Shown one piece after another: positions 1-64,000 of a stretch of 64,000 nt of DNA (position 1 is its first letter; the number at the start of each line of letters is the position of its first letter). Under the pieces are notes generated by a model, which saw only the letters and a list, made by a program, of their open reading frames with translations, was not told where the DNA came from and did not search any database. The stretch comes from Parabacteroides distasonis ATCC 8503 (GTDB lineage: Bacteria; Bacteroidota; Bacteroidia; Bacteroidales; Tannerellaceae). The translations under genes were made by a program, and so were the position numbers. The DNA lies in contig NC_009615.1 in assembly GCF_000012845.1 (NCBI RefSeq), forward strand, positions 1,697,501 through 1,761,500. Direction: 5' to 3'.

Positions 1-1
1 A

Positions 2-520
2 AAATCCGATTATATTTTATATCATGGCAAGTTATCCGTTATCGAGAATGAGCGAGCCGTGTTATTTCTCACCAAGCATGTTTTCAGCCAATTAAAACAT
101 ACCTGCATAATAGCGGGCATGAACCCGACCCGTTTGATACGAGAGGCAGCCGCTCCTTACCCACATATAAAAGTAGAAGCAAATCCCAGTAAGGAACGTA
201 TGGACGCATTGATCCACAACGCACAAATTCATATGCTAATCACATTTCAAGATACCGGCCTAAAACTAAAGCTTTTGAACAGCTTATTCGCCGGAAGGCA
301 TACGATTGTCAATCATCTCATGCTAGCGGGTAGCGGATTAGATCCTTTATGCCATATCGCCGATACGCCGGATGAGATGATACGGGCTTGCGAACAATTA
401 ATGGCCCTACCTATAGATAAAGAGGCGATAGATAAACGAAAACAATTATTGTTCCCTGCTTTTTCTAATGAAGATCAGGGGATACGTTTATACAAGATGA
501 TATATGATGAAAGAGAATAG
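2..520 (+). CDS. glycosyltransferase, C-terminal part (cut by window edge)
   Basis: The reading frame is open from the window edge, so the gene starts upstream. The GTG at 59 is internal, not a start. The visible 172 residues begin with a block containing LYHGKLSVIENERA, which resembles the start of the second Rossmann lobe in Bacteroidota glycosyltransferases (usually LYHGNLSVPEN). A stretch ending GLKLKLLNSLFAGRHTIVN follows and looks like the donor-binding lobe. The likely role is sugar transfer in a surface glycan; donor and acceptor cannot be told. It overlaps the next gene by 17 bases, so the two are translationally linked. Family assignment is by pattern only. Confidence 0.7.
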   Translation, partial: KSDYILYHGKLSVIENERAVLFLTKHVFSQLKHTCIIAGMNPTRLIREAAAPYPHIKVEANPSKERMDALIHNAQIHMLITFQDTGLKLKLLNSLFAGRHTIVNHLMLAGSGLDPLCHIADTPDEMIRACEQLMALPIDKEAIDKRKQLLFPAFSNEDQGIRLYKMIYDERE

Positions 521-1517
521 AAGTGATTTATTACATACATTAACCGAACGTTTGAAAGCGATCGACTATAATAAATTACCTATCAGCGATTATAATAAGC
601 GATACATCGGCAACTTAAAGCCGGCGTTAAGCTATTTCATGCATATATACGCAGATTGCCTACAAAGAGGACTTCAAGCGATACAAACCCCTATCTCCGA
701 TGTCACGCTAATCGATTATGGAGGAGGAACCGGCTTCCTTAGTATTCTGGCGAAATCCATAGGAATAGGACAAGTTATTTATATTGATCTTAACCCATCT
801 TCCGTGGAGACGATCCAGCTATTGAAACAAATAATAGGAATAGGCCCCGATACCATACTCCATGGAGATTCAGATGTTCTTGCGGACTGGTGCGCAAGGA
901 ACAAAGTCTCCCCCCAACTTTTAATCGCTACGGACCTGATAGAACATGTCTATGATTTATCTTTGTTCTTCAAGGATTTAATCCATATAAACGATTCCAT
1001 GTATCTACTATTCACGACAGCCTCTACACCATTCAACCCGTATGTCCAACAACGGTTACATAAGATGATGATCGGATGCGAAAGTGGATCTTTGGAATCC
1101 CCCAACTATTATACATTACGAGAGCAATTCATAACGAAACTTTGCCCGGCTTTCTCCCCAAAAGAAGTAGAGACATGGGCCCGGCAGACTAGAGGCTTGA
1201 CCTATCCCGATATCCAAAAAGCGATCGAGAAAAAGAGTTTACCAAGCCCGGAAGACCCATACAATACTTGCGATCCGGCTACAGGTAATTGGGCCGAACG
1301 AATCCTTCCCATACAGACTTATGAGGACTTATTGGCACCCTACCAGTTCAAGCTTAAAGTAGAGAAAGGATTTTATAACGCAGACCGAAACAACCCAGTT
1401 CTTTCTTTGATATGCAAAGGTATCAACGCATTGATCCGCAACAGCGGCTCCTTTGGTTTTCTATTGGCACCATTCATCATTCTCTCCTGCGGCAAGGAGC
1501 GAGCAGATGCCATCTAG
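504..1517 (+). CDS. class I SAM-dependent methyltransferase
   Basis: This is a soluble protein of 337 residues. The SAM-binding motif I is LIDYGGGTGF (about residues 69-78), followed by an acidic strand end, IYIDLNP. A later ATDLIEHVYD block fits the post-I region of class I methyltransferases. No signal peptide or membrane segment is seen. It overlaps the preceding glycosyltransferase by 17 bases and may modify a sugar or lipid made by the same pathway, but the substrate is unknown. ATG codons at 504 and 507 are both possible. Its last 57 bases run antisense over the 3' end of the folK-like gene on the other strand. Confidence 0.75.
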   Translation: MMKENRSDLLHTLTERLKAIDYNKLPISDYNKRYIGNLKPALSYFMHIYADCLQRGLQAIQTPISDVTLIDYGGGTGFLSILAKSIGIGQVIYIDLNPSSVETIQLLKQIIGIGPDTILHGDSDVLADWCARNKVSPQLLIATDLIEHVYDLSLFFKDLIHINDSMYLLFTTASTPFNPYVQQRLHKMMIGCESGSLESPNYYTLREQFITKLCPAFSPKEVETWARQTRGLTYPDIQKAIEKKSLPSPEDPYNTCDPATGNWAERILPIQTYEDLLAPYQFKLKVEKGFYNADRNNPVLSLICKGINALIRNSGSFGFLLAPFIILSCGKERADAI

Positions 1518-1871
1518 AACATATTCACGGGTCAAGTCCTCTGCTTTCAAGATTTGGTCGTTCCACTGCAATAAATCAATATCTATCGGCACACGCCCAC
1601 AAGATTTATCTTCCGGCTTACGGCCGATGCAGCATTCTATACCTTTCAAGACATCCTTTATTCGCGCCGGACTCTCCTCGCTATACAAAACAGCCACTCG
1701 ATTCAAAAATGTAGTTGATAATGGACAATCGATCGGTTCCGTATAAACTGGCTGAGAAAACTGTATAAAAACAAAATGAGCACGCAGCATCTCCGCCGCG
1801 CGCTCCATATTTTTCTCTTTATCCCAATTAGAGCCTAAGCACAATAGAACCCGGTTTCGTTTATTCTCCAT
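1461..1871 (-). CDS. folK: HPPK-type pterin pyrophosphokinase (folK-like), shortened C-terminus
   Basis: FolK transfers pyrophosphate from ATP to 6-hydroxymethyl-dihydropterin in folate synthesis. The 136-residue protein has the N-terminal LCLGSN motif (residues 10-15), the FLN pterin-binding segment (55-57) and the signature RVPIDIDLLQW with metal-binding Asp97 and Asp99. The family is usually about 155-165 residues. Here the loop with the conserved HPR...RxFVL segment after the DxDLL motif is missing: the text passes straight from AEDLTREYVLDG to the end. The enzyme is therefore either a compact variant or weakened. It lies 16 bases downstream of a lipoprotein gene and probably shares its promoter. 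Confidence 0.75.
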   Translation of the reverse strand: MENKRNRVLLCLGSNWDKEKNMERAAEMLRAHFVFIQFSQPVYTEPIDCPLSTTFLNRVAVLYSEESPARIKDVLKGIECCIGRKPEDKSCGRVPIDIDLLQWNDQILKAEDLTREYVLDGICSLLAAGENDEWCQ

Positions 1872-1887
1872 CTCCGGCTAAAAGCGT

Positions 1888-2373
1888 TTAGTCATTCTTA
1901 TGATTATTCAAGAATGTATTGATAAAACCGATCAACTTCACGAAAGAAGCGGAAAATTGTCCGGTATCGCTATTACGGATAGAGATAAATTTCTCCTTAC
2001 CTTCCGTGGTAAATGAAACCTGATACATGATATCCCCTAAATCCCGGTTCGTCTCCTCCTCAAAGCCATAAGAGTCTTTCATCTTAAAGAAATTACATTT
2101 TTGCAGAATCGGTTTTAAAGAAGCAAACTCCTCGTCAGTCAATGTCCCCTCCATAATTTTAGGATCTCGTTTCTTGGCGAAATTATCCATATAATAATTA
2201 TACTCCTCGATACGGAATGTCTTGTCACTATCAAACAGAACCATTAGTTTGTAGTTATCTACACTTTCCATACTATAACTAAAAGAGAAATCCTTCAATT
2301 CTTTTTTACAGCCTGTAAAACAAGCAGACAGAAGAACCAATAAGGTGGTGAACAAAGTAATTCGTAGTTTCAT
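1888..2373 (-). CDS. hypothetical lipoprotein
   Basis: I do not recognise this family. Starting at the ATG at 2371-2373 gives 161 residues with a clear lipoprotein signal peptide: MKLRIT, a hydrophobic run, then LSACFTGC followed by KKE. An upstream in-frame ATG at 2427 would lie beyond the promoter and add a non-signal stretch, so I chose the inner start. The mature part is about 140 residues, hydrophilic, with no cysteine motif or repeat. It probably sits in the periplasm on a membrane anchor. The folK-like gene follows 16 bases downstream. Confidence 0.7.
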   Translation of the reverse strand: MKLRITLFTTLLVLLSACFTGCKKELKDFSFSYSMESVDNYKLMVLFDSDKTFRIEEYNYYMDNFAKKRDPKIMEGTLTDEEFASLKPILQKCNFFKMKDSYGFEEETNRDLGDIMYQVSFTTEGKEKFISIRNSDTGQFSASFVKLIGFINTFLNNHKND

Positions 2374-2398
2374 TTGTCTAAAGTTGAAATTTGTGGCA

Positions 2399-2406
2399 CA
2401 AACATA
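2399..2406 (-). promoter_or_regulatory. promoter -7 box for lipoprotein-folK
   Basis: The reverse strand reads TATGTTTG, a match to the Bacteroidota -7 consensus TAnnTTTG. A TTG for the -33 box lies at 2425-2427 with an 18-base spacer. The box is 25 bases upstream of the chosen ATG at 2373, which supports that start. Confidence 0.6.
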
Positions 2407-2484
2407 CATAAAATACTCGAAAAACAACCCATGGAAATAAAAAAATACCTATTAGTTGGTATTGGTGGTACGAAGTTTTCAAGC

Positions 2485-2492
2485 TACCTTCG
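2485..2492 (+). promoter_or_regulatory. promoter -7 box for feoAB
   Basis: TACCTTCG matches the TAnnTTCG variant of the -7 box. A TTG at 2462-2464 with a 20-base spacer can serve as the -33 box. The box ends 18 bases before the feoAB start. No clear Fur-like palindrome was recognised next to it. Confidence 0.5.
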
Positions 2493-2510
2493 CGTAACAT
2501 TTAATAGGAC

Positions 2511-5000
2511 ATGAGATTATCAGAACTTCGCACAGGCGATAAAGGTGTTATAGTAAAGGTAATGGGTCGCGGAGCTTTCCGCAAACGCATTATCGAGATG
2601 GGATTTATCAGAGGGAAAGAAGTGATCGTTATACAAAACGCTCCGCTCAAAGACCCTATTCACTATCGTGTAATGGGATATGATGTCTCATTGCGACGCT
2701 CGGACGCCGCATTGATCGAAGTCGTTAGCGCGGCGGATTTCGAGAAGGAACAAGCTACCTCGGTACAAGATACGAACAGGAGTGCAGACTCTTTTATCCT
2801 GCCTTCCGGCAATGAATTGCAAGCCATCGCATTACATAAAGGAAAAACAATTAACGTAGCCTTGGTTGGTAATCCGAACTGCGGAAAGACCTCTCTTTTC
2901 AATTTCGCATCCGGAGCACATGAGCATGTGGGTAACTATAGCGGCGTGACCGTAGATGCCAAGGAAGGAACCTTCCAACAGAATGGCTATACATTCCGCA
3001 TCGTAGATTTACCGGGTACTTACTCCCTATCCGCTTACACGCCGGAAGAATTATACGTGCGTAAGCATTTGAATGAAGAGCAACCAGACGTGGTGATCAA
3101 TGTTATCGACGCATCCAATCTGGAGCGAAACCTATATTTGACCGCCCAACTGATCGATATGGACGTTCGCATGGTAATCGCCTTAAACATGTATGATGAG
3201 CTGGAACGCCATGGTAATAAATTCGATCATGAGTCCTTAGCGAAAATGATCGGGGCACCGATTATCCCGACCGTAAGTAAAACAGGCTTTGGCATAGAGG
3301 ATTTGTTTAACCGTGTAATCAAGGTATACGAAGAAGAAGATCCTGTCATCCGTCATATCCATATTAATTACGGAGAGTCTTTAGAGAAAGGGATCAGCAA
3401 CGTTAGGAAGACCTTGAAAAATAGCGTGGATATACCCAAAAGCTTGTCAAAGCGCTATCTATCTATCAAGCTATTAGAGGGAGACCGGGAGATAGAGACA
3501 TTTATAAAAACGCTGCCCGGTGCCGAAACGATCTTCCAAGAAAGAGACCGTAATACAGCCCTAATAGAAAAGTTATTGCAAGAGGATTGTGAGACCGCAT
3601 TCACGAACGCACGCTATGGCTTTATTTCCGGAGCGTTGCGTGAGACTTACGAACAAAATATGATCAAAGAGGCAACGAGTACGCAGATCATCGATCTATT
3701 CGTCACGCATAAAGTCTTAGGCTTCCCTATCTTTATCCTATTCATGTGGATCATGTTCGAGGCCACTTTCCGTTTGGGAGGCTATCCGATGGAATGGATA
3801 GAGGCATTGGTCGAGGTGATCGGTAATTTCGTGCGCAACCATATGTCGGAAGGACCTTTGAAGGATCTTCTCGTGGATGGTATCATCGGTGGCGTGGGAG
3901 GTGTTATCGTGTTCCTGCCGAATATCTTGATTCTGTATATGTTCATATCGTTCATGGAAGACTCCGGATATATGGCACGTGCGGCTTTTATCATGGATAA
4001 GATCATGCATAAGATGGGACTGCATGGAAAGTCGTTCATCCCTTTAGTGATGGGATTCGGTTGTAATGTTCCTGCTATCATGGCCTCCCGTACGATAGAG
4101 AGCCGTAATAGCCGGATGATAACGATGTTGGTAAATCCGTTGATGAGCTGTAGCGCCCGCCTGCCGGTTTATGTATTGCTGACCGGGGCGTTTTTCCCGA
4201 AGAACGCCAGCTTTGTGTTATTAGCTTTATATGTATCCGGAATCTTGCTGGCAGTTATCATGGCCCGTCTTTTCAAACGCTTCCTGTTTAACGAGGAGGA
4301 TGTTCCTTTCGTAATGGAACTCCCCCCCTACCGGATGCCTACCGGCAAATCCATCATGATCCATATGTGGGAGAAAGCGAAACAATACTTGCACAAGATG
4401 GGAGGTATCATCTTGGTCGCTTCTATCATCATCTGGTTCCTTGGGTATTTCCCCAGACATTCGGAGAGCGGAGATCAGTTTGATCGCCAGATAGCGGAGA
4501 TCGAAAATACGGAGTTGGATTCTCAAGAAAAAACAGATACGATAGAGGAGTTAGAACGCTTGAAGGCAATCGACCACCAACAAAATTCGTATATCGGGCG
4601 TATCGGCCAGACGATTCAACCGATCTTGGCTCCTTTAGGATTCGATTGGAAAATGAGTGTAAGCCTACTTACCGGTATGGCGGCGAAAGAAGTTGTTGTC
4701 AGCACGTTAAGCGTATTATACACGGGGAATGCCGATGATGACAGCCAAGCCCTGTCGGAGCGTTTGAAGCAAGACCGTAACGCGGAAGGTAATTTGGTAT
4801 TCACACCGCTCATAGCGATTAGCTTAATGCTTTTCGTCTTGATTTATTTTCCGTGCATAGCGACTATATCGGCTATTGTCAACGAGTCTGGCTCATGGAA
4901 ATGGGGTATATTCGTTATCATTTATACTTGTGTCCTAGCATGGATCGTTTCTTTCATTGTTTATCAAACGGGGAATTTCTTTGTGGGTTTATTCAGCTAA
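2511..5000 (+). CDS. feoB: fused FeoA-FeoB ferrous iron transporter
   Basis: This protein imports Fe2+ across the inner membrane. Residues 1-74 form the small FeoA (SH3-like) domain, which is a separate gene in many bacteria. The FeoB G domain follows, with G1 GNPNCGKTS (120-128), G3 DLPG (166-169) and G4 NMYD (226-229). A polytopic membrane part with two Gate-type repeats comes next; GFGCNVPAIMASRTI and MAAKEVVVSTL are typical FeoB core motifs. At 829 residues the length fits a FeoA-FeoB fusion, a common arrangement in Bacteroidota. The next gene, 50 bases on, encodes the small Cys-rich partner protein. Confidence 0.95.
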   Translation: MRLSELRTGDKGVIVKVMGRGAFRKRIIEMGFIRGKEVIVIQNAPLKDPIHYRVMGYDVSLRRSDAALIEVVSAADFEKEQATSVQDTNRSADSFILPSGNELQAIALHKGKTINVALVGNPNCGKTSLFNFASGAHEHVGNYSGVTVDAKEGTFQQNGYTFRIVDLPGTYSLSAYTPEELYVRKHLNEEQPDVVINVIDASNLERNLYLTAQLIDMDVRMVIALNMYDELERHGNKFDHESLAKMIGAPIIPTVSKTGFGIEDLFNRVIKVYEEEDPVIRHIHINYGESLEKGISNVRKTLKNSVDIPKSLSKRYLSIKLLEGDREIETFIKTLPGAETIFQERDRNTALIEKLLQEDCETAFTNARYGFISGALRETYEQNMIKEATSTQIIDLFVTHKVLGFPIFILFMWIMFEATFRLGGYPMEWIEALVEVIGNFVRNHMSEGPLKDLLVDGIIGGVGGVIVFLPNILILYMFISFMEDSGYMARAAFIMDKIMHKMGLHGKSFIPLVMGFGCNVPAIMASRTIESRNSRMITMLVNPLMSCSARLPVYVLLTGAFFPKNASFVLLALYVSGILLAVIMARLFKRFLFNEEDVPFVMELPPYRMPTGKSIMIHMWEKAKQYLHKMGGIILVASIIIWFLGYFPRHSESGDQFDRQIAEIENTELDSQEKTDTIEELERLKAIDHQQNSYIGRIGQTIQPILAPLGFDWKMSVSLLTGMAAKEVVVSTLSVLYTGNADDDSQALSERLKQDRNAEGNLVFTPLIAISLMLFVLIYFPCIATISAIVNESGSWKWGIFVIIYTCVLAWIVSFIVYQTGNFFVGLFS

Positions 5001-5031
5001 GAACTTTCCTATGTTTTATTTAGTTATATAT

Positions 5032-5037
5032 AGGAGG
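5032..5037 (+). promoter_or_regulatory. Shine-Dalgarno-like AGGAGG before the FeoB partner gene
   Basis: AGGAGG lies 13 bases before the ATG at 5051. Strong Shine-Dalgarno sites are rare in Bacteroidota, so this one helps to mark the short reading frame as real. Confidence 0.4.
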
Positions 5038-5050
5038 TAAATTTATAGGT

Positions 5051-5206
5051 ATGTGGCAAGATATAGCAGTTTGCGTTATTGGTATCTCGGTTATCGGATA
5101 TATCGCATATAAGGTTTATCGAATGCTTACGAAACCGAAATCCAGTGATCCTTGCTGTGGGTGTAGTGGGTGTTCGTTGAAAAAAGAGTTTAGAATGAAG
5201 GAATAA
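5051..5206 (+). CDS. FeoB-associated Cys-rich membrane protein
   Basis: This 51-residue protein has one N-terminal membrane helix (about residues 5-23) followed by a cytoplasmic Cys cluster, DPCCGCSGC (33-41), and a basic tail. That layout matches the small FeoB-associated Cys-rich family that follows feoB in many anaerobes. It is thought to take the FeoC-like place, possibly binding iron or an Fe-S centre near the transporter exit. It starts 50 bases after feoAB, in the same direction and behind the same promoter. The family match is by size, topology, Cys spacing and position. Confidence 0.85.
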   Translation: MWQDIAVCVIGISVIGYIAYKVYRMLTKPKSSDPCCGCSGCSLKKEFRMKE

Positions 5207-5218
5207 CAAAATATTTTT

Positions 5219-5226
5219 TATATTTG
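5219..5226 (+). promoter_or_regulatory. promoter -7 box for the phosphoesterase lipoprotein
   Basis: TATATTTG matches TAnnTTTG exactly and ends 24 bases before the ATG at 5251. No good TTG is seen at the usual -33 distance. Confidence 0.5.
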
Positions 5227-5250
5227 CGTTATTCTAATACACCATAGGTT

Positions 5251-6495
5251 ATGAATAACACGGCCTTACAAATATATGCCCTTTTTATCCTGCTGATCTT
5301 ATCAGTAGGCTGTAAAGATGATTGGAAAAACCTTAACTTGCGTAGCGGAGAGAATGAACCTTTTTATTGGGAAAACAATAAGCTCGCAGCTCAGAGACTA
5401 GCGAAAATCATGTACAATAAAACAGATAGTGGAAGTTATGAACGTTTTAAGATCGTCCATATTTCGGATTCTCATTTATCCTCTTGGTCTCCGAGCAATA
5501 ATTACGAGTTACCTATAAATCTACGACAATCCATCCAATTCGCCAATCAACAAGAACTGCGGATCAATGCGATAACCGCTACGGGTGATTTTATCTCTAT
5601 TGATAAGAAAAAGAAGGCGAAAGAATATATGCACTCATTTATTCATTACCTTTATGATGAAAATCATGTCCCCACCTTTATTTGTACAGGAAATCATGAT
5701 AGTAATTCCGAAGAAGAGATAGGCAGTACCTTCTTTTATAAAAACGAGATCAACGAAATATTATTCGCCAACAGTAATTATTCGAAGAATCGAAATAGTG
5801 CCGAGAATTATTACTATTCGGATGTAGCAAACCCTCAAGGAGGTACGATCCGTTTCATCGCCCTCGATATGTTAGACCAACCAGCATCCCAATATAATAC
5901 TTTATCTTACGCATATTTCTCCCAGAAACAAATAGACTGGCTTATAAACACCGCATTAAAAAATGGCATGACAGACCATCATAGCGTCATTATCTTAACT
6001 CATTACCCATTTCAACGCCGTAGTGTAAATAACGATACCTATTTATGTGATGGGGATTATGTCCATTCGTGGAATATGATTCCCGAAATCATTGAAGCCT
6101 TTCGTACTCGTTCCTTATTAGAAAAAGTATATCCAAATCAATTCAACCTAGACCCCATCAATGTCAAAGCAGATTTCAGTGACCGCAAAGGAGAATTTGT
6201 CTGCTATCTAGGTGGACATATCCACTGCAACGCCTATTTTGACGTGACTGGATTAGAAAACGAAAGCACGGAACTCGTTCCACAAAAAATGATCCTTTGT
6301 ACCAATCAAGCTCCAAGTGAAAAAGGCGTGGTATACAACAGGGTCATACGTGAAGAGGATAGCCTATCAAGTAACAGTTTTTGTATCTATGCTGTAGATA
6401 CAAAAGAAAAGAAGATTTACATCACCTATTTCGGTGCCTATAAACCTTCTAATGATTGTAACTATCCGGAGATTCATACAATCTCGTATAATTAA
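5251..6495 (+). CDS. calcineurin-like metallophosphoesterase lipoprotein
   Basis: The 414-residue protein begins with a lipoprotein signal peptide (hydrophobic run, then LSVGC with Cys21). It carries the metallophosphoesterase ligands in order: HISDSH (Asp73, His75), ATGDF, CTGNHDSN, LTHYPF and GGHIH. The fold cleaves phosphomonoesters or phosphodiesters with two metal ions, and here it would act outside the inner membrane. The substrate cannot be told. It stands alone with its own promoter, and its stop lies 3 bases from the stop of the convergent UDP-glucose dehydrogenase gene. A role in surface polysaccharide metabolism is possible but rests only on position. Confidence 0.8.
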   Translation: MNNTALQIYALFILLILSVGCKDDWKNLNLRSGENEPFYWENNKLAAQRLAKIMYNKTDSGSYERFKIVHISDSHLSSWSPSNNYELPINLRQSIQFANQQELRINAITATGDFISIDKKKKAKEYMHSFIHYLYDENHVPTFICTGNHDSNSEEEIGSTFFYKNEINEILFANSNYSKNRNSAENYYYSDVANPQGGTIRFIALDMLDQPASQYNTLSYAYFSQKQIDWLINTALKNGMTDHHSVIILTHYPFQRRSVNNDTYLCDGDYVHSWNMIPEIIEAFRTRSLLEKVYPNQFNLDPINVKADFSDRKGEFVCYLGGHIHCNAYFDVTGLENESTELVPQKMILCTNQAPSEKGVVYNRVIREEDSLSSNSFCIYAVDTKEKKIYITYFGAYKPSNDCNYPEIHTISYN

Positions 6496-6498
6496 AAT

Positions 6499-7815
6499 TT
6501 ACCGACCTATACAATGATAGATAAAGCCGGTTTCCTCTAACTCTGTCTTGTCATAAATATTACGTCCGTCTAAAATTAAAGGCGTGGACATCAATTTCTT
6601 GATAACAGACCAGGAGGGCATACGAAATTCTTTCCATTCCGTAACAAGCAACAGAGCGTCTGCATCTATCACGGTCTCATAAATATCTTTACCATATGAA
6701 ATCACCCCCACAGGTAAACGTCTTTGAGCCTCGGGCATTGCAACCGGATCATAGGCGGAAATTACACATCCGGCTTCTTTCAACTTTTTGATTAAGACTA
6801 GCGAAGGAGCCTCTCGCATATCATCCGTTTCCGGCTTAAATGCCAATCCCCATAAAGCAATTCGCTTACCTTGTATATCTCCTCTAAAATGTTTCATTAA
6901 TTTACGGAACAATATCGATTTCTGCTCCTCGTTTACGGCTTCCACCGCTTCTAGGATACGCATTTGGTAACCACTGTTGGCTGCGGTCTTCACAAGCGCC
7001 TTAACGTCTTTAGGAAAACAAGACCCACCGTATCCACAACCCGCATATAAGAAACGACTACCTATACGGGCATCCGTACCGATTCCTTTACGTACCATAT
7101 TAACATCCGCCCCAACTATCTCACACAAATTGGCAATATCATTCATAAAACTGATGCGAGTAGCCAACATAGCGTTCGCCGCATATTTTGTCATCTCCGC
7201 AGATGGCACATCCATGAAGATTACACGGAAATTATTTAACAAAAAAGGACGATACAATTTCGCCATCAACTTCTGAGCACGATCAGACTCAACCCCAACA
7301 ACAACCCGGTCTGGACTCATAAAATCCTTGATAGCCGCACCTTCTTTCAAGAATTCAGGATTAGAAGCGATATCAAATTCAATACTCACATCTCGCAAGG
7401 CTTGTTCCTCCTTGATCGCTTTCTTGATTTTCTGGGCAGTGCCTACCGGAACCGTACTTTTCGTAACAACCAAGATATATTTATTCATATAGCGTCCTAC
7501 CGTACGGGCAACCTCAAGCACATACTTCAAGTCTGCGCTACCATCCTCATCGGGAGGTGTACCAACCGCACAAAACAGTACCTCGACCTCATTCAAACAT
7601 TCTTTTAAATCAGTCATAAAATGAAGACGACCAGCTTGGGAATTGCGTGCCACCATCTCGTCTAGCCCCGGTTCATAGATAGGAACTATGCCTTTCTTTA
7701 GATTCTCAATCTTTACCTTATCCACGTCCACACAAAAGACCTCAGTCCCCATTTCCGCAAAACAAGTACCCGTTACCAACCCGACATAGCCTGTACCTAC
7801 AATCGCTATTTTCAT
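6499..7815 (-). CDS. ugd: UDP-glucose 6-dehydrogenase
   Basis: Ugd oxidises UDP-glucose twice with NAD+ to UDP-glucuronate, a precursor of acidic capsule sugars. The 438-residue length is usual. The N-terminal NAD motif is IVGTGYVGLVTG (residues 5-16). The catalytic set is present: Lys210 and Asn214 in the EMTKYAANA helix, and Cys266 and Asp270 in GCGYGGSCFPKD. The gene is divergent from the ornithine-cyclodeaminase-like gene, and both promoters sit in the 123-base gap. This suggests glucuronate or a derivative is part of the glycan made by the adjacent locus. Confidence 0.95.
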   Translation of the reverse strand: MKIAIVGTGYVGLVTGTCFAEMGTEVFCVDVDKVKIENLKKGIVPIYEPGLDEMVARNSQAGRLHFMTDLKECLNEVEVLFCAVGTPPDEDGSADLKYVLEVARTVGRYMNKYILVVTKSTVPVGTAQKIKKAIKEEQALRDVSIEFDIASNPEFLKEGAAIKDFMSPDRVVVGVESDRAQKLMAKLYRPFLLNNFRVIFMDVPSAEMTKYAANAMLATRISFMNDIANLCEIVGADVNMVRKGIGTDARIGSRFLYAGCGYGGSCFPKDVKALVKTAANSGYQMRILEAVEAVNEEQKSILFRKLMKHFRGDIQGKRIALWGLAFKPETDDMREAPSLVLIKKLKEAGCVISAYDPVAMPEAQRRLPVGVISYGKDIYETVIDADALLLVTEWKEFRMPSWSVIKKLMSTPLILDGRNIYDKTELEETGFIYHCIGR

Positions 7816-7857
7816 ATATATCTATTACTTATGTTTATAGTGCATTTAAAAGAGATA

Positions 7858-7865
7858 CAAAAGTA
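7858..7865 (-). promoter_or_regulatory. promoter -7 box for ugd
   Basis: The reverse strand reads TACTTTTG, a full TAnnTTTG match, 42 bases upstream of the ugd start. Confidence 0.5.
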
Positions 7866-7871
7866 AGACTA

Positions 7872-7895
7872 TTTCAAGAATTATACATAACTTTG
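7872..7895 (+). promoter_or_regulatory. polysaccharide-locus promoter, copy 1
   Basis: This 24-base block ends in the -7 box TAACTTTG (7888-7895) and precedes the first forward gene of the polysaccharide locus. It is 20/24 identical to a block at 14745-14768 in front of the polymerase gene. The identity reaches well upstream of the -7 box and includes CAAGAAT, so more than the basic promoter is shared. Confidence 0.55.
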
Positions 7896-7938
7896 GAAGC
7901 TTTTTTGGCATAAGCATGAACTAAAAAAGGAAGTCAAT

Positions 7939-8886
7939 ATGAAAATTATCTCTGAAAATCAGATTAAGGATTTAGGAATTACGCCTGCGACCTGTGTAGA
8001 TTGGGCGAAAGAAAGTTTCTCTATAAAAAACAAGGCTCAATTACCCGCAAAAATAAGTGTACACCCCCAAGGTAATGACTTTTTCACTTCCATGCCCTGC
8101 CTCTTACCCCAAGAATTCTCTAGGTTTGGAATCAAGGTGGTTCATCGTATTGTAGGTGGCATACCTGCTTTAGGAAGCGATATCCTACTCTATGATTCCA
8201 ATACGGGAGAACTATTAGCCCTATTGGGTGGAGATTGGATAACCGCTATGCGTACAGGAGCTGTCGCCACTCTCGCTATCCAAACATTAAAAGCGACCGA
8301 TGCCACTACTTACAGTTTCATCGGCTTAGGAAATACAGCTAGAGCAACTATGTTATGTTTACTTGATAGCCAAAAAAATACGCATCATACAGTTCAGCTA
8401 TTAAAATATAAGGATCAAGCGGATTCCTTTATAGAGAGATTCGGGGCTTATCCCAATGTTACATTCTCGATCATAGACAATATAGAGAATCTCATATCCA
8501 ACTCAGATGTTATTATCAGTTGTATAACAGACGCAAGCAACTTGATCTGTCCGAAAAATGACCTATTTAAAGAAGGATGCCTAGTCGTGCCGATACATAC
8601 GAGAGGATTTCAAAATTGCGATCTCTTTTTCGACAAGGTATATGGCGATGATACCGATCATGTGAAGGGATTCCGTTATTTTTCCCAATTCAAACAATAT
8701 GCCGAGCTAGAAGACGTTTTATCAGGTAGAACGGCTGGCAGAGAAAATGACCATGAACGGATATTAAGTTACAATATAGGTCTTGGTCTACATGATATTC
8801 TATTCGCAAGTAAAATTTATGATAGTTTATCTGCGCAATCTCCAGAGATTAAGATAGAAAGAGAGGTATCAAAATTCTGGATATGA
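7939..8886 (+). CDS. ornithine cyclodeaminase / mu-crystallin family enzyme
   Basis: This 315-residue soluble protein belongs to the NAD(P)-dependent ornithine cyclodeaminase superfamily. That superfamily also holds alanine dehydrogenases, ketimine reductases and siderophore amino-acid synthases such as SbnB. Visible motifs are the substrate-side FGIKVV, the helix WITAMRTGAVATLA (family TALRTAAASALA) and the dinucleotide-binding FIGLGNTARATM. The ligand region near VVPIHTRGF is divergent, so true ornithine cyclodeaminase activity is doubtful. It is the first gene of the forward polysaccharide operon, just before the cytidylyltransferase/PLP fusion. It may therefore make or reduce an amino or imino compound for that pathway. 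The precise reaction is unknown. Confidence 0.75.
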   Translation: MKIISENQIKDLGITPATCVDWAKESFSIKNKAQLPAKISVHPQGNDFFTSMPCLLPQEFSRFGIKVVHRIVGGIPALGSDILLYDSNTGELLALLGGDWITAMRTGAVATLAIQTLKATDATTYSFIGLGNTARATMLCLLDSQKNTHHTVQLLKYKDQADSFIERFGAYPNVTFSIIDNIENLISNSDVIISCITDASNLICPKNDLFKEGCLVVPIHTRGFQNCDLFFDKVYGDDTDHVKGFRYFSQFKQYAELEDVLSGRTAGRENDHERILSYNIGLGLHDILFASKIYDSLSAQSPEIKIEREVSKFWI

Positions 8887-8962
8887 TATCGGTTTACATT
8901 ATATGCAGCGTTTTAGATAATAGAATCATCTTATAAAGACAACCCCTTCTCGGTTATGTACA

Positions 8963-8981
8963 GTCAAATTGATATTTTGAC
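8963..8981. promoter_or_regulatory. short dyad, possible operator or -33 region
   Basis: GTCAAA (8963-8968) and TTTGAC (8976-8981) form an inverted pair 50 bases upstream of the fusion gene. The right arm could also serve as the TTG of a -33 box for TATTTG at 8999. Weak evidence; the 144-base gap shows nothing else. Confidence 0.25.
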
Positions 8982-9030
8982 AGTAAAATCGACAGGGGTA
9001 TTTGTTTATACAATTAAAAAAGAATAAGAT

Positions 9031-10848
9031 ATGCAAGCGATCATATTAGCGGCAGGCATGGGCAAACGCCTTAAAGAGTTGACAAAAAACAACACAAAAT
9101 GCATGATTAAGGTACATAATCAAACCTTAATCGAACGTATGCTTAAACAACTGGAAGCTCTATCTCTGAAACGTATAATTATCGTGATAGGTTATAAAGG
9201 AGAAAAGGTACGTGAGCTTATCGGAGATAAGATAAACAACACTCCTGTTCTTTATGTAGAGAACAATGTATATGATAAAACAAATAATATATACTCGCTA
9301 TATCTCGCTAAAAACTATCTGGTGGAGGACGAGACAATTCTACTTGAATCCGATCTAATTTTTGAGAACTCCATTCTCAGCAAATTGATAAACCATCCCT
9401 ATCCAAATTTGGCAGTAGTTGCCAAATACCAAAGTTGGATGGATGGTACCGTCGTACGGCTGGATGAGGATAACAATATATTGAACTTCATCTCAAAGAA
9501 AGCGTTTCAATTTTGCCAAAAGGAGTCTTATTACAAGACCGTAAATATATATAAATTCAGTAAGGAATTTTCCACTAATAAGTATATTCCGTTCTTGGAA
9601 GCTTATTGTAAAGCCCTCGGTAATAATGAATACTACGAACAAGTTCTAAAGGTAATATCCTTATTAGACAGACCGGATTTAAAGGCCTTGACGATTACAA
9701 CCGAAAAATGGTATGAGATAGATGACCAACAGGACTTAAATAATGCGGAAGCCTTATTTTCGGAAGGCAAGCAAGCATTATCTTTATACGGCAAACGTTA
9801 CGGTGGATACTGGCGTTTCCCTATGTTATTGGATTTCTGCTATCTCGTCAACCCTTATTTCCCAAATACCCGATTGAAGGAAGAAATGAAAGCCAATTTC
9901 GATACTCTCCTTACCGAATATCCTTCCGGTATGCAAGAAAACGCTCAACTAGCCGCCCGTTATGCGGGAATATCCTCCGAACAAATCATCGTAGGAAACG
10001 GAGCGGCCGAGTTAATCAGTGGTTATATGCGTATGACCTCTAAGTATACCACAGGAGTTATATTACCAACATTCGAGGAATACCCGAACCGTTTGGCCCC
10101 TAAGCAGCTGGTGTATTATACTCCCAGCAACCGAGACTTCTCTTATACTGCTTTAGACATTATATCTTTCTTTGATAACAAAGCGATTGAGCAACTTTTG
10201 ATAATTAACCCTGATAACCCATCTGGAAATTTATTATCTAAAAATGAGATATTTGCGCTAGTCGAATGGTCCGAACGAAAAGGGATTCGTTTAATCATAG
10301 ATGAATCTTTCCTTGATTTCGCAAATCCTGAAAATAAACTTTCCCTGTTAGATAAAGAGCTTTTAAACAAATATCCACATTTGATTGTCATTAAGAGCAT
10401 ATCAAAGTCATACGGCGTTCCCGGATTACGATTAGGTTTCTTAGCGTCGGGAAACAAAGATCTCATAAGAACGTTGAAAAAAGACATATCGATTTGGAAC
10501 ATCAACTCCTTCGCTGAATTTTATATGCAGATTTTCGTGAAATACAGTGATGACTACGACAAAGCCTGCCATAAATTCTTAAACGAAAGAGAGCGTTTCT
10601 TCCAGAATCTACAGGCAGTCTCATATCTTAGGGTTATTCCTTCCGCCGCAAATTATTTCTTATGTGAAGTAACCGATACTTACACATCGGAGGAACTTTG
10701 TAGCTCTTTATTGTCGGGAAATAATATCTTGATAAAAAACTGTGGAACTAAAGCAGGGTTTGAAGGGAAACAATATATCCGAATCGCTATCCGGAACAAG
10801 GAAGACAATGATAAGCTAATAGAAGCGCTGACTTCATTGAATAAATAA
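9031..10848 (+). CDS. LicC-like cytidylyltransferase fused to class I/II PLP aminotransferase/decarboxylase-fold enzyme
   Basis: This is a 605-residue two-domain protein. Residues 1-235 are a sugar-nucleotidyltransferase-fold domain: LAAGMGKRL at the N-terminus, and KWYEIDDQQDLNNAE near its end, as in choline-phosphate cytidylyltransferases of the LicC type. Residues 260-605 are a fold-type I PLP enzyme close in pattern to HisC and CobD: INPDNPSGN, LIIDESFLDF, and SISKSYGVPGLRLGF with the PLP lysine at 459. The simplest reading is that the PLP domain makes a phosphorylated amino-alcohol, by transamination of a phospho-ketone or decarboxylation of a phospho-amino acid. The N-terminal domain would then activate it as a CDP derivative for the LicD-type transferase in the same locus. 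The substrate is inferred, not shown. An aminoalkylphosphonate is an alternative. Confidence 0.85.
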   Translation: MQAIILAAGMGKRLKELTKNNTKCMIKVHNQTLIERMLKQLEALSLKRIIIVIGYKGEKVRELIGDKINNTPVLYVENNVYDKTNNIYSLYLAKNYLVEDETILLESDLIFENSILSKLINHPYPNLAVVAKYQSWMDGTVVRLDEDNNILNFISKKAFQFCQKESYYKTVNIYKFSKEFSTNKYIPFLEAYCKALGNNEYYEQVLKVISLLDRPDLKALTITTEKWYEIDDQQDLNNAEALFSEGKQALSLYGKRYGGYWRFPMLLDFCYLVNPYFPNTRLKEEMKANFDTLLTEYPSGMQENAQLAARYAGISSEQIIVGNGAAELISGYMRMTSKYTTGVILPTFEEYPNRLAPKQLVYYTPSNRDFSYTALDIISFFDNKAIEQLLIINPDNPSGNLLSKNEIFALVEWSERKGIRLIIDESFLDFANPENKLSLLDKELLNKYPHLIVIKSISKSYGVPGLRLGFLASGNKDLIRTLKKDISIWNINSFAEFYMQIFVKYSDDYDKACHKFLNERERFFQNLQAVSYLRVIPSAANYFLCEVTDTYTSEELCSSLLSGNNILIKNCGTKAGFEGKQYIRIAIRNKEDNDKLIEALTSLNK

Positions 10849-10873
10849 GGAAGTTCAATCCGGTCTTTATTAT

Positions 10874-12118
<1,245 letters not shown>

Positions 12119-12158
12119 GAAGCTGAGGCAAATTTGACAAGTGATTTAAGAAAAGACA

Positions 12159-12244
12159 TATCTTAGCTTCATCAACCAAGTATCTTAGGTTCGTTGGCAA
12201 AGTATGTTAAGTTACTTTGCCGATGAAGTTAACTTACTTTTTTG
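12159..12244. repeat. multi-unit inverted repeat element E
   Basis: Four imperfect copies of a unit like AAAGTATSTTARSTTCATC lie in the gap between the convergent flippase and the decayed LRR gene. Three are direct (12159-12173, 12178-12197, 12199-12216) and one is inverted (12222-12240). Copies 3 and 4 overlap a GGCAAAGTA/TTACTTTGCC hairpin. No reading frame is present. Confidence 0.6.
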
Positions 12245-12284
12245 CCCAACTTTCCCACAAAACGCAAATTCCCGATAAAAGGTC

Positions 12285-12322
12285 GTAATAGCCATAAAGA
12301 TTTAAAAGTTCATGGCCATTAC
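12285..12322 (-). terminator. hairpin past the LRR gene
   Basis: GTAATAGCCAT (12285-12295) pairs with ATGGCCATTAC (12312-12322) with one mismatch. It lies just downstream of the reverse-strand LRR reading frame and may end its transcript. Confidence 0.4.
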
Positions 12323-12332
12323 AACATATAGT

Positions 12333-14070
12333 TCATTGTATTAAAATGCGTGTATTTGGATGCACATTTAAAGTAGTAGAAGAAAATTGCTTTGCGGTCA
12401 CGCACACGGTTTCTACACTATCAAGCCCAGTAAACCTAAACAAAGAAAGGCAAGGTCTCACGTCTACTGTTCGTAAAACATAGTTCGATGAGCAATCAAT
12501 ATATTGCAACGCAGGATTACCAGATAAATCTAACGATTGCAAAGCACAGGATCTACAATCCAAGTTTTGCAGGCTAGGATTACCTTTTATATTCAACATC
12601 TTAAGTTGAGAATTTGATGGACACCTCAAGGTTTCCAATAACGGGGAATTACTCGTATCCAAACATTCTATATCCATGTTAGAACATAGAAGATAAATTA
12701 AATTAGTTTTCTCGCTCAAGTCTAATTCTTTAATGCCCACCCATTCCATTGTTACCTCTTCCAACGCTCCGCAATCAGCGAACGACAACTCATCTTGATA
12801 TAAATGATAAATTTTCAAGTATTTAAGAGATTGACATCCATTCAAACGTAAAAAAGCACTAGGATTATAATTATAAAATTCCAGATGCTCAAGGGAAGCA
12901 CATCCACTAAGATCCAAGCCCGGAAAACTTTCAGTTGTATATAGTTTTAGGCCTCGGATACTTTTATTGAAATCCAAGCAAGTTAATCCATAGCAATCTA
13001 AAAACAAATTAGGACAATCACTAACATCTACTTCCCCCGCATTTCCCTCCAACCGGGTATTATCAAGGCTCGTACAACCTTTAAACTGTAATGAGGTCAG
13101 GAGGCTAGATGTTATATACAATGATTCCAACGCTGAACAATTCTGGATATCAACAGAAGAAGGTTGGGCATCCGACCGATAAGTCAAATTCCGCAAATTA
13201 GGATAAAGACTTCCTTTTAGTTCTTTTATCGTCATATTATATACCGTGATACTTTCTAAAGCATGATTCTTACTTAAATCCAAAACACCATCTCCACTAT
13301 CAATAAATATTTCCTTCAAACGAATACAATCTGATAGGTCTATATTGCCAATGCGTCTACTTTCAAACGTTTCCAAGCCAACACACCCTTCCAAGTTAAT
13401 CGAATACGCATAATCAGCGGCCAAACTTTTTAAAGACTTACAACCTTTCAAGTTCAATGCATAATTCTTACCTGTAGGAGTAAATTCCTCTAATGCTTCG
13501 CAACCACTCAAATCAATATCCATTAAACCAATAGCTCCCGTAAAAACAATGCGCTTCAAACGTTTATTATTCTTTAAATCTAAGTTTTGGAAACTAGCCC
13601 CATCTGAGTAATATGCGATAGATGATAGCTGCTCCAAGGACGGCAAATCATTAAGAATAACTCCTGTTGTCTTTATTTTGAGGCATAAATTCTTTAATTG
13701 CTTACAAGCATTTATATCTATCGATTCAAGAACCACCGTAGAACAAGTCAAACTATCTAACTTACAATCTTCGGGAAGCTTCAGATAATTGGTATGGGAA
13801 TTACATACCAAGATCTTTAATGCTTTATTCTGACTAAGATCTACAGAATCAACCAGTGCGTAAGTCAATGACTCTAACGAAGTGAAAAACTCAATCCCTT
13901 CATTGATCCGTAAGATTTGAACTCTTCTCCCGGATCCATAATGTAATCTTCCCATTCAGCCCTCCTTTACCAGGAGGAGTTGGGGTCGGATCAGGAATCG
14001 GGTCTTCTTTTCAACATCCCACAATAAACACAATCGCAAATACATAGGCAAACCATTTCAATGTTTTCAT
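12333..14070 (-). pseudogene. leucine-rich-repeat surface lipoprotein, disrupted
   Basis: The long open part (12333-13955, 540 codons) encodes about 20 irregular leucine-rich repeats such as LDLSGNPALQYIDCSS and is rich in cysteine. It resembles BspA-like or Cys-containing LRR surface proteins of Bacteroidota. Upstream, in another frame, an ATG at 14070 opens a lipoprotein signal peptide (MKTLKWF... IVGC) that hits TGA at 14011-14013, directly after the lipobox Cys. Past that stop, the same frame reads KEDPIPDPTPTPPGK, a typical Pro-rich lipoprotein linker. A further frameshift is needed to join the repeats. Two lesions thus separate the signal peptide from the body. A start at 13955 with GGAGG six bases before it could still give a cytosolic protein. 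Confidence 0.7.
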
Positions 14071-14135
14071 AATTATCTCCATCTAATATTATTAGATATA
14101 AATGGAAAATAGAAACATATATTATCGTATATTCC

Positions 14136-14620
14136 TTATTTAATATGTAATGTATTTGAAGAAAATATCATTTTACCATTTCTTCTACCTATAGTATAAC
14201 CAATATCTGATAATCCAGCTGTCGGCATATAACCACATTCTGGAGAATAATTTGAAGTAACAATAAAATCCTCAGACTCATAAACGTCAATTTCACCCTG
14301 CCTCGTATCAACAATATATATTGTATGCGGCAGAACGCCTACCAACTAAGCCGTTGAAGTATCAAACGCCATTTTAATATTAGAAGAAAGAATTCGTATC
14401 GCACTACACCCTCTAGCCACACAATATTCATTAGTTCTTGATATTGCTCTCAGATTCTCAGGTACAACATCTGTTGTATCCTGCATATTTATAGACAAAC
14501 ATGCTCCATCTCTCACTCCCAAATTAGAATTTAACAAATCTTCATTTGAGCAAGAAACAAATAAAGTCAAACAAAATAAAAATATGCATATAGATAATTT
14601 TCCTAAAAGAAAAAAAATTC
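14136..14620 (-). pseudogene. small lipoprotein gene remnant with in-frame TAG
   Basis: Two adjacent pieces are in the same frame and are separated only by a TAG at 14346-14348. The upstream piece has a hydrophobic signal and lipobox (SICIFLFCLTLFVSC, then SNEDLLN). The downstream piece runs LVGVLPHTIYIVDTRQGE to LHIK. No ATG opens the first piece. Removing one T from an eight-T run (14610-14617 on this strand) would join a TTG start, giving MNFFLLGK before the signal. The gene therefore looks broken twice. I do not recognise the family. It lies just upstream of the decayed LRR gene, on the same strand. Confidence 0.55.
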
Positions 14621-14744
14621 AATAATATCTCAGTTCTTCATTTTCACCAGATACAAACAAAAATCTATCAATCAACAATTTACACATTTTCATACAAACC
14701 ACAAAAAGCAAATAAATGCAAAAAGGATGATGAAACATAGTTTA

Positions 14745-14768
14745 TTCCAAGAATAACCCATAACTTTG
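14745..14768 (+). promoter_or_regulatory. polysaccharide-locus promoter, copy 2
   Basis: This block ends in the -7 box TAACTTTG (14761-14768), 49 bases before the polymerase start. It is 20/24 identical to the block at 7872-7895. It would restart transcription of the forward genes after the reverse-oriented decayed patch. Confidence 0.55.
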
Positions 14769-14817
14769 TTTCATAATATAAATATGTACAAGTTACTCAA
14801 CGTACTCTTATAAAAGT

Positions 14818-16074
14818 ATGATACAGTCTTTGATTAATAAACATTTTTTCAATCTGCTTCTTTTCACCTTGACTTTTGGTATATTGTTATACGATGCCAT
14901 CGGGTTTGATTATACAGATGAAATTTGCGCCTTATTCCTATTCGTTTTATTCGGTATATATCTGTTTTCCACATCCGACTGGAACTTCAACAAGGGCTTT
15001 TTAACAACCATTGGTATTTTCCTGTTCTATTTTTGCTACTCCCTATACATTGGAAGTAATACGAAAACAGCGATAATATCAGATATGTTAATCCAGATCA
15101 AGCCTTATCTCGCTTTTTTCTGCGTATACTCAATGATGCCAAGATTTAGCGAATCCCAGAAAAATATCATGAAATCAATATGCCTTGTATTTTGGTTTCT
15201 CTTGCTTCTGATGGGACTAGGAAAAGCTGTAGAGCCTAGGATTTTATTCCATCTCATGGGACATCCGGCTTATTATGCGGCAGCCGTTGTATGCGTTTCC
15301 CTTTGTTATTTGTATTGCAGTAAGTTCACTAATCTGGATAAGATTACATTTGTTGCTTTATTGTCTATTGGACTAATATCTGGTAGATCTAAATTCTATG
15401 GATTTTTCGCTCTAGCCACATTTATCACGTTCTACTTCTCAAATATAAAGCAGTTCAAGTTAGACGCAAAGAATATTACGATCATATTACTAACTATTGT
15501 CGCAGTATTATTTGTCGCTAGAGAGAAGATCTATTTCTATTTCTATCAGACATTAACCAGCGAGGTAGACAAAGACATGATCGCCCGGTATGTATTATAT
15601 GCGACCGCCCCACAGATATTAATAGATTACTTTCCTTTCGGTAGCGGGTTCGCCAGCTTTGGGACTTTCTCCTCAGGAGTGTATTATTCGAGTATCTATT
15701 CAAAATATGGAATAGATGGAGTATGGGGTATGAGTAAGGACCATTACAACTTTATAGCGGATACCTACTACCCTTCTTTAGCTCAATTTGGCATTGTAGG
15801 GATTATCTTATACATCACTTTTTGGATCTATATCCTTATGAAGGCAATTAAATTCCATAAAAGGACATATAATATGAAATGCTTATCGATGGTATTGATG
15901 ATCATTGGTTTCTTTATCATTGAGGGCACTACCGACTCAACATTTACAACGCATAGAGGCTTTTTTGTCCTTATGCTATTAGGTTTAATATTATCAGATT
16001 TGAAGAACGGGGTGACAGATGAAGTTCATCCAAATGCAAAAGAGTTACAAGATGAAAATACTTCAGATAAATAA
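14818..16074 (+). CDS. wzy: O-antigen polymerase / ligase family protein
   Basis: This 418-residue protein has about ten to eleven hydrophobic segments. A large polar loop in the C-terminal half (about residues 255-315) contains FPFGSGFASFG and YGIDGVWGMSKDHY, as in Wzy polymerases and WaaL-type ligases. It would polymerise flipped repeat units in the periplasm. Sequence alone cannot separate polymerase from ligase; position beside a flippase and export genes favours polymerase. Its 3' end overlaps the next glycosyltransferase start by 23 bases. Confidence 0.82.
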   Translation: MIQSLINKHFFNLLLFTLTFGILLYDAIGFDYTDEICALFLFVLFGIYLFSTSDWNFNKGFLTTIGIFLFYFCYSLYIGSNTKTAIISDMLIQIKPYLAFFCVYSMMPRFSESQKNIMKSICLVFWFLLLLMGLGKAVEPRILFHLMGHPAYYAAAVVCVSLCYLYCSKFTNLDKITFVALLSIGLISGRSKFYGFFALATFITFYFSNIKQFKLDAKNITIILLTIVAVLFVAREKIYFYFYQTLTSEVDKDMIARYVLYATAPQILIDYFPFGSGFASFGTFSSGVYYSSIYSKYGIDGVWGMSKDHYNFIADTYYPSLAQFGIVGIILYITFWIYILMKAIKFHKRTYNMKCLSMVLMIIGFFIIEGTTDSTFTTHRGFFVLMLLGLILSDLKNGVTDEVHPNAKELQDENTSDK

Positions 16075-17275
16075 ATACTTTTTCAAAAAAGGAGGTGCGG
16101 AAACTGTCTTTTTCAACACGATTCAGCTCCTCGAGAGACATGGGCACACAGTTATCCCATTCAGTCTTAAGAATAAGAAGAACGAACCTTCTCCTTATGA
16201 GTCGTATTTTGTAGACTATCCAGAACTATCGGAATCTTCTTTACCCAAGAAAATAAAAAATTTACCGGCTTTTATCTATAATAAAGAAGCCGCACGTAAA
16301 TTAGAGAAGTTGATCCAAAAGGAGAAACCGGATGTAGCACATATACATCTGATGTTTAATAGTATGTCTGTATCGATCTTACCAGTCCTCAAGAAATACA
16401 ATATTCCTATTATCATGAGTGTCCACGACTATCGTTTAGTCTGTCCTGCATACACATTCACGGATGGAAAAAGGAATTTTTGTGAGCGTTGTAAGACCGG
16501 GAATTACTACAATTGCATAACACACAAATGCTCAAAAGGTAGCCTCATCAACAGTTTCATGTTGAGCATGGATAGTTATTTCCGATCAAAATTCTATTCT
16601 CCGATCGATTACATCAATCGATTCATATTTGTCAGCAAATTCTCTATGAATAAGCATATTCAAGTAGAGAACCGATTCAAGGATAGATGTACTTATTTGT
16701 ATAATTTTACCCCGAAGGTAAAAGATTACAGTTCAACAAAAGGAGATTATATCTTTTTCTTTGGAAGAATATCCGAGGAAAAAGGTATCCTCACCTTATT
16801 GAATGCGATCAAGCAAGTTCCTGATATAAAATTAAAATTAGCTGGAACCGGACCTTTATTGGAGCAACTAAAGTCTCAATGCCCTCCAAACGCAGAGTTT
16901 CTGGGATTCAAACAAGGAGAAGAACTGCGGGAACTTATTCACAATGCCTCTTTTGTTGTAGTCTCATCCGAATGCTATGAGAATAACCCGATGACAATCA
17001 TTGAATCCTATATGATAGGAACTCCTGTTATTGGTAGTGATTTGGGAGGAATACCAGAGTTGATTATTGAAAACAAAACCGGATATACATTCAAGCCAAA
17101 ATCACCCGATGACCTAAAAGAAACGATTACAAAGGCTTGTTCTATATCAGAGGAAGAATATGCGAGAATGTCGGATGAGGCGAAGAAATTCGCAATGGAT
17201 AACTTCTCAGAAGAAAGCCATTATCAAAAACTCATCAAAAACTATCAACTCATTATCGATCAGAATAAGCGATGA
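16052..17275 (+). CDS. GT4-family glycosyltransferase
   Basis: I chose the ATG at 16052 (MKILQINKYFFKKGGAE) over one at 16019, because the GT4 fold starts exactly there. The protein is 407 residues. The first lobe has the GGAE loop and MSVHDYRLVCPAY. The second lobe has FFGRISEEKGI and the nucleotide-sugar binding SSECYENNPMTIIESYMIG, with the EX7E pair. A CxxC-type cluster (CERCKTGNYYNCITHKC) in the first lobe is common in this subgroup. It acts at the cytoplasmic face on a lipid-linked oligosaccharide. It overlaps the polymerase gene and the next glycosyltransferase gene (ATGA). Confidence 0.9.
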   Translation: MKILQINKYFFKKGGAETVFFNTIQLLERHGHTVIPFSLKNKKNEPSPYESYFVDYPELSESSLPKKIKNLPAFIYNKEAARKLEKLIQKEKPDVAHIHLMFNSMSVSILPVLKKYNIPIIMSVHDYRLVCPAYTFTDGKRNFCERCKTGNYYNCITHKCSKGSLINSFMLSMDSYFRSKFYSPIDYINRFIFVSKFSMNKHIQVENRFKDRCTYLYNFTPKVKDYSSTKGDYIFFFGRISEEKGILTLLNAIKQVPDIKLKLAGTGPLLEQLKSQCPPNAEFLGFKQGEELRELIHNASFVVVSSECYENNPMTIIESYMIGTPVIGSDLGGIPELIIENKTGYTFKPKSPDDLKETITKACSISEEEYARMSDEAKKFAMDNFSEESHYQKLIKNYQLIIDQNKR

Positions 17276-18351
17276 AAAATGTCTATGTATTTGGGACAAG
17301 AGGCTTTCCGAATGTACAAGGAGGCGTAGAGAAGCATTGTGAGCAACTTTATCCGGAACTGACTTCTAAATATAACATTTCTATATTCAGAAGGATTCCA
17401 TTCTTAAAGAAAAATGCGGAAAAGGTATATAAAGGCATACGATTCATAGATCTACCTTCTACACGAATAAAAGGGTTTGAGCCTTTTTTCCATTCATTCT
17501 TGTGCACTATATATTGTATTATTAAGAGACCAGATATCGTACATATCCATAACATTGGTCCCGGAATGTTTATACCACTCCTTAAACTCGCTGGGTTGAA
17601 AGTTGTCCTTACGTATCATAGCGCAAACTATGAACATAAGAAATGGAATTACATATCCCGAAAAATATTAAAATTCAGCGAATGGATAGCTGTTAATGGT
17701 TCTACAGCCGTAATCTTTGTCAATAAAAAGCAAATGTGTCTTTTCAATGATAAAATTCAGCGTAAATCCACTTATATACCGAATGGAGTATATCGCAAGC
17801 AACTAGCGACAAGGACTGATTATATAGAGAAACTTGGGTTACAACCTCAAAAATATATTTTAGCTGTTGGACGTATTACACAGGAGAAAGGATTTGATTA
17901 TCTGATTGATAGCTACGTACAATCTTTACCTCATGACTTCAAGCTCGTTTTAGCCGGAGGAGTAGACCATAACTCCTCCTATTCGTCCGAAATCAGCGAA
18001 AGAGCCCAAAAACAGAATGTAATCATGCCCGGATATGTGGATGGAGAATTTCTAAGGCAATTATACTCCCATGCCAGACTTTTTGTATTACCTTCTTATA
18101 ATGAAGGCTTCCCATTAGTACTTTTAGAAGCGATGAGTTATCATCTACCTATATTGGCAAGTGATATACCCGCTAATAAATTACTTGAGCTAAATCCAGG
18201 GGACTATTTCAAAACAGGGGATGCTTTGGATCTATCTAAGCACATAAAACAAAAACTGGCTCAAGAATTTACCAGAGTTGACTATCCACTCGACGAGTAT
18301 ACGTGGCAGAATGTCAGCGACAAAGTAACTACAATCTTTGACAAGATATAA
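17272..18351 (+). CDS. GT4-family glycosyltransferase (rhamnosyltransferase-like)
   Basis: This 359-residue protein opens with VFGTRGFPNVQGGVEKH, the hallmark of a GT4 subgroup that includes capsule rhamnosyltransferases. The second lobe has LAVGRITQEKGFDYLI and the EX7E segment EGFPLVLLEAMSYHLP. It starts inside the stop of the previous gene (ATGA overlap), so the two glycosyltransferases are coupled. It is the last forward gene of the locus; a perfect hairpin begins at its stop codon. Donor specificity cannot be told from sequence alone. Confidence 0.88.
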   Translation: MKNVYVFGTRGFPNVQGGVEKHCEQLYPELTSKYNISIFRRIPFLKKNAEKVYKGIRFIDLPSTRIKGFEPFFHSFLCTIYCIIKRPDIVHIHNIGPGMFIPLLKLAGLKVVLTYHSANYEHKKWNYISRKILKFSEWIAVNGSTAVIFVNKKQMCLFNDKIQRKSTYIPNGVYRKQLATRTDYIEKLGLQPQKYILAVGRITQEKGFDYLIDSYVQSLPHDFKLVLAGGVDHNSSYSSEISERAQKQNVIMPGYVDGEFLRQLYSHARLFVLPSYNEGFPLVLLEAMSYHLPILASDIPANKLLELNPGDYFKTGDALDLSKHIKQKLAQEFTRVDYPLDEYTWQNVSDKVTTIFDKI

Positions 18352-18397
18352 AAAATATCCCTCAAAATACTGTTTAGCTATTTTGAGGGATATTTTT
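18351..18397. terminator. bidirectional terminator at the centre of the polysaccharide locus
   Basis: A perfect 19-bp inverted repeat (18351-18369 with 18379-18397) has a 9-base loop. Its arms start and end in A5/T5 runs, so it can act as a Rho-independent terminator in both directions. It separates the convergent glycosyltransferase and licD-like genes. Confidence 0.9.
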
Positions 18398-19259
18398 ATA
18401 TAATTGGCTTTATTTCATGAGCATGTTGCGCAGCCAAACGCTGCTTCTCAGGAGGTGGAGTCATATAATTAGGACCATATAATGTCGTTAAATATACATC
18501 TGGTCTATGAGGCGCAAAAAACTTTGAATCCTCAAAGTCTATCTCTACTACAGGAAAGATATCGTCAAATCGAAGATATCTTTTCCACAAGGTATCGAAA
18601 CCATGACCAAGGCGGCAGTCTGTACCTAATCCCCTATTCTTATCAATAAGCTTCTTTGCGAATTTCATATATTGAAGAACCAGTTTATGGAATACGGGAT
18701 GAAAAAAAGCCAATATCTTTTTATCTATAGACTCATCCTTGAAATATATCGCATCCAAGCTCTTGCATATAAACGTATTATAGACCTTCACCATTTTTTC
18801 AAACATAAAAGGCAATTTCTGTTTATGATAACGATCCATAGGAAATATATCTATAAACAACCCCTTCTCGCACTCTTCATCCTCATATCCCGGAGATAAT
18901 ATAAAGCTTTTCTTGTCTCTAACCTTACAAGGTAAAGGCAAATAATGGTAATGAGGATCAGTCTCTCTGGTCTGCAACATCATATCTTCAGGGAACTCAT
19001 TCACGGCAATCTCTACAAAACGCTCATAATCCTCACGAATCATACAGATATCCAAATCATCGTCCCAAGGTATGAAACCTTTATGACGAACCGCACCTAA
19101 TAAGGTACCCGAGCACATCCAATAAGAAATATCATGCTTTCGACATATATAATCAATAATCTTAAGCATCCTCAACATCACTAATTGCGCTTGACGCAAT
19201 ACCGTTTCTCCTTCTTGACGATTGTCAGGATATAATTTCGAGAAATCAACAACACTCAT
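18396..19259 (-). CDS. LicD-family phosphotransferase
   Basis: LicD proteins transfer phosphocholine or related phospho-alcohols from a CDP donor onto a sugar. The 287-residue protein has the family core WMCSGTLLGAVRHKGFIPWD followed by DDLDICM, with the DDD-type metal-binding residues of a nucleotidyltransferase-like fold. It is the third gene of the reverse operon wza-wzz-licD (6 bases after wzz). It provides the natural acceptor step for the CDP-activated product predicted for the fusion enzyme at 9031-10848. No choline kinase or choline transporter is in the window, so the headgroup is probably not scavenged choline. Confidence 0.88.
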   Translation of the reverse strand: MSVVDFSKLYPDNRQEGETVLRQAQLVMLRMLKIIDYICRKHDISYWMCSGTLLGAVRHKGFIPWDDDLDICMIREDYERFVEIAVNEFPEDMMLQTRETDPHYHYLPLPCKVRDKKSFILSPGYEDEECEKGLFIDIFPMDRYHKQKLPFMFEKMVKVYNTFICKSLDAIYFKDESIDKKILAFFHPVFHKLVLQYMKFAKKLIDKNRGLGTDCRLGHGFDTLWKRYLRFDDIFPVVEIDFEDSKFFAPHRPDVYLTTLYGPNYMTPPPEKQRLAAQHAHEIKPII

Positions 19260-19265
19260 AAAATA

Positions 19266-20879
19266 TTACTTAGAATCTTTACTTTGCTTTTTATATTCTT
19301 GGATAAGAAGAGACGATTGTCTTCTTACAAATAAGTAAGATATAGGTATCACCAATGTTAAGACCAACATTCCAATAAGCGCAAACAACTTACGAGGACC
19401 GACAGGCTTGCTCTTTACATAGGCAGGATCAATCACCCGAGCCTTATCTCTTGTCTGACCTAAAATAAGAGCGGTCTCCTCTCGCTTCTGAAGTAATATC
19501 AAATAAACGCCTTGAATAATTTCCTGTCTACGTTTCAACTCTACAAACTGTCTTTCCGCAACCGGATAATTATTCATTTTACTATAAATTTCCTGCTCCT
19601 TCGCTTTTACATCCTTTATTGACCGCTGCATTCCTTTTTGAGCATTACCGATGGTTTCTATTACGCTTCCACGTAACTTATCCGCTTGCTCAGTCAAAGT
19701 TCCGACCAGCGGGTTATTGATACTCGAATTTTGAATTACGCGTGCACGTTCTAGCAAAACTTCATTATAACTAGTTAACGCACTTCCTTTCTCCCCTTCC
19801 TGAGCGGTCAATAAAACAGGTACCAAATTATATTTATTCGCAGGATCTTTCACGAATTCATCCATCATATTGATGACATTGGATTGAGCCTCCAATTCTA
19901 TCAACTTTGTTTGTAGTTCTTTCATTTGTTCCACATAGAATTGAACGTCATGCTCTATATCCATCAATTGGTTCTTGCTCTTATATTCTTCAATTTGGTT
20001 TTCGACAGCGGCAAGTTCCGCTATAATATTCTCAATCCTCCCATCTAAGAAAACCAAAGATTTACGAGCCTCTCCTTTTTTATACGCCTCAGCTTCTTTG
20101 TTATAGATCGCAATTAATGTATCTAGCATATCCGTACCCCGATTCTTTTCATAATCAGTGCAACTCAACTCTATTACGTTTGAAGTCTTGGAGCTTCCTT
20201 CTATTAAAAATTCTTTCTCCAAATCCTCTGCGACCCACCCCGCAGGATTATATGTAATATCAAGTTTCGCTGAGGTGATATCTTTTTTTCCCGGCGCAAA
20301 GTCCAAGGTGAAGTTTCCCATCGGTAACTCAATGGTAGCAGGCAATGATGGAAAACTAAAATGTTTCTTTTTCATATTAACAGACTCCGCTGAAACCTCC
20401 GCCTTACCATTTTTTACGAAAACCGAGAACTCCACAGCTTCTGCCAAGCGTGCGTTTGTAGCAGAATCGGCAATCAACTTTAAAGGAGATTCATCATATA
20501 AACGATAGCCCAAAGAAAATGGTTCACAATAATCGACATTCACGCCTAATTTCAGAACCATATTCCGAAGCATTTTATTAGAAGTCAATGTCATTAGTTC
20601 ATCATCAATATTAACGACACCTCCAGAAACAGATCCCAACCCAAAAGATTTCATCAACCCAGCGGCCTCTCCCAATCCAAAGCTACCTCCTCCGAGGTCT
20701 TTATCTTCCTGAATCTGGATACGGGCCATCATCTCATATGTACGAGGGTAATAAATCAGATATAAAACCGCAGGGATTATAGAAAACAGGAATACCCCTA
20801 AAAATAATTTCCAATGCAATAGATATCTTACGATAATACTTTTAAGTCCGATTGTTTCGTTGTCTTTCACTTCCATCAT
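19266..20879 (-). CDS. polysaccharide chain-length determinant (Wzz/GumC type, no kinase)
   Basis: This 537-residue inner-membrane co-polymerase has two membrane helices, at about residues 28-48 and 500-522. Between them is a large periplasmic region with a long coiled coil (about 260-440). YYPRTYEMMARIQIQ follows the first helix, as in Wzz/Wzc proteins. The Walker-type tyrosine kinase domain of Wzc is absent. It controls chain length and links polymerase to export. It lies 7 bases after the wza-like gene and 6 bases before licD. Confidence 0.9.
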   Translation of the reverse strand: MMEVKDNETIGLKSIIVRYLLHWKLFLGVFLFSIIPAVLYLIYYPRTYEMMARIQIQEDKDLGGGSFGLGEAAGLMKSFGLGSVSGGVVNIDDELMTLTSNKMLRNMVLKLGVNVDYCEPFSLGYRLYDESPLKLIADSATNARLAEAVEFSVFVKNGKAEVSAESVNMKKKHFSFPSLPATIELPMGNFTLDFAPGKKDITSAKLDITYNPAGWVAEDLEKEFLIEGSSKTSNVIELSCTDYEKNRGTDMLDTLIAIYNKEAEAYKKGEARKSLVFLDGRIENIIAELAAVENQIEEYKSKNQLMDIEHDVQFYVEQMKELQTKLIELEAQSNVINMMDEFVKDPANKYNLVPVLLTAQEGEKGSALTSYNEVLLERARVIQNSSINNPLVGTLTEQADKLRGSVIETIGNAQKGMQRSIKDVKAKEQEIYSKMNNYPVAERQFVELKRRQEIIQGVYLILLQKREETALILGQTRDKARVIDPAYVKSKPVGPRKLFALIGMLVLTLVIPISYLFVRRQSSLLIQEYKKQSKDSK

Positions 20880-20886
20880 CTAATTA

Positions 20887-21690
20887 TTATTTAGTAATAG
20901 CCAATATAACAGTCGTTATCACAGATACAGCGCTCAAAATTGAGGAGAACACGGTTATACTATATTGTTGGGCTTGACTATAACGGGCGTTTCTCTTCTT
21001 CGCATTATTCGGTTCCACATAAACAACATCATTTTGTTGAAGATAATAATAGGGGGAAGTAAATATATCCGGCTCGGTAATATCCAAACGAGCAAACTCC
21101 TTTTCTCCATTATTATCTCGTATAACCAAGATGTTCTTACGGTTTGCGTTAATTGTCAAATCACCGACCTGACCGATAGCATCTAAAATTGAAAGACGAT
21201 CATTTTTCACGGAAATCGCACCCGGCCGAGAGACCTCACCCATCATCGTGACCTTATAATTAACAATCTGTACATTAACCAAAGCATCTTTCACATAAGG
21301 GGAGATCATTTCTTGCATTTTATCACTTAACTGTTGCTTGGTCAATCCCGCCACATGGATCTTTCCCAAAACAGGGAAATTTATGTCACCTTCCTGATCA
21401 ACCAAATACGTTCTTAATTGACCAGAAGAAACCGTCGTAGTCTCACCTTGAGTTGCATAGGCATATACAGGGGGATTAAAGGGAGTAACGACTGTCGGAT
21501 CCCATGCCGTAACGGTTATCGTAAGTAAGTCATCAGGGCAAATCTTCGAGGTATAAGCTTGATTCATCTTACTCACCTGTTCGGGGGTCAAGGCATCCAC
21601 TCCTTGGAAATAAACCACATCTTTAGGAACAGAACAAGCCCCTAACAATAAGACAAACAATGCCACTACTGATACTAATTTCACTTTCAT
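20887..21690 (-). CDS. polysaccharide export outer-membrane lipoprotein (Wza-like)
   Basis: I chose the ATG at 21690 because it opens a lipoprotein signal (MKVKLVS... LLLGAC). The frame continues upstream across the promoter, so the earlier start is not used. The protein is 267 residues. The polysaccharide-export domain covers about 50-150 (CPDDLLTITVTAWDP). An SLBB domain follows (YKVTMMGEVSRPGAISV), then a hydrophobic C-terminal helix. Wza-type proteins form the outer-membrane channel for capsule or exopolysaccharide. It is first in the reverse operon and pairs with the chain-length protein. Confidence 0.92.
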   Translation of the reverse strand: MKVKLVSVVALFVLLLGACSVPKDVVYFQGVDALTPEQVSKMNQAYTSKICPDDLLTITVTAWDPTVVTPFNPPVYAYATQGETTTVSSGQLRTYLVDQEGDINFPVLGKIHVAGLTKQQLSDKMQEMISPYVKDALVNVQIVNYKVTMMGEVSRPGAISVKNDRLSILDAIGQVGDLTINANRKNILVIRDNNGEKEFARLDITEPDIFTSPYYYLQQNDVVYVEPNNAKKRNARYSQAQQYSITVFSSILSAVSVITTVILAITK

Positions 21691-21716
21691 AATCTTTGTT
21701 TTCTTCAAATAAGGTG

Positions 21717-21724
21717 CAAATATA
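21717..21724 (-). promoter_or_regulatory. promoter -7 box for wza-wzz-licD
   Basis: The reverse strand reads TATATTTG, a full match to TAnnTTTG, 26 bases upstream of the wza-like ATG. Confidence 0.6.
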
Positions 21725-21861
21725 CGTTTTTTAGTTTGAACATGAGGTCTCAAAAGGACCACAAGTATAAAGATACTTCTATAACGATGCAATTGTCTAG
21801 ATATTGCTGCATGCTAAATCAAAATTATAGTTGTTTTTACCGCTTTTTCATGATTATTGCG

Positions 21862-21869
21862 TAAGTTTG
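21862..21869 (+). promoter_or_regulatory. promoter -7 box for the S1-domain gene
   Basis: TAAGTTTG matches TAnnTTTG and ends 17 bases before the ATG at 21887. The alternative TTG start at 21857 lies upstream of this box and can be ruled out if the promoter is real. Confidence 0.55.
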
Positions 21870-21886
21870 TGACAAAACAAAAATAT

Positions 21887-22726
21887 ATGGTTGAGATAGG
21901 AAAATATAACACGCTGAAAATAGTGAAAGACCTTGACTTCGGGGTTTATCTGGATGGAGGTAACGGGGTGGAGATCTTGTTGCCGACTCGTTACGTACCT
22001 AAAAACGTGAAGCCCGGGGATGAGGTCGAGGTGTTTATTTATCATGATAATGAAGGGAGGTTGATCGCTACTACCGCACGTCCTCTGGCAACGGTCGGGG
22101 AGTTCCAGTTCATGGAGGTAAAAGACGTGAATAATGCCGGCGCATTTCTGGAATGGGGTATCATGAAAGATTTGCTCGTTCCTTTCAAGGAGCAGAAAAT
22201 GCCGATGAGAGAGGGGAAATGGTACTTGGTCTATGTCCGGCTGGATCATGTGACAGGACGTATCATGGCATCCGCACGTATCGAGAAGTTCTTGAACAAT
22301 ACCCCTATCGATTACGAGCAGAATCAAGAGGTTCAGTTATTGGTAGCCGACGAGACGGATCTTGGCTATAAGGTGATCATCAATAACCAGCATTGGGGAT
22401 TGATCTATTATAATGAGGTATTCCAGCGTCTTGAGAAAGGCGAGCATCTGAAAGGCTATATAAAAGAGGTACGTGAGGATGATAAGATAGATGTGAGCCT
22501 AACGCCGCAAGGCTACCAAAAGGTAGAGGGGATCGCCGGCGTCATTATGGAAGCGATGAAAACACAAGGGGGATACATCCCGGTACACGACAAGAGCGAT
22601 CCGGACGTGATCTATTCCTTATTCCGCTGTAGCAAGAAAGCTTTCAAACAAGCGATCGGGGCACTCTATAAGCAACATCTTATCACGCTGGAAGATGGCG
22701 GGATACGGCTCGTGAACGAGAAGTGA
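21887..22726 (+). CDS. CvfB-like S1 RNA-binding protein
   Basis: This 279-residue cytoplasmic protein resembles CvfB/YitL. It starts with an S1-like domain (IGKYNTLKIVKDLDFGVYLD), continues with further OB-fold S1 segments (FLEWGIMKDLLVPF and GLIYYNEVF) and ends in a winged-helix (SDPDVIYSLFRCSKKAFKQAIGALYK). Such proteins bind RNA and affect expression of virulence or stress genes in Firmicutes; the role here is unknown. It has its own promoter and converges on lepA. Repeat element A fills the space between the two stops. Confidence 0.88.
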   Translation: MVEIGKYNTLKIVKDLDFGVYLDGGNGVEILLPTRYVPKNVKPGDEVEVFIYHDNEGRLIATTARPLATVGEFQFMEVKDVNNAGAFLEWGIMKDLLVPFKEQKMPMREGKWYLVYVRLDHVTGRIMASARIEKFLNNTPIDYEQNQEVQLLVADETDLGYKVIINNQHWGLIYYNEVFQRLEKGEHLKGYIKEVREDDKIDVSLTPQGYQKVEGIAGVIMEAMKTQGGYIPVHDKSDPDVIYSLFRCSKKAFKQAIGALYKQHLITLEDGGIRLVNEK

Positions 22727-22741
22727 CCCATTTATATAAAA

Positions 22742-22822
22742 AAAGTCAATGGAATCCGTTACAGAATCCATTGACTTTTCTTTATAAATCCATTGAGTTA
22801 GCGAACGGATTCCATTGACTTT
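22742..22822. repeat. multi-unit inverted repeat element A
   Basis: Four copies of a unit containing CAATGG lie here: direct at 22742-22760, and inverted at 22762-22779, 22786-22803 and 22804-22822. The outer two (AAAGTCAATGGAATCCGTT and its complement) are perfect 19-bp arms. The element fills the gap between convergent cvfB-like and lepA genes and ends one base before the lepA stop codon. Confidence 0.75.
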
Positions 22823-24610
22823 CTAATCCAGCTTCAATACGGCCAAGAACGCTTTTTGCGGAACTTCTACCGTACCGATCTGCTTCATTCGTTTCTTTCC
22901 CTCTTTCTGTTTTTCCAGCAATTTACGCTTACGGGAGATATCGCCTCCATAACATTTCGCCGTCACGTCTTTACGGACAGCCTTAATTGTCTCACGAGCG
23001 ATAATCTTAGCGCCTATCGCCGCTTGGATAGCGATATCGAATTGCTGGCGGGGGATCAACTCTTTCAGTTTCTCGCACATACGACGTCCGAAAGTAACGC
23101 TATTATCCACGTGCGTCAATGTAGACAAAGCGTCTACCGGCTCACCGTTCAACAGGATATCTAATTTAGCCAACTTACTGGGACGGAAATCATGTAAATG
23201 GTAATCGAAAGAAGCGTACCCTTTTGAAATACTCTTCAACTTATCATAAAAGTCGATTACGATCTCGCCCAACGGCAAGTCATAATGAATCTCGACACGA
23301 TCACCTGAAATATATTCTTGCTTAAGCAGGACGCCACGCTTACCCAGACAGAGTGTCATGATCGGGCCGATATAGGTAGTGTTCGTGATCACGGAAGCAC
23401 GGATAAACGGCTCGTCGATATGATCAATCAAGGTCGGGTCCGGCAAGCCTCCCGGATTATGTACCTCGATCTCCTCCCCTTTCTTTGTATGCACGATATA
23501 AGAAACGTTCGGTACAGTGGTTATCACATCCATATTGAACTCACGATCCAAACGCTCCTGAACAATCTCCATATGCAACAAGCCCAAGAAACCGCAACGG
23601 AACCCAAAACCCAGCGCGGCGGAACTCTCCGGCTGGAAAGTCAAGGAAGCGTCGTTCAACTGTAATTTCTCCAATGACGCACGAAGGTTCTCGAAATCCT
23701 CGCTATCGATTGGATAGACACCGGCGAAGACCATCGGCTTCACCTCCTCAAAACCGGCGATCGCGTCTTTAGCCGGGCGAGACACATGAGTGATCGTATC
23801 ACCGACACGCACCTCCCGGGACGTCTTGATACCGGAAATGATATATCCTACGTCTCCCGTCCGGATCTCCTCACGGGGGCACATATCTAATTTCAATATA
23901 CCTACCTCGTCGGCGTCATACTCTTTTCCTGTAGCGATAAACTTCACATGGTCACCTTTACGGATCACGCCGTTTACCACCTTGAAGTAAGCGATAATAC
24001 CACGGAACGGATTAAAGACGGAGTCAAAAATCAAACACTGCAACGGGGCCTCCGGATCACCTTTCGGGGCCGGGACCTTCTCCACGATCGTATTCAAGAT
24101 CTCGGTCACTCCCTCGCCTGTCTTTCCGCTCGCCCGTAAGATATCCTCACGAGGGCAGCCCAACAGTTCCACGATCTGGTCCTCTACCTCCTCCGGCATG
24201 GCGCTAGGCAAGTCAATCTTGTTCATCACCGGAATAATCTCTAAGTCATTCTCTATCGCCATATACAGGTTAGAGATGGTTTGCGCCTGAATACCTTGGG
24301 CCGCGTCCACGATCAGCAACGCACCCTCGCAGGCGGCGATAGAGCGGGAAACCTCATACGAGAAGTCCACGTGCCCCGGAGTATCGATCAGGTTCAGTAT
24401 ATATTCTTCACCCTTATAATTATACTTCATCTGGATCGCATGGCTCTTGATCGTAATACCACGCTCACGCTCTAAATCCATGTCGTCAAGGACTTGAGCT
24501 TGCATGTCTTTACCTTCTACTGTCTTGGTATACTCAAGCAAACGGTCTGCCAAGGTACTTTTCCCATGGTCAATATGAGCAATAATACAGAAATTGCGGA
24601 TATTCTTCAT
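22823..24610 (-). CDS. lepA: elongation factor 4 (LepA)
   Basis: LepA is a ribosome-bound GTPase that acts on stalled or badly initiated ribosomes. The 595-residue length is normal. It begins [21 protein letters not shown] (G1), followed by RGITI (G2), DTPGHVDF (G3), NKID (G4) and the typical C-terminal domain with [18 protein letters not shown] and the basic [17 protein letters not shown] segment. It stands alone, divergent from the TPR protein gene. Confidence 0.98.
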
Positions 24611-24634
24611 CTGCCAAATTTATTTTTAGGTACG

Positions 24635-24642
24635 CGAAGATA
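24635..24642 (-). promoter_or_regulatory. promoter -7 box for lepA
   Basis: The reverse strand reads TATCTTCG (TAnnTTCG type), 24 bases upstream of the lepA start. Confidence 0.5.
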
Positions 24643-24663
24643 GGAAATTTAGCCTAAATACTA

Positions 24664-24671
24664 TACTTTTG
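24664..24671 (+). promoter_or_regulatory. promoter -7 box for the TPR-protein gene
   Basis: TACTTTTG matches TAnnTTTG and lies 25 bases before the ATG at 24697. It is divergent from the lepA promoter. Confidence 0.55.
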
Positions 24672-24696
24672 GCATACCATTTGTTGTTAATAGTAT

Positions 24697-26895
24697 ATGA
24701 CAATACAAGAAATAAATAAAGCATACAACCGAATTATCGGTTCATTAGACGAAAAGGAGCTAAAGAATGCGTTCGATTTTCTCCAAGGTTTAATAGCGGG
24801 AATACGTGAGTACTCATTCCAAGACAGGTTGAACGAGCTACAAGATACTTATAAATATATGTTGCGATACCGGATCGAGGGGGCTAAAGATCCGATGCAA
24901 GACCAGATATACAACAACTTGATCGCATCCAGCTATGAGTTCGCGGATATAGTGAAGCACAAGGCCTTATCGGTAGATTCGCCTCTCTCCTATTATAGCC
25001 GTAGGCGAATGATGCAAAAGGAGCTTACCAACTATGACCAGCTCCACAAGGTCTTGAGAAACGCCTCTCTGGTGAAGATAGAGACTCCGACCGGAACCAT
25101 CACGGAGCAGCAGCAAATCGAATCCGCCACGATCCTATTATTCAATAAGATCTGGACCTCGAATCCTCTCAATAAGGAAGAAATAGCCTCCATCAGGAAC
25201 CTATTGAATGACCAAGAGTTGCCTTTTATCATCGGTAGCCAAATCGTATCGGCATTAATGTTGGGATTGCAAGCCGCTTTCGATAAGGAGAAACTGCTAT
25301 TATTATTCGATGCGGCCAATATCCAAGAAGACGAGATTCGTTACCGCGCGTTGATCGGGATTCTCCTGACGCTCTATACCTATAGGAAACGTACGGCGCT
25401 ATATCCGCAGATAGCGGATCGACTAGCGGCTTTATCCGAGGGATTTCCTAATTTCACGAAAGCGATCCGAACGATTACCCTTCGTTTTATCCTAGCCCGT
25501 GAGACAGAGAAGATCACCCGTAAGCTACAAGACGAGATCATTCCGGAGATGATCAAGCTAGGCCCTAAAATCAGTCAAAAGATAAACTTAAAGGATATCA
25601 ATCCGGAACTTCTCGGAAACGAGATGAATCCGGAGTGGCAGAATATGTTATCGAACAGCTCCTTAGGGAAGAAAATGGAGGAGTTCAGCGAACTGCAACA
25701 AGAAGGCGCGGACGTAATGCACTCTACTTTCGTGCACCTAAAGCATTTCCCCTTTTTCCGGGAACTGGGTAACTGGTTCATGCCATTCACGACCGAGCAT
25801 TCCGCTTTTGGCAATCAGTTGAGCAAGAATCAAACGGAAAAGGACATGCTAGATTCCATGACTCTTGCGGCATTCATGTGTAATTCCGATAAATACTCCT
25901 TATATTTCAGTATGATGCAATTGCCGGACCAAGCCCGTCAAATGATGATGGGACAATTTGGTAGCCAAGCCTCCGAGATGATTCAGCAAACGAAGGAGGA
26001 ATTGATCAGTAAACGGGGAAAACTGGAAATCATATCCGGACAGTACATACAGGACTTGTATCGTTTCTTCAAACTTTATCCGGGACATCTGGATTTTGAT
26101 GACATATTTACATCTGCGCTAGACTTTCATAACCTGCCAATTTTGCAGCCTTACGTCAGTGATGAGGAAAGTTTGACAACTATAGCGGAGTATTATCTCC
26201 GGAAGAATTACTTCCTCGATGCGCTCACGATCTACAATCGCTTATCCGATGCAAATCAAGAAAGTGATATCTTATTCCAGAAAATCGGTTACTGCAAACA
26301 AATGAATGGCGATATACAAGGCGCCTTGGAGGCTTATTTACATGCGGATCTTATCAATCCGGACAGTAAATGGGTTATTCGCCGGATCGCCGGTTGTTAC
26401 CGTACCTTAAAGCAACCGGAAGAAGCGTTGAAATACTATCATCGTTACGAGGCTTTCAATCCGGATGATTTATCGATCCAAATATGTATCGGCCACTGCC
26501 ATCTTGAACTCAAGAATTATAATGAGGCGCTGAAATATTATTTCAAGGTAGATTATCTGGACAATAAAAGCACGAAGGCTTGGCGTCCGATCGCTTGGTG
26601 TTCTTTCTTGACCGGTAAATACGATCAGGCCCGTAATTATTACAAAAAGATCATGGATAATCAACCCAACACCCAAGATTTCTTGAATGCGGGACATACG
26701 GAATGGGCATTACAGAATATAAAGGGAGCGCTTGCTTTTTATAAAAAAGCCGTGGAGAAAGAGTCCGGTGATTTCTCGAAGTTCCAAGAGCAGTTCAATC
26801 AAGATATCCCCGATCTTCTTGTAGCGGGAATCGAGGAGGCGGAAGTGCCGTTGATGATGGATCAACTCCGGTATTCCTTGAGCGATATATTCTAA
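24697..26895 (+). CDS. large TPR-repeat protein
   Basis: This 732-residue protein has no signal peptide. The first 450 residues are helical and of no family I recognise. The C-terminal third holds at least five tetratricopeptide repeats (for example ALEAYLHADLINPDSKWVIRR, ALKYYHRYEAFNPDDLSIQI and ALKYYFKVDYLDNKSTKAWR, spaced about 34 residues). TPR domains are protein-binding scaffolds. It stands alone with its own promoter; the acetyltransferase 41 bases on may be co-transcribed. Function unknown. Confidence 0.7.
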   Translation: MTIQEINKAYNRIIGSLDEKELKNAFDFLQGLIAGIREYSFQDRLNELQDTYKYMLRYRIEGAKDPMQDQIYNNLIASSYEFADIVKHKALSVDSPLSYYSRRRMMQKELTNYDQLHKVLRNASLVKIETPTGTITEQQQIESATILLFNKIWTSNPLNKEEIASIRNLLNDQELPFIIGSQIVSALMLGLQAAFDKEKLLLLFDAANIQEDEIRYRALIGILLTLYTYRKRTALYPQIADRLAALSEGFPNFTKAIRTITLRFILARETEKITRKLQDEIIPEMIKLGPKISQKINLKDINPELLGNEMNPEWQNMLSNSSLGKKMEEFSELQQEGADVMHSTFVHLKHFPFFRELGNWFMPFTTEHSAFGNQLSKNQTEKDMLDSMTLAAFMCNSDKYSLYFSMMQLPDQARQMMMGQFGSQASEMIQQTKEELISKRGKLEIISGQYIQDLYRFFKLYPGHLDFDDIFTSALDFHNLPILQPYVSDEESLTTIAEYYLRKNYFLDALTIYNRLSDANQESDILFQKIGYCKQMNGDIQGALEAYLHADLINPDSKWVIRRIAGCYRTLKQPEEALKYYHRYEAFNPDDLSIQICIGHCHLELKNYNEALKYYFKVDYLDNKSTKAWRPIAWCSFLTGKYDQARNYYKKIMDNQPNTQDFLNAGHTEWALQNIKGALAFYKKAVEKESGDFSKFQEQFNQDIPDLLVAGIEEAEVPLMMDQLRYSLSDIF

Positions 26896-26936
26896 CTAGT
26901 CATCCAACAATTTGAGAAGACAAGAAAAAATATCGT

Positions 26937-27458
26937 ATGAAAGAGATGATACTAAAGACAAAGCGACTCCTATTAAGGGAATTAAAACAAGATGATTTTG
27001 ATGATATCTGTAAGCTTTTACAAGATCCGATTGTAATGTACGCTTACGAAGGAGCGTTCAGTAAAAAAGAGGTACAAGAATGGCTTGATAAGCAATTAAG
27101 GAGGTATCAAAACGATGGCTTTGGCTTATGGGGGATGATAGAGAAAGGCAGCGGAGAGCTTATCGGTCAGTGTGGTCTCACCTATCAAGAATTCAACGGT
27201 CAACAGGTTCCGGAGATCGGTTATTTGCTTAGGGCGGAATACTGGCATAAAGGTTATGCTACCGAGGCCGCCATAGCTTGTAAGGAATACGCCTTCAATA
27301 TCCTTAACTTCGACAAAGTATACTCCATCATACGGGACACAAATATCCCCTCTCAAAAAGTAGCACTAAGAAACGATATGAGGGAAATCGCAAATTTCAT
27401 AAAACATTATCGCAATATCGATATGCTTCATTTAGTATTCTGCGTGGATAAGTCATAG
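26937..27458 (+). CDS. GNAT acetyltransferase (RimJ/RimL type)
   Basis: This 173-residue cytoplasmic protein has the GNAT pattern of ribosomal-protein alanine acetyltransferases: ILKTKRLLLRELKQDDFDDI at the N-terminus, IGQCGLTYQEFNGQQVPEIG in the middle strands, and the acetyl-CoA-binding GYATEAAIACKEYAF. The substrate is not known; relatives acetylate proteins, antibiotics or amino acids. The segment usually reading NGM after SQKVALR is NDM here, a mild deviation. It follows the TPR gene by 41 bases and precedes tRNA-Ser on the opposite strand. Confidence 0.85.
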   Translation: MKEMILKTKRLLLRELKQDDFDDICKLLQDPIVMYAYEGAFSKKEVQEWLDKQLRRYQNDGFGLWGMIEKGSGELIGQCGLTYQEFNGQQVPEIGYLLRAEYWHKGYATEAAIACKEYAFNILNFDKVYSIIRDTNIPSQKVALRNDMREIANFIKHYRNIDMLHLVFCVDKS

Positions 27459-27466
27459 TTATCAAG

Positions 27467-27553
27467 CGGAAAGACTGGGATTCGAACCCAGGGAGCGGTT
27501 ACCCGCTCACCGCATTTCGAGTGCGGCCCGTTCGACCACTCCGGCATCTTTCC
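27467..27553 (-). tRNA. tRNA-Ser (anticodon CGA)
   Basis: The reverse strand gives an 87-base class II tRNA with acceptor arms GGAAAGA and TCTTTCC. The anticodon stem-loop is CCGCA CTCGAAA TGCGG, which puts CGA at the anticodon. A long variable arm (GAGCGGGTAACCGCTC) and a TTCGAATC T loop follow, as expected for serine. No CCA is encoded. Confidence 0.95.
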
Positions 27554-27569
27554 TTGTGGTTGACGTGTA

Positions 27570-27577
27570 CAAAAGTA
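27570..27577 (-). promoter_or_regulatory. promoter -7 box for tRNA-Ser
   Basis: The reverse strand reads TACTTTTG, a TAnnTTTG match, 16 bases before the mature 5' end of the tRNA. Confidence 0.5.
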
Positions 27578-27632
27578 CATAAAATATAGTATCGTTATTC
27601 TCTTGAAAGGCTAAAATTACTTTATCAAATAC

Positions 27633-27660
27633 AAAAAAGGGCATTCTTCACAGAACGCCC
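27633..27660 (-). terminator. terminator after rubrerythrin
   Basis: On the reverse strand a 9-bp stem (GGGCGTTCT with AGAATGCCC, one G-T pair) with a 4-base loop is followed by TTTTTT, 32 bases past the rubrerythrin stop. Confidence 0.8.
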
Positions 27661-27691
27661 CTCTTTAAAACATATAACTAATACCTCTAAA

Positions 27692-28243
27692 TTACTTGAA
27701 ATAACGATTATATAAACCTTCAAATCCTTTGCCATGACGTGCCTCGTCTTTGCACATCTCATGTACGGTATCATGGATTGCGTCCAAATTCTGTTGTTTA
27801 GCCAATGTAGCGATACGTTTCTTGTCCTCGCATGCGCCAGCCTCAGCTTCCATACGCTTTTTCAAGTTAGTCTTCGTATCCCAAACTACGTCGCCAAGAA
27901 GCTCTGCGAACTTAGCAGCGTGCTCAGCCTCTTCCCAAGCGTAACGCTTGAATGCCTCAGCTACCTCAGGATAACCCTCACGGTCTGCTTGACGGCTCAT
28001 GGCCAAATACATACCAACTTCGGTACATTCTCCCATAAAGTGAGCGTTCAGACCTTCCAAAATCACTGGGTCTACACCTTTAGCAACACCTAGTACATGT
28101 TCGTCAACGAACTGCAACGCACCTTCTGTCTCTACTAATTCCTTAAATTTGCTTTTCGGTTGTTTACATTGAGGGCAGAACTCAGGAGCCTCATCACCTT
28201 CGTGTACATAACCACATACTGTGCAAATCCATTTCTTTTTCAT
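27692..28243 (-). CDS. rubrerythrin with N-terminal rubredoxin domain (reverse rubrerythrin)
   Basis: This type reduces hydrogen peroxide in anaerobes. From the ATG at 28243 the protein is 183 residues. An N-terminal rubredoxin-like Fe(Cys)4 site is made of CTVCGY and CPQCKQ (residues 6-25). A four-helix diiron domain follows, with EEAEHAAKF and the late [10 protein letters not shown] ligands. The rubredoxin domain comes first, the reverse of classical rubrerythrin, as in clostridial reverse rubrerythrins. A TTG three codons upstream is less likely as start. The gene has its own promoter and terminator. Confidence 0.93.
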
Positions 28244-28274
28244 ATATCGCAAAATTTTTATTGGTTGTATGGCA

Positions 28275-28282
28275 CAAAATTA
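28275..28282 (-). promoter_or_regulatory. promoter -7 box for rubrerythrin
   Basis: The reverse strand reads TAATTTTG, a TAnnTTTG match, 31 bases upstream of the ATG. Confidence 0.5.
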
Positions 28283-28356
28283 ACTAAACTATCCGATACT
28301 ACCATAATTCATCGATAGATTAATTCTATGTGTTAATCGATAAAAACTATGGAACT

Positions 28357-28364
28357 TATTTTTG
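28357..28364 (+). promoter_or_regulatory. promoter -7 box for class I aldolase
   Basis: TATTTTTG matches TAnnTTTG, 34 bases upstream of the ATG at 28399. Confidence 0.45.
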
Positions 28365-28398
28365 ACAGCGATTGTTTACTAAGTAAATATTTATTTAT

Positions 28399-29457
28399 AT
28401 GGATACATCAAAGATTATTAGTTTATTAGGAGACAAAAGTGATTATTATTTAAATCACGTATGTAAGACTATTGATAAATCGCTGCTTCATCTTCCATCA
28501 CCCACTTGCGTGGACGATGTGTGGGGCAATTCAGATAGAAACATACAGACTCTCAATAGTCTGCAAACCTTGTTGGGGCACGGAAGATTAGCTAACACCG
28601 GATATGTTTCTATCCTCCCGGTAGATCAAGATATCGAGCATACCGCAGGGTCTTCCTTCGCTCCAAACCCCATTTATTTCGATCCGGAGAATATCGTAAA
28701 ATTAGCGATCGAGGGTGGTTGCAACGCAGTCGCTTCTACGTTCGGCATACTAGGGTCAGTCGCACGAAAATATGCTCATAAGATTCCATTCTTGGTAAAA
28801 CTAAATCATAATGAGCTTCTTACTTATCCGAATTCTTACAATCAAATCGTATTCGGTACGGTGAAGGAAGCATGGAATATGGGCGCCGTAGCTGTAGGGG
28901 CCACGATCTATTTCGGATCAGAGCAAAGCCGACGTCAGCTAGTCGAGATTGCCAACGCATTCGAGTATGCCCATGAACTAGGTATGGCGACCGTATTATG
29001 GTGCTATTTACGAAACAGCTCTTTTAAAAAGGATGGCATCGACTATTCCGCGGCAGCCGATTTGACCGGACAGGCTAATCACCTTGGTGTCACGATCAAG
29101 GCCGATATCATCAAGCAGAAGCTACCGGAGAACAACGGAGGTTTCACCGCTATCAATTTCGGGAAGATCGATCAAAAGATGTACACAGAGTTAACGACAG
29201 AACATCCGATCGACCTCTGCCGTTACCAAGTAGCCAATAATTATATGGGACGTGTCGGGCTTATCAACTCCGGCGGGGAATCTCATGGCGCCTCAGATCT
29301 TAAAGACGCTGTCGTCACCGCTGTCATAAACAAACGTGCGGGTGGCATGGGGTTGATTAGCGGAAGAAAGGCGTTCCAACGTCCGATGAAAGACGGCGTG
29401 GAGTTACTTCATTCAATTCAAGATATTTATTTGGATAAGGATATTACTATCGCTTAG
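28399..29457 (+). CDS. fbaB: class I fructose-bisphosphate aldolase (FbaB/DhnA type)
   Basis: This enzyme splits fructose 1,6-bisphosphate to two triose phosphates through a lysine Schiff base, without metal. The 352-residue protein matches the bacterial/archaeal FbaB type: [19 protein letters not shown] near the start, [12 protein letters not shown], the catalytic-strand region [14 protein letters not shown], and the phosphate-binding end [11 protein letters not shown] with [14 protein letters not shown]. It stands alone, divergent from rubrerythrin and convergent with the S9 peptidase. Confidence 0.93.
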
Positions 29458-29478
29458 TTTGTTATTGCGTTGAGAAAA

Positions 29479-29520
29479 GAAGGCCGTCCATCAAAGCTAT
29501 ATACTTTGGGGACGGCCTTC
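29479..29520. terminator. bidirectional terminator between aldolase and S9 peptidase
   Basis: GAAGGCCGTCC (29479-29489) and GGACGGCCTTC (29510-29520) form a perfect 11-bp stem between convergent genes, with T-rich sequence on the forward side and TTTTCTC on the reverse side. Confidence 0.8.
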
Positions 29521-29525
29521 AAATT

Positions 29526-31637
29526 TTATTTCTTCAACCACATATCCAACCACTCAAAGAATGTGCGTTGCCATAGAACGCCATTCTGGGGCTTCAATAC
29601 CCAATGGTTCTCATCCGGATAAATCAGCAACTCGGCCGGTACACCCCGAAGAACCGCAGCGTTAAACGCTGCCATTCCTTGATTAGCCAAGATCCGGTAA
29701 TCCTTCTCTCCATGGATACAAAGGATAGGCGTATCCCATTTGTCCACGAACTTATGCGGGGAGTTCGCGAATGTACGCTGAGCCGTAGCGTTTTGCTTTT
29801 CCCAGTACGCTCCACCCATATCCCAATTGGCGAACCACATCTCTTCCGTTTCCAGATACTGCATTTCCATATTAAAGATACCATCGTGGGCGATAAACGC
29901 CTTGAAACGTTTATCATGATGACCTGCCAACCAATATACGGAGAATCCACCGAAGCTGGCGCCTACACAACCCAAGCGATCCTTATTTACATACGGTTCC
30001 TTGGCTACCTCGTCAATAGCGGTGAAATAGTCTTTCATGCATTGTCCGCCATAATCGCCGCTGACAGCCTCATTCCATTCCAAGCCAAATCCGGGAAGAC
30101 CCCGACGGTTCGGTGCCACGATAATATAGTCATTAGCCGCCATGATCTGGAAATTCCAACGGTAAGACCAGAACTGGCTCACAGGGCTTTGCGGGCCACC
30201 CTCACAGAACAACAAGGTAGGATACTTCTTATTCGGATCGAACTGAGGCGGATAGATAACCCACGTTAGCATCTGCTTGCCATCCGTCGTCTTCATCCAA
30301 CGTTCCTCTACCTTACCCATCGTAAGCTGGTCGTAAATATGTTTGTTTTCGAACGTAAGTTGAGTTACCGTATGATCCCCTGTCAAATCGATCGAATAGA
30401 TCTCGTCTCCCATGCTCATGGAATGACGTTGAGCGATCAGCTTATCGCCCAGAAGAGCGACAGAGGCGTAATCGTACATACCTTCGGTCAGCGGGGTAAT
30501 CTTATTGCCATTCGCCAAGTCTATCTGATAAACCTGCGACTCGCCATGCCAAACGCCCGTGAAATAGATACGCTTGCAATCAGCGCTCCAGCAATAAGAA
30601 TCCACGTTGGAGTCAAAATCCTTGCTTACGAATGTTTTCTCACCCGTCTCCAGATTCATTACCATCAAGCGATTTTGATCCGCCTCGTAACCATCCCGTT
30701 CCATACTTAGCCAAGCGATACTCTTTCCGTCCGGAGAATAGGTGGGATTCGTATCATATCCCTTGTTCTCTTCCGTTATATTGGTCGTTTGCTTCGTATT
30801 CAGATCATATACATAAATATCCGAATTCGTGGAGATCGCATATTCTTTACCCGTCTTTTTGCGGCTGGTATAGGCAATCTTGTCCGAGGTAGTGTTCCAA
30901 GCCAATTGCTCGATACCGCCAAACGGCTTCATCGGGCTCTCAAACAACTCGCCCTCCATCACATCCACAGGATTGCTGATCGATTCGCCATCGAAATCGG
31001 CGACAAAAGGATGCGGAACGGTAGTCACCCACTCATCCCAATGCTTGTACATTAAATCCGTAATGATAACACCTGTCGCCTTATCCAAATCCGGATATTT
31101 ATCAGCGGTACTGTTCACGGTTTTCACTTGCGAGATAAACAAGACCTTTTTCTCATCGGGAGAGAAAGCGAAACCCTCGATATCCTTATCATAATCGGAA
31201 AGTCGCTTACGGTCCGTCCCATCCGGATTCATTTCCCAAAGCTGGCTGCTACCGCTCTCGTTACATAAGAAAGCGATCTTGGTTCCTCCTTTGATCCATA
31301 CGGCCTCGTTCTCAGCGAATCCGGTTTTCGTGATTTGCTTATTATCCGATCCGTCCGCGTTCATCACGAAGACCTCACGGTTGCTCTTGTTTTCCGGTAC
31401 ACTATAGTACGCCACCGTATACACCACTCTTTTCCCGTCCGGAGATACGTTCATACCGCCGATACGTCCCATGGCCCACAAAGCCTCCGGGGTCATGCGG
31501 CCGTCTTTGATCCGGATGTCCGACTTCCCGATAAGGTTCTTATCGCCGGTCTCCTTCACGTTCACATCCGTAGCCGGATTGCAAGCACCTAACAGTAGGG
31601 ATGTTGCCATAATCATTGTTCCGATAGATTTATTCAT
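29526..31637 (-). CDS. S9-family serine peptidase lipoprotein (dipeptidyl-peptidase 5-like)
   Basis: This 703-residue exported protein has a lipoprotein signal (MATSLLLGAC, Cys19). A beta-propeller follows, with repeats such as VSPDGKRVVYTV, FSPDEKKVLFIS and YSPDGKSIAWLS. The C-terminal alpha/beta hydrolase carries the catalytic Ser in GCVGASFGGFSVYW, the Asp in IHGEKDYRI and the His in ENHWVLKP. It cleaves short peptides in the periplasm; the pattern is nearest to DPP5/acylaminoacyl peptidases of asaccharolytic Bacteroidota. Exact specificity is inferred. It stands alone, divergent from the SPOR lipoprotein. Confidence 0.9.
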   Translation of the reverse strand: MNKSIGTMIMATSLLLGACNPATDVNVKETGDKNLIGKSDIRIKDGRMTPEALWAMGRIGGMNVSPDGKRVVYTVAYYSVPENKSNREVFVMNADGSDNKQITKTGFAENEAVWIKGGTKIAFLCNESGSSQLWEMNPDGTDRKRLSDYDKDIEGFAFSPDEKKVLFISQVKTVNSTADKYPDLDKATGVIITDLMYKHWDEWVTTVPHPFVADFDGESISNPVDVMEGELFESPMKPFGGIEQLAWNTTSDKIAYTSRKKTGKEYAISTNSDIYVYDLNTKQTTNITEENKGYDTNPTYSPDGKSIAWLSMERDGYEADQNRLMVMNLETGEKTFVSKDFDSNVDSYCWSADCKRIYFTGVWHGESQVYQIDLANGNKITPLTEGMYDYASVALLGDKLIAQRHSMSMGDEIYSIDLTGDHTVTQLTFENKHIYDQLTMGKVEERWMKTTDGKQMLTWVIYPPQFDPNKKYPTLLFCEGGPQSPVSQFWSYRWNFQIMAANDYIIVAPNRRGLPGFGLEWNEAVSGDYGGQCMKDYFTAIDEVAKEPYVNKDRLGCVGASFGGFSVYWLAGHHDKRFKAFIAHDGIFNMEMQYLETEEMWFANWDMGGAYWEKQNATAQRTFANSPHKFVDKWDTPILCIHGEKDYRILANQGMAAFNAAVLRGVPAELLIYPDENHWVLKPQNGVLWQRTFFEWLDMWLKK

Positions 31638-31665
31638 GCCGTTATAATATATTACAATTTGAGTG

Positions 31666-31673
31666 CGAAAGTA
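31666..31673 (-). promoter_or_regulatory. promoter -7 box for the S9 peptidase
   Basis: The reverse strand reads TACTTTCG (TAnnTTCG type), 28 bases upstream of the ATG. Confidence 0.45.
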
Positions 31674-31687
31674 CTAAATATAATTTA

Positions 31688-31695
31688 TATCTTCG
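31688..31695 (+). promoter_or_regulatory. promoter -7 box for the SPOR lipoprotein
   Basis: TATCTTCG (TAnnTTCG type) lies 27 bases before the ATG at 31723 and is divergent from the S9 peptidase promoter. Confidence 0.45.
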
Positions 31696-31722
31696 CGTTA
31701 CTAATTATAAGAACTGAACAGT

Positions 31723-32211
31723 ATGAATAAGATTTGGTTATTTGGAGCCGCTGTATGTATGGTATTAGCACTCGGCTCATGTAAACCTAAACAGAGCGCG
31801 TACAAGGCTGCTTACGAACAGGCCAAAGAAAAAGAGTCGACAGCTCCTGTTGAGGTTGTAGAACAAGAGGAAGAAGTTGTTGAGGTCGCTCCTGTCTCAA
31901 AACCCAGAACCTCTACGGCTACCACTCGTACGGAAAAAATCAACGCCGCTCAAGGTGAGGACGCCAGCCGTCTGAAACGTTATAGCGTCGTTGTCGGTAG
32001 TTTCAAGAACAAGACAAACGCTTACGCATTAAAAGAACGTATGCAGAATGATGGTTACAACGCAGTGTTGGGCGAGAACGAGCAAGGGATGTTGCGTGTG
32101 ATCGTCGCTAGCTTCGACAATAAAGCGGACGCCGCCGATAGCCGTGACGCCATCAAGGCGAAATACGCTCCTAACTTCCAAGATGCTTGGTTATTGGAGA
32201 GAGCTTATTAA
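31723..32211 (+). CDS. SPOR-domain lipoprotein
   Basis: This 162-residue protein has a lipoprotein signal (VLALGSC, Cys20), an acidic low-complexity linker (EVVEQEEEVVEVAP, about 44-57) and a C-terminal SPOR domain (about 85-160: RYSVVVGSFKNKTNAYALKERM ... GMLRVIVASFDNKADA). SPOR domains bind denuded peptidoglycan at the septum, so a role in cell division or envelope upkeep is likely. It stands alone. A hairpin 31 bases downstream may end the transcript. Confidence 0.92.
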   Translation: MNKIWLFGAAVCMVLALGSCKPKQSAYKAAYEQAKEKESTAPVEVVEQEEEVVEVAPVSKPRTSTATTRTEKINAAQGEDASRLKRYSVVVGSFKNKTNAYALKERMQNDGYNAVLGENEQGMLRVIVASFDNKADAADSRDAIKAKYAPNFQDAWLLERAY

Positions 32212-32242
32212 TTGTAAGCTATCAGAAAAGATAAAAGCGGAA

Positions 32243-32286
32243 GGTCTCGTTAGCCTGTAAGAAGAATCTTGCAGGTTATCGAGACC
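32243..32286 (+). terminator. hairpin past the SPOR gene
   Basis: GGTCTCG (32243-32249) pairs with CGAGACC (32280-32286), with an inner CCTG/CAGG pair. There is no strong T run, so it is a candidate terminator or RNA 3' end. The rest of the 292-base gap to 32503 is AT-rich, with no reading frame or other motif that I recognise. Confidence 0.45.
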
Positions 32287-32503
32287 ATTCTATTTGAAGG
32301 AAACATAAGGACATAAAAATAGCCCGACTTCAACAGCCGAGCCACTTTTCACCAATCTAATCTAACTTAACCTAAAACAAAAACCATCTTTTTCTTTTTG
32401 CCTTTCTCTTCTTATATCCTAACAACCTTTTTACCTTAAAAACGTAATACCTATTCGAAATTGTATAAACTCAAAACATCTAAACACATATGATATAAAC
32501 GAA

Positions 32504-33382
32504 TTACTCTTCATAAACCGGCCACGCACCTTCTTTCGTACAAACGAAAGCCGCTGTCTTTACAGCGAAATGATGGGCCTCGCTTAAGGACTTCCCCTTT
32601 AAGAGCGAAATGATTAGAGCCCCCGAAAAAGCATCCCCCGCCCCGACCGTATCCGCCACCGTGACCTCCGGCGTGGGCAACGTAGAGATCTCCTCTCTCG
32701 TATAAATCGTACTATGGGAGCTCCCCGCAGTCAAGACAAACATCCGAAGGCCGTATTTCTCAATAAACCATAAAGCCACTTCCCTCTCAGTTCCATTCAA
32801 GCCGAATAAGTCCCGAAGAACGTTAAACTCCTCATCATTCACCTTCAACACATTCGCTAAGTACAAAGACTCCTCGATCAACTCCTTATCATAGTATCGC
32901 TGGCGAAGATTGATATCCAGCAAACGATAAGCGTCTTTCGGCGCAAACGACGAGATCGCTTGTATCGTCTCCCGGGACTGACGGGAACGCTGGGCTAATG
33001 TACCGAAACAAATAGCGTCCGCTTTCTCCGCCAAATCAATCGCATCGGATGTAGGCGATATATGATCCCAAGCCACTCGCTCATGAATCGTATAAGTAGG
33101 GATACCTTCTCGTAACTCTACCTGAACGGTTCCCGTCGGGTAAGGCACTTTCTCGATCAAATGCTGGATATGATTCTTATCCAACTCATCAACGATCTCT
33201 TTACCCAACTCATCATCTCCGACAGCGCTGATAGCATATCCCTCAGCACCTAGGCAAGACACATGATAGACAAAATTAATCGGGGCCCCCCCAGCCTTTT
33301 TCCCGGAAGGAAGCATATCCCATAATAATTCTCCAATCCCAACGACAATTGGTTTACGTCTTGATTCAGTCACCTGTTCCAT
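32504..33382 (-). CDS. PfkB-family fructokinase
   Basis: This is a sugar kinase of the ribokinase family. The protein from the ATG at 33382 is 292 residues. It has the N-terminal GIGELLWDMLPSGKKAGGAPIN substrate lid region and the ATP-binding C-terminal motif DTVGAGDAFSGAL with catalytic Asp at about residue 250. AGGAPxN is typical of bacterial fructokinases, which make fructose 6-phosphate. An upstream ATG at 33421 lies next to the -7 box and is unlikely. It is downstream of a hybrid sensor whose sensor domain is of the fructose-binding type, so the pair may serve fructose use. Confidence 0.88.
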   Translation of the reverse strand: MEQVTESRRKPIVVGIGELLWDMLPSGKKAGGAPINFVYHVSCLGAEGYAISAVGDDELGKEIVDELDKNHIQHLIEKVPYPTGTVQVELREGIPTYTIHERVAWDHISPTSDAIDLAEKADAICFGTLAQRSRQSRETIQAISSFAPKDAYRLLDINLRQRYYDKELIEESLYLANVLKVNDEEFNVLRDLFGLNGTEREVALWFIEKYGLRMFVLTAGSSHSTIYTREEISTLPTPEVTVADTVGAGDAFSGALIISLLKGKSLSEAHHFAVKTAAFVCTKEGAWPVYEE

Positions 33383-33423
33383 GGTCTTTCTATTAAAAAC
33401 AACTTTCGTACTTATCGACACCG

Positions 33424-33431
33424 CAAAAGTA
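33424..33431 (-). promoter_or_regulatory. promoter -7 box for fructokinase
   Basis: The reverse strand reads TACTTTTG, a TAnnTTTG match, with a TTG 17 bases further upstream (33449-33451). It is 41 bases before the chosen ATG. Confidence 0.5.
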
Positions 33432-33557
33432 TATCATCGTTATAAATACAACGATAACTATAGCTACAAGATAAATCACACAAGTTACATAAAAGATTTA
33501 TTTTCAAGGGACAATAACAGACGTTACCCGTATGTAACATCTGTACAAGCAGCATCC

Positions 33558-36293
33558 TTACAAAGACTCTATAAACTCGGTTGGCGTTATATTATAAACC
33601 GCTTTAAAGCATTTGGAGAAATAGGCCGGCGAGCCGAATCCCGTGGCATAAGCAACCTCGCTAATCGTTCCGGATCGCTGCTTCAATAGGGCGGATGCCT
33701 TTTTCAAACGATAGTTACGCAAAAAGTCCGTAGGGGTAATCCCGGACAACTCCTTCACCTTTCGATATAAATGCACACGAGACAGGCCCAGTTTCTCACT
33801 GCCTTTCTCTATACTGAAATCGGGATCGCTATAATTCTCCTCTATCAAAGCGATAAACTTACGCATAAACAAATCATCCAGACTCTCTACCTTCCCTTTT
33901 GTCTCGATGGAAAGTCCCGCAGGCGATTGAGACTCTTTCAAGAAAACCTCTCGCAAACGATTACGTTCTTCCAACAATTTAATGATACGTAATTTCACGA
34001 TCTCGATATTGAACGGTTTCTGGATATATTCATCCGCTCCCCCCTCAAATCCATACAAGCGTTGACTGTCATCCGAAAGAGCCGTAAGCAAGATTACCGG
34101 GATATGACTGAGGACCATATCCGACTTAACCCGGCGGCAAAGCTCGAAGCCATTCATCTCCGGCATCATCACGTCACTGACGACCAGTGATACATTTTCC
34201 TTCAATAGAATATCCAAGGCCTTGGCACCATTCTCCGCTACAAGTACATTAAAATTCCCGGACAACTCATGCTGTAAATAAGCGCGAATATCCCAATCAT
34301 CCTCAACGATCAAGATCATATAATCATATTTCTTATTCAACGTTTCTTGAACTTGGGATATATCCAAATGCGCTACACCAGAGGACGATTCTGTCGCATT
34401 CGACAGAAAGACACAAGATTCATCAAAATGAGATTTACCTTTCGGGATCTGAACGGTAAACACTGTCCGTTCGCCTTGCTCGCTTTCCACGTGGATCGAG
34501 CCTTTATGCATAAGGACAAATTCCCGTGTCAGATGCAGTCCGATACCCGTTCCCGGAGCATAGCTTTGCCCGCTTGTAAAAAAGCGCTCGAATACGGAGG
34601 CTAGGTTTTCCGGGGGAATACCCTCTCCATTATCTTCCACCGATAAGACAACCTCCGTCTCCTCCTCCCGCAAACGAATCGTAATCTTCCCCTGCTCCGG
34701 GGTAAACTTAAAAGCGTTCGAAAGCAAGTTCGTTAATATCTTCTCCATTTTGTCCGTATCCACCCAAACAAAAAGAGAATTCATTTCATGCAGGAAGGTA
34801 TAATCAATTCGCTTACTCTGGGCCAGAGTATTAAAATAAGATTTCACCTCTTGGATTAAAAAGACCAAATCCATCTTAGTAACCCGCAATCCCATCTTAT
34901 TATTCTCTATCTTCCGGAAATCCAGCAATTGGTCGATCACACGTTTCAAGCGTTCCGCATTCTTCTTAACGATGCGGATATCATCCGCAAAAGCGCCTGC
35001 CGGGGCATCTTGCGCCATCTTGTTCAGAGGCCCTAGAATCAAGGTCAAAGGAGTCTTTATCTCGTGAGATACATTCGTAAAGAACTGCAATTTCTGTGTC
35101 GTGACTTGCTCGATACGCTGGTTCGCTACCGAGAGTTCCTCTTTCTGTTGTTGTACCAAACGATTTCTCTCATTCAACAAATGATTCTTCTGGCGCACTT
35201 TACGATTAATATAAACCGTGTAAATAGCGGAACCACCCAACAAAAGCGCCAATATCAAGATAATAATCAAGGAACTATAAAGAAAGTTATATTTCGAGAG
35301 CAATTGCGACAAATTCGCACGCTGTTTCTCGATCTGGCGTTGATATTCTACCAACCGGTCTGATTGTAAATAAAGGGTACCGGCGTTGGTCTTATCGATC
35401 ATAGCGGTGCTTAACGCATACTTTTTCGTATAAGCTTGTCCGCTTAAGATCTGCCATGCTACCTTAATAGCCACCCCACCACCTGTCGGATAATAAAAAG
35501 AGGCATCCAACTTACCCTGCGCAACCGCCTCCACGCCCAAGCCTCCTCCCAAGAGTCCATCCACGCCTATAAATTCCACGTGCCCCACCAGCGACGAATC
35601 TCGCTCCTCAATCGCCTCACGGGCCCCTAAGGCCATCATATCATTATGAGCGAAAACGATATCGACATCCTCTATGGAATCCAGCTTCAAGACTTCCTCA
35701 TAGGCATTCTCCTTATACCAATACCCATCCAACTCCCGGATCTTCACATTCGGATCAATAGACATCGCATCGACAAAACCTTGATGTCTTTCTGTAGCGG
35801 AGGAAGAGCCTCTTCGTCCCCATATCTCTAAAATCGTTGTCTCCCCCTTGATCAAGGAGCTGATGTACATTCCGATCGAACGACCGATCTCGTAATTATC
35901 CGCTCCAATATACGTCGTATATTCATCGCTATTAATTTTCCGGTCCAATATGATAGTGGGAATACCAGCCCTGTACGCCTCAACAGCGACAGGCGTAACA
36001 GGCTCGGTCTCATTCGACGATATAATCAGCAAATCCACCTTTTTCTTGATAAAACCTTTTATCTGGCTGATCTGAGTATCATTATCCTGACTAGCATCCA
36101 TTACGACCAACTCGATCTCCGGATGATTTAAAGCCTCTACTTCCATATCACGTATCATGGATTGACGCCAAATATCCGTCATCGAGCATTGAGATACACC
36201 GATGACATATTTCTTTTCTTTTTTACCGGGCGAACAGGCAAAGCAAAGAATAAGGAATAGCCAAAGCAGGATATAAAGCGGGTTTCCTTTCAT
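33558..36293 (-). CDS. hybrid two-component system regulator with periplasmic sugar-binding sensor
   Basis: This 911-residue one-protein signalling system senses a sugar outside and binds DNA inside. Domains in order: signal sequence (1-20), a LacI-like periplasmic sugar-binding domain (about 28-315), one membrane helix (341-361), histidine kinase with phospho-acceptor His410 in FFTNVSHEIKTPLTL, ATPase motifs DNGEGIP and GTGIGLHL, a receiver domain with VVSDVMMPEMNGFEL, and an AraC-type DNA-binding domain at the end. This layout equals the fructose-sensing BT1754 type of Bacteroides rather than the commoner beta-propeller hybrids. No SusC/SusD genes lie nearby. The downstream fructokinase is the likely target. 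Confidence 0.93.
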   Translation of the reverse strand: MKGNPLYILLWLFLILCFACSPGKKEKKYVIGVSQCSMTDIWRQSMIRDMEVEALNHPEIELVVMDASQDNDTQISQIKGFIKKKVDLLIISSNETEPVTPVAVEAYRAGIPTIILDRKINSDEYTTYIGADNYEIGRSIGMYISSLIKGETTILEIWGRRGSSSATERHQGFVDAMSIDPNVKIRELDGYWYKENAYEEVLKLDSIEDVDIVFAHNDMMALGAREAIEERDSSLVGHVEFIGVDGLLGGGLGVEAVAQGKLDASFYYPTGGGVAIKVAWQILSGQAYTKKYALSTAMIDKTNAGTLYLQSDRLVEYQRQIEKQRANLSQLLSKYNFLYSSLIIILILALLLGGSAIYTVYINRKVRQKNHLLNERNRLVQQQKEELSVANQRIEQVTTQKLQFFTNVSHEIKTPLTLILGPLNKMAQDAPAGAFADDIRIVKKNAERLKRVIDQLLDFRKIENNKMGLRVTKMDLVFLIQEVKSYFNTLAQSKRIDYTFLHEMNSLFVWVDTDKMEKILTNLLSNAFKFTPEQGKITIRLREEETEVVLSVEDNGEGIPPENLASVFERFFTSGQSYAPGTGIGLHLTREFVLMHKGSIHVESEQGERTVFTVQIPKGKSHFDESCVFLSNATESSSGVAHLDISQVQETLNKKYDYMILIVEDDWDIRAYLQHELSGNFNVLVAENGAKALDILLKENVSLVVSDVMMPEMNGFELCRRVKSDMVLSHIPVILLTALSDDSQRLYGFEGGADEYIQKPFNIEIVKLRIIKLLEERNRLREVFLKESQSPAGLSIETKGKVESLDDLFMRKFIALIEENYSDPDFSIEKGSEKLGLSRVHLYRKVKELSGITPTDFLRNYRLKKASALLKQRSGTISEVAYATGFGSPAYFSKCFKAVYNITPTEFIESL

Positions 36294-36323
36294 GTGGTAT
36301 ATTTAATTCGATCGTTTATTCTA

Positions 36324-36331
36324 CAAATATA
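36324..36331 (-). promoter_or_regulatory. promoter -7 box for the hybrid regulator
   Basis: The reverse strand reads TATATTTG, a TAnnTTTG match, 30 bases upstream of the ATG, in the 44-base gap after the SGNH gene. Confidence 0.5.
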
Positions 36332-36337
36332 CGAAAA

Positions 36338-37246
36338 CTATTCCGAAATTACCCCCAAACAAGTCAAGGTATCTTTTAACAACGGGGTAAATCTATGGAT
36401 ACCGATTTCATTCAAATGATCAGCGTCCCTATAGCAAGAATCAGGTAACGGTACAGCCGTATAATTCAAATAAAAGACCGTTTTATCATCCACGTATTCC
36501 CGAGCCAAAGAATCCGTCAATTCTCGATAACTCGAAGGAACCCGTTCCATATATTCCGTGGAAACAGGGGCATTGTACAAAATAAGAGACAGATCCCGCT
36601 TCTTACATTCCTCTACGATTCGCCCCAACATCTCTTGTTGAAATGAGGATGGCAATAAATAAGCACCCTTATCATCATAGTAATGACGATCGATAATAAC
36701 GTCTAGTGTTCCCCCGGTCGCCCCCGTGAAAATACGCTCGATCACATTCCTTTTAATCTCAGCTACGCAATTCTTGAACGGAACGCCAAACTCATACGAA
36801 TACATGACCTCCTTACGGGTTACCGGCGAAACAGCCTCCTGTACCAAAAGTCGCAAATCCTCCCGCTCCTTTAGATGGGGATAAATAGACATATAGGCAG
36901 GAAACTCATTTTGATAGGAATCATCGGCCACGGTAAACGTGTGGTAACCAAACCCCAATATCACGGTTTTCAAATGGGGAAGGTAAGGCGCTTTCAAGCA
37001 TAAATCGATATAGGTATTGAAATAATTCTCACTGGATTTAGCGTCATTCCTCGATTTCCCCAGCATATCGGCGGATATCGAATGTAAAGGATGGGAATCG
37101 CCCAAAATCAATACCTCCACTTCCGGATCACTTTTGAGGCTGGGTACGCTTATATGAAAATAAGAGCGGATCAGCAGGCAACTAAGCAACCCTAAACATC
37201 CTACCACCCCTAAATACCGGAATATAGCTATAAAGAACCTTCTCAT
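36338..37246 (-). CDS. SGNH/AlgJ-like partner of the MBOAT acyltransferase
   Basis: This 302-residue protein has an N-terminal membrane anchor (about residues 9-28) and a periplasmic SGNH-hydrolase-like domain: VLILGDSHPLHSIS (block I, Ser) and SCYRDADHLNEIGIHRF (block V, Asp-His). It starts 5 bases after the MBOAT gene. In alginate and cellulose acetylation, such proteins take an acyl group delivered by the MBOAT and place it on the polysaccharide. The substrate here is unknown; no synthase gene is adjacent. Confidence 0.75.
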   Translation of the reverse strand: MRRFFIAIFRYLGVVGCLGLLSCLLIRSYFHISVPSLKSDPEVEVLILGDSHPLHSISADMLGKSRNDAKSSENYFNTYIDLCLKAPYLPHLKTVILGFGYHTFTVADDSYQNEFPAYMSIYPHLKEREDLRLLVQEAVSPVTRKEVMYSYEFGVPFKNCVAEIKRNVIERIFTGATGGTLDVIIDRHYYDDKGAYLLPSSFQQEMLGRIVEECKKRDLSLILYNAPVSTEYMERVPSSYRELTDSLAREYVDDKTVFYLNYTAVPLPDSCYRDADHLNEIGIHRFTPLLKDTLTCLGVISE

Positions 37247-37251
37247 ACTTA

Positions 37252-38709
37252 TCAGAATTGAAAATAAATGAAACCTTGTGGATTACTGGCGTCGAAACCA
37301 TAGATGATAATCAGCAATACCGTATAGATAACATACCGAACCGGAAGGCTCAGGTCCTCTATCATCAACCCATGCGCCTGTTTTCGGCCGATCCATTCCA
37401 CGACGAACATAAGAGCCGTGAAAAAGAAACATTTCTTCAGCAGGAGTTGCCCGAATCCCAAGCCCACAAGCTGAGGAGCTGAGAATAACGAGACATTGAA
37501 CATCCGCTCGAGATACACAGCCGCTTGGGATATATCTTCCGACCGGAACAGAATCCATCCCAATAAGACCAGCAAAAACGTAGCTCCCATCTGTGTCAAT
37601 TCCTTCACAGAGGGAAGGAAACTGTTTTCCGCCACGGAATCTCTATACCTCCTATTTTGACCCAACAATAACAATGGCAGAAACAACAATGCATGATACG
37701 CTCCCCATGCCACAAACGTCCAGTTAGCCCCGTGCCAGAACCCACTTACCAAGAAAATAACAAGGGTATTCCGGAAGCTCTTCCATTTCCCTGCCCGGCT
37801 TCCCCCTAGGGGTATATAGATATAATCCCGGAACCAAGTCGTCAAAGAGATATGCCAACGCCGCCAAAACTCCGCTATATCCCGGGAGAAATAAGGATAC
37901 TTAAAGTTCTGCATAAGGTCTATGCCAAACAACCGGGCACAGCCGATCGCTATATCCGAGTATCCGGAAAAATCCCCGTAAATCTGTATCGTAAAGAAGA
38001 AAGCCCCCAGAAACAAGGTACTCCCATCCAACGTCTGGTAATTCTCAAACACACCGTTCACGAACAAAGCGCAGTTATCGGCAACCACCACTTTCTTGAA
38101 AAATCCCCAAAGCATCTGGCGTATACCATCCAACGCCAGATCACAATCGAAATTACGAGGCCGGAGAAACTGAGGCAACAAATGGGTAGCCCGTTCTATC
38201 GGGCCCGCCACTAATTGGGGGAAGAAACTGATATAAGCGAAGAATGCCACGATATCATGAGTCGCCTTGATTTTACCTTGGTAAACATCAATCGTATAGC
38301 TCAAAGCCTGAAACGTATAAAAACTGATCCCGACAGGGAGCAAGATATTCAACGTCACGTAATCGGCATCCCAGCCCAATAGGTGAAGGACATTTACCAA
38401 ATTCTCGGTAAAAAAATCAAAGTACTTAAATACGCCCAAGATCGAAAGGTTCAGTAAAATATTACCGGCACTTATCCACTTTTGGACCAACCGGTTGCCA
38501 GCGCATTTCTCCAAATAGACTCCACTCAAGTAACTGCATAACGACGTAAACAGGATCAGCAGCAAAAAGCGCCAGTCCCACCATCCGTAGAACAGGTAAC
38601 TAACAGCTACCACAAATAGATTTTGCCACCGCAAAGACTTGAAAACAAACCAGTAACCAAAGAAAACCAATGGCAGGAATATAAGGAACTCTATGGAATT
38701 AAATAACAT
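37252..38709 (-). CDS. MBOAT-family O-acyltransferase (AlgI-like)
   Basis: This 485-residue polytopic membrane protein has about eleven helices. Family motifs are QLVAGPIERATHLLPQF, FWRRWHISLTTWFRDYIYIPLGGSR, and FLVSGFWHGANWTFVAWGAYHAL with both catalytic-site histidines. It moves acyl groups (usually acetyl) across the inner membrane for O-acylation of a surface or secreted polymer. It forms an operon with the SGNH partner 5 bases downstream. It is divergent from a wbuC gene, itself a marker of O-antigen regions. Confidence 0.93.
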   Translation of the reverse strand: MLFNSIEFLIFLPLVFFGYWFVFKSLRWQNLFVVAVSYLFYGWWDWRFLLLILFTSLCSYLSGVYLEKCAGNRLVQKWISAGNILLNLSILGVFKYFDFFTENLVNVLHLLGWDADYVTLNILLPVGISFYTFQALSYTIDVYQGKIKATHDIVAFFAYISFFPQLVAGPIERATHLLPQFLRPRNFDCDLALDGIRQMLWGFFKKVVVADNCALFVNGVFENYQTLDGSTLFLGAFFFTIQIYGDFSGYSDIAIGCARLFGIDLMQNFKYPYFSRDIAEFWRRWHISLTTWFRDYIYIPLGGSRAGKWKSFRNTLVIFLVSGFWHGANWTFVAWGAYHALLFLPLLLLGQNRRYRDSVAENSFLPSVKELTQMGATFLLVLLGWILFRSEDISQAAVYLERMFNVSLFSAPQLVGLGFGQLLLKKCFFFTALMFVVEWIGRKQAHGLMIEDLSLPVRYVIYTVLLIIIYGFDASNPQGFIYFQF

Positions 38710-38752
38710 AAATATTTAATTTTCAGACTCAAGAATATGTATCATCAAGGCG

Positions 38753-38760
38753 CAAAGATA
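38753..38760 (-). promoter_or_regulatory. promoter -7 box for the MBOAT operon
   Basis: The reverse strand reads TATCTTTG, a TAnnTTTG match, 43 bases upstream of the ATG. Confidence 0.5.
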
Positions 38761-38793
38761 AGGAATATCAAGCATTGACCAATAAATATTTCG

Positions 38794-38801
38794 TATATTC
38801 G
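38794..38801 (+). promoter_or_regulatory. promoter -7 box for wbuC
   Basis: TATATTCG (TAnnTTCG type) lies 28 bases before the ATG at 38830. Confidence 0.4.
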
Positions 38802-38829
38802 TAGCTCAGAAATACAATAAGATACAGAG

Positions 38830-39297
38830 ATGAAGATAATCAACGAACAATTACTCGACGAGACCCAGGCCAAAGCCTTGCAGTCTCCCCGCCTGCGAAT
38901 GAACTATAATTTCCATGAGAAATTGGATGATCCGATCAATCGGTTACTGAATGCCATGGAGCCCGGTACGTATTTGCGTCCGCACCGGCATTTAAATCCG
39001 GCGAAAGACGAGATCTTCTTGCTGCTGCGTGGGAAGGTAGCGGTATTCTTGTTTGACGAGGAAGGGAATATCACGGAGAAAACGATACTGAATCCAAAGG
39101 AAGGCGCTTATGGAGCGGAGATCAAGGCAGGGACATGGCACGGGCTTCTGGTACTGGAATCCGGATCGGTTATTTATGAGATAAAGCAAGGGCCGTTCGC
39201 GCCGCTAGCACCGGAGAACCTAGCGCCTTGGAGCCCCGAGGCGGAAGATACGGAGGGAGTAAAGAAGTATCTGGAATGGCTCGAGAGCCAAATATGA
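38830..39297 (+). CDS. wbuC: WbuC-family cupin-fold metalloprotein
   Basis: This 155-residue protein has a single cupin barrel. Metal-ligand-type motifs are EPGTYLRPHRHLNPAKDEIF (His cluster) and GTWHGLLVLESGSV, and the family tail is QGPFAPLAPENLAPWSPE. WbuC proteins occur in O-antigen clusters of enterobacteria and elsewhere; their reaction is not known. The gene stands alone here, divergent from the MBOAT/SGNH pair. A surface-glycan role is plausible by association only. Confidence 0.88.
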   Translation: MKIINEQLLDETQAKALQSPRLRMNYNFHEKLDDPINRLLNAMEPGTYLRPHRHLNPAKDEIFLLLRGKVAVFLFDEEGNITEKTILNPKEGAYGAEIKAGTWHGLLVLESGSVIYEIKQGPFAPLAPENLAPWSPEAEDTEGVKKYLEWLESQI

Positions 39298-39333
39298 TTG
39301 ATGATACTTTTAGTATAACAAGCTAGCGATCAG

Positions 39334-39450
39334 CCTCGTATAACAAGAGCTATCCGAGGGTTTTAACAATGCCCATTCTAAAGTGTTTACGATGCCCATT
39401 ATAAGGAGCTTACAATGGGCATCGTTACCTCCTTATAATAGGCATTGTTA
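39334..39450. repeat. multi-unit inverted repeat element D
   Basis: Four copies of a unit like TAACRATGCCCATTATAAGG lie between convergent wbuC and the cyclophilin gene. Two are direct (39364-39383, 39388-39408) and two inverted (39407-39427, 39429-39450). The last copy ends one base before the cyclophilin stop codon. A small CCTCG/CGAGG hairpin (39334-39338 with 39355-39359) precedes the copies. Confidence 0.7.
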
Positions 39451-40269
39451 TTATTTCTGGAAAACCTTCGTCGATTTAATCATCACGTCGTGTAAAGGAC
39501 GATCGTTCTTATCCGTCTTTACCACGGAGATCTTCTCTACGATATCGAAGCCTTCCACTACCTCGCCAAAGATCGTTACCGAGCCATCCAGATGCGGAAC
39601 GCCACCGATTGTCTTATAAATCTCACGCCGTTCGGCCGGGATCACTACCGGGCCTAATACCGCCAACGTATCTTCCACCAAGATGGACGCACGGGCATGT
39701 AACTCATTCTCCAAGGAATCGGCGGCCAAGGAAGGATCTTGCTTTTTCAGCTCATCCCGGAATTTATAGTACAACCAGTTGCGGCGGATCTCGTTGATAC
39801 GAGCCTCTTTCTCCGCAAGCTCCTTGTCGTCCAAGACTTTCCCTTGCACAAAACAGAACTGCGTACCGGCGGAAGCACGTTCCGGATTCACGGCATCGAT
39901 CTCTTTCGCGTCGATCAAAGCGCCTTTCTTATTAAAATGATTAGGTAATATCTCAGCGGGAACGGTATAACCACCATCGCCATCCCCATACAAGGCACCC
40001 GGCTCATGCGCTTTACTCTCCGGATCACCACCTTGCACGACAAACTCCTTGATAACACGGTGGAAAAGCATACCCTCATACTCGTTCGACTGGCAAAGCT
40101 TGATGAAGTTATCCCGGTGAAGAGGCGTATCGTCGTATAGCAGGACGGTGACGTCTCCCATCGTCGTCTTGATTTTCACATATACGGGTTTATTCGGGTC
40201 CAAAGGCTTATCCCCACAAGCTACCAACGTGAGCAAGAGCAGGAACAGCGAGAAAATTTGTCGTTTCAT
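39451..40269 (-). CDS. cyclophilin-type peptidyl-prolyl isomerase lipoprotein
   Basis: This 272-residue lipoprotein (LLTLVAC, Cys18) has a cyclophilin fold: TTMGDVTVLLYDDTPLHRDNF, MLFHRVIKEFVVQGGDP, AGTQFCFVQG and GSVTIFGEVVEGFDIV. An insert of about 70 mostly charged, helical residues (about 145-215) splits the barrel between FCFVQG and the GSVTIFGEV strand. Such inserts occur in Bacteroidota periplasmic cyclophilins. It probably helps to fold envelope proteins. It is third in the metA operon, 39 bases after the U32 gene. Confidence 0.9.
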   Translation of the reverse strand: MKRQIFSLFLLLLTLVACGDKPLDPNKPVYVKIKTTMGDVTVLLYDDTPLHRDNFIKLCQSNEYEGMLFHRVIKEFVVQGGDPESKAHEPGALYGDGDGGYTVPAEILPNHFNKKGALIDAKEIDAVNPERASAGTQFCFVQGKVLDDKELAEKEARINEIRRNWLYYKFRDELKKQDPSLAADSLENELHARASILVEDTLAVLGPVVIPAERREIYKTIGGVPHLDGSVTIFGEVVEGFDIVEKISVVKTDKNDRPLHDVMIKSTKVFQK

Positions 40270-40308
40270 ACCTGTTTTATTTATCGGATTAAGTAGTTAC
40301 AAAGCCCG

Positions 40309-42153
40309 TTATTCCTCCGCATAGATCAACATCTGGCAATTCTTGCAGTCGAAGCGCAAACGCAAGAGCGTTTCCTTATAGCGCAGGAAGTAAGGCTCCT
40401 TATAGGGAGACTTCTGCTTCTGGTAAGTAGGGCACCATCCCATACTGTACCGCAGGCAATGTTTCGTGAACATCAAAGGGACATCCTTCCGGGGAGACAA
40501 CTCGAAAGCGTCTTCCACGGCAGTCACGCCATGCGCCTTATAAAAGGCACCAGCCTTGCTATTGGATACATTCCCTAAATAGGTCAGACACTTCTCGGGG
40601 AAAGGGGCTTCCGGAGTCTCGCCTACACACGGCTTAAACGGACGAGCCTCTTCCCTGCGGTAACGAATCCGCCGGGTAGAGATAAGCCTCTCCACCCCTA
40701 GCCTACGCATCTCGGCCAATAAAGAAGAAGGGACAAACCAGTTATCGGACATCGCCACGGCAACTTCCTCCGCCTCGAAAGGCGTGTTCCCCAACTTAGA
40801 GAGCTGGGTACGGATATTCTCCGCCTGCTCCCTCCGGGCCGGTTCTTTCTCGAACGGCTTGGTGAGCATGATACGGGCTCCTGTCTCGTCCGCCATACTT
40901 AACGTGAAGCCAAAGGCGTTATCTTGAAATTCCATCCGGACAGAGAGTTTCCGCTCGGCGGATGGCTTGGATAGCAGTTTATCAAACTCTTGATCGAAAT
41001 TCCGGTACAAAGGCATCTTCGGACGGATCGCCGGGCGATCCAGCGTAAAGATTCGGTTCGCCTCCACACGGTTTACCCGGAAACCCTCCAACTCCCCTTT
41101 CTCGTTGAAGAAGGTAAGCCCGTCTCCGTTATTCAATTGTTTCAGTCCGGCGATCGTGAAAGAGTTTCCTTTCAGTTCCTTCACCGTACCCACCGGTTCA
41201 CCCAAGGACTTAGGCGTATCAAAGCTGGTGATATCCTTCGTGCGCTCCTTCCATAAGAAAGGCGTGAAACCCCGGTTGAAGCTTTTCTCCGCCACAGGCT
41301 GGAATGTGTAAGTGCTATGCCCGGCCGAGGCACGACGGTATTCCGGCCGACGAGCCAAGATAGCGTCCAGTTTCTTCCGATACCAAGCCGTTACGTTTTT
41401 CACGTAAGATACATCCTTCAAACGACCCTCGATCTTCAAGGAAGAGACACCGGCATCCAACAGCTCCTCTAAGTATTCCCCTCGGTTCATATCTTTCAAG
41501 GATAGGAGATGTTTACCCGATACGATCTCCTTCCCATCCGCATCGATCAAGCTATAAGGCAGGCGGCAATACTGGGCGCATTCCCCCCGGTTGGCGCTTC
41601 GTCCGCTCAAGGCGGCGCTCAGGTAACACTGGCCGCTATAGCTTACGCACAGCGCCCCGTGCACGAAGACCTCCAGAGGCACGGTCGTTCGCTCGGCGAT
41701 CTCCCGTATCTGGTTCAGTGATAGCTCTCTCGCCAATACGACTTGCGTGAAACCTGCCTCTTGCAGGAATCTCACCTTCTCCGGCGTACGGTTATCCGTT
41801 TGCGTACTGGCGTGCAAGGGGATGGGCGGAAGGTTCAACTGGGTGATACCCATGTCTTGAACGATCAAGGCATCTGCCCCGGCCTCGTAAAGCTGCCAGA
41901 TCATTTGCTCGGCCTCTGCCAGCTCCTCTTCTTTCAAGATAGTGTTCAAGGCCACGTAAATACGAGCCGAATAGAGATGGGCGTAATCGCAAAGCTGCCG
42001 TATATCGTCCAGCGTATTACCGGCAGCGGCACGGGCTCCGAACTTCGGGGCACCGATATACACGGCATCGGCACCATGGTTAATCGCCTCCCTGCCGCAA
42101 ATCAGATCCTTAGCGGGAGATAACAGTTCTATCGAACGGGGTTCTTTTCTCAT
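40309..42153 (-). CDS. peptidase U32-family protein (RlhA/TrhP type)
   Basis: This 614-residue cytoplasmic protein has the U32 signature EVFVHGALCVSYSGQCYLSA. An N-terminal TIM-barrel-like half (LLSPAKDLICGREAINHGADAVYIG) is followed by a long C-terminal extension, about the size seen in RlhA. RlhA and TrhP make hydroxycytidine in 23S rRNA and hydroxyuridine in tRNA using prephenate, so despite the name a protease role is doubtful. C-terminal cysteines (HCLRYSMGWC, CKNC) could hold a metal or Fe-S centre. It starts directly after the metA stop codon and is surely co-transcribed. Confidence 0.85.
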   Translation of the reverse strand: MRKEPRSIELLSPAKDLICGREAINHGADAVYIGAPKFGARAAAGNTLDDIRQLCDYAHLYSARIYVALNTILKEEELAEAEQMIWQLYEAGADALIVQDMGITQLNLPPIPLHASTQTDNRTPEKVRFLQEAGFTQVVLARELSLNQIREIAERTTVPLEVFVHGALCVSYSGQCYLSAALSGRSANRGECAQYCRLPYSLIDADGKEIVSGKHLLSLKDMNRGEYLEELLDAGVSSLKIEGRLKDVSYVKNVTAWYRKKLDAILARRPEYRRASAGHSTYTFQPVAEKSFNRGFTPFLWKERTKDITSFDTPKSLGEPVGTVKELKGNSFTIAGLKQLNNGDGLTFFNEKGELEGFRVNRVEANRIFTLDRPAIRPKMPLYRNFDQEFDKLLSKPSAERKLSVRMEFQDNAFGFTLSMADETGARIMLTKPFEKEPARREQAENIRTQLSKLGNTPFEAEEVAVAMSDNWFVPSSLLAEMRRLGVERLISTRRIRYRREEARPFKPCVGETPEAPFPEKCLTYLGNVSNSKAGAFYKAHGVTAVEDAFELSPRKDVPLMFTKHCLRYSMGWCPTYQKQKSPYKEPYFLRYKETLLRLRFDCKNCQMLIYAEE

Positions 42154-43086
42154 TTACAAGCTTCCTAGTTTTTTAATATCTTCCCGGCGGAACGGGGTCT
42201 CTTGGTATACGTAGTAGTTCAGCCAATTGGTGAACAGCAGGTTCGCGTGCCCCCGCCAACGTACCACCGGACCTTGCGCCGGATCGTTATTCCGGTAATA
42301 ATTACGAGGCTTGTTGATGGGCAATCCCTTCCCCAAATCACGCATATACTCATCATTCAGCGTATAGGGCGAATACTCGGAATGGCCGGTGATGAAGAAT
42401 TCCCGTCCGCCACGAGCCATCGCCATATAGACGCCGGATTCCTCGCTCTCGGACAATAAGGTGAGCTCGGGCACCTTCATGATATCCTCCCGGCGAATCT
42501 CGGTATGACGGCTATGAGGCACGAAGAACTCGTCATCGAACCCCCGGAAGATCGGAACAAACGGTTCCCGGAGCGAATGACGGAAGACACCGAACATCTT
42601 GGCCGGCAAATCATATTTAGGCACCCCATAGAAATGGTATAGCCCCGCTTGCGCCGCCCAGCAGATATAGAGCGTGGAGGTAACGTGCGTACGGGCCCAA
42701 TCGAATATCTGCGTGATCTCCTCCCAATAACTAACTTCCTCGAAAGGCATCTGCTCCACGGGAGCGCCCGTCACGATCATCCCGTCGTAGAAATCATCCG
42801 CCATCTCATCGAAATCCTTATAAAATTCTTGCATATGCTCGATGGGCGTATTCTTCGGCGTATGTCCCTTGATCTTCATGAAATCAAGTTCCACTTGCAG
42901 GGGTGTATTACTGAGGAGGCGAACCAAGTCCGTCTCGGTCGTTATCTTAAGGGGCATCAAATTCAATACGACTACCCGAAGGGGGCGGATATCCTGCTCC
43001 GACGCACGCAAGGAATCCATCACGAAGATATGTTCCTTCTTCAGCAGCTCGATAGCCGGTAAGTTCTTTTGTAAATTTAATGGCAT
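42154..43086 (-). CDS. metA: homoserine O-acetyltransferase (MetA fold)
   Basis: This enzyme acylates homoserine at the start of methionine synthesis. The 310-residue protein has the catalytic Cys142 ([15 protein letters not shown]) and later His and Glu in [11 protein letters not shown] and [12 protein letters not shown]. Residue 111 is Glu ([16 protein letters not shown]). In this family Glu111 favours acetyl-CoA and Gly111 favours succinyl-CoA, so the name homoserine succinyltransferase would mislead. It is first in an operon with the U32 and cyclophilin genes. A perfect palindrome overlaps its promoter. Confidence 0.93.
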
Positions 43087-43112
43087 TTTCTATCTCTGAT
43101 TTTATATGAGCG

Positions 43113-43120
43113 CAAAGATA
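43113..43120 (-). promoter_or_regulatory. promoter -7 box for metA operon
   Basis: The reverse strand reads TATCTTTG, a TAnnTTTG match, 26 bases upstream of the metA ATG. Confidence 0.55.
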
Positions 43121-43140
43121 ATGAGAATTTTCTCATTATC
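43117..43140. promoter_or_regulatory. palindromic operator candidate at the metA promoter
   Basis: GATAATGAGAA and TTCTCATTATC form perfect 11-bp arms around 2 bases. The site overlaps the upstream half of the metA -7 box, so a bound dimeric regulator would block the promoter. No SAM-riboswitch fold was seen in the leader, which is too short. Confidence 0.5.
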
Positions 43141-43244
43141 GCTTATACTTCGCCACCATGATCACCGGGTTGTCCTCCTCGTGCATACCTGTGCGGCTAT
43201 CTCGTCGTTATATAGGACATACTCGGATACACAATCAGAAAGTA

Positions 43245-43313
43245 AATGGAATATGCCCCGTAAATCAATGGAACACGAAGTAGATTCCATTGATTTACGG
43301 GGCATATTCCATT
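43245..43313. repeat. multi-unit inverted repeat element B
   Basis: A perfect 29-bp inverted repeat (43245-43273 with 43285-43313) has an 11-base loop. Each arm holds two copies of an AATGGAA word, giving four units in all, one pair inverted. It lies 33 bases past the stop of the TolC-like gene. It could end the efflux operon transcript. Confidence 0.75.
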
Positions 43314-43345
43314 GAGATAGTTTCCTCTATGAGGAGGGTGCGCTA

Positions 43346-44698
43346 TCAAAACCCTCCCCCTAAAGCCTTATACAGGTATACCACCGACAGCAACTCATCC
43401 AGCACGGCATTGTTCAAACCGATCTGGGCGTCCAGCAAACCACGCTGGGCATCCAATACGTCCATGTAGCTGATGACACCGTTGATGTATTGCAGTTGGG
43501 CGAGTTCCAGATATTTACTGGCGGAGGCTTCCAGATTCATGCGGGAAGCACGGATCTCCTTCACCTTGCGGACGGTCACGATAGCGTTGTTCACCTCCTT
43601 GAAAGCGCCTAATACGCTCTTTTCATAACTATAGACCTCTTGCTCGTAACGAGCCTTCGCCGCTTTCACTTTCGCCTTGTTCTTCCCCATGGCGAAGATC
43701 GGCTGCAACAGGCTTCCGGCGATAAAACCAGCCGGACTCTTCAAGATGCTGCTTAACTCATCGCTCTCGAAACCGTAATTACTTGTCAAACGGATCTTCG
43801 GGAATAAGTCCGTTTGCGCCACACCTACCTGAGCGTTCGCCGCCCGAAGCTTAAACTCCGCTTGACGCATGTCCGGTCGGCGCTCCAGCAAAGAAGACGG
43901 TAAGCCGATCGGTAAGGCATCCGGCAAGTGCTGGTCGCTCAAGGAAAGACCACGGGGGATATCATCCGTATACTCGCCCAACAACATGCTGAGGTCGCTT
44001 TCCTTGATCTTGATCTGACGCTCCAGCGAGGGGATCAAGGTCTCGGTACGGGCCAACTCCACTTGGGCTTGGTTGTAAGCCGTCTCGGAAGTAAGTCCGC
44101 CCTCATAGCGAAGCTTCGCCAAGCGAACACCCTCACGGCGTGCGTCCAAAGTTTGCTGTACGATCGACAACTCTTGGTCCAAGGCGCAAAGTTGATAATA
44201 ATTGGCGGCAACCTCGGCGATGATGGTCAATCGCAAGGCACGTTGTCCTTCCACGGTCTCCATATAGGAAGCGATGGCTGCCTCATTCGCCCAGCGAAGG
44301 TTGCCCCATAAATCTAATTCCCAAGACAAAGTCAGCTTCGCCCCAAATTCTGGATCGGGCTTTGGGTTATCCCCTCCATAATTCAAGCGTTCCTTTTGCG
44401 CATAGACATTCGCTCCCACCTCCGGCAGCATACTCGCGAAAGAGATCCGCTTGGCGGCGATCTTCATATCCTTATTATTATCCAGCGCCTTTCTGATCAG
44501 ATCCTTCAAGGCCTCATCGGCGTAAAGGCTCTCCCATGGGATATTCTCCACGGATGCCGTATCGGTCGTATCCGTATAAGCCTCGATCCGGTCCGGCAGG
44601 TTCAACTCCGGACGTACGTACCGCTTTCCGATCTTGCAGGAAGAGAACGCCAGCATAGAAACGACGAAAGCGGCTATATAGAAATTCTTTGTCATCAT
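43346..44698 (-). CDS. TolC-family outer-membrane efflux lipoprotein (OprM/NodT type)
   Basis: This 450-residue protein has a lipoprotein signal (MLAFSSC) and the two internally repeated outer-membrane-factor halves with long helical barrels. GKRYVRPELNLPDRI and the later LLERRPDMRQAEFKLRAANAQVGVAQTDLFPKI are typical. It forms the outer-membrane duct of a tripartite pump. It overlaps the RND gene by 4 bases (ATGA) and is last in the operon adaptor-pump-duct. Confidence 0.95.
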   Translation of the reverse strand: MMTKNFYIAAFVVSMLAFSSCKIGKRYVRPELNLPDRIEAYTDTTDTASVENIPWESLYADEALKDLIRKALDNNKDMKIAAKRISFASMLPEVGANVYAQKERLNYGGDNPKPDPEFGAKLTLSWELDLWGNLRWANEAAIASYMETVEGQRALRLTIIAEVAANYYQLCALDQELSIVQQTLDARREGVRLAKLRYEGGLTSETAYNQAQVELARTETLIPSLERQIKIKESDLSMLLGEYTDDIPRGLSLSDQHLPDALPIGLPSSLLERRPDMRQAEFKLRAANAQVGVAQTDLFPKIRLTSNYGFESDELSSILKSPAGFIAGSLLQPIFAMGKNKAKVKAAKARYEQEVYSYEKSVLGAFKEVNNAIVTVRKVKEIRASRMNLEASASKYLELAQLQYINGVISYMDVLDAQRGLLDAQIGLNNAVLDELLSVVYLYKALGGGF

Positions 44699-47600
44699 AA
44701 TTTTCCGTTTTTGTGTCTCTTTAAAATAGAGGTTACCACTTCTTTCTTTTGAGCGATACGTTCCATACGCATCTTTCCCTTTATCTTATAGATCAAAACA
44801 AAGAAGAAGGGAACCAACACGATACCTACCGTAATCGCCACCAGCATACCGAAGAACACGCCCGTACCGATACTATGGCGGGAAGCTGAGCCCGGTCCGC
44901 TGGCTAACACCATCGGAAGCATACCCAACACGAAGGCCAACGAGGTCATCAAGATCGGGCGGAAACGCATCTGGGCGGCATGGATAGCGGCTCTCACCAC
45001 ATCTACCCCGTTATCCACCTGTACCTTGGCGAACTCAACGATCAAGATAGCGTTCTTCGCCGCCAAACCGATCAAGGTTACCAGACCGATCTGATAATAA
45101 ATATCGTTCTCCAACCCTGTCGCCCAGATGCCCAAGTAGGCGCCCAGCGTAGCTACCGGCAAGGAAAGCAATACGGCGATCGGCACGATCCAGCTCTCAT
45201 ACTGAGCCGCCAAGAACAAGAAGACAAACAAGAAGACCAACGCCAAGACAAAACCAGTCTGCCCACCGGCCTGTTTCTCTTGATAGGAAAGACCGCTCCA
45301 CTCCAGACCGATATTCTCGGGCAGATGCTCCCTAGCGATCCGTTCCATCGCAGCCATCGCCTCACCCGTACTATATCCCGGAGCGGCTACGGCGTTGATC
45401 GAGGCCGTGGTGAACATATTGAAACGCTTGATCGTTCCCGGACCGGTCGTATATTGGGTCGTGCCCAAGGCAGTCAATGGAACCATCGCCCCATCCTTAC
45501 TGCGGACGAAGAACAAATCCAGATTATCCCGGGTGGCCCGATAAGGCGCCTCCGCTTGGATATATACACGGTAAATACGGTTGAACATATTGAAGTCGTT
45601 CACGTACACGGAGCCTAGATAAGCCTTCATGGTCGAGAAGATATCAGACAACGGGATGCCGAGGAACTTCGCCTGATCACGGTCCACGTCGAAATACAAC
45701 TGCGGGATCTCGCTCTGCATGGCGGAAGACACACCTTGAAGCTCAGGCGCTTGCGAAGCGTAATACAGGAAAGTATCCGTGGCACTTACCAGATTATCCC
45801 AGCTAGCGTCTCCCTTAGCCTCCAACTGCATCTCCAAGCCACCGCTCTCACCCAAACCCGGGATTACCGGTGGACGGTTCACATACGACTTAGCCTCGGG
45901 GTAATAGTAGAATTCCCGGCGGGCATCGGCCATCACGTCCTCTACCTTCATGCCGGAGGATTTACGCTCTTCCCACGGTTTCAAGATCACCGTCAGCGTG
46001 GCACGCCCTTGGTTCGTACCGACACGGGGACTGCTACCCGTTACATTCTGTACGTAGGCCACGGCCGGATGATGGTCGAGGAACTCGATCGCACGGTCGG
46101 TTACGGCACGTGTACGTTCCAAGGTAGTACCCTCGGGCATCTCCAGCTCTACAGTGAAGAACCCTTGATCCTCCTCCGGGATAAAGCTGGTAGGCAACAT
46201 CCGGTTCAAGACAAAGATGGCCACCAGTACCATCCCGAACCCTGCCAAGATACGGCGGGGATTAGCGATAGAGATACGCAACAACTTCGTATATTTCTTA
46301 TTTCCTTTCGCCAACCACAGATTGATCTTACGGAAAATAAACGCTTTCTTCTTATGAGACGGACGCAAGATGATGGCGCACATCGCCGGGCTCAACGTCA
46401 AGGCCACTACCGTGGACAACAGCACGGAAACCACGATCGTAACAGAGAACTGACGGTACAGCTGCCCCGTGATACCCCCCAAGAAACTCACCGGCACGAA
46501 CACGGCAGCCAATACCATGGAGGTAGCGATCAAAGCACCAGACAATTCCCGCATCGCCTTATGCGTAGCCTCACGGGCAGTCACACGCTCCTCGGCCATG
46601 ATACGCTCCACGTTCTCCACCACCACGATAGCGTCGTCCACCACGATACCGATCGCCAAGATCAATCCCAGCAAGGTTAGCATATTCAACGAGAAACCGA
46701 AGATCAACATGAAACCGAACGTACCGATCAAGGAGATCGGGACGGCGATCGTCGGGATCAAAGCCGCACGCCAATTCTGTAACGAGAGGAACACTACGAG
46801 AACGACCAAGAAAAGGGCCTCGAACAAGGTCTTATACACCTCGTGCACGGATTGTGAGATATACTCCGTCATATCGAACGGGAAATTATACTCCAAGCCT
46901 TCCGGGAAGTTCTTGCTGATATCCTTCATCGCCTCTTTCACCTTCGTGGCGACCTCCAGAGCGTTCGCCCCCGGCAACATATAGATACCCAAGATAGCGG
47001 CGTTCTTCCCATTGATCCCACTCTCCGTAGAATAAGAGGAAGCCTCCAGCGATACCCGGGCCACGTCGCTCATCCGGACGATCGAGCCATCCGGGTTTGC
47101 TCGCACCACGATATCCTCGAACTCCTTCACGGTAGACAAACGTCCCGGGGCCGTGATAGGCAAGGTGACATCCACATCCAGCACGGGCTGCTTACCCAGC
47201 TCGCCCGCCGCCGACTCCCGGTTCTGGTCTTTCAAGGCATCTTGCAAATCACTTACCGTCAATCCCATGTTGGCCAACCGATCCGGATATACCCAGATCT
47301 GCATACCGTAATAACGGCTACCGATATTCGATACACGACCTACGCCCGGGATACGGCGCAATACGTCCAACACGTTGATCGTGGCAAAATTACTCAGATA
47401 GATCTCATCGAACTTCGGATCGTCGGACATCAAGCTCAAGGTCATCAGCTGGCTAGGAGCCTGCTTCTCGATCGTGATACCATTTTGGATCACCTCGGCG
47501 GGCAAACGGCTCTCGGCCAGTTTCACACGGTTCTGGATCTCGACAGCCGCCAAGTCCGCATCGGCGGATACATCGAAGGTCACCGTAATATTCAAGCTAC

Positions 47601-47859
47601 CCGAGTTCGAGCTACTACTTTGCATATAGATCATACCCGGCGTACCGTTCAGCTCCTGCTCGATCGGGGTAGCGACCGCTTGAGACACCGTCAAGGCGCT
47701 CGCTCCCGGATACGTGGCGCTGATCTTCACTACAGGGGGCGTAATCTGCGGATACTGGTCCACAGGCAACAATGCCAGTCCGATGATTCCGACAATCACG
47801 ATCAGTATCGATAAGACGGTCGAAAAGACAGGACGGTCTATAAAGAATCCCGGTTTCAT
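44695..47859 (-). CDS. RND multidrug efflux pump, HAE1 type
   Basis: This 1054-residue inner-membrane pump has twelve membrane helices and two large periplasmic loops. The start GFFIDRPVFSTVLSILIVIVG, GIVVDDAIVVVENVERIM in helix 4 with the proton-relay aspartates, and AAKNAILIVEFA in helix 10 are classic AcrB/MexB motifs. It would export hydrophobic drugs, bile acids or similar compounds using the proton gradient. Four-base overlaps on both sides tie it to the adaptor and duct genes. Confidence 0.97.
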   Translation of the reverse strand: MKPGFFIDRPVFSTVLSILIVIVGIIGLALLPVDQYPQITPPVVKISATYPGASALTVSQAVATPIEQELNGTPGMIYMQSSSSNSGSLNITVTFDVSADADLAAVEIQNRVKLAESRLPAEVIQNGITIEKQAPSQLMTLSLMSDDPKFDEIYLSNFATINVLDVLRRIPGVGRVSNIGSRYYGMQIWVYPDRLANMGLTVSDLQDALKDQNRESAAGELGKQPVLDVDVTLPITAPGRLSTVKEFEDIVVRANPDGSIVRMSDVARVSLEASSYSTESGINGKNAAILGIYMLPGANALEVATKVKEAMKDISKNFPEGLEYNFPFDMTEYISQSVHEVYKTLFEALFLVVLVVFLSLQNWRAALIPTIAVPISLIGTFGFMLIFGFSLNMLTLLGLILAIGIVVDDAIVVVENVERIMAEERVTAREATHKAMRELSGALIATSMVLAAVFVPVSFLGGITGQLYRQFSVTIVVSVLLSTVVALTLSPAMCAIILRPSHKKKAFIFRKINLWLAKGNKKYTKLLRISIANPRRILAGFGMVLVAIFVLNRMLPTSFIPEEDQGFFTVELEMPEGTTLERTRAVTDRAIEFLDHHPAVAYVQNVTGSSPRVGTNQGRATLTVILKPWEERKSSGMKVEDVMADARREFYYYPEAKSYVNRPPVIPGLGESGGLEMQLEAKGDASWDNLVSATDTFLYYASQAPELQGVSSAMQSEIPQLYFDVDRDQAKFLGIPLSDIFSTMKAYLGSVYVNDFNMFNRIYRVYIQAEAPYRATRDNLDLFFVRSKDGAMVPLTALGTTQYTTGPGTIKRFNMFTTASINAVAAPGYSTGEAMAAMERIAREHLPENIGLEWSGLSYQEKQAGGQTGFVLALVFLFVFLFLAAQYESWIVPIAVLLSLPVATLGAYLGIWATGLENDIYYQIGLVTLIGLAAKNAILIVEFAKVQVDNGVDVVRAAIHAAQMRFRPILMTSLAFVLGMLPMVLASGPGSASRHSIGTGVFFGMLVAITVGIVLVPFFFVLIYKIKGKMRMERIAQKKEVVTSILKRHKNGKL

Positions 47860-49022
47860 TGTTCTTCCTCCTCTCTAAGCGCTTGGATAGCCTTCTCGTC
47901 GCCGGCCTCTACCGCATGTACCTTCACGCCCGGCACCAATTTATGATAACCTTCTACCACTACTCGCTCGTTCTCGCCCAAGCCCCGTTCGATCACGACC
48001 TTGTTGCCGATCTCCGGGCCGGTCTGCACGAAACGCTTCTCGGCGATATCGTCCCTACGGATGATATAGATGAATGCACCTCCTTTCTCGATCGAGAGGG
48101 CTTTCCGGGGAACGACGATCGAACGCTCGCGGACATCCAGCAGGAGCTTCACCTTCGTGAACTGTCCGGGCAATAATTTCTGGTTCGGGTTGGATAGTTC
48201 CGCACGAACGCCAAACGTACCGGTCTTCGGGTCCACCAGCGGGTCGGCGAAGTCCACGATACCTTTTACCGGGTATTCCGAGTCGTCCGCCAAGGTAACC
48301 GTCACGGTAGGCTGCCAAGAACGGGTCGTATCCTGCTCGCCAAACTTCACGTTACGACGCTCGGCACGCAGGTAATCCAAGGCGGTCATCTTAAAATCGA
48401 CCAATACCGTGTCACTTTTCACAACAGCCGCCAATTTCGAATTGACCCCCGGGCCCACCAAAGCACCCACATCCACGAAACGCTCACTGATATACCCAGA
48501 CAGCGGCGAGGTCACCACCGTATAGCTCAGCTCCATCTCCGCTTGGTCTAGATCCGCCTTGCTCATGGCGATATTCGCCTCGGCATCTTCCAGGGCGGCT
48601 GTGGCGTTATCCAAATCCAGTTGGCTGGCGGCGTGTTGCTCGTACAACGGTTTCAGGCGTTCCACATCACGCCGGGCCTTGGCCGCTTGGGCTTGGCTTT
48701 TCTTCAGTTGGGCTTTCGCTTTCTCTACTCTAGCACGATATTTATCGGGATTAATCATAAACAGGGGCTCATTCTGCTTCACCCGTTTACCTTCCTCAAA
48801 CAACATTTTCTCTAGGAATCCCTCCACACGGGCATGTACCTCGACAAAGCTGGCGGCACGGATACGTCCCACGTACTCGCCATAAATCTGCACGTCTTCT
48901 TTTGAGGGTTTGTCTACGATCACGATGGGCAATTGCTGCTCTTCCTTATGGCGGCAACCCGTCATCGCTACTACAAGGGCTATCAAGATAACCTGTACTT
49001 TTGCCAATCTTTTCCTGCTCAT
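47856..49022 (-). CDS. RND efflux periplasmic adaptor (membrane-fusion lipoprotein)
   Basis: This 388-residue protein has a lipoprotein signal (ALVVAMTGC, Cys22). It then has the adaptor layout: beta-barrel strands, a biotinyl-lipoyl-like half (YVGRIRAASFVEVHARVEGFLE), a coiled-coil hairpin (about 95-165), the second lipoyl half (SPLSGYISERFVDVGALVGP) and a membrane-proximal domain. It links the pump to the outer-membrane duct. It is first in the operon; no convincing -7 box was seen in the 279-base gap upstream. Confidence 0.95.
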   Translation of the reverse strand: MSRKRLAKVQVILIALVVAMTGCRHKEEQQLPIVIVDKPSKEDVQIYGEYVGRIRAASFVEVHARVEGFLEKMLFEEGKRVKQNEPLFMINPDKYRARVEKAKAQLKKSQAQAAKARRDVERLKPLYEQHAASQLDLDNATAALEDAEANIAMSKADLDQAEMELSYTVVTSPLSGYISERFVDVGALVGPGVNSKLAAVVKSDTVLVDFKMTALDYLRAERRNVKFGEQDTTRSWQPTVTVTLADDSEYPVKGIVDFADPLVDPKTGTFGVRAELSNPNQKLLPGQFTKVKLLLDVRERSIVVPRKALSIEKGGAFIYIIRRDDIAEKRFVQTGPEIGNKVVIERGLGENERVVVEGYHKLVPGVKVHAVEAGDEKAIQALREEEEQ

Positions 49023-49167
49023 TCTACCTATATAAATTACTTATGTCACATTTGTTATGTAAAGAAAGAAAGAATCATTCCATTTTTCTCGAGGAGACCG
49101 ATAATTAACATTACTTCACTTAATAACAAATCGTATAGCGTTTATGTTAACATTTATACTAAAATTA

Positions 49168-49220
49168 GGGTGTATCCAACCGGGGAATAAATCCACACCT
49201 ACTGGGTAAGTCTACACTTT
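49168..49220. repeat. multi-unit inverted repeat element F
   Basis: Three copies of a loose unit (ACYGGGKAA..RTCYACAC) lie here: direct at 49179-49200 and 49201-49218, and one inverted, overlapping copy at about 49168-49185. It sits in the gap after the rluA-type gene, next to its terminator. The copies are less alike than in the other elements. Confidence 0.45.
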
Positions 49221-49228
49221 AAAAACAA

Positions 49229-49268
49229 AATCCTTTCGAATGAAACGTTTTCTCCATCCGAAAGGATT
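49229..49268 (-). terminator. terminator of the tetR-fabH-fabG-rluA operon
   Basis: AATCCTTTCG (49229-49238) and CGAAAGGATT (49259-49268) form a perfect 10-bp stem. On the reverse strand the stem is followed by TTTTGTTTTT. Confidence 0.8.
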
Positions 49269-49301
49269 CCACATATATCAGATCTTTATCAATATCAATT
49301 A

Positions 49302-49976
49302 TTATCGGTCAACCGACAACGCTTTCCACAAATTATCATCCGGCACGGGAGCGACAATTCGCACGTTCTCTTTTGAAACCGGATGGATAAACTCCGCGCT
49401 ACGAGCGTGTAAGCTAATGCCCCCATCCTTATTGGAACGATCGAAACCATATTTCAGATCCCCCTTGATCGGACATCCCATCTTCGCCAACTGACAGCGG
49501 ATCTGATGGTGCCGCCCCGTCTTCAAATCGATCTCCAACAGATAATAATTATCCGAATGGGCGATCAATTTATAACGCAGGATGGCTTTCTTGGCATTCG
49601 GCCGCTCGGTATCATAAGCGTAACTCTTATTTTGCTTCTCGTTCCGCACCAGCCAATCCACCAACTCACCCTCATCCTGCGGGGGACGGTTCTTGACGAT
49701 CGCCCAATACGTCTTGCGCACCTCACCGACACGAAACATCTCGTTCAAGCGAGAGAGGGCCTTGCTCGTCTTGGCGAAAATCACGACCCCGCTCACCGGA
49801 CGATCCAGACGGTGCGTGACACCGACAAAGACATTCCCGGGCTTGCAATACTTCTCCTTCAGCCATACCTTCAGCATCTCCGAGAGAGGCTTATCGCCCG
49901 TCTTGTCGCCTTGTACGATCTCACGGCAGGTCTTATCTACCGCTATAATATGATTATCCTCGTAAATAACCTCCAT
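49302..49976 (-). CDS. RluA-family pseudouridine synthase
   Basis: This 224-residue protein has the catalytic RluA motif HRLDRPVSGVVIFAKT (about residues 56-71, with the Asp in RLDR) and the later GRHHQIRCQLAKMG. It lacks the N-terminal S4 domain of RluC/RluD and is the size of RluA/TruC-type enzymes. It isomerises uridine in rRNA or tRNA; the target site cannot be told. It starts one base after the fabG stop, so it is the last gene of this operon. Confidence 0.92.
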   Translation of the reverse strand: MEVIYEDNHIIAVDKTCREIVQGDKTGDKPLSEMLKVWLKEKYCKPGNVFVGVTHRLDRPVSGVVIFAKTSKALSRLNEMFRVGEVRKTYWAIVKNRPPQDEGELVDWLVRNEKQNKSYAYDTERPNAKKAILRYKLIAHSDNYYLLEIDLKTGRHHQIRCQLAKMGCPIKGDLKYGFDRSNKDGGISLHARSAEFIHPVSKENVRIVAPVPDDNLWKALSVDR

Positions 49977-49977
49977 A

Positions 49978-50724
49978 TTACATGTTCATACCGCCGTCAA
50001 CCTGAATAACCTGTCCGGATACATAAGAAGACATATCCGAAGCCAAGAAGGTAGCGATATTAGCCACATCCTCCACCGTACCGCCACGGCGCAAAGGAAT
50101 CTTCTTGCACCACTCGGCACGTACCTCGTCAGACAACTGAGCGGTCATATCCGTGATGATAAATCCCGGGGCGATAGCGTTCGCACGAATGCCACGAGAA
50201 CCCAACTCCTGAGCGACAGACTTAGCCAAGCCGATCATACCGGCCTTGGAAGCGGAGTAGTTAGCTTGTCCGGCGTTGCCATGAACACCTACGACAGAAG
50301 ACATATTGATAATGCTACCCGCACGTTGCTTCATCATGACCGGGGTACAAGCGTGGATAAAGTTGAAAGCGGACTTCAAGTTCACGTTCAACACAGCGTC
50401 CCATTGTCCCTCGCTCATACGCATCATCAAGCCGTCTTTCGTGATACCGGCGTTGTTCACCAAGATATCGATACGTCCGAAATCCTTCACGATCTCGGCA
50501 ACGACGTTATGAGTCTCCTCAAAGTTAGCAGCGTTGGAAGCGTATCCTTTCGCCTTTACACCCAAGGCCTCGATCTCAGCCTGTGTAGCCAAGCCATTCT
50601 CATCGATCACTAGATCCGTGAAAGCGATGTTAGCGCCCTCTTGGGCAAACTTCAAGGCGATAGCCTTACCAATACCACGAGCGGCACCCGTTACGACAGC
50701 CACTTTACCTTCTAATAGTTTCAT
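49978..50724 (-). CDS. fabG: 3-oxoacyl-ACP reductase FabG
   Basis: This enzyme reduces 3-oxoacyl-ACP with NADPH in fatty-acid elongation. I chose the ATG at 50724 (MKLLEGKVAVVTGAARGIG) over a TTG at 50748. The protein is 248 residues. It has the cofactor motif TGAARGIG (11-18), the NNAG motif and the catalytic Ser-Tyr-Lys set in MSSVVG and YSASKAG. The C-terminal SGQVIQVDGGMNM is typical. It follows the KAS III gene by 20 bases, so chain initiation and first reduction genes are together. Confidence 0.95.
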   Translation of the reverse strand: MKLLEGKVAVVTGAARGIGKAIALKFAQEGANIAFTDLVIDENGLATQAEIEALGVKAKGYASNAANFEETHNVVAEIVKDFGRIDILVNNAGITKDGLMMRMSEGQWDAVLNVNLKSAFNFIHACTPVMMKQRAGSIINMSSVVGVHGNAGQANYSASKAGMIGLAKSVAQELGSRGIRANAIAPGFIITDMTAQLSDEVRAEWCKKIPLRRGGTVEDVANIATFLASDMSSYVSGQVIQVDGGMNM

Positions 50725-50744
50725 ATTACTCAAATTTTTTAATA

Positions 50745-51689
50745 TCAATGTTTAATCAAGCAAGCTCCCGTTGAATAGCCACCGCCGAATACCGTGATAG
50801 CGATCAAGTCGTCTTTCTTGAAATTCTTATCGTTCTGGGCATATACCAAGGCCGAGCTTACGGAACCCGTATTTCCCAGCTCCTCGATATTGTGTAAAAA
50901 TTTCTCGTCCGGCAAGTTCAATTGCTTGGCGATATTCGCCATGATACGCATATTCGCCTGATGGCCGATGAAATAAGTAAGGTTATCCAGCGTATAACCG
51001 TTCTTCTCCAACAAATGAAGGACATTCTTAGGCATATAGGTACAAGCTTGGATAAATACGTCACGCCCCTCCGGCATCAAGATACCGCCGTCACGAGGAC
51101 GCAAGTGAACCGCCTCCATCGCTTTCGACAAATGGCCGAGACCTTGCGTGTAAACCTCTACGATCTCGGCGTCGCCCTCACCGATCCGCTCCTTGGAGAT
51201 AAAGAAAGCGGCGGCGGCATCACCCCATAAATGGCCCGCCTTCGGGTCTGTCTCATTATAATAAGCGGAGTTCTTATCAGCGGAAAGCACCAAAGCCTTG
51301 GAAGCCTTCCCCATGGCGAAATATCCCTCCACAACCTCCAAGGCGTTCAAGAAAGAAGAACAAGCCGAGGATAGATATAAAGCTTTCGCGTCAGCGATAG
51401 TATACTCATGTTGAACCGTATGCGCGGCCGTCGCAACCGTATCATAGGGAGAATACGAAGCGGAGACGATCAAGTCTACCTCCGTGATATCGTAAGGCAA
51501 TTTGGGAAGAGCGTCCTTCACGGCCTCAAGGCTCATGGTATTGATATTCTCTTCCTCTTTCGCTTTCGAGCGGGTATGAATGCCCGTCCGTTGCTCAATC
51601 CACTCACTCGTCAACCCGTTTAATTCAAGAAAATGTTGGTTATCTACCCGTTCTTCAGGCACATAAAACCCTGTCGCATTAATAAACAT
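50745..51689 (-). CDS. 3-oxoacyl-ACP synthase III (FabH-like)
   Basis: This 314-residue thiolase-fold condensing enzyme has the catalytic triad: Cys in LSSACSSFLNAL, His in FIGHQANMRI and Asn in ELGNTGSVSSAL. KAS III starts fatty-acid synthesis from an acyl-CoA and malonyl-ACP. The gene is sandwiched between a TetR regulator (16 bases upstream) and fabG, not in the common plsX-fabH setting. It may therefore be a second KAS III with a special primer, or part of a regulated lipid pathway. Confidence 0.9.
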   Translation of the reverse strand: MFINATGFYVPEERVDNQHFLELNGLTSEWIEQRTGIHTRSKAKEEENINTMSLEAVKDALPKLPYDITEVDLIVSASYSPYDTVATAAHTVQHEYTIADAKALYLSSACSSFLNALEVVEGYFAMGKASKALVLSADKNSAYYNETDPKAGHLWGDAAAAFFISKERIGEGDAEIVEVYTQGLGHLSKAMEAVHLRPRDGGILMPEGRDVFIQACTYMPKNVLHLLEKNGYTLDNLTYFIGHQANMRIMANIAKQLNLPDEKFLHNIEELGNTGSVSSALVYAQNDKNFKKDDLIAITVFGGGYSTGACLIKH

Positions 51690-51705
51690 CCTTAGTGTCT
51701 TTGAT

Positions 51706-52311
51706 TTACTTAATCTTTATTCCGTTGAATATTAAATTCATCACATTGTCTCTACGTTTAATCCGCTGGCTGATATTATCACCCATGATCCCCCGGATAT
51801 AGGGCACCTCCAGTCCTTTCAAGGCATGATGGAGCACGAGGGCGGTAATGTCCGTGTCCGGCATGCTGAATACACCTTCCTTCACGCCATCGTCCAATAT
51901 TCCCTTAATGATCTCCACTTCCCGAAGGTCGAAGCTCTTGCGTACCTTCTCCACCCGCCATATATCACGGAAGAAGGTAGCTCGCAACGTACCGTTCCGA
52001 AATACCAACGCCTTTACAGCGTCCAAGCGGCTATAGATAAACGTCAGCAACTTCTCGTCCGCCGGCAGATCCTTGCTGGCCACGTCCACCAGCATCTTAT
52101 GAAGCTGGTCCAGCTCCGACTCCACTACCGCCAAATAGATCTCGTTCTTGCTTTTAAAGTACGTATAAAGCGTACGTCTCCCCTTACGAGATGCCTGTGC
52201 AATATCGTTCATCGTCGTGTTATCAACCCCCATGCGGGCAAACAATTGTCTGGCCACATCCACCAACATGTCACGTGTTTTAGAAACTGTCATCGGCATT
52301 GTATTGCACAT
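51706..52311 (-). CDS. TetR-family transcriptional regulator
   Basis: From the ATG at 52311 this is a 201-residue protein. The N-terminal helix-turn-helix (about 10-55) reads ARQLFARMGVDNTTMNDIAQ and RKGRRTLYTYFKSKNEIYLA, the standard TetR pattern. The C-terminal ligand-binding half is unlike any I can name. It is first in an operon with fabH, fabG and an rluA gene, so it likely controls these genes and itself in response to an acyl compound. The RND efflux operon beyond the terminator is another possible target. Confidence 0.9.
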   Translation of the reverse strand: MCNTMPMTVSKTRDMLVDVARQLFARMGVDNTTMNDIAQASRKGRRTLYTYFKSKNEIYLAVVESELDQLHKMLVDVASKDLPADEKLLTFIYSRLDAVKALVFRNGTLRATFFRDIWRVEKVRKSFDLREVEIIKGILDDGVKEGVFSMPDTDITALVLHHALKGLEVPYIRGIMGDNISQRIKRRDNVMNLIFNGIKIK

Positions 52312-52386
52312 TTTGATTAAAACTGTGCGCAAAGTACTTAAAAAAGATCGTATCTACCAAGTATATTAAAAAAAACTTGCAATAAA

Positions 52387-52417
52387 TTTGTTTTGTAAGA
52401 AAATATCCCTACCTTTG
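52387..52417 (+). promoter_or_regulatory. promoter of initiator tRNA
   Basis: TTTG at 52387-52390 and TACCTTTG at 52410-52417 are 19 bases apart, matching the Bacteroidota -33/-7 consensus fully. This is the best promoter in the window, 32 bases before the tRNA. Confidence 0.85.
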
Positions 52418-52449
52418 CACTCGCAATCAAGAAATGATAGCAACTATAT

Positions 52450-52521
<72 letters not shown>

Positions 52522-52524
52522 CTA

Positions 52525-52567
52525 AGAAAAGCCTTCCGGTCTGTGACCAGAAGGCTTTTCTTTTTTC
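52525..52567 (+). terminator. terminator after tRNA-fMet
   Basis: AGAAAAGCCTTC and GAAGGCTTTTCT form a strong stem with an inner GGTC/GACC extension, followed by TTTTTT. Confidence 0.9.
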
Positions 52568-52569
52568 GT

Positions 52570-52650
52570 AACCCAATGGTTTACGGGGTGGGAATCATTG
52601 AGTTTTTCCCGTAATCCATTGACTTACGTACCGTAAACCATTCGCTTAAG
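52570..52650. repeat. multi-unit inverted repeat element C
   Basis: Four copies of a CAATGG-type unit lie here, one direct and three inverted. The outer two give perfect 12-bp arms, AATGGTTTACGG (52575-52586) and CCGTAAACCATT (52631-52642). The inner copies contain AATCATTGAG and AATCCATTGAC. It lies between the tRNA terminator and the 3' end of the reverse operon. Confidence 0.65.
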
Positions 52651-52668
52651 CCCAACAAGTCATAGGCT

Positions 52669-52703
52669 TACGTCCGGGGGCTCTTATTGGTTTCCCGGAC
52701 GTA
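52669..52703 (-). terminator. hairpin past the deacetylase/beta-lactamase-fold gene
   Basis: TACGTCCGGG (52669-52678) and CCCGGACGTA (52694-52703) form a perfect 10-bp stem, 14 bases past the stop of the reverse-strand gene. There is no T run. Confidence 0.55.
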
Positions 52704-52716
52704 GGTCCTACAGTTC

Positions 52717-54576
52717 CTATCTCAAGGCAGGCAAGATATATTTCCATATCAAGTTGATCTCGGCCTGCATATCGCCGATATTCGCAGTCATGGCGATTAC
52801 CGCATCTTGCTCGGGCAATATAATAATGTATTGTCCATTGGCTCCATCAGCACGAACGGCGTTATGGCGGCAACGCCACATCTGGTAACCGTAGCCTTGC
52901 AACCAGTCGCTATCTTTCGGCTTCATCTTCAAGTTCTCCGGTCTCATACCGGCGGGCAAAGAGGCTATCTTGGATGTGGTGGCTTCCTCTATCCAGCTTT
53001 CGGGAAGCAATTGCTTATCGTTCCATTTTCCCTTTTGCAGGAAAAACTGACCCATTTTCGCTAGATCCTCGGTCTTGAGATACAAACCCCAACCGCCGCA
53101 ATTGATGCCTTGGGGACTCTCTTCCCAAGTAGCGCCGACGATACCCAGCGGACGGAACAGACGGGGATAGAGATAATTGATCACCTTCTCACCGGTCACC
53201 TTCTGGATGATAGCGGAAAGCATATACGTGCCGAGACTGTTGTATACGAAATAGGTTCCCGGTTTATGTACCAACGGCGCCGAGAGGAAAATCTTTACCC
53301 AATCGGCCTTCTCGTTCCCCTCCTGCCGTACTAAAGCGGTGGGATCGACATCATGGCCGGAGGACATGGTCAATAGGTGACGTATCTCCAGTTCTTTCAA
53401 GTAAGGGCTTACCTCGGCCGGTAATTGGTCGGGGAAGAAGGAGATCACCTTGTCCGTGACCTTCAATTTACCCTCCGCGACGGCGAAACCGATAGCCGTA
53501 GCCGTAAAGGTCTTGCTAACGGAGTTCAAGATATGCGGCGTATGGCGGTCGCCCTCACCCAGCCATTGCTCCTTTACGACCTTTCCATGCTGGAGGATCA
53601 TGATACTATGTAAGTCTTGATCCGCCTTTTTCACCGCCCGCAGGTAATTGCCAAATGCCTTATCCAAGGCTTTCGAGGCTTCCGCACGAGGAAGTTCCTT
53701 GGTCAGGTCGTTATAGCTGATCAAGTCTATGTTCTTATCCTTCAAGGCTTGCTTCACCTTCGGACTGGTAAAAAGATCGGTCACGCCTTGACGGTCCATC
53801 GCCACGTTCTCGTAGCCGATATGCCCGACGGTTTTCATCTCCTCGTTATCCAAGGCCGGGTGATCCAAGAACATATAGCGTTTACCGGGTTCCAGCTTAT
53901 CCAACATCCGGATGAAACTGGCCTCCTTCTCGGCCGGGGTCTTGGAGGCTCCATCATACCCGGAATAGGTGAAATCATATTCCTGCATCGCCTCTACCCG
54001 ATCCACGACCGGCAGATGATATTCCTCGGACAAGCGGCGCATCAGCTTCACCACCTCCGGATCGAAACCGGTCGATCCCATATGGCCGGAGATATGGCTG
54101 ATCTGGGGAATGTTCTTCAAGGCCATCTCTATCTGGGCCCGGGCCTCCTGCTCGATCTCGGCCAAGCTCCATGTATTCTCCAGAATGGCCAGACCCGGGT
54201 AGGCGGAATTCGGAGACATCATCGGCAAGAAATAGCCATTGCTATCGGTCAAGCTGGGACAATGCGTCAGCGGACGCCATTTCACGTTATCCCATTCGCT
54301 GGTAAACGTCAGGTGAAGCCCGACATCTATCCCCGGGTTCTCCCTCAACAGCCGGGCGGCCTCGGGGAACCACGAGGTGACAACCATAACCTCTATACAG
54401 GTCTCCACCCCATTCTTATACCCTTCCATACACGCTATATTGGCGGAACGGAACGACCCCATGTCATCCGCACGGATGATCAGGCGGGGATTCGTGGCAG
54501 GCTGGCTGAATGCCGGCCACGTAGCGGCGAACAACAGGCAGCCGCAAAGGATTCTTTTTACATTTGAAGTCTTCAT
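52717..54576 (-). CDS. fusion of YdjC/ChbG-type polysaccharide deacetylase and beta-lactamase-fold serine hydrolase
   Basis: This 619-residue exported protein has a signal peptide (1-25, cleavage near AFS). Residues 29-290 are a ChbG/HpnK (YdjC) carbohydrate deacetylase with LIIRADDMGSF, DVGLHLTFTSEWDN and SHISGHMG metal-ligand motifs. Residues 305-619 are a class C beta-lactamase/esterase-type domain with SVSKTFTA (SxxK) and FVYNSLGTYML (YxN). The two hydrolases probably act on one glycan in the periplasm, for example removing acetyl groups and then an ester or peptide; this is inference. It is last in the six-gene reverse operon. Confidence 0.87.
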   Translation of the reverse strand: MKTSNVKRILCGCLLFAATWPAFSQPATNPRLIIRADDMGSFRSANIACMEGYKNGVETCIEVMVVTSWFPEAARLLRENPGIDVGLHLTFTSEWDNVKWRPLTHCPSLTDSNGYFLPMMSPNSAYPGLAILENTWSLAEIEQEARAQIEMALKNIPQISHISGHMGSTGFDPEVVKLMRRLSEEYHLPVVDRVEAMQEYDFTYSGYDGASKTPAEKEASFIRMLDKLEPGKRYMFLDHPALDNEEMKTVGHIGYENVAMDRQGVTDLFTSPKVKQALKDKNIDLISYNDLTKELPRAEASKALDKAFGNYLRAVKKADQDLHSIMILQHGKVVKEQWLGEGDRHTPHILNSVSKTFTATAIGFAVAEGKLKVTDKVISFFPDQLPAEVSPYLKELEIRHLLTMSSGHDVDPTALVRQEGNEKADWVKIFLSAPLVHKPGTYFVYNSLGTYMLSAIIQKVTGEKVINYLYPRLFRPLGIVGATWEESPQGINCGGWGLYLKTEDLAKMGQFFLQKGKWNDKQLLPESWIEEATTSKIASLPAGMRPENLKMKPKDSDWLQGYGYQMWRCRHNAVRADGANGQYIIILPEQDAVIAMTANIGDMQAEINLIWKYILPALR

Positions 54577-54603
54577 GATATTGATAAATAAGTAACATCT
54601 TTT

Positions 54604-55017
54604 CTATACTTGGGGATGGACCACACAAAAGGTGCCGGAAGATTTGCTCACCAACTTATCGTCGCAATAAATCTCGCACTCACAAAAATGTATATTCCGT
54701 CCCGCCTTGATCACGGTACCCTTGGCGATCAGCTCATTACCCCAAGCGGCCCGTAAGAAAGACATTTTCAACTCTGCCGTCAGCACGTCTTTCTCCAGCG
54801 GGGTCATCGTATAGGCGGCGAAACCGGCGATCGTATCCGCCAAAGCAGCCAAGACACCCCCATGCGTCACGCCGCTATATTGTCTCTGCTCGTCATGCAA
54901 GGGCATATGCGCCTCTACACGACCTTCCTCGATAACCGTGAAGTCGATCCCCAGAAAATTCACATAAGGATTCGTCTTCGCACGGTTAATCAACTTTTCT
55001 TTTATTCTCTCATCCAT
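54604..55017 (-). CDS. PaaI-type hotdog thioesterase
   Basis: This 137-residue cytoplasmic protein has the PaaI/YdiI hotdog motif YSGVTHGGVLAALADTIAGFAAYT. The conserved basic and acidic residues around HGG...D are the usual catalytic set. It hydrolyses acyl- or aryl-CoA thioesters; the substrate is unknown. It lies 10 bases after the xpt gene in the reverse operon, with no obvious metabolic link to purine salvage. Confidence 0.88.
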   Translation of the reverse strand: MDERIKEKLINRAKTNPYVNFLGIDFTVIEEGRVEAHMPLHDEQRQYSGVTHGGVLAALADTIAGFAAYTMTPLEKDVLTAELKMSFLRAAWGNELIAKGTVIKAGRNIHFCECEIYCDDKLVSKSSGTFCVVHPQV

Positions 55018-55027
55018 ATCTTTTCCT

Positions 55028-55594
55028 TTAACGAACCGTTATCTTACAATCATCCAGATTATCGATAATGGCGAGGCTCTCCACACGTATGCCCTTTTCA
55101 CGTAGCAGGTTCCCACCATCTTGAAACGCCTTCTCTATAATAAAACCCATACCCTCGATCACGGCTCCCGATTGCTCCGCCAACTCGACCATTCCCATGG
55201 CGGCGTTTCCGTAAGCCAAGAAATCATCGATAAACAGGATATGATCCTCCGGAGTCAGGAAATTATTGCTGATACATACCGTATAGTCACGATCCTTCGT
55301 GAAGGAATGGACCACGGTAGAGAGCATGTTCTCCATCGTCTTCGGTTTCTTCTTCTTTACGAAGACCACCGGCAGCTGCATGATATAACCCACCATAATG
55401 GCCGGGGCGATGCCGCTCGCCTCGATGGTCACGATCTTGTTAATCTTACGATCTTGAAAGCGACGGATAAATTCCTCGGCGATCTTATACATCAACATCG
55501 GGTCCATTTGATGGTTGATAAAACTATCCACTTTAAGGATACCGCCGGGATAACAGCGGCCGTCTTGCAAGATGCGTTGCTTCAATAATTCCAT
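55028..55594 (-). CDS. xpt: xanthine phosphoribosyltransferase
   Basis: Xpt joins xanthine to PRPP to give XMP. The 188-residue protein matches the Bacillus-type enzyme: start [46 protein letters not shown], and PRPP-binding [16 protein letters not shown] (about 126-141). It begins 6 bases after the purine permease gene, so uptake and salvage are co-transcribed. No purine riboswitch can fit in that gap. Confidence 0.95.
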
Positions 55595-55600
55595 AATTTG

Positions 55601-56926
55601 TTATTCTGTTTGATCTTCTTTTACACGTATAAATAAATTCGCCAGAATGGCCGTCAAGCCCCCCGTCGTAATACCGGAGGAGAAAATGCCACGGATCACC
55701 TGAGGGGCGGCCCCTAAAATATCCGGCATCAGCTCCACCCCCAGCCCCAAGGACAAACTAACCGCCAACACCAACGTGGCCTTCCGGTTGATATCTTGGG
55801 CGGCGATAATACGGATACCTGCCGCCGCCACCGTACCGAACATCAGCAGGGTAGCCCCTCCCAGCACCGGATCGGGCATCAAGGAGAAGATAACGCCGAC
55901 AACCGGGAATAATCCCAACAGGATCAGCATACCTGCGATATAATACCCTACGTACCGGCTGGCGACTCCCGTCAGCTGGATGATCCCGTTATTCTGGGCG
56001 AAGATAGAGTTCGGGAAAGAGTTAAAAACACCGGAGATAAACGAGTTCACCCCATCCGCCAGCACCCCGCCGGAGACTCGCTTCAGGTACCCTTCTCCCT
56101 CGATCGATTTTCCCGATATCATCGAGTTGGCCGTAATATCCCCCGTAGCCTCGATCGCCGTGATCAGATAGATCAATGCGATCGCCACGAATGAAGAGAT
56201 ATTAAAATCCAATCCATATTTGAAAGGAACCGGGATATTAAACCCTCTCAGGTTTTGCGAGGAGACAGCCTCCATATCCACCATCCCCATGGCGAAAGCG
56301 ATCGCATAACCGATACACAACCCCAGTACGATGGAACTCATCCGCAAGTACTTGTTCTTACAACGATTGAAGAACAAGACACTCAACAAGACGCACACAG
56401 CTACCCCAATATTACGCAAACTACCGAACGTACCGTTATCCATAGCCGTATACCCCCCGCCGCAAGCGACCACTCCTACCTTGATCAAGCTCAAGCCGAT
56501 GAGCAACACCACGATACCCGATACCAAGGGAGTAATCACCGAGCGCAGATACTTAAAAGTACGGCTCACGATCATCTCTACCGGAGAGGCGGCGATACAA
56601 ACGCCGAAAATAAGGGGAAGCCCTCCCGCCAAACCAGCCGTGATAATCGGGCCGATAAACGAGAAGCTGGTTCCTTGGATACATAGCAGCCCCGCCCCGA
56701 CCGGTCCTAATTTACGACATTGAACGAATGTGGATACCCCGGAGGCGAATAGGGCCATGGAAACCAAGAAACCGGTCGTCTCCAGATCCAGTTTCAGCGC
56801 CCCGGCGATAATCAAGGGAGGTGTTATGATCGCCACGAAAATAGCCAGTAGATGCTGGATGGCGGCAAAAAGCGTCTCTTTCAAAGGCGGACGGTCATCG
56901 ATCCCGTAAATCAAATCCGTATCCAT
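55601..56926 (-). CDS. NCS2-family purine/xanthine permease
   Basis: This 441-residue inner-membrane symporter has about fourteen helices. Motifs are QHLLAIFVAIITPPLI, the substrate-site helix with SSFVAIALIYLITAIEATGDITANS, and GVLADGVNSFISGVFNSFPNSIFAQNNG, as in xanthine and uric-acid transporters. It lies between an exported nuclease/phosphatase gene (8-base gap) and xpt (6-base gap), which supports xanthine or a related purine as substrate. Confidence 0.92.
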   Translation of the reverse strand: MDTDLIYGIDDRPPLKETLFAAIQHLLAIFVAIITPPLIIAGALKLDLETTGFLVSMALFASGVSTFVQCRKLGPVGAGLLCIQGTSFSFIGPIITAGLAGGLPLIFGVCIAASPVEMIVSRTFKYLRSVITPLVSGIVVLLIGLSLIKVGVVACGGGYTAMDNGTFGSLRNIGVAVCVLLSVLFFNRCKNKYLRMSSIVLGLCIGYAIAFAMGMVDMEAVSSQNLRGFNIPVPFKYGLDFNISSFVAIALIYLITAIEATGDITANSMISGKSIEGEGYLKRVSGGVLADGVNSFISGVFNSFPNSIFAQNNGIIQLTGVASRYVGYYIAGMLILLGLFPVVGVIFSLMPDPVLGGATLLMFGTVAAAGIRIIAAQDINRKATLVLAVSLSLGLGVELMPDILGAAPQVIRGIFSSGITTGGLTAILANLFIRVKEDQTE

Positions 56927-56934
56927 ACTGTCTC

Positions 56935-58794
56935 TTATAATTTCAAGTCTAATAAGGTCTCTCCTCTTGCGTTCAACACCCGTACACTCATCTCGTTTCC
57001 TTTCTTCCGCAATACCATCACCGTAGCCGAATCGAGCTTATACCCCCCGCCTACGATCACCGGGAAGTTGTTTCCCAACGAGCCTTTCGGGTGGAAGGCG
57101 TATTGATGCGTATGGGCGGATATATTCACGTTGAAAGGGGCTTTCGCCAACAGGCTTCCCCAAAGCTCCGGACAAGGCTCATAGGCATCCCCGTTTCCGT
57201 AGATAGGGATATGGTTCAATAAAACCCGCTTCGAGGCTTGCTTAAACTCCTTGCCGTTCAATTCTTTCGAGAGGAAACTCACTTGATCTTTCCGGAGACC
57301 GGTGAAATCGTTCAGGCCATAATACACCCATGTGCTATCCGGTTTATCCTCGCCGCAATCCAGCATGACGAAACGGGTATCTCCCCAGTTGAACGCCCCA
57401 TATGTCTTATCGCCCACATAGTCAAACAAGGCACGCAGGCCGATCGAGTAAGCGTTGCGTATCTCGTGGTTGCCTCTTAGGAAGAAAGCGGGTACATTAC
57501 TGGCGCCCACCTTCCCGCATAAATAAGCCAAATGATACAAAGCTTCTTTCTCATTGGCGGGATCGTCTATACAATCCCCGTTAAATACCACGAAATCATA
57601 AGAGATATCACGCACTTGCCCGTATAAGGCGTCTAGGGTCGGGATATGCTTATGTAGGTCATTAAAGATCAAGGCCGTGAAATCCTTTTGGGATGCGGAA
57701 GGGAGCGTGAAGGTGTAGAACGGGGATACCGCCGTCTCGCCAAACTCTTTCTTATAGGCTTGGTAAAGCATGATTTCCTGCGAGCATACCCGGTAGTAAT
57801 AGGTTTGCCCCGGTCGTAGGTCCGTCAGCCGAATCTTATTATGCAAGCCGTTGCATATCACTTGACCGTCCACGATGGTGCGGGCCTTCTTCAAATTCAG
57901 CGTGTCCGTACCGTATTCTACCCAACTATACGTAGGGACATGGGTCTGCCACATCACCGTTATACCGCCCTCCGTAGGATTTTGGAGATAGGGCGCCGCA
58001 TAAAAGATCTCTTCCGGCTTGGCCTTCAGGCGAACCTCCGTTACGACCGGGCGATGATCCGATGCCACCGCCTCTTCGGGAACCCATGCGGACAAACGGG
58101 TAAAGGGCTGTCCATTCTTTACATAACCCGCTATATAGTCCAAACAGCTATCCGGCGTGGAAGCCGGGAATGTAGCCTGTTTAGGATTGCTCAATAGCTG
58201 GAAATCCTTGCTGATTTCCGTGATAAAGGGGGAATGCGCCGTAGCGTTCCAATCCCCGGCGATAAACAGGGGCTTATGAGCGAAAGCTGCTTCCCGCCGA
58301 AGGATCGGCAAGGAGAGCATCCGGTCTTCCGGTGTCAAGGAAAGGTGCGTGCAGCAGAAGATATATCTCTCAAACTCGACCCATAGCAAGACCCGTTCCT
58401 CCTCCCGTCCGGGAAGGGCTATATAGCGGTAGCTCACCGGCTTCTCCTTGCTCAGCATACCTACTCCGTATTTACCGCCATCGAAGTCGATGGCCGGGGC
58501 GTAGGTAGGGAACATCAGGGTGCGTTCTCCCAACGTCCGGAGCACGTCGATCCCGCCGCTTCTTCCGGTCACGCTATCTACCTCCTGTACGGCAACTACA
58601 TCGGGGGCTACCTTACATATAGCGTCCGCTATACGCCCGAGGTCCGTCACCTCATCCATGCCCCTTCCGTTGCGGATATTATAGCTCATGATACGCAACG
58701 TATTCCGCTCGGCATCGCCGCTTTGCTGTGCCAATGCCTTATTTATGGGCAAACATCCGATCATAACGATCGCCCAAATAAACCATTTCCTCAT
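56935..58794 (-). CDS. exported fusion of endonuclease/exonuclease/phosphatase domain and metallophosphoesterase
   Basis: From the ATG at 58794 this is a 619-residue secreted protein (signal 1-22, cleavage near ALA). Domain 1 (about 32-255) is an EEP-fold nuclease/phosphatase: MSYNIRNGRG, VVAVQEVD, CCTHLSLT, IAGDWNAT and ASDHRPV. Domain 2 (about 260-360) is a fibronectin-like purple-acid-phosphatase N-domain. Domain 3 (about 370-570) is a calcineurin-type phosphoesterase: FNDLHKH, FNGDCID, LRGNHE, LNHIPIYG and SAHTHQY. It could cut a phosphodiester and then remove the phosphate. With the purine permease and xpt downstream, scavenging of nucleotides is a reasonable guess. Confidence 0.88.
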   Translation of the reverse strand: MRKWFIWAIVMIGCLPINKALAQQSGDAERNTLRIMSYNIRNGRGMDEVTDLGRIADAICKVAPDVVAVQEVDSVTGRSGGIDVLRTLGERTLMFPTYAPAIDFDGGKYGVGMLSKEKPVSYRYIALPGREEERVLLWVEFERYIFCCTHLSLTPEDRMLSLPILRREAAFAHKPLFIAGDWNATAHSPFITEISKDFQLLSNPKQATFPASTPDSCLDYIAGYVKNGQPFTRLSAWVPEEAVASDHRPVVTEVRLKAKPEEIFYAAPYLQNPTEGGITVMWQTHVPTYSWVEYGTDTLNLKKARTIVDGQVICNGLHNKIRLTDLRPGQTYYYRVCSQEIMLYQAYKKEFGETAVSPFYTFTLPSASQKDFTALIFNDLHKHIPTLDALYGQVRDISYDFVVFNGDCIDDPANEKEALYHLAYLCGKVGASNVPAFFLRGNHEIRNAYSIGLRALFDYVGDKTYGAFNWGDTRFVMLDCGEDKPDSTWVYYGLNDFTGLRKDQVSFLSKELNGKEFKQASKRVLLNHIPIYGNGDAYEPCPELWGSLLAKAPFNVNISAHTHQYAFHPKGSLGNNFPVIVGGGYKLDSATVMVLRKKGNEMSVRVLNARGETLLDLKL

Positions 58795-58835
58795 AGGATT
58801 CGATCTAATGTTTATATTCATTTTATATCTATACC

Positions 58836-59858
58836 TTAACCGAATATCTCTTTCAATGACTGCTCGAACTCAGCGATATCCTCGCCGGAAGTATCCCAAG
58901 AGGTAACGAGACGGGCCTCGTTGATCTCCTCGTTCCACATATAGAAGAAATATTTATCTTGCAACTTCCTCAACGCCTCGGCAGGGATCGTGAAGAAGAG
59001 CTGGTTGGACTCGATCTTCTGCGTAAAATGAATTTCCGGGTATTGTCGTAGCACGTCCGCTAGCTTGGCGGCGCTGATATTCGCTTTCATAGCGTTCTCC
59101 AACCAGAGGTTATTTTCCAGATAAGGGATGAACTGGGCGGAGAGATAACGTAGCTTCGAGGCTAGCTGGGCGGATTGCTTCCGGTAAAATCGCAGGTTCT
59201 CCGTGATCTCCGGGCGGAACGAGACCACGGCCTCTCCCATCATCATACCGTTTTTCGTGCCTCCGAAGCTCAAGATATCCACGCCTGCGTCTACAGTCAC
59301 TTGGCGCATCGAGCAATTCAGGTAAGCGCAGGCGTTCGCCAAGCGTGCTCCGTCCATATGCAGATACATATCGTACGAATGTAAGAGATCGGCGATCGCT
59401 TTCACTTCCTCTATCGTATAGATCGTACCTAATTCCGATACTTGGGAGATATAAACGGCCTTGGGTTGCGAATGGTGGCAAACCCCGAAGTTCTTCAGAT
59501 GGGGACGGATCAATTCCGGTGTCAGCTTACCATCCGTCGTAGGAATCGTGACGATGGCGCAACCGGTCATCCGTGCGGGGGCTCCACATTCGTCTACGTT
59601 GATATGGGCGGTCTCGGCGCACAGGATGCTATTAAACGGACGGGTCACGGCTTGCAGGGCCACGGAGTTCGCCCCCGTCCCGTTAAACACGAAAAAAGGA
59701 GAAGCATCCTTGCCGAACACTTCTTGTATCTTACTCGTAGCGGCCTCTGTCCAAGGATCATCACCATATCCAACCGCATGATTATCATTTGCCTTGATGA
59801 TCGCATCCATTACCCGGGGATGCACGCCGGAATTGTTGTCACTAGCGAAACTTCTCAT
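58836..59858 (-). CDS. ltaE: low-specificity L-threonine aldolase
   Basis: This PLP enzyme splits L-threonine or allo-threonine to glycine and acetaldehyde. The 340-residue protein has the family pattern: SDNNSGVHPRVMDAI, GYGDDPWTEAA, FNGTGANSVAL, HMDGARLANA and the PLP-lysine motif LSFGGTKNGMMMGEAVVSF (about residues 198-216). It is first in the six-gene reverse operon; its promoter is 20 bases upstream. Glycine is used in purine synthesis, which may explain its place beside purine salvage genes. Confidence 0.92.
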   Translation of the reverse strand: MRSFASDNNSGVHPRVMDAIIKANDNHAVGYGDDPWTEAATSKIQEVFGKDASPFFVFNGTGANSVALQAVTRPFNSILCAETAHINVDECGAPARMTGCAIVTIPTTDGKLTPELIRPHLKNFGVCHHSQPKAVYISQVSELGTIYTIEEVKAIADLLHSYDMYLHMDGARLANACAYLNCSMRQVTVDAGVDILSFGGTKNGMMMGEAVVSFRPEITENLRFYRKQSAQLASKLRYLSAQFIPYLENNLWLENAMKANISAAKLADVLRQYPEIHFTQKIESNQLFFTIPAEALRKLQDKYFFYMWNEEINEARLVTSWDTSGEDIAEFEQSLKEIFG

Positions 59859-59878
59859 CTTTAAATCTGATTTTTCGC

Positions 59879-59886
59879 CAAAAGTA
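59879..59886 (-). promoter_or_regulatory. promoter -7 box for the ltaE-xpt operon
   Basis: The reverse strand reads TACTTTTG, a TAnnTTTG match, 20 bases upstream of the ltaE ATG. Gene spacing (41, 8, 6, 10 and 27 bases) suggests it drives all six genes down to 52717. Confidence 0.55.
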
Positions 59887-59920
59887 CGGATTTAAGATGA
59901 GAATGAGGATATCCAAGTAA

Positions 59921-60031
59921 CTATTTATCGCTATCCATTATGTTATTCTTATTTGTATGCGTATATGAATATATCAGATAAACGACACAAGGAATAACCA
60001 CTATACTACAAAAGAATAAATAAGGTCCCAT
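59921..60031 (-). CDS. 36-residue membrane peptide, hypothetical
   Basis: The ATG is at 60031, 2 bases after the stop of the upstream small gene. The peptide has one hydrophobic segment (residues 4-21: YLFFCSIVVIPCVVYLIY) and a short polar tail. Tight coupling to the preceding membrane-protein gene is the main reason to call it. No family is recognised. Confidence 0.5.
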   Translation of the reverse strand: MGPYLFFCSIVVIPCVVYLIYSYTHTNKNNIMDSDK

Positions 60032-60033
60032 AA

Positions 60034-60243
60034 CTATTTCCTCCTTTTTTTACTGTTTTCAGCCCTTTCTCCTTCCTTAAAATAGCGGGTACCCGCCCAA
60101 AAAGTAATTATAGCAACAATTGCCGCATTTATATAAATAATCCAACTCTGCTGTTGATAATTACTGATGAATGTGCTAATGATTCCGCCAGTCACTACAT
60201 ACTTAGCGATATCCATCAACCATTTTCCGATTTCTTTTTTCAT
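60034..60243 (-). CDS. small two-helix membrane protein, hypothetical
   Basis: This 69-residue protein has an amphipathic or hydrophobic segment at about 8-26 (WLMDIAKYVVTGGIISTFI), a second helix at 33-50 (WIIYINAAIVAIITFWAG) and a basic tail (KKRRK). I recall similar small domain-of-unknown-function proteins in Bacteroidales, but cannot name the family with certainty. It has its own -7 box 24 bases upstream and is followed at once by a 36-residue membrane peptide. Function unknown. Confidence 0.75.
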   Translation of the reverse strand: MKKEIGKWLMDIAKYVVTGGIISTFISNYQQQSWIIYINAAIVAIITFWAGTRYFKEGERAENSKKRRK

Positions 60244-60267
60244 AGTAAGATATTTTGTTTGTCAAGG

Positions 60268-60275
60268 CAAAGATA
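60268..60275 (-). promoter_or_regulatory. promoter -7 box for the small membrane-protein pair
   Basis: The reverse strand reads TATCTTTG, a TAnnTTTG match, 24 bases upstream of the ATG at 60243. Confidence 0.55.
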
Positions 60276-60298
60276 AATAGAATAATCCATACCGCACG

Positions 60299-61981
60299 TT
60301 ATTTTACCTGAAATTGTTCCGTTGCGTAGAGGGCCTCGCCGGTTTGGGTCAGGCCTTCGATGGTGATGGTGAAATCACCGGTCAGGTCGGAGGTGGTAAA
60401 GGGGATGGATATAGAGGACTCGCCGTTTGTCCGGATATCGGGTCGCCAAAGTAAGGTATGGCGGAAATCCGGAACGGGAGATCGCTTCTCGGCCTCTGTC
60501 CGGTAAGCGGGCATATAGAAGATGCGCTGGGCTTGCGTGCCCTCATAATCAAAGAACTGGGTGGAGTTATCGACTACCAGACCCGGGTAATTATGCTCGT
60601 AAGAGGAGAAGGAGGCGATACCGTCGAATATCTGCCCACCGAATACGTACTTACCTTTATACACATCGATCTTCCGGATTTTTAGGGGATCGTACTTAAA
60701 AATGATCTCGTGATCGGTGATGGGGATACCATCCAATAAAACCAATGAGTTACCGATCGTATACCCGATCCGCTCCTCGGTCAGGACCGCCAACCGGCGA
60801 ACCCCATCCATCTTACGGAAACGAAGGCCGGGGATAAACTCGATCACGACCTCCTCCATCGTCGTGAAACGGGTGTACTCATCTAAAAGATAACTCCAAT
60901 CCGGTTGCCACTGGAACCAAGGCTTCTCCGCTTTTTCCCGAACCAAGGAATCAGACCGATAAGCATGCAACACCTGTAGCCCCACGCTCCGCTTCACCAA
61001 CTCGTCTTGCCAAGCGGGATTCAATCTCAAGGCGGGAAGCTCCTTCTCCGGATGCGTAGCGTAAGGAGATTCGATGTCCACCCGGTAGCGAGAGGAGGAA
61101 GGGGATAAAGCCACCGTCACGATCTCGTGCGTCCCGGATATGTGTCTCGTAAAGAAAGTCACCTCCCCGGCAGGGCCCAGTTGCCCCCCGAAAAGACGGA
61201 TCTCACCCCCGGAAAAGCCCAATAAAGGCCTCACCGCCTCTTTAGACGAAGGTTCGCCCGTAGACAGATCGATCACTTTCCCCGTCAGGATCGGCCCCTC
61301 GTATTCTGCCAAGAATTTACGATCGGCAGGCGATGATCCCGTAGTAGGCATGCTTTGTTTCCAATCAACGATACCGCTCCGGGCGGAAGGTTTATACAAG
61401 TCAATCCCGGCGATAGAGACCGATAGGGTCTGTAGATCCGGGGGCAGGCCGTTTATCCGGATCTCCCCCCCTGAACGGGTATCATAGGTCATACGGTCCG
61501 GTGATACGGAAACCGGGTCCTCTCGCCTCGTAAAAGAGTAAGCGGGCAATAAAGTATCCGTCAGCAGGGTCTCGTTCGTCACGAAAGTGTTCACCACCGC
61601 CAGCGGCTTCTCAAAGAAGACCTCCTCCCCCTCGTTCCGCATATAACGGGTATAGGCCACCAGCCGGTAGTTTCCGGTCGGCAAGGTAGAAGGCAACTGC
61701 AGACAACCATCGCCCACCCCCTTCTCCAGCACGAGTCGGGCTTGCACGACCGCCGAGGCGCTATCCAGAAGCTCCACATACCCGACCTTGCTCACGTCGG
61801 ATAACCGTTGGTCCAAATCCGTGGCAATGAATTTCATCCATACAAGCTCGCCCGACAGATAAAATTGCTTATCCGTTTGCAGGTAAACCCGCTCTCGCAA
61901 TTCCCCTGCGAGAAGCGTTTGCCCCACCCATAAAAGGCAGAGGAGCGACAAGATACATTGTTTTATCATAGACTTCTTCAT
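60299..61981 (-). CDS. exported protein with MG2-like and TonB-plug-like domains
   Basis: I chose the ATG at 61981, which opens a signal peptide (MKKSMIKQC, hydrophobic run, LLAGE). The protein is 560 residues. After the signal, RVYLQTDKQFYLSGELVWMKF is an alpha-2-macroglobulin MG2-type strand pattern. A second beta-domain follows. At about 412-470, SLVLLDGIPITDHEIIF and IRKIDVYKGKYVFGGQIFDG resemble the plug domain of TonB-dependent receptors, but no barrel follows. The protein ends in a beta-sandwich (about 480-560). It is third in an operon with a receptor and a DUF4249 lipoprotein, 10 bases after the latter. It may assist that receptor at the outer membrane. Confidence 0.75.
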   Translation of the reverse strand: MKKSMIKQCILSLLCLLWVGQTLLAGELRERVYLQTDKQFYLSGELVWMKFIATDLDQRLSDVSKVGYVELLDSASAVVQARLVLEKGVGDGCLQLPSTLPTGNYRLVAYTRYMRNEGEEVFFEKPLAVVNTFVTNETLLTDTLLPAYSFTRREDPVSVSPDRMTYDTRSGGEIRINGLPPDLQTLSVSIAGIDLYKPSARSGIVDWKQSMPTTGSSPADRKFLAEYEGPILTGKVIDLSTGEPSSKEAVRPLLGFSGGEIRLFGGQLGPAGEVTFFTRHISGTHEIVTVALSPSSSRYRVDIESPYATHPEKELPALRLNPAWQDELVKRSVGLQVLHAYRSDSLVREKAEKPWFQWQPDWSYLLDEYTRFTTMEEVVIEFIPGLRFRKMDGVRRLAVLTEERIGYTIGNSLVLLDGIPITDHEIIFKYDPLKIRKIDVYKGKYVFGGQIFDGIASFSSYEHNYPGLVVDNSTQFFDYEGTQAQRIFYMPAYRTEAEKRSPVPDFRHTLLWRPDIRTNGESSISIPFTTSDLTGDFTITIEGLTQTGEALYATEQFQVK

Positions 61982-61991
61982 AGCAACTAAA

Positions 61992-63152
61992 TTATAAATG
62001 ACTGGTAGGCCACCAAGAGGGCTTCTGTTTCGAACCAAAACGGCCGCAATCCATACAACGTTTCAGCGCATACGTATTACTCTCCGCATTCATCGGATTA
62101 TAGGAAACATATCCGTAATCCGGATTATTATCATATTCCGATCCCTGTACGATCGTGCTTGCGCAGCCCGTAACCTCGGCCTCATATACCTTCTCTATCT
62201 CCGGAAAGAAACGCTTGAGGCGAGTCACTGTCGCTACTTCCACGAAACCGATCACCGGAACCTCCGGGTCCGTCACGCAACGGATATTCCCTTTCATCTC
62301 CGAAGGAATAGGGGCAAACAAGCTACCAGACTCCTCTATGTTCTTCTGCAAATTAAAATAGTAGTCGTAAGCCTCCCGGTGCAACGCATATTGTTCCACC
62401 TCCGCATGATACAACATCGAGAAACGGCGATCGCTGGGATGATACGAGGCGATACTTTTGTTAGCGATCACGTTCTGCGTCAGCCTATCGGAACTGCCTA
62501 GGGAGATCACCTTCGAGCTGTCCTTCCCCCAGCAATAATACCAATTATTCGATGTAAGTAAATCATATATTACGACCGTATTACCCATTTTCTCGGCGGC
62601 CATGAAGATCTCCGCCTTCACCTCCCAATTCTCCTTATACATCCAGCGGAAATAAGAGGATCGATCCGGGGCATTATGCGTAGACACACAGAGACGGACC
62701 TCCTCTCCCGGCCCCTTCTTCAGCAAGGAGAGAGAGTCGATCGGAGGCGTTATCTCCGGTCCCAGATAGTCCGACTCATACTCCAGCCCATCCAGCGAGA
62801 TATGTAGCCGGTACCGGCTACCCGGGTCCAGCTCTCCCATATCCACCTTATACTCTCCCTTCCCGGAAGAATTAGCGCAAGTGAAAACAGCTCCATCCTC
62901 ACGCTCCACCACCACCTTGGCGTTATTCACGAACTCATCCTCCGTGAAATCGTCGGTCAGGCCCACGCTTCTCCGGAGCTTTATCGTAGTCTCGCCATTC
63001 GTGATGATACCATCCACGACCAACAAATCCCGTACCTGCTCCAAGCCCTTCGGCTCGTAATCCGTGACACAGGCGGACAATAACAACAGCAAAGCCCCCA
63101 GCCACCAATGAAAGCCTTTTATAGAATCTTTTATCTTCGCTTCTTTCCTCAT
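61992..63152 (-). CDS. DUF4249-family lipoprotein
   Basis: This 386-residue protein has a lipoprotein signal (ALLLLLSAC, Cys28). The DUF4249 pattern follows: LVVDGIITNGETTIKLRRSVGL, then a beta-rich domain with LDPGSRYRLHISLDGLEYESDYL, and a C-terminal Cys-containing end (CMDCGRFGSKQKP) after NPDYGYVSYNPMNAES. These proteins regularly follow TonB-dependent receptors of the carboxypeptidase-regulatory type and are thought to be surface-exposed partners, much as SusD partners SusC. It lies 12 bases after the receptor gene. Confidence 0.88.
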   Translation of the reverse strand: MRKEAKIKDSIKGFHWWLGALLLLLSACVTDYEPKGLEQVRDLLVVDGIITNGETTIKLRRSVGLTDDFTEDEFVNNAKVVVEREDGAVFTCANSSGKGEYKVDMGELDPGSRYRLHISLDGLEYESDYLGPEITPPIDSLSLLKKGPGEEVRLCVSTHNAPDRSSYFRWMYKENWEVKAEIFMAAEKMGNTVVIYDLLTSNNWYYCWGKDSSKVISLGSSDRLTQNVIANKSIASYHPSDRRFSMLYHAEVEQYALHREAYDYYFNLQKNIEESGSLFAPIPSEMKGNIRCVTDPEVPVIGFVEVATVTRLKRFFPEIEKVYEAEVTGCASTIVQGSEYDNNPDYGYVSYNPMNAESNTYALKRCMDCGRFGSKQKPSWWPTSHL

Positions 63153-63164
63153 CTCAACTCCCCC

Positions 63165-63998
63165 CTAAAATTTAATATTATAAGAGACAAACGGGATAGG
63201 CACCCCGAATATCGCCATCTTATATCCCTTTAATTTCCCGTTCTCCGATATATAATACACCGAGTAGGCGTTCTTTCGCCCCGTCAGGTTATAGACCCCG
63301 AAAGAGATCGTGCTATGCGTGAGCAACGTCAGGTGGTGGCTCGGCTCGATGTTGAACGAGGCGTCCATCCGGAAAAAGTCCGGGATGCGGTATTGATTAC
63401 GGTCCGAATAGTAGACAAACTCACCGCCCCCGTAATGATATTTGGAGACCGGCAAGGTGATCGGCCGTCCCGTGCTATAGTCGCAATTCAGCGAGAAGCT
63501 GAAACGATGCGTGAACTTATAGTTGCCCACGAACTTCAGGTCGTGCGGCTTATCGAAGTCGGCGGCGTACCAATCCCCCTTGTTCACGGGATTCACGATC
63601 ATCGGGTCGTTCTGCCGCAGTTGCGTGCGAGAGTAGGTATAGCTTACCCAGCCGTTCAACTTCCCTTGCGTTTTCTTCACCATCAGCTCCACGCCATAGG
63701 CACGCCCCTCGGTCCTCAGCACGTCCGTCTCGATGTGGTGGTTCATCAGCAGCTCGGCGCCGTTCCGGTAATCCAGGTAATCCTTCATCGTCTTGTAATA
63801 TCCCTCCAAGGAGACCTCGATTGTATTGCTCAAGAAATTCCGGTATAGCCCGGCGGCCACTTGCATACCCGTCTGCGGCTTGATGTTAGCGTCGCTCAAC
63901 TTCCACGTATCCGTGGGCGACATGATGGTCGTGTTGGATAGCTTATGGATATTCTGCCGCATCGTATTAAAGCCGGCCTTCACGGAGAAGTCCTCGGT
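63165..63998 (-). CDS. TonB-dependent receptor, C-terminal barrel part (cut by window edge)
   Basis: The frame is open to the window edge (EDFSVKAGFNTMRQN...), so the true start lies beyond 64000; the GTG at 63983 is internal. The 277 visible residues are alternating beta-strands of an outer-membrane barrel. YGVELMVKKTQGKLNGWVSYTYSRT, HDLKFVGNYKFTHRFSFSLNC and the aromatic C-terminal VSYNIKF are typical of the last strands. It takes up a ligand across the outer membrane with TonB energy. The partner is DUF4249, not SusD, so the ligand is probably not a typical PUL glycan. Confidence 0.9.
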   Translation of the reverse strand, partial: TEDFSVKAGFNTMRQNIHKLSNTTIMSPTDTWKLSDANIKPQTGMQVAAGLYRNFLSNTIEVSLEGYYKTMKDYLDYRNGAELLMNHHIETDVLRTEGRAYGVELMVKKTQGKLNGWVSYTYSRTQLRQNDPMIVNPVNKGDWYAADFDKPHDLKFVGNYKFTHRFSFSLNCDYSTGRPITLPVSKYHYGGGEFVYYSDRNQYRIPDFFRMDASFNIEPSHHLTLLTHSTISFGVYNLTGRKNAYSVYYISENGKLKGYKMAIFGVPIPFVSYNIKF

Positions 63999-64000
63999 AA

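Follow-up and report, generated by a model that had tools for sequence, protein, structure and literature searches.

The window, a 64,000-nucleotide stretch of the Parabacteroides distasonis ATCC 8503 genome, encodes a protein that joins a cytidylyltransferase to a PLP enzyme. This fusion is scattered through the Bacteroidales, repeatedly near genes for LicD-family transferases, and is often accompanied by either of two unrelated opine-type reductases. Taking the sequence comparisons together, we lean slightly towards a route in which the fusion would turn phosphoserine into CDP-ethanolamine, the reductase would N-carboxyethylate this product, and LicD would transfer the resulting headgroup to a surface glycan. 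The core of the original prediction, that a self-made phospho-amino-alcohol is activated with CTP for use by LicD, is supported, at the level of comparison, by the clustering with LicD, by a pair of glutamates in the N-terminal half and by the kinship of the C-terminal half with the Sulfurospirillum multivorans protein SMUL_1544. The reductase gene of the window, which that prediction did not mention, probably alters the final headgroup.

A fusion protein in a surface-polysaccharide locus

The fusion (605 amino acids; 9031–10848, + strand) is a stop-free reading frame with an ATG start. Its LicC/PntC-type CTP cytidylyltransferase half spans approximately residues 1–245 (9031–9765, +), and its CobD/SMUL_1544-type PLP half approximately residues 263–605 (9817–10845, +). 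Pfam domains score above cut-off in both halves, with NTP_transf_3 and NTP_transferase inside residues 3–135 and the class I/II domain Aminotran_1_2 (PF00155) at residues 295–600. The AlphaFold model of the whole chain is confident (pLDDT 90.8, pTM 0.85), and a copy in Parabacteroides sp. ZJ-118 is 95% identical. As the two domains lie in a single ORF, match Pfam and recur in other genomes, the predicted cytidylyltransferase/PLP fusion is real.

The surrounding genes look like a Wzx/Wzy-type surface-polysaccharide cluster, the Wzy part of which is putative. On the upstream side are a nucleotide-sugar dehydrogenase of the UDP-glucose type (6499–7815, −; profile matches) and an imine reductase of the ornithine cyclodeaminase (OCD)/mu-crystallin family (7939–8886, +; PF02423, 87.1 bits), the latter ending 144 bp before the fusion starts. 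Downstream follow a Wzx-like flippase (10874–12118, +; PF01943), a leucine-rich-repeat protein on the opposite strand in mid-locus (12333–13955, −), a membrane protein with approximately seven hydrophobic segments and no Pfam match that may be the Wzy polymerase (14818–16074, +), and two GT4 glycosyltransferases (16019–17275 and 17272–18351, both +; profile matches). The LicD-family transferase, whose presence had also been predicted, proved genuine (18396–19259, −; PF04991, 203.8 bits over the full profile, 1–227) and would perform the final step. Beyond it lie a Wzz/GNVR chain-length protein (19266–20879, −) and a Wza-type polysaccharide export protein with SLBB (20887–21792, −), both assigned by profile match.

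The host genome contains a second copy of the fusion (61% identity; C1:1642975–1644780, −; L009:10969–12780), whose next genes are Wzx, LicD and a pyruvyl transferase, and which has neither reductase type adjacent. The remaining two host LicDs sit beside, or one gene away from, an IspD-type cytidylyltransferase (L127:9443–11724; L128:7748–10361). One of these IspD types is fused to a short-chain dehydrogenase, a layout that we take to be CDP-ribitol-like, and the other has an epimerase-family gene between it and LicD. Every LicD of the host genome has a CDP-donor-type enzyme in the same locus.

Kinship and probable substrates of the two halves

The PLP half had been described as of HisC/CobD type; its catalytic-type lysine and CobD-like kinship were borne out, while the grouping with HisC was not. 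In the alignment with Salmonella CobD, Lys459 falls on the lysine of the S-x-x-K stretch, and it does not vary across 55 aligned fusions. Among solved structures the best match to this half is SMUL_1544 (PDB 6oux; E 6e-47), and the two have a D-x-C-Y-L-x-N-P-Y stretch in common. In a sparsely sampled IQ-TREE phylogeny (19 rows, including nine fusion C-terminal halves and three CobDs, with the Campylobacter enzymes Cj1436 and Cj1437 left out), the nine halves and SMUL_1544, itself on a long branch, formed one clade with support of 100/98.8. The same 19-row tree rejected a grouping with HisC (p = 3e-5) and a grouping with the three CobDs that excludes SMUL_1544 (p = 0.002). Against the HisC model TIGR01141 the fusion scores 159.1 bits (cut-off 276.55), and against the CobD model TIGR01140 it scores 184.7 bits (cut-off 290.55), a threshold below which the host's own CobD likewise falls (254.9 bits).

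HisC itself is encoded elsewhere in the host by a separate gene (356.7 bits, over the 276.55 cut-off) whose neighbours, judged by eye, look like hisD and hisB, and a separate CobD of the P. gingivalis type is also present (E 2.5e-140). A histidinol-phosphate function is therefore rejected, the tree refusing a HisC ancestry and the host having its own enzyme for that step, and a CobD role in cobamide synthesis is unlikely given the separate CobD. As for the product, work by Keller in 2016 reportedly found phosphoserine decarboxylase activity in SMUL_1544. The available passages of a further source propose this protein as a maker of ethanolamine phosphate (PMC4585668). Between the two products that the original prediction had left standing, ethanolamine phosphate formed from phosphoserine appears, on sequence kinship, more likely than serinol phosphate. 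A comparison of structures did not discriminate between a decarboxylase and a transaminase.

The closest relatives of the N-terminal half are PntC and, in second place, LicC; models and structures of sugar-phosphate nucleotidylyltransferases also match, but more weakly. Pairwise alignment places Glu104 and Glu196 of Treponema denticola PntC (Tde-PntC) at Glu106 and Glu203 of the fusion. Neither residue varies in any of the 55 aligned fusions, and the pair is identical in fusions with and without a nearby reductase. The Asp pair of the LicC choline pocket is not found, as the fusion has Glu in both places. The available passages of Rice 2019 (PMC6697681) locate the two Tde-PntC glutamates by the amine of 2-aminoethylphosphonate (AEP), describe the smaller Asp of LicC, and note, citing earlier work, that LicC favours phosphocholine 2700-fold over phosphoethanolamine.

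The lack of a choline kinase, remarked on earlier for the locus, extends to the whole host genome (zero matches to PF01633), and the best host match to the PEP mutase model PF13714 is 22.9 bits (cut-off 31.5). Because no PEP mutase in the genome reaches the cut-off, the substrate of the fusion should be a phosphate ester rather than a phosphonate, and AEP itself is an unlikely substrate. Phosphocholine is unlikely as well, given that choline kinase is absent and that the pocket has a Glu pair and not an Asp pair. Together, the glutamates and the two genomic absences make ethanolamine phosphate, which corresponds to AEP with an added oxygen, the natural candidate for the substrate of this half. 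The host genome holds a further match to the N-terminal half, a 245-amino-acid nucleotidyltransferase beside a kinase-like gene (L007), and this pair presumably resembles MurU/AmgK.

Distribution of the fusion, LicD and the reductase partners

We sampled 123 genomes of the host's family and a draw of 393 genomes of its order, host included. The two-domain fusion occurred in 26 of the 123 family genomes (split over two contigs in G041 and ending at a contig edge in G007) and, counting the host, in 13 of the 393 genomes of the order draw, one of these copies being frame-broken (G386:C2:195505–197317). In a wider genome collection, at least 581 matched stretches encoded a relative of the query (E ≤ 1e-3), and the best 80 loci were kept. 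All 80 of these best loci encode both halves, and the copy in L117 is likewise frame-broken.

LicD was present in 61 of the 123 family genomes, that is, in 24 of the 26 with the fusion versus 37 of the 97 without it (Fisher p = 4e-7, uncorrected for kinship). Within the 26 fusion genomes, LicD lay no more than 10 kb from the fusion in 15, 62 kb away in one and on another contig in eight, and was absent from two, which are incomplete genomes. A search for the domain pair beside LicD in other genomes had been suggested at the outset. Now run, it shows the arrangement to be recurrent, with LicD flanking the fusion (flanks of up to 10 kb) in 57 of the best 80 loci from the at least 581 matched stretches, and in 36 of the 44 such loci that have both flanks of 9 kb or more.

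Some neighbourhoods deserve separate mention. In L078 (8412–9938) and L093 (8256–9992), a single IspD-LicD protein stands immediately upstream of the fusion and the reductase is absent from the examined flanks; since LicD is there fused to IspD, it may serve another donor. In L091 (7477–9378) and L107 (3852–5753), both from MAGs that carry a Lachnospiraceae label, the next gene after the fusion encodes a membrane protein of approximately 634 amino acids with, by eye, a YidC-like start. A locus of genome G082 (L121:8100–10982) was considered as an unfused version and set aside. It has a stand-alone PLP gene, a LicC-like cytidylyltransferase and a CDP-glycerol-type transferase one after another in LPS-core-like surroundings. 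The PLP gene resembles HisC (219 bits) and falls with HisC in the tree, apart from the fusion, at a point where two long branches meet. Because of this grouping and the CDP-glycerol-type transferase in its LPS-core-like locus, L121 is not counted as the same system and is probably a different CDP-headgroup module.

The association with a reductase was strongest in the host's family, where a full-length octopine dehydrogenase homologue (ODH; PF02317) or a long OCD match (PF02423, > 80 bits) was found in all 26 fusion genomes and in none of the 97 others (p = 3e-27, uncorrected for kinship). PF02317 occurred in 16 of the 123 genomes and OCD above 80 bits in 12, every one of them a fusion genome, and the two sets together make up exactly the 26. 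All other OCD matches in the family come from genomes that lack the fusion and are partial and below 30 bits, with three genomes just over the Pfam cut-off. Two of the ODHs, those of the host (G000; L129:9466–10542, C1:~498466–499542) and of G049 (L131), are divergent, scoring 54 and 43 bits versus 342–520 for the fusion-linked ODHs, and have no adjacent fusion in the examined stretches. With these two set apart, fusion-type ODH (14 genomes) and OCD (12 genomes) are disjoint and still account for 26 of 26. Genomes from elsewhere in the order show a weaker link: among the 12 fusion genomes of the order draw from beyond it, eight had a reductase over threshold (five ODH and three OCD, six of them adjoining the fusion) and four had none, versus 63 of the 380 fusion-less genomes of the draw with a reductase over threshold (p = 2e-4).

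Across the best 80 loci from the at least 581 matched stretches, the flanks held ODH only in 45, OCD only in 21, both in two and neither in 12, and in 62 of these 80 the reductase either shared a chain with the fusion or lay no more than 150 bp from it. ODH forms a third fused domain in four loci (L081, L084, L090 and L095), with Pfam confirmation for L081. On the fusion tree, ODH and OCD exchange places in 11 parsimony changes on each of two trees (FastTree and IQ-TREE quick), six of the 11 being required by starred branches. The reductase label nevertheless remains clustered (11 changes versus a shuffled mean of 19.6), and the window's own OCD clade is nested in a starred 16-row clade of five OCD and 11 ODH rows. 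It is unusual for two unrelated opine-type reductases to replace each other repeatedly next to one conserved fusion, and this offers a direct handle on function.

The alignment of the fusion-linked ODH with octopine dehydrogenase (PDB 3c7a; E 1e-42) runs the full length of both proteins. The His, Arg and Asp at octopine dehydrogenase positions 212, 324 and 329, which we take to be its catalytic and pyruvate-binding residues, are near-invariant over 49 rows. For the other family, the available passages of one study count a sponge tauropine dehydrogenase among its members (PMC3840593). That two unrelated families replace each other beside one enzyme suggests that the reductases act on the product of the fusion. 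Taurine and ethanolamine phosphate would be alike as 2-aminoethyl acids, taurine being the sulfonate cousin, and this likeness, taken with the kinship to tauropine and octopine dehydrogenases, makes N-carboxyethylation of the fusion product what would be the simplest common reaction.

Could the reductase serve some other residue of the glycan, such as a sugar bearing an N- or O-linked carboxyethyl group or a substituent amino acid, while the fusion made plain CDP-ethanolamine and LicD added unmodified phosphoethanolamine? We consider this unlikely, because the presence of a reductase in all 26 fusion genomes of the family, the repeated exchange of reductases beside the fusion and the four loci with an octopine dehydrogenase in the fusion's own chain tie the reductase to the fusion product and not to a variable sugar. 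The same idea does draw on the 12 of the best 80 loci (from at least 581 matched stretches) and the four of 12 order-draw fusion genomes that have no reductase (in the examined flanks, for the loci), on LicD being directly adjacent in the reductase-less L089, L133, L135 and L136 (a weak match of 62 bits in L133 and L135), and on N-terminal glutamates that stay the same with and without a reductase. Loci without an adjacent reductase, including the host's second, weigh against the carboxyethyl reading and may yield plain phosphoethanolamine.

Other identities of the headgroup carry less weight. We give only a small chance to the PLP half producing (R)-1-amino-2-propanol phosphate from phosphothreonine, the CobD reaction, or transaminating dihydroxyacetone phosphate to serinol phosphate in the manner of Cj1437, as the specific sister relation to SMUL_1544, a proposed ethanolamine phosphate maker (in a tree without Cj1436 and Cj1437), and the tight amine pocket of PntC type both speak against these products. 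Very improbable is an N-terminal half that activates a sugar phosphate or phosphocholine, with the PLP half an unrelated sugar or amino-acid aminotransferase fused by chance. The weaker matches to sugar-phosphate nucleotidylyltransferases point in that direction, but the best matches are to PntC and LicC, the PntC-type glutamates do not vary in 55 of 55 fusions, and a choline kinase is missing from the host; moreover, the halves are kept together throughout the best 80 of the at least 581 matched stretches (L117 frame-broken), and HisC and CobD are separate host genes.

Proposed route and comparison with known systems

What the comparisons show is the domain pair, the glutamates, the SMUL_1544 kinship and the linkage to LicD and to two reductase families; from these we infer the favoured route, running from phosphoserine to a carboxyethylated headgroup, with every single reaction, which of the last two steps comes first, the choice of keto acid and the glycan that receives the headgroup. 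The C-terminal PLP half would decarboxylate L-serine-O-phosphate to ethanolamine phosphate, which the N-terminal half would join to CMP from CTP, giving CDP-ethanolamine. OCD in the window, or ODH in many relatives, would then reductively couple an alpha-keto acid, likeliest pyruvate, to the amine in opine style. Our guess that this step follows cytidylylation is based on the N-terminal glutamates being the same whether or not a reductase is present. The product would be CDP-N-(1-carboxyethyl)ethanolamine, the headgroup being N-[(R)-1-carboxyethyl]ethanolamine phosphate or the opposite enantiomer, and LicD would move the headgroup phosphate from the CDP donor onto the Wzx/Wzy-type surface glycan of the locus.

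We take Proteus to be a bearer of N-[(R)-1-carboxyethyl]ethanolamine phosphate as an O-antigen component. The compound is among the abbreviations explained in the legend to a figure showing O-polysaccharides of P. mirabilis and K. pneumoniae, in the part of that source available (PMC9630907), and the available passages of an account of Proteus O-antigen genetics do not mention ethanolamine or opine genes (PMC5560731). Our literature search, at title and abstract level and with subscription papers mostly outside it, found neither a published description of a pathway of fusion plus opine reductase nor genes for N-(1-carboxyethyl)ethanolamine phosphate. If the route is true, it supplies a definite gene set for this component known from O-antigens, and exchanging one reductase for the other may determine the stereochemistry or the keto acid used and thereby generate antigen diversity. 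More broadly, the fusion is a candidate route to aminoethyl-phosphate surface decoration that needs no choline or ethanolamine from the host that the gut bacteria colonise. Phosphodiester-linked amines make glycans zwitterionic, which matters for immune recognition of Bacteroidales. Whether gut Bacteroidales perform opine chemistry on a nucleotide-activated headgroup, using two or three domains that often share one chain, with LicD then adding a zwitterionic carboxyethyl-ethanolamine phosphate, we judge to be an evenly balanced question. The labels to be expected from annotation pipelines (aminotransferase, ornithine cyclodeaminase, histidinol-phosphate aminotransferase) are probably all misleading here.

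The synthase-plus-activator layout is already known from the T. denticola protein Tde1415, PntC-AEPT (PDB 6pd1/6pd2), which is a partial precedent for a single protein that both produces an amine headgroup and activates it; the combination of this PLP family, a phosphate-ester substrate and an opine-type reductase is new as far as we have seen. PntC-AEPT has the same type of cytidylyltransferase, with the equivalents of Glu104 and Glu196, and the available passages of Rice 2019 (PMC6697681) describe the same N-to-C fusion, in which the PLP enzyme supplies the amine substrate, as well as LicD-like or glycosyltransferase genes in the neighbourhoods. However, its PLP half is a class V AEP transaminase of a phosphonate pathway, whereas that of the window is of class I/II and SMUL_1544/CobD type, in a genome without a PEP mutase over cut-off. 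SMUL_1544, the closest solved homologue and sister of the PLP half, differs in being a stand-alone enzyme of a norcobamide gene cluster with no cytidylyltransferase attached.

The choline-phosphate pathway of Streptococcus pneumoniae follows the same logic, a LicC-like enzyme making a CDP-aminoalcohol that LicD transfers, but the fusion carries Glu in place of the Asp of LicC, the host has no choline kinase, and the precursor of the fusion would come from central metabolism. The Campylobacter jejuni parallel drawn in the original prediction holds in part. On the one hand, available passages have Cj1436 converting phosphoserine to ethanolamine phosphate, and Cj1437 making serinol phosphate, for the capsule. 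On the other hand, these are separate proteins whose phosphate ester is joined to glucuronate as an amide and then dephosphorylated, and CDP activation does not appear in those passages. Octopine and tauropine dehydrogenases, finally, have free amino acids or taurine as their substrates. The former is a full-length homologue of the fusion-linked ODH and the sponge form of the latter belongs, according to the available passages, to the OCD family (PMC3840593), but here the reductase adjoins, or is fused to, a CDP-headgroup enzyme.
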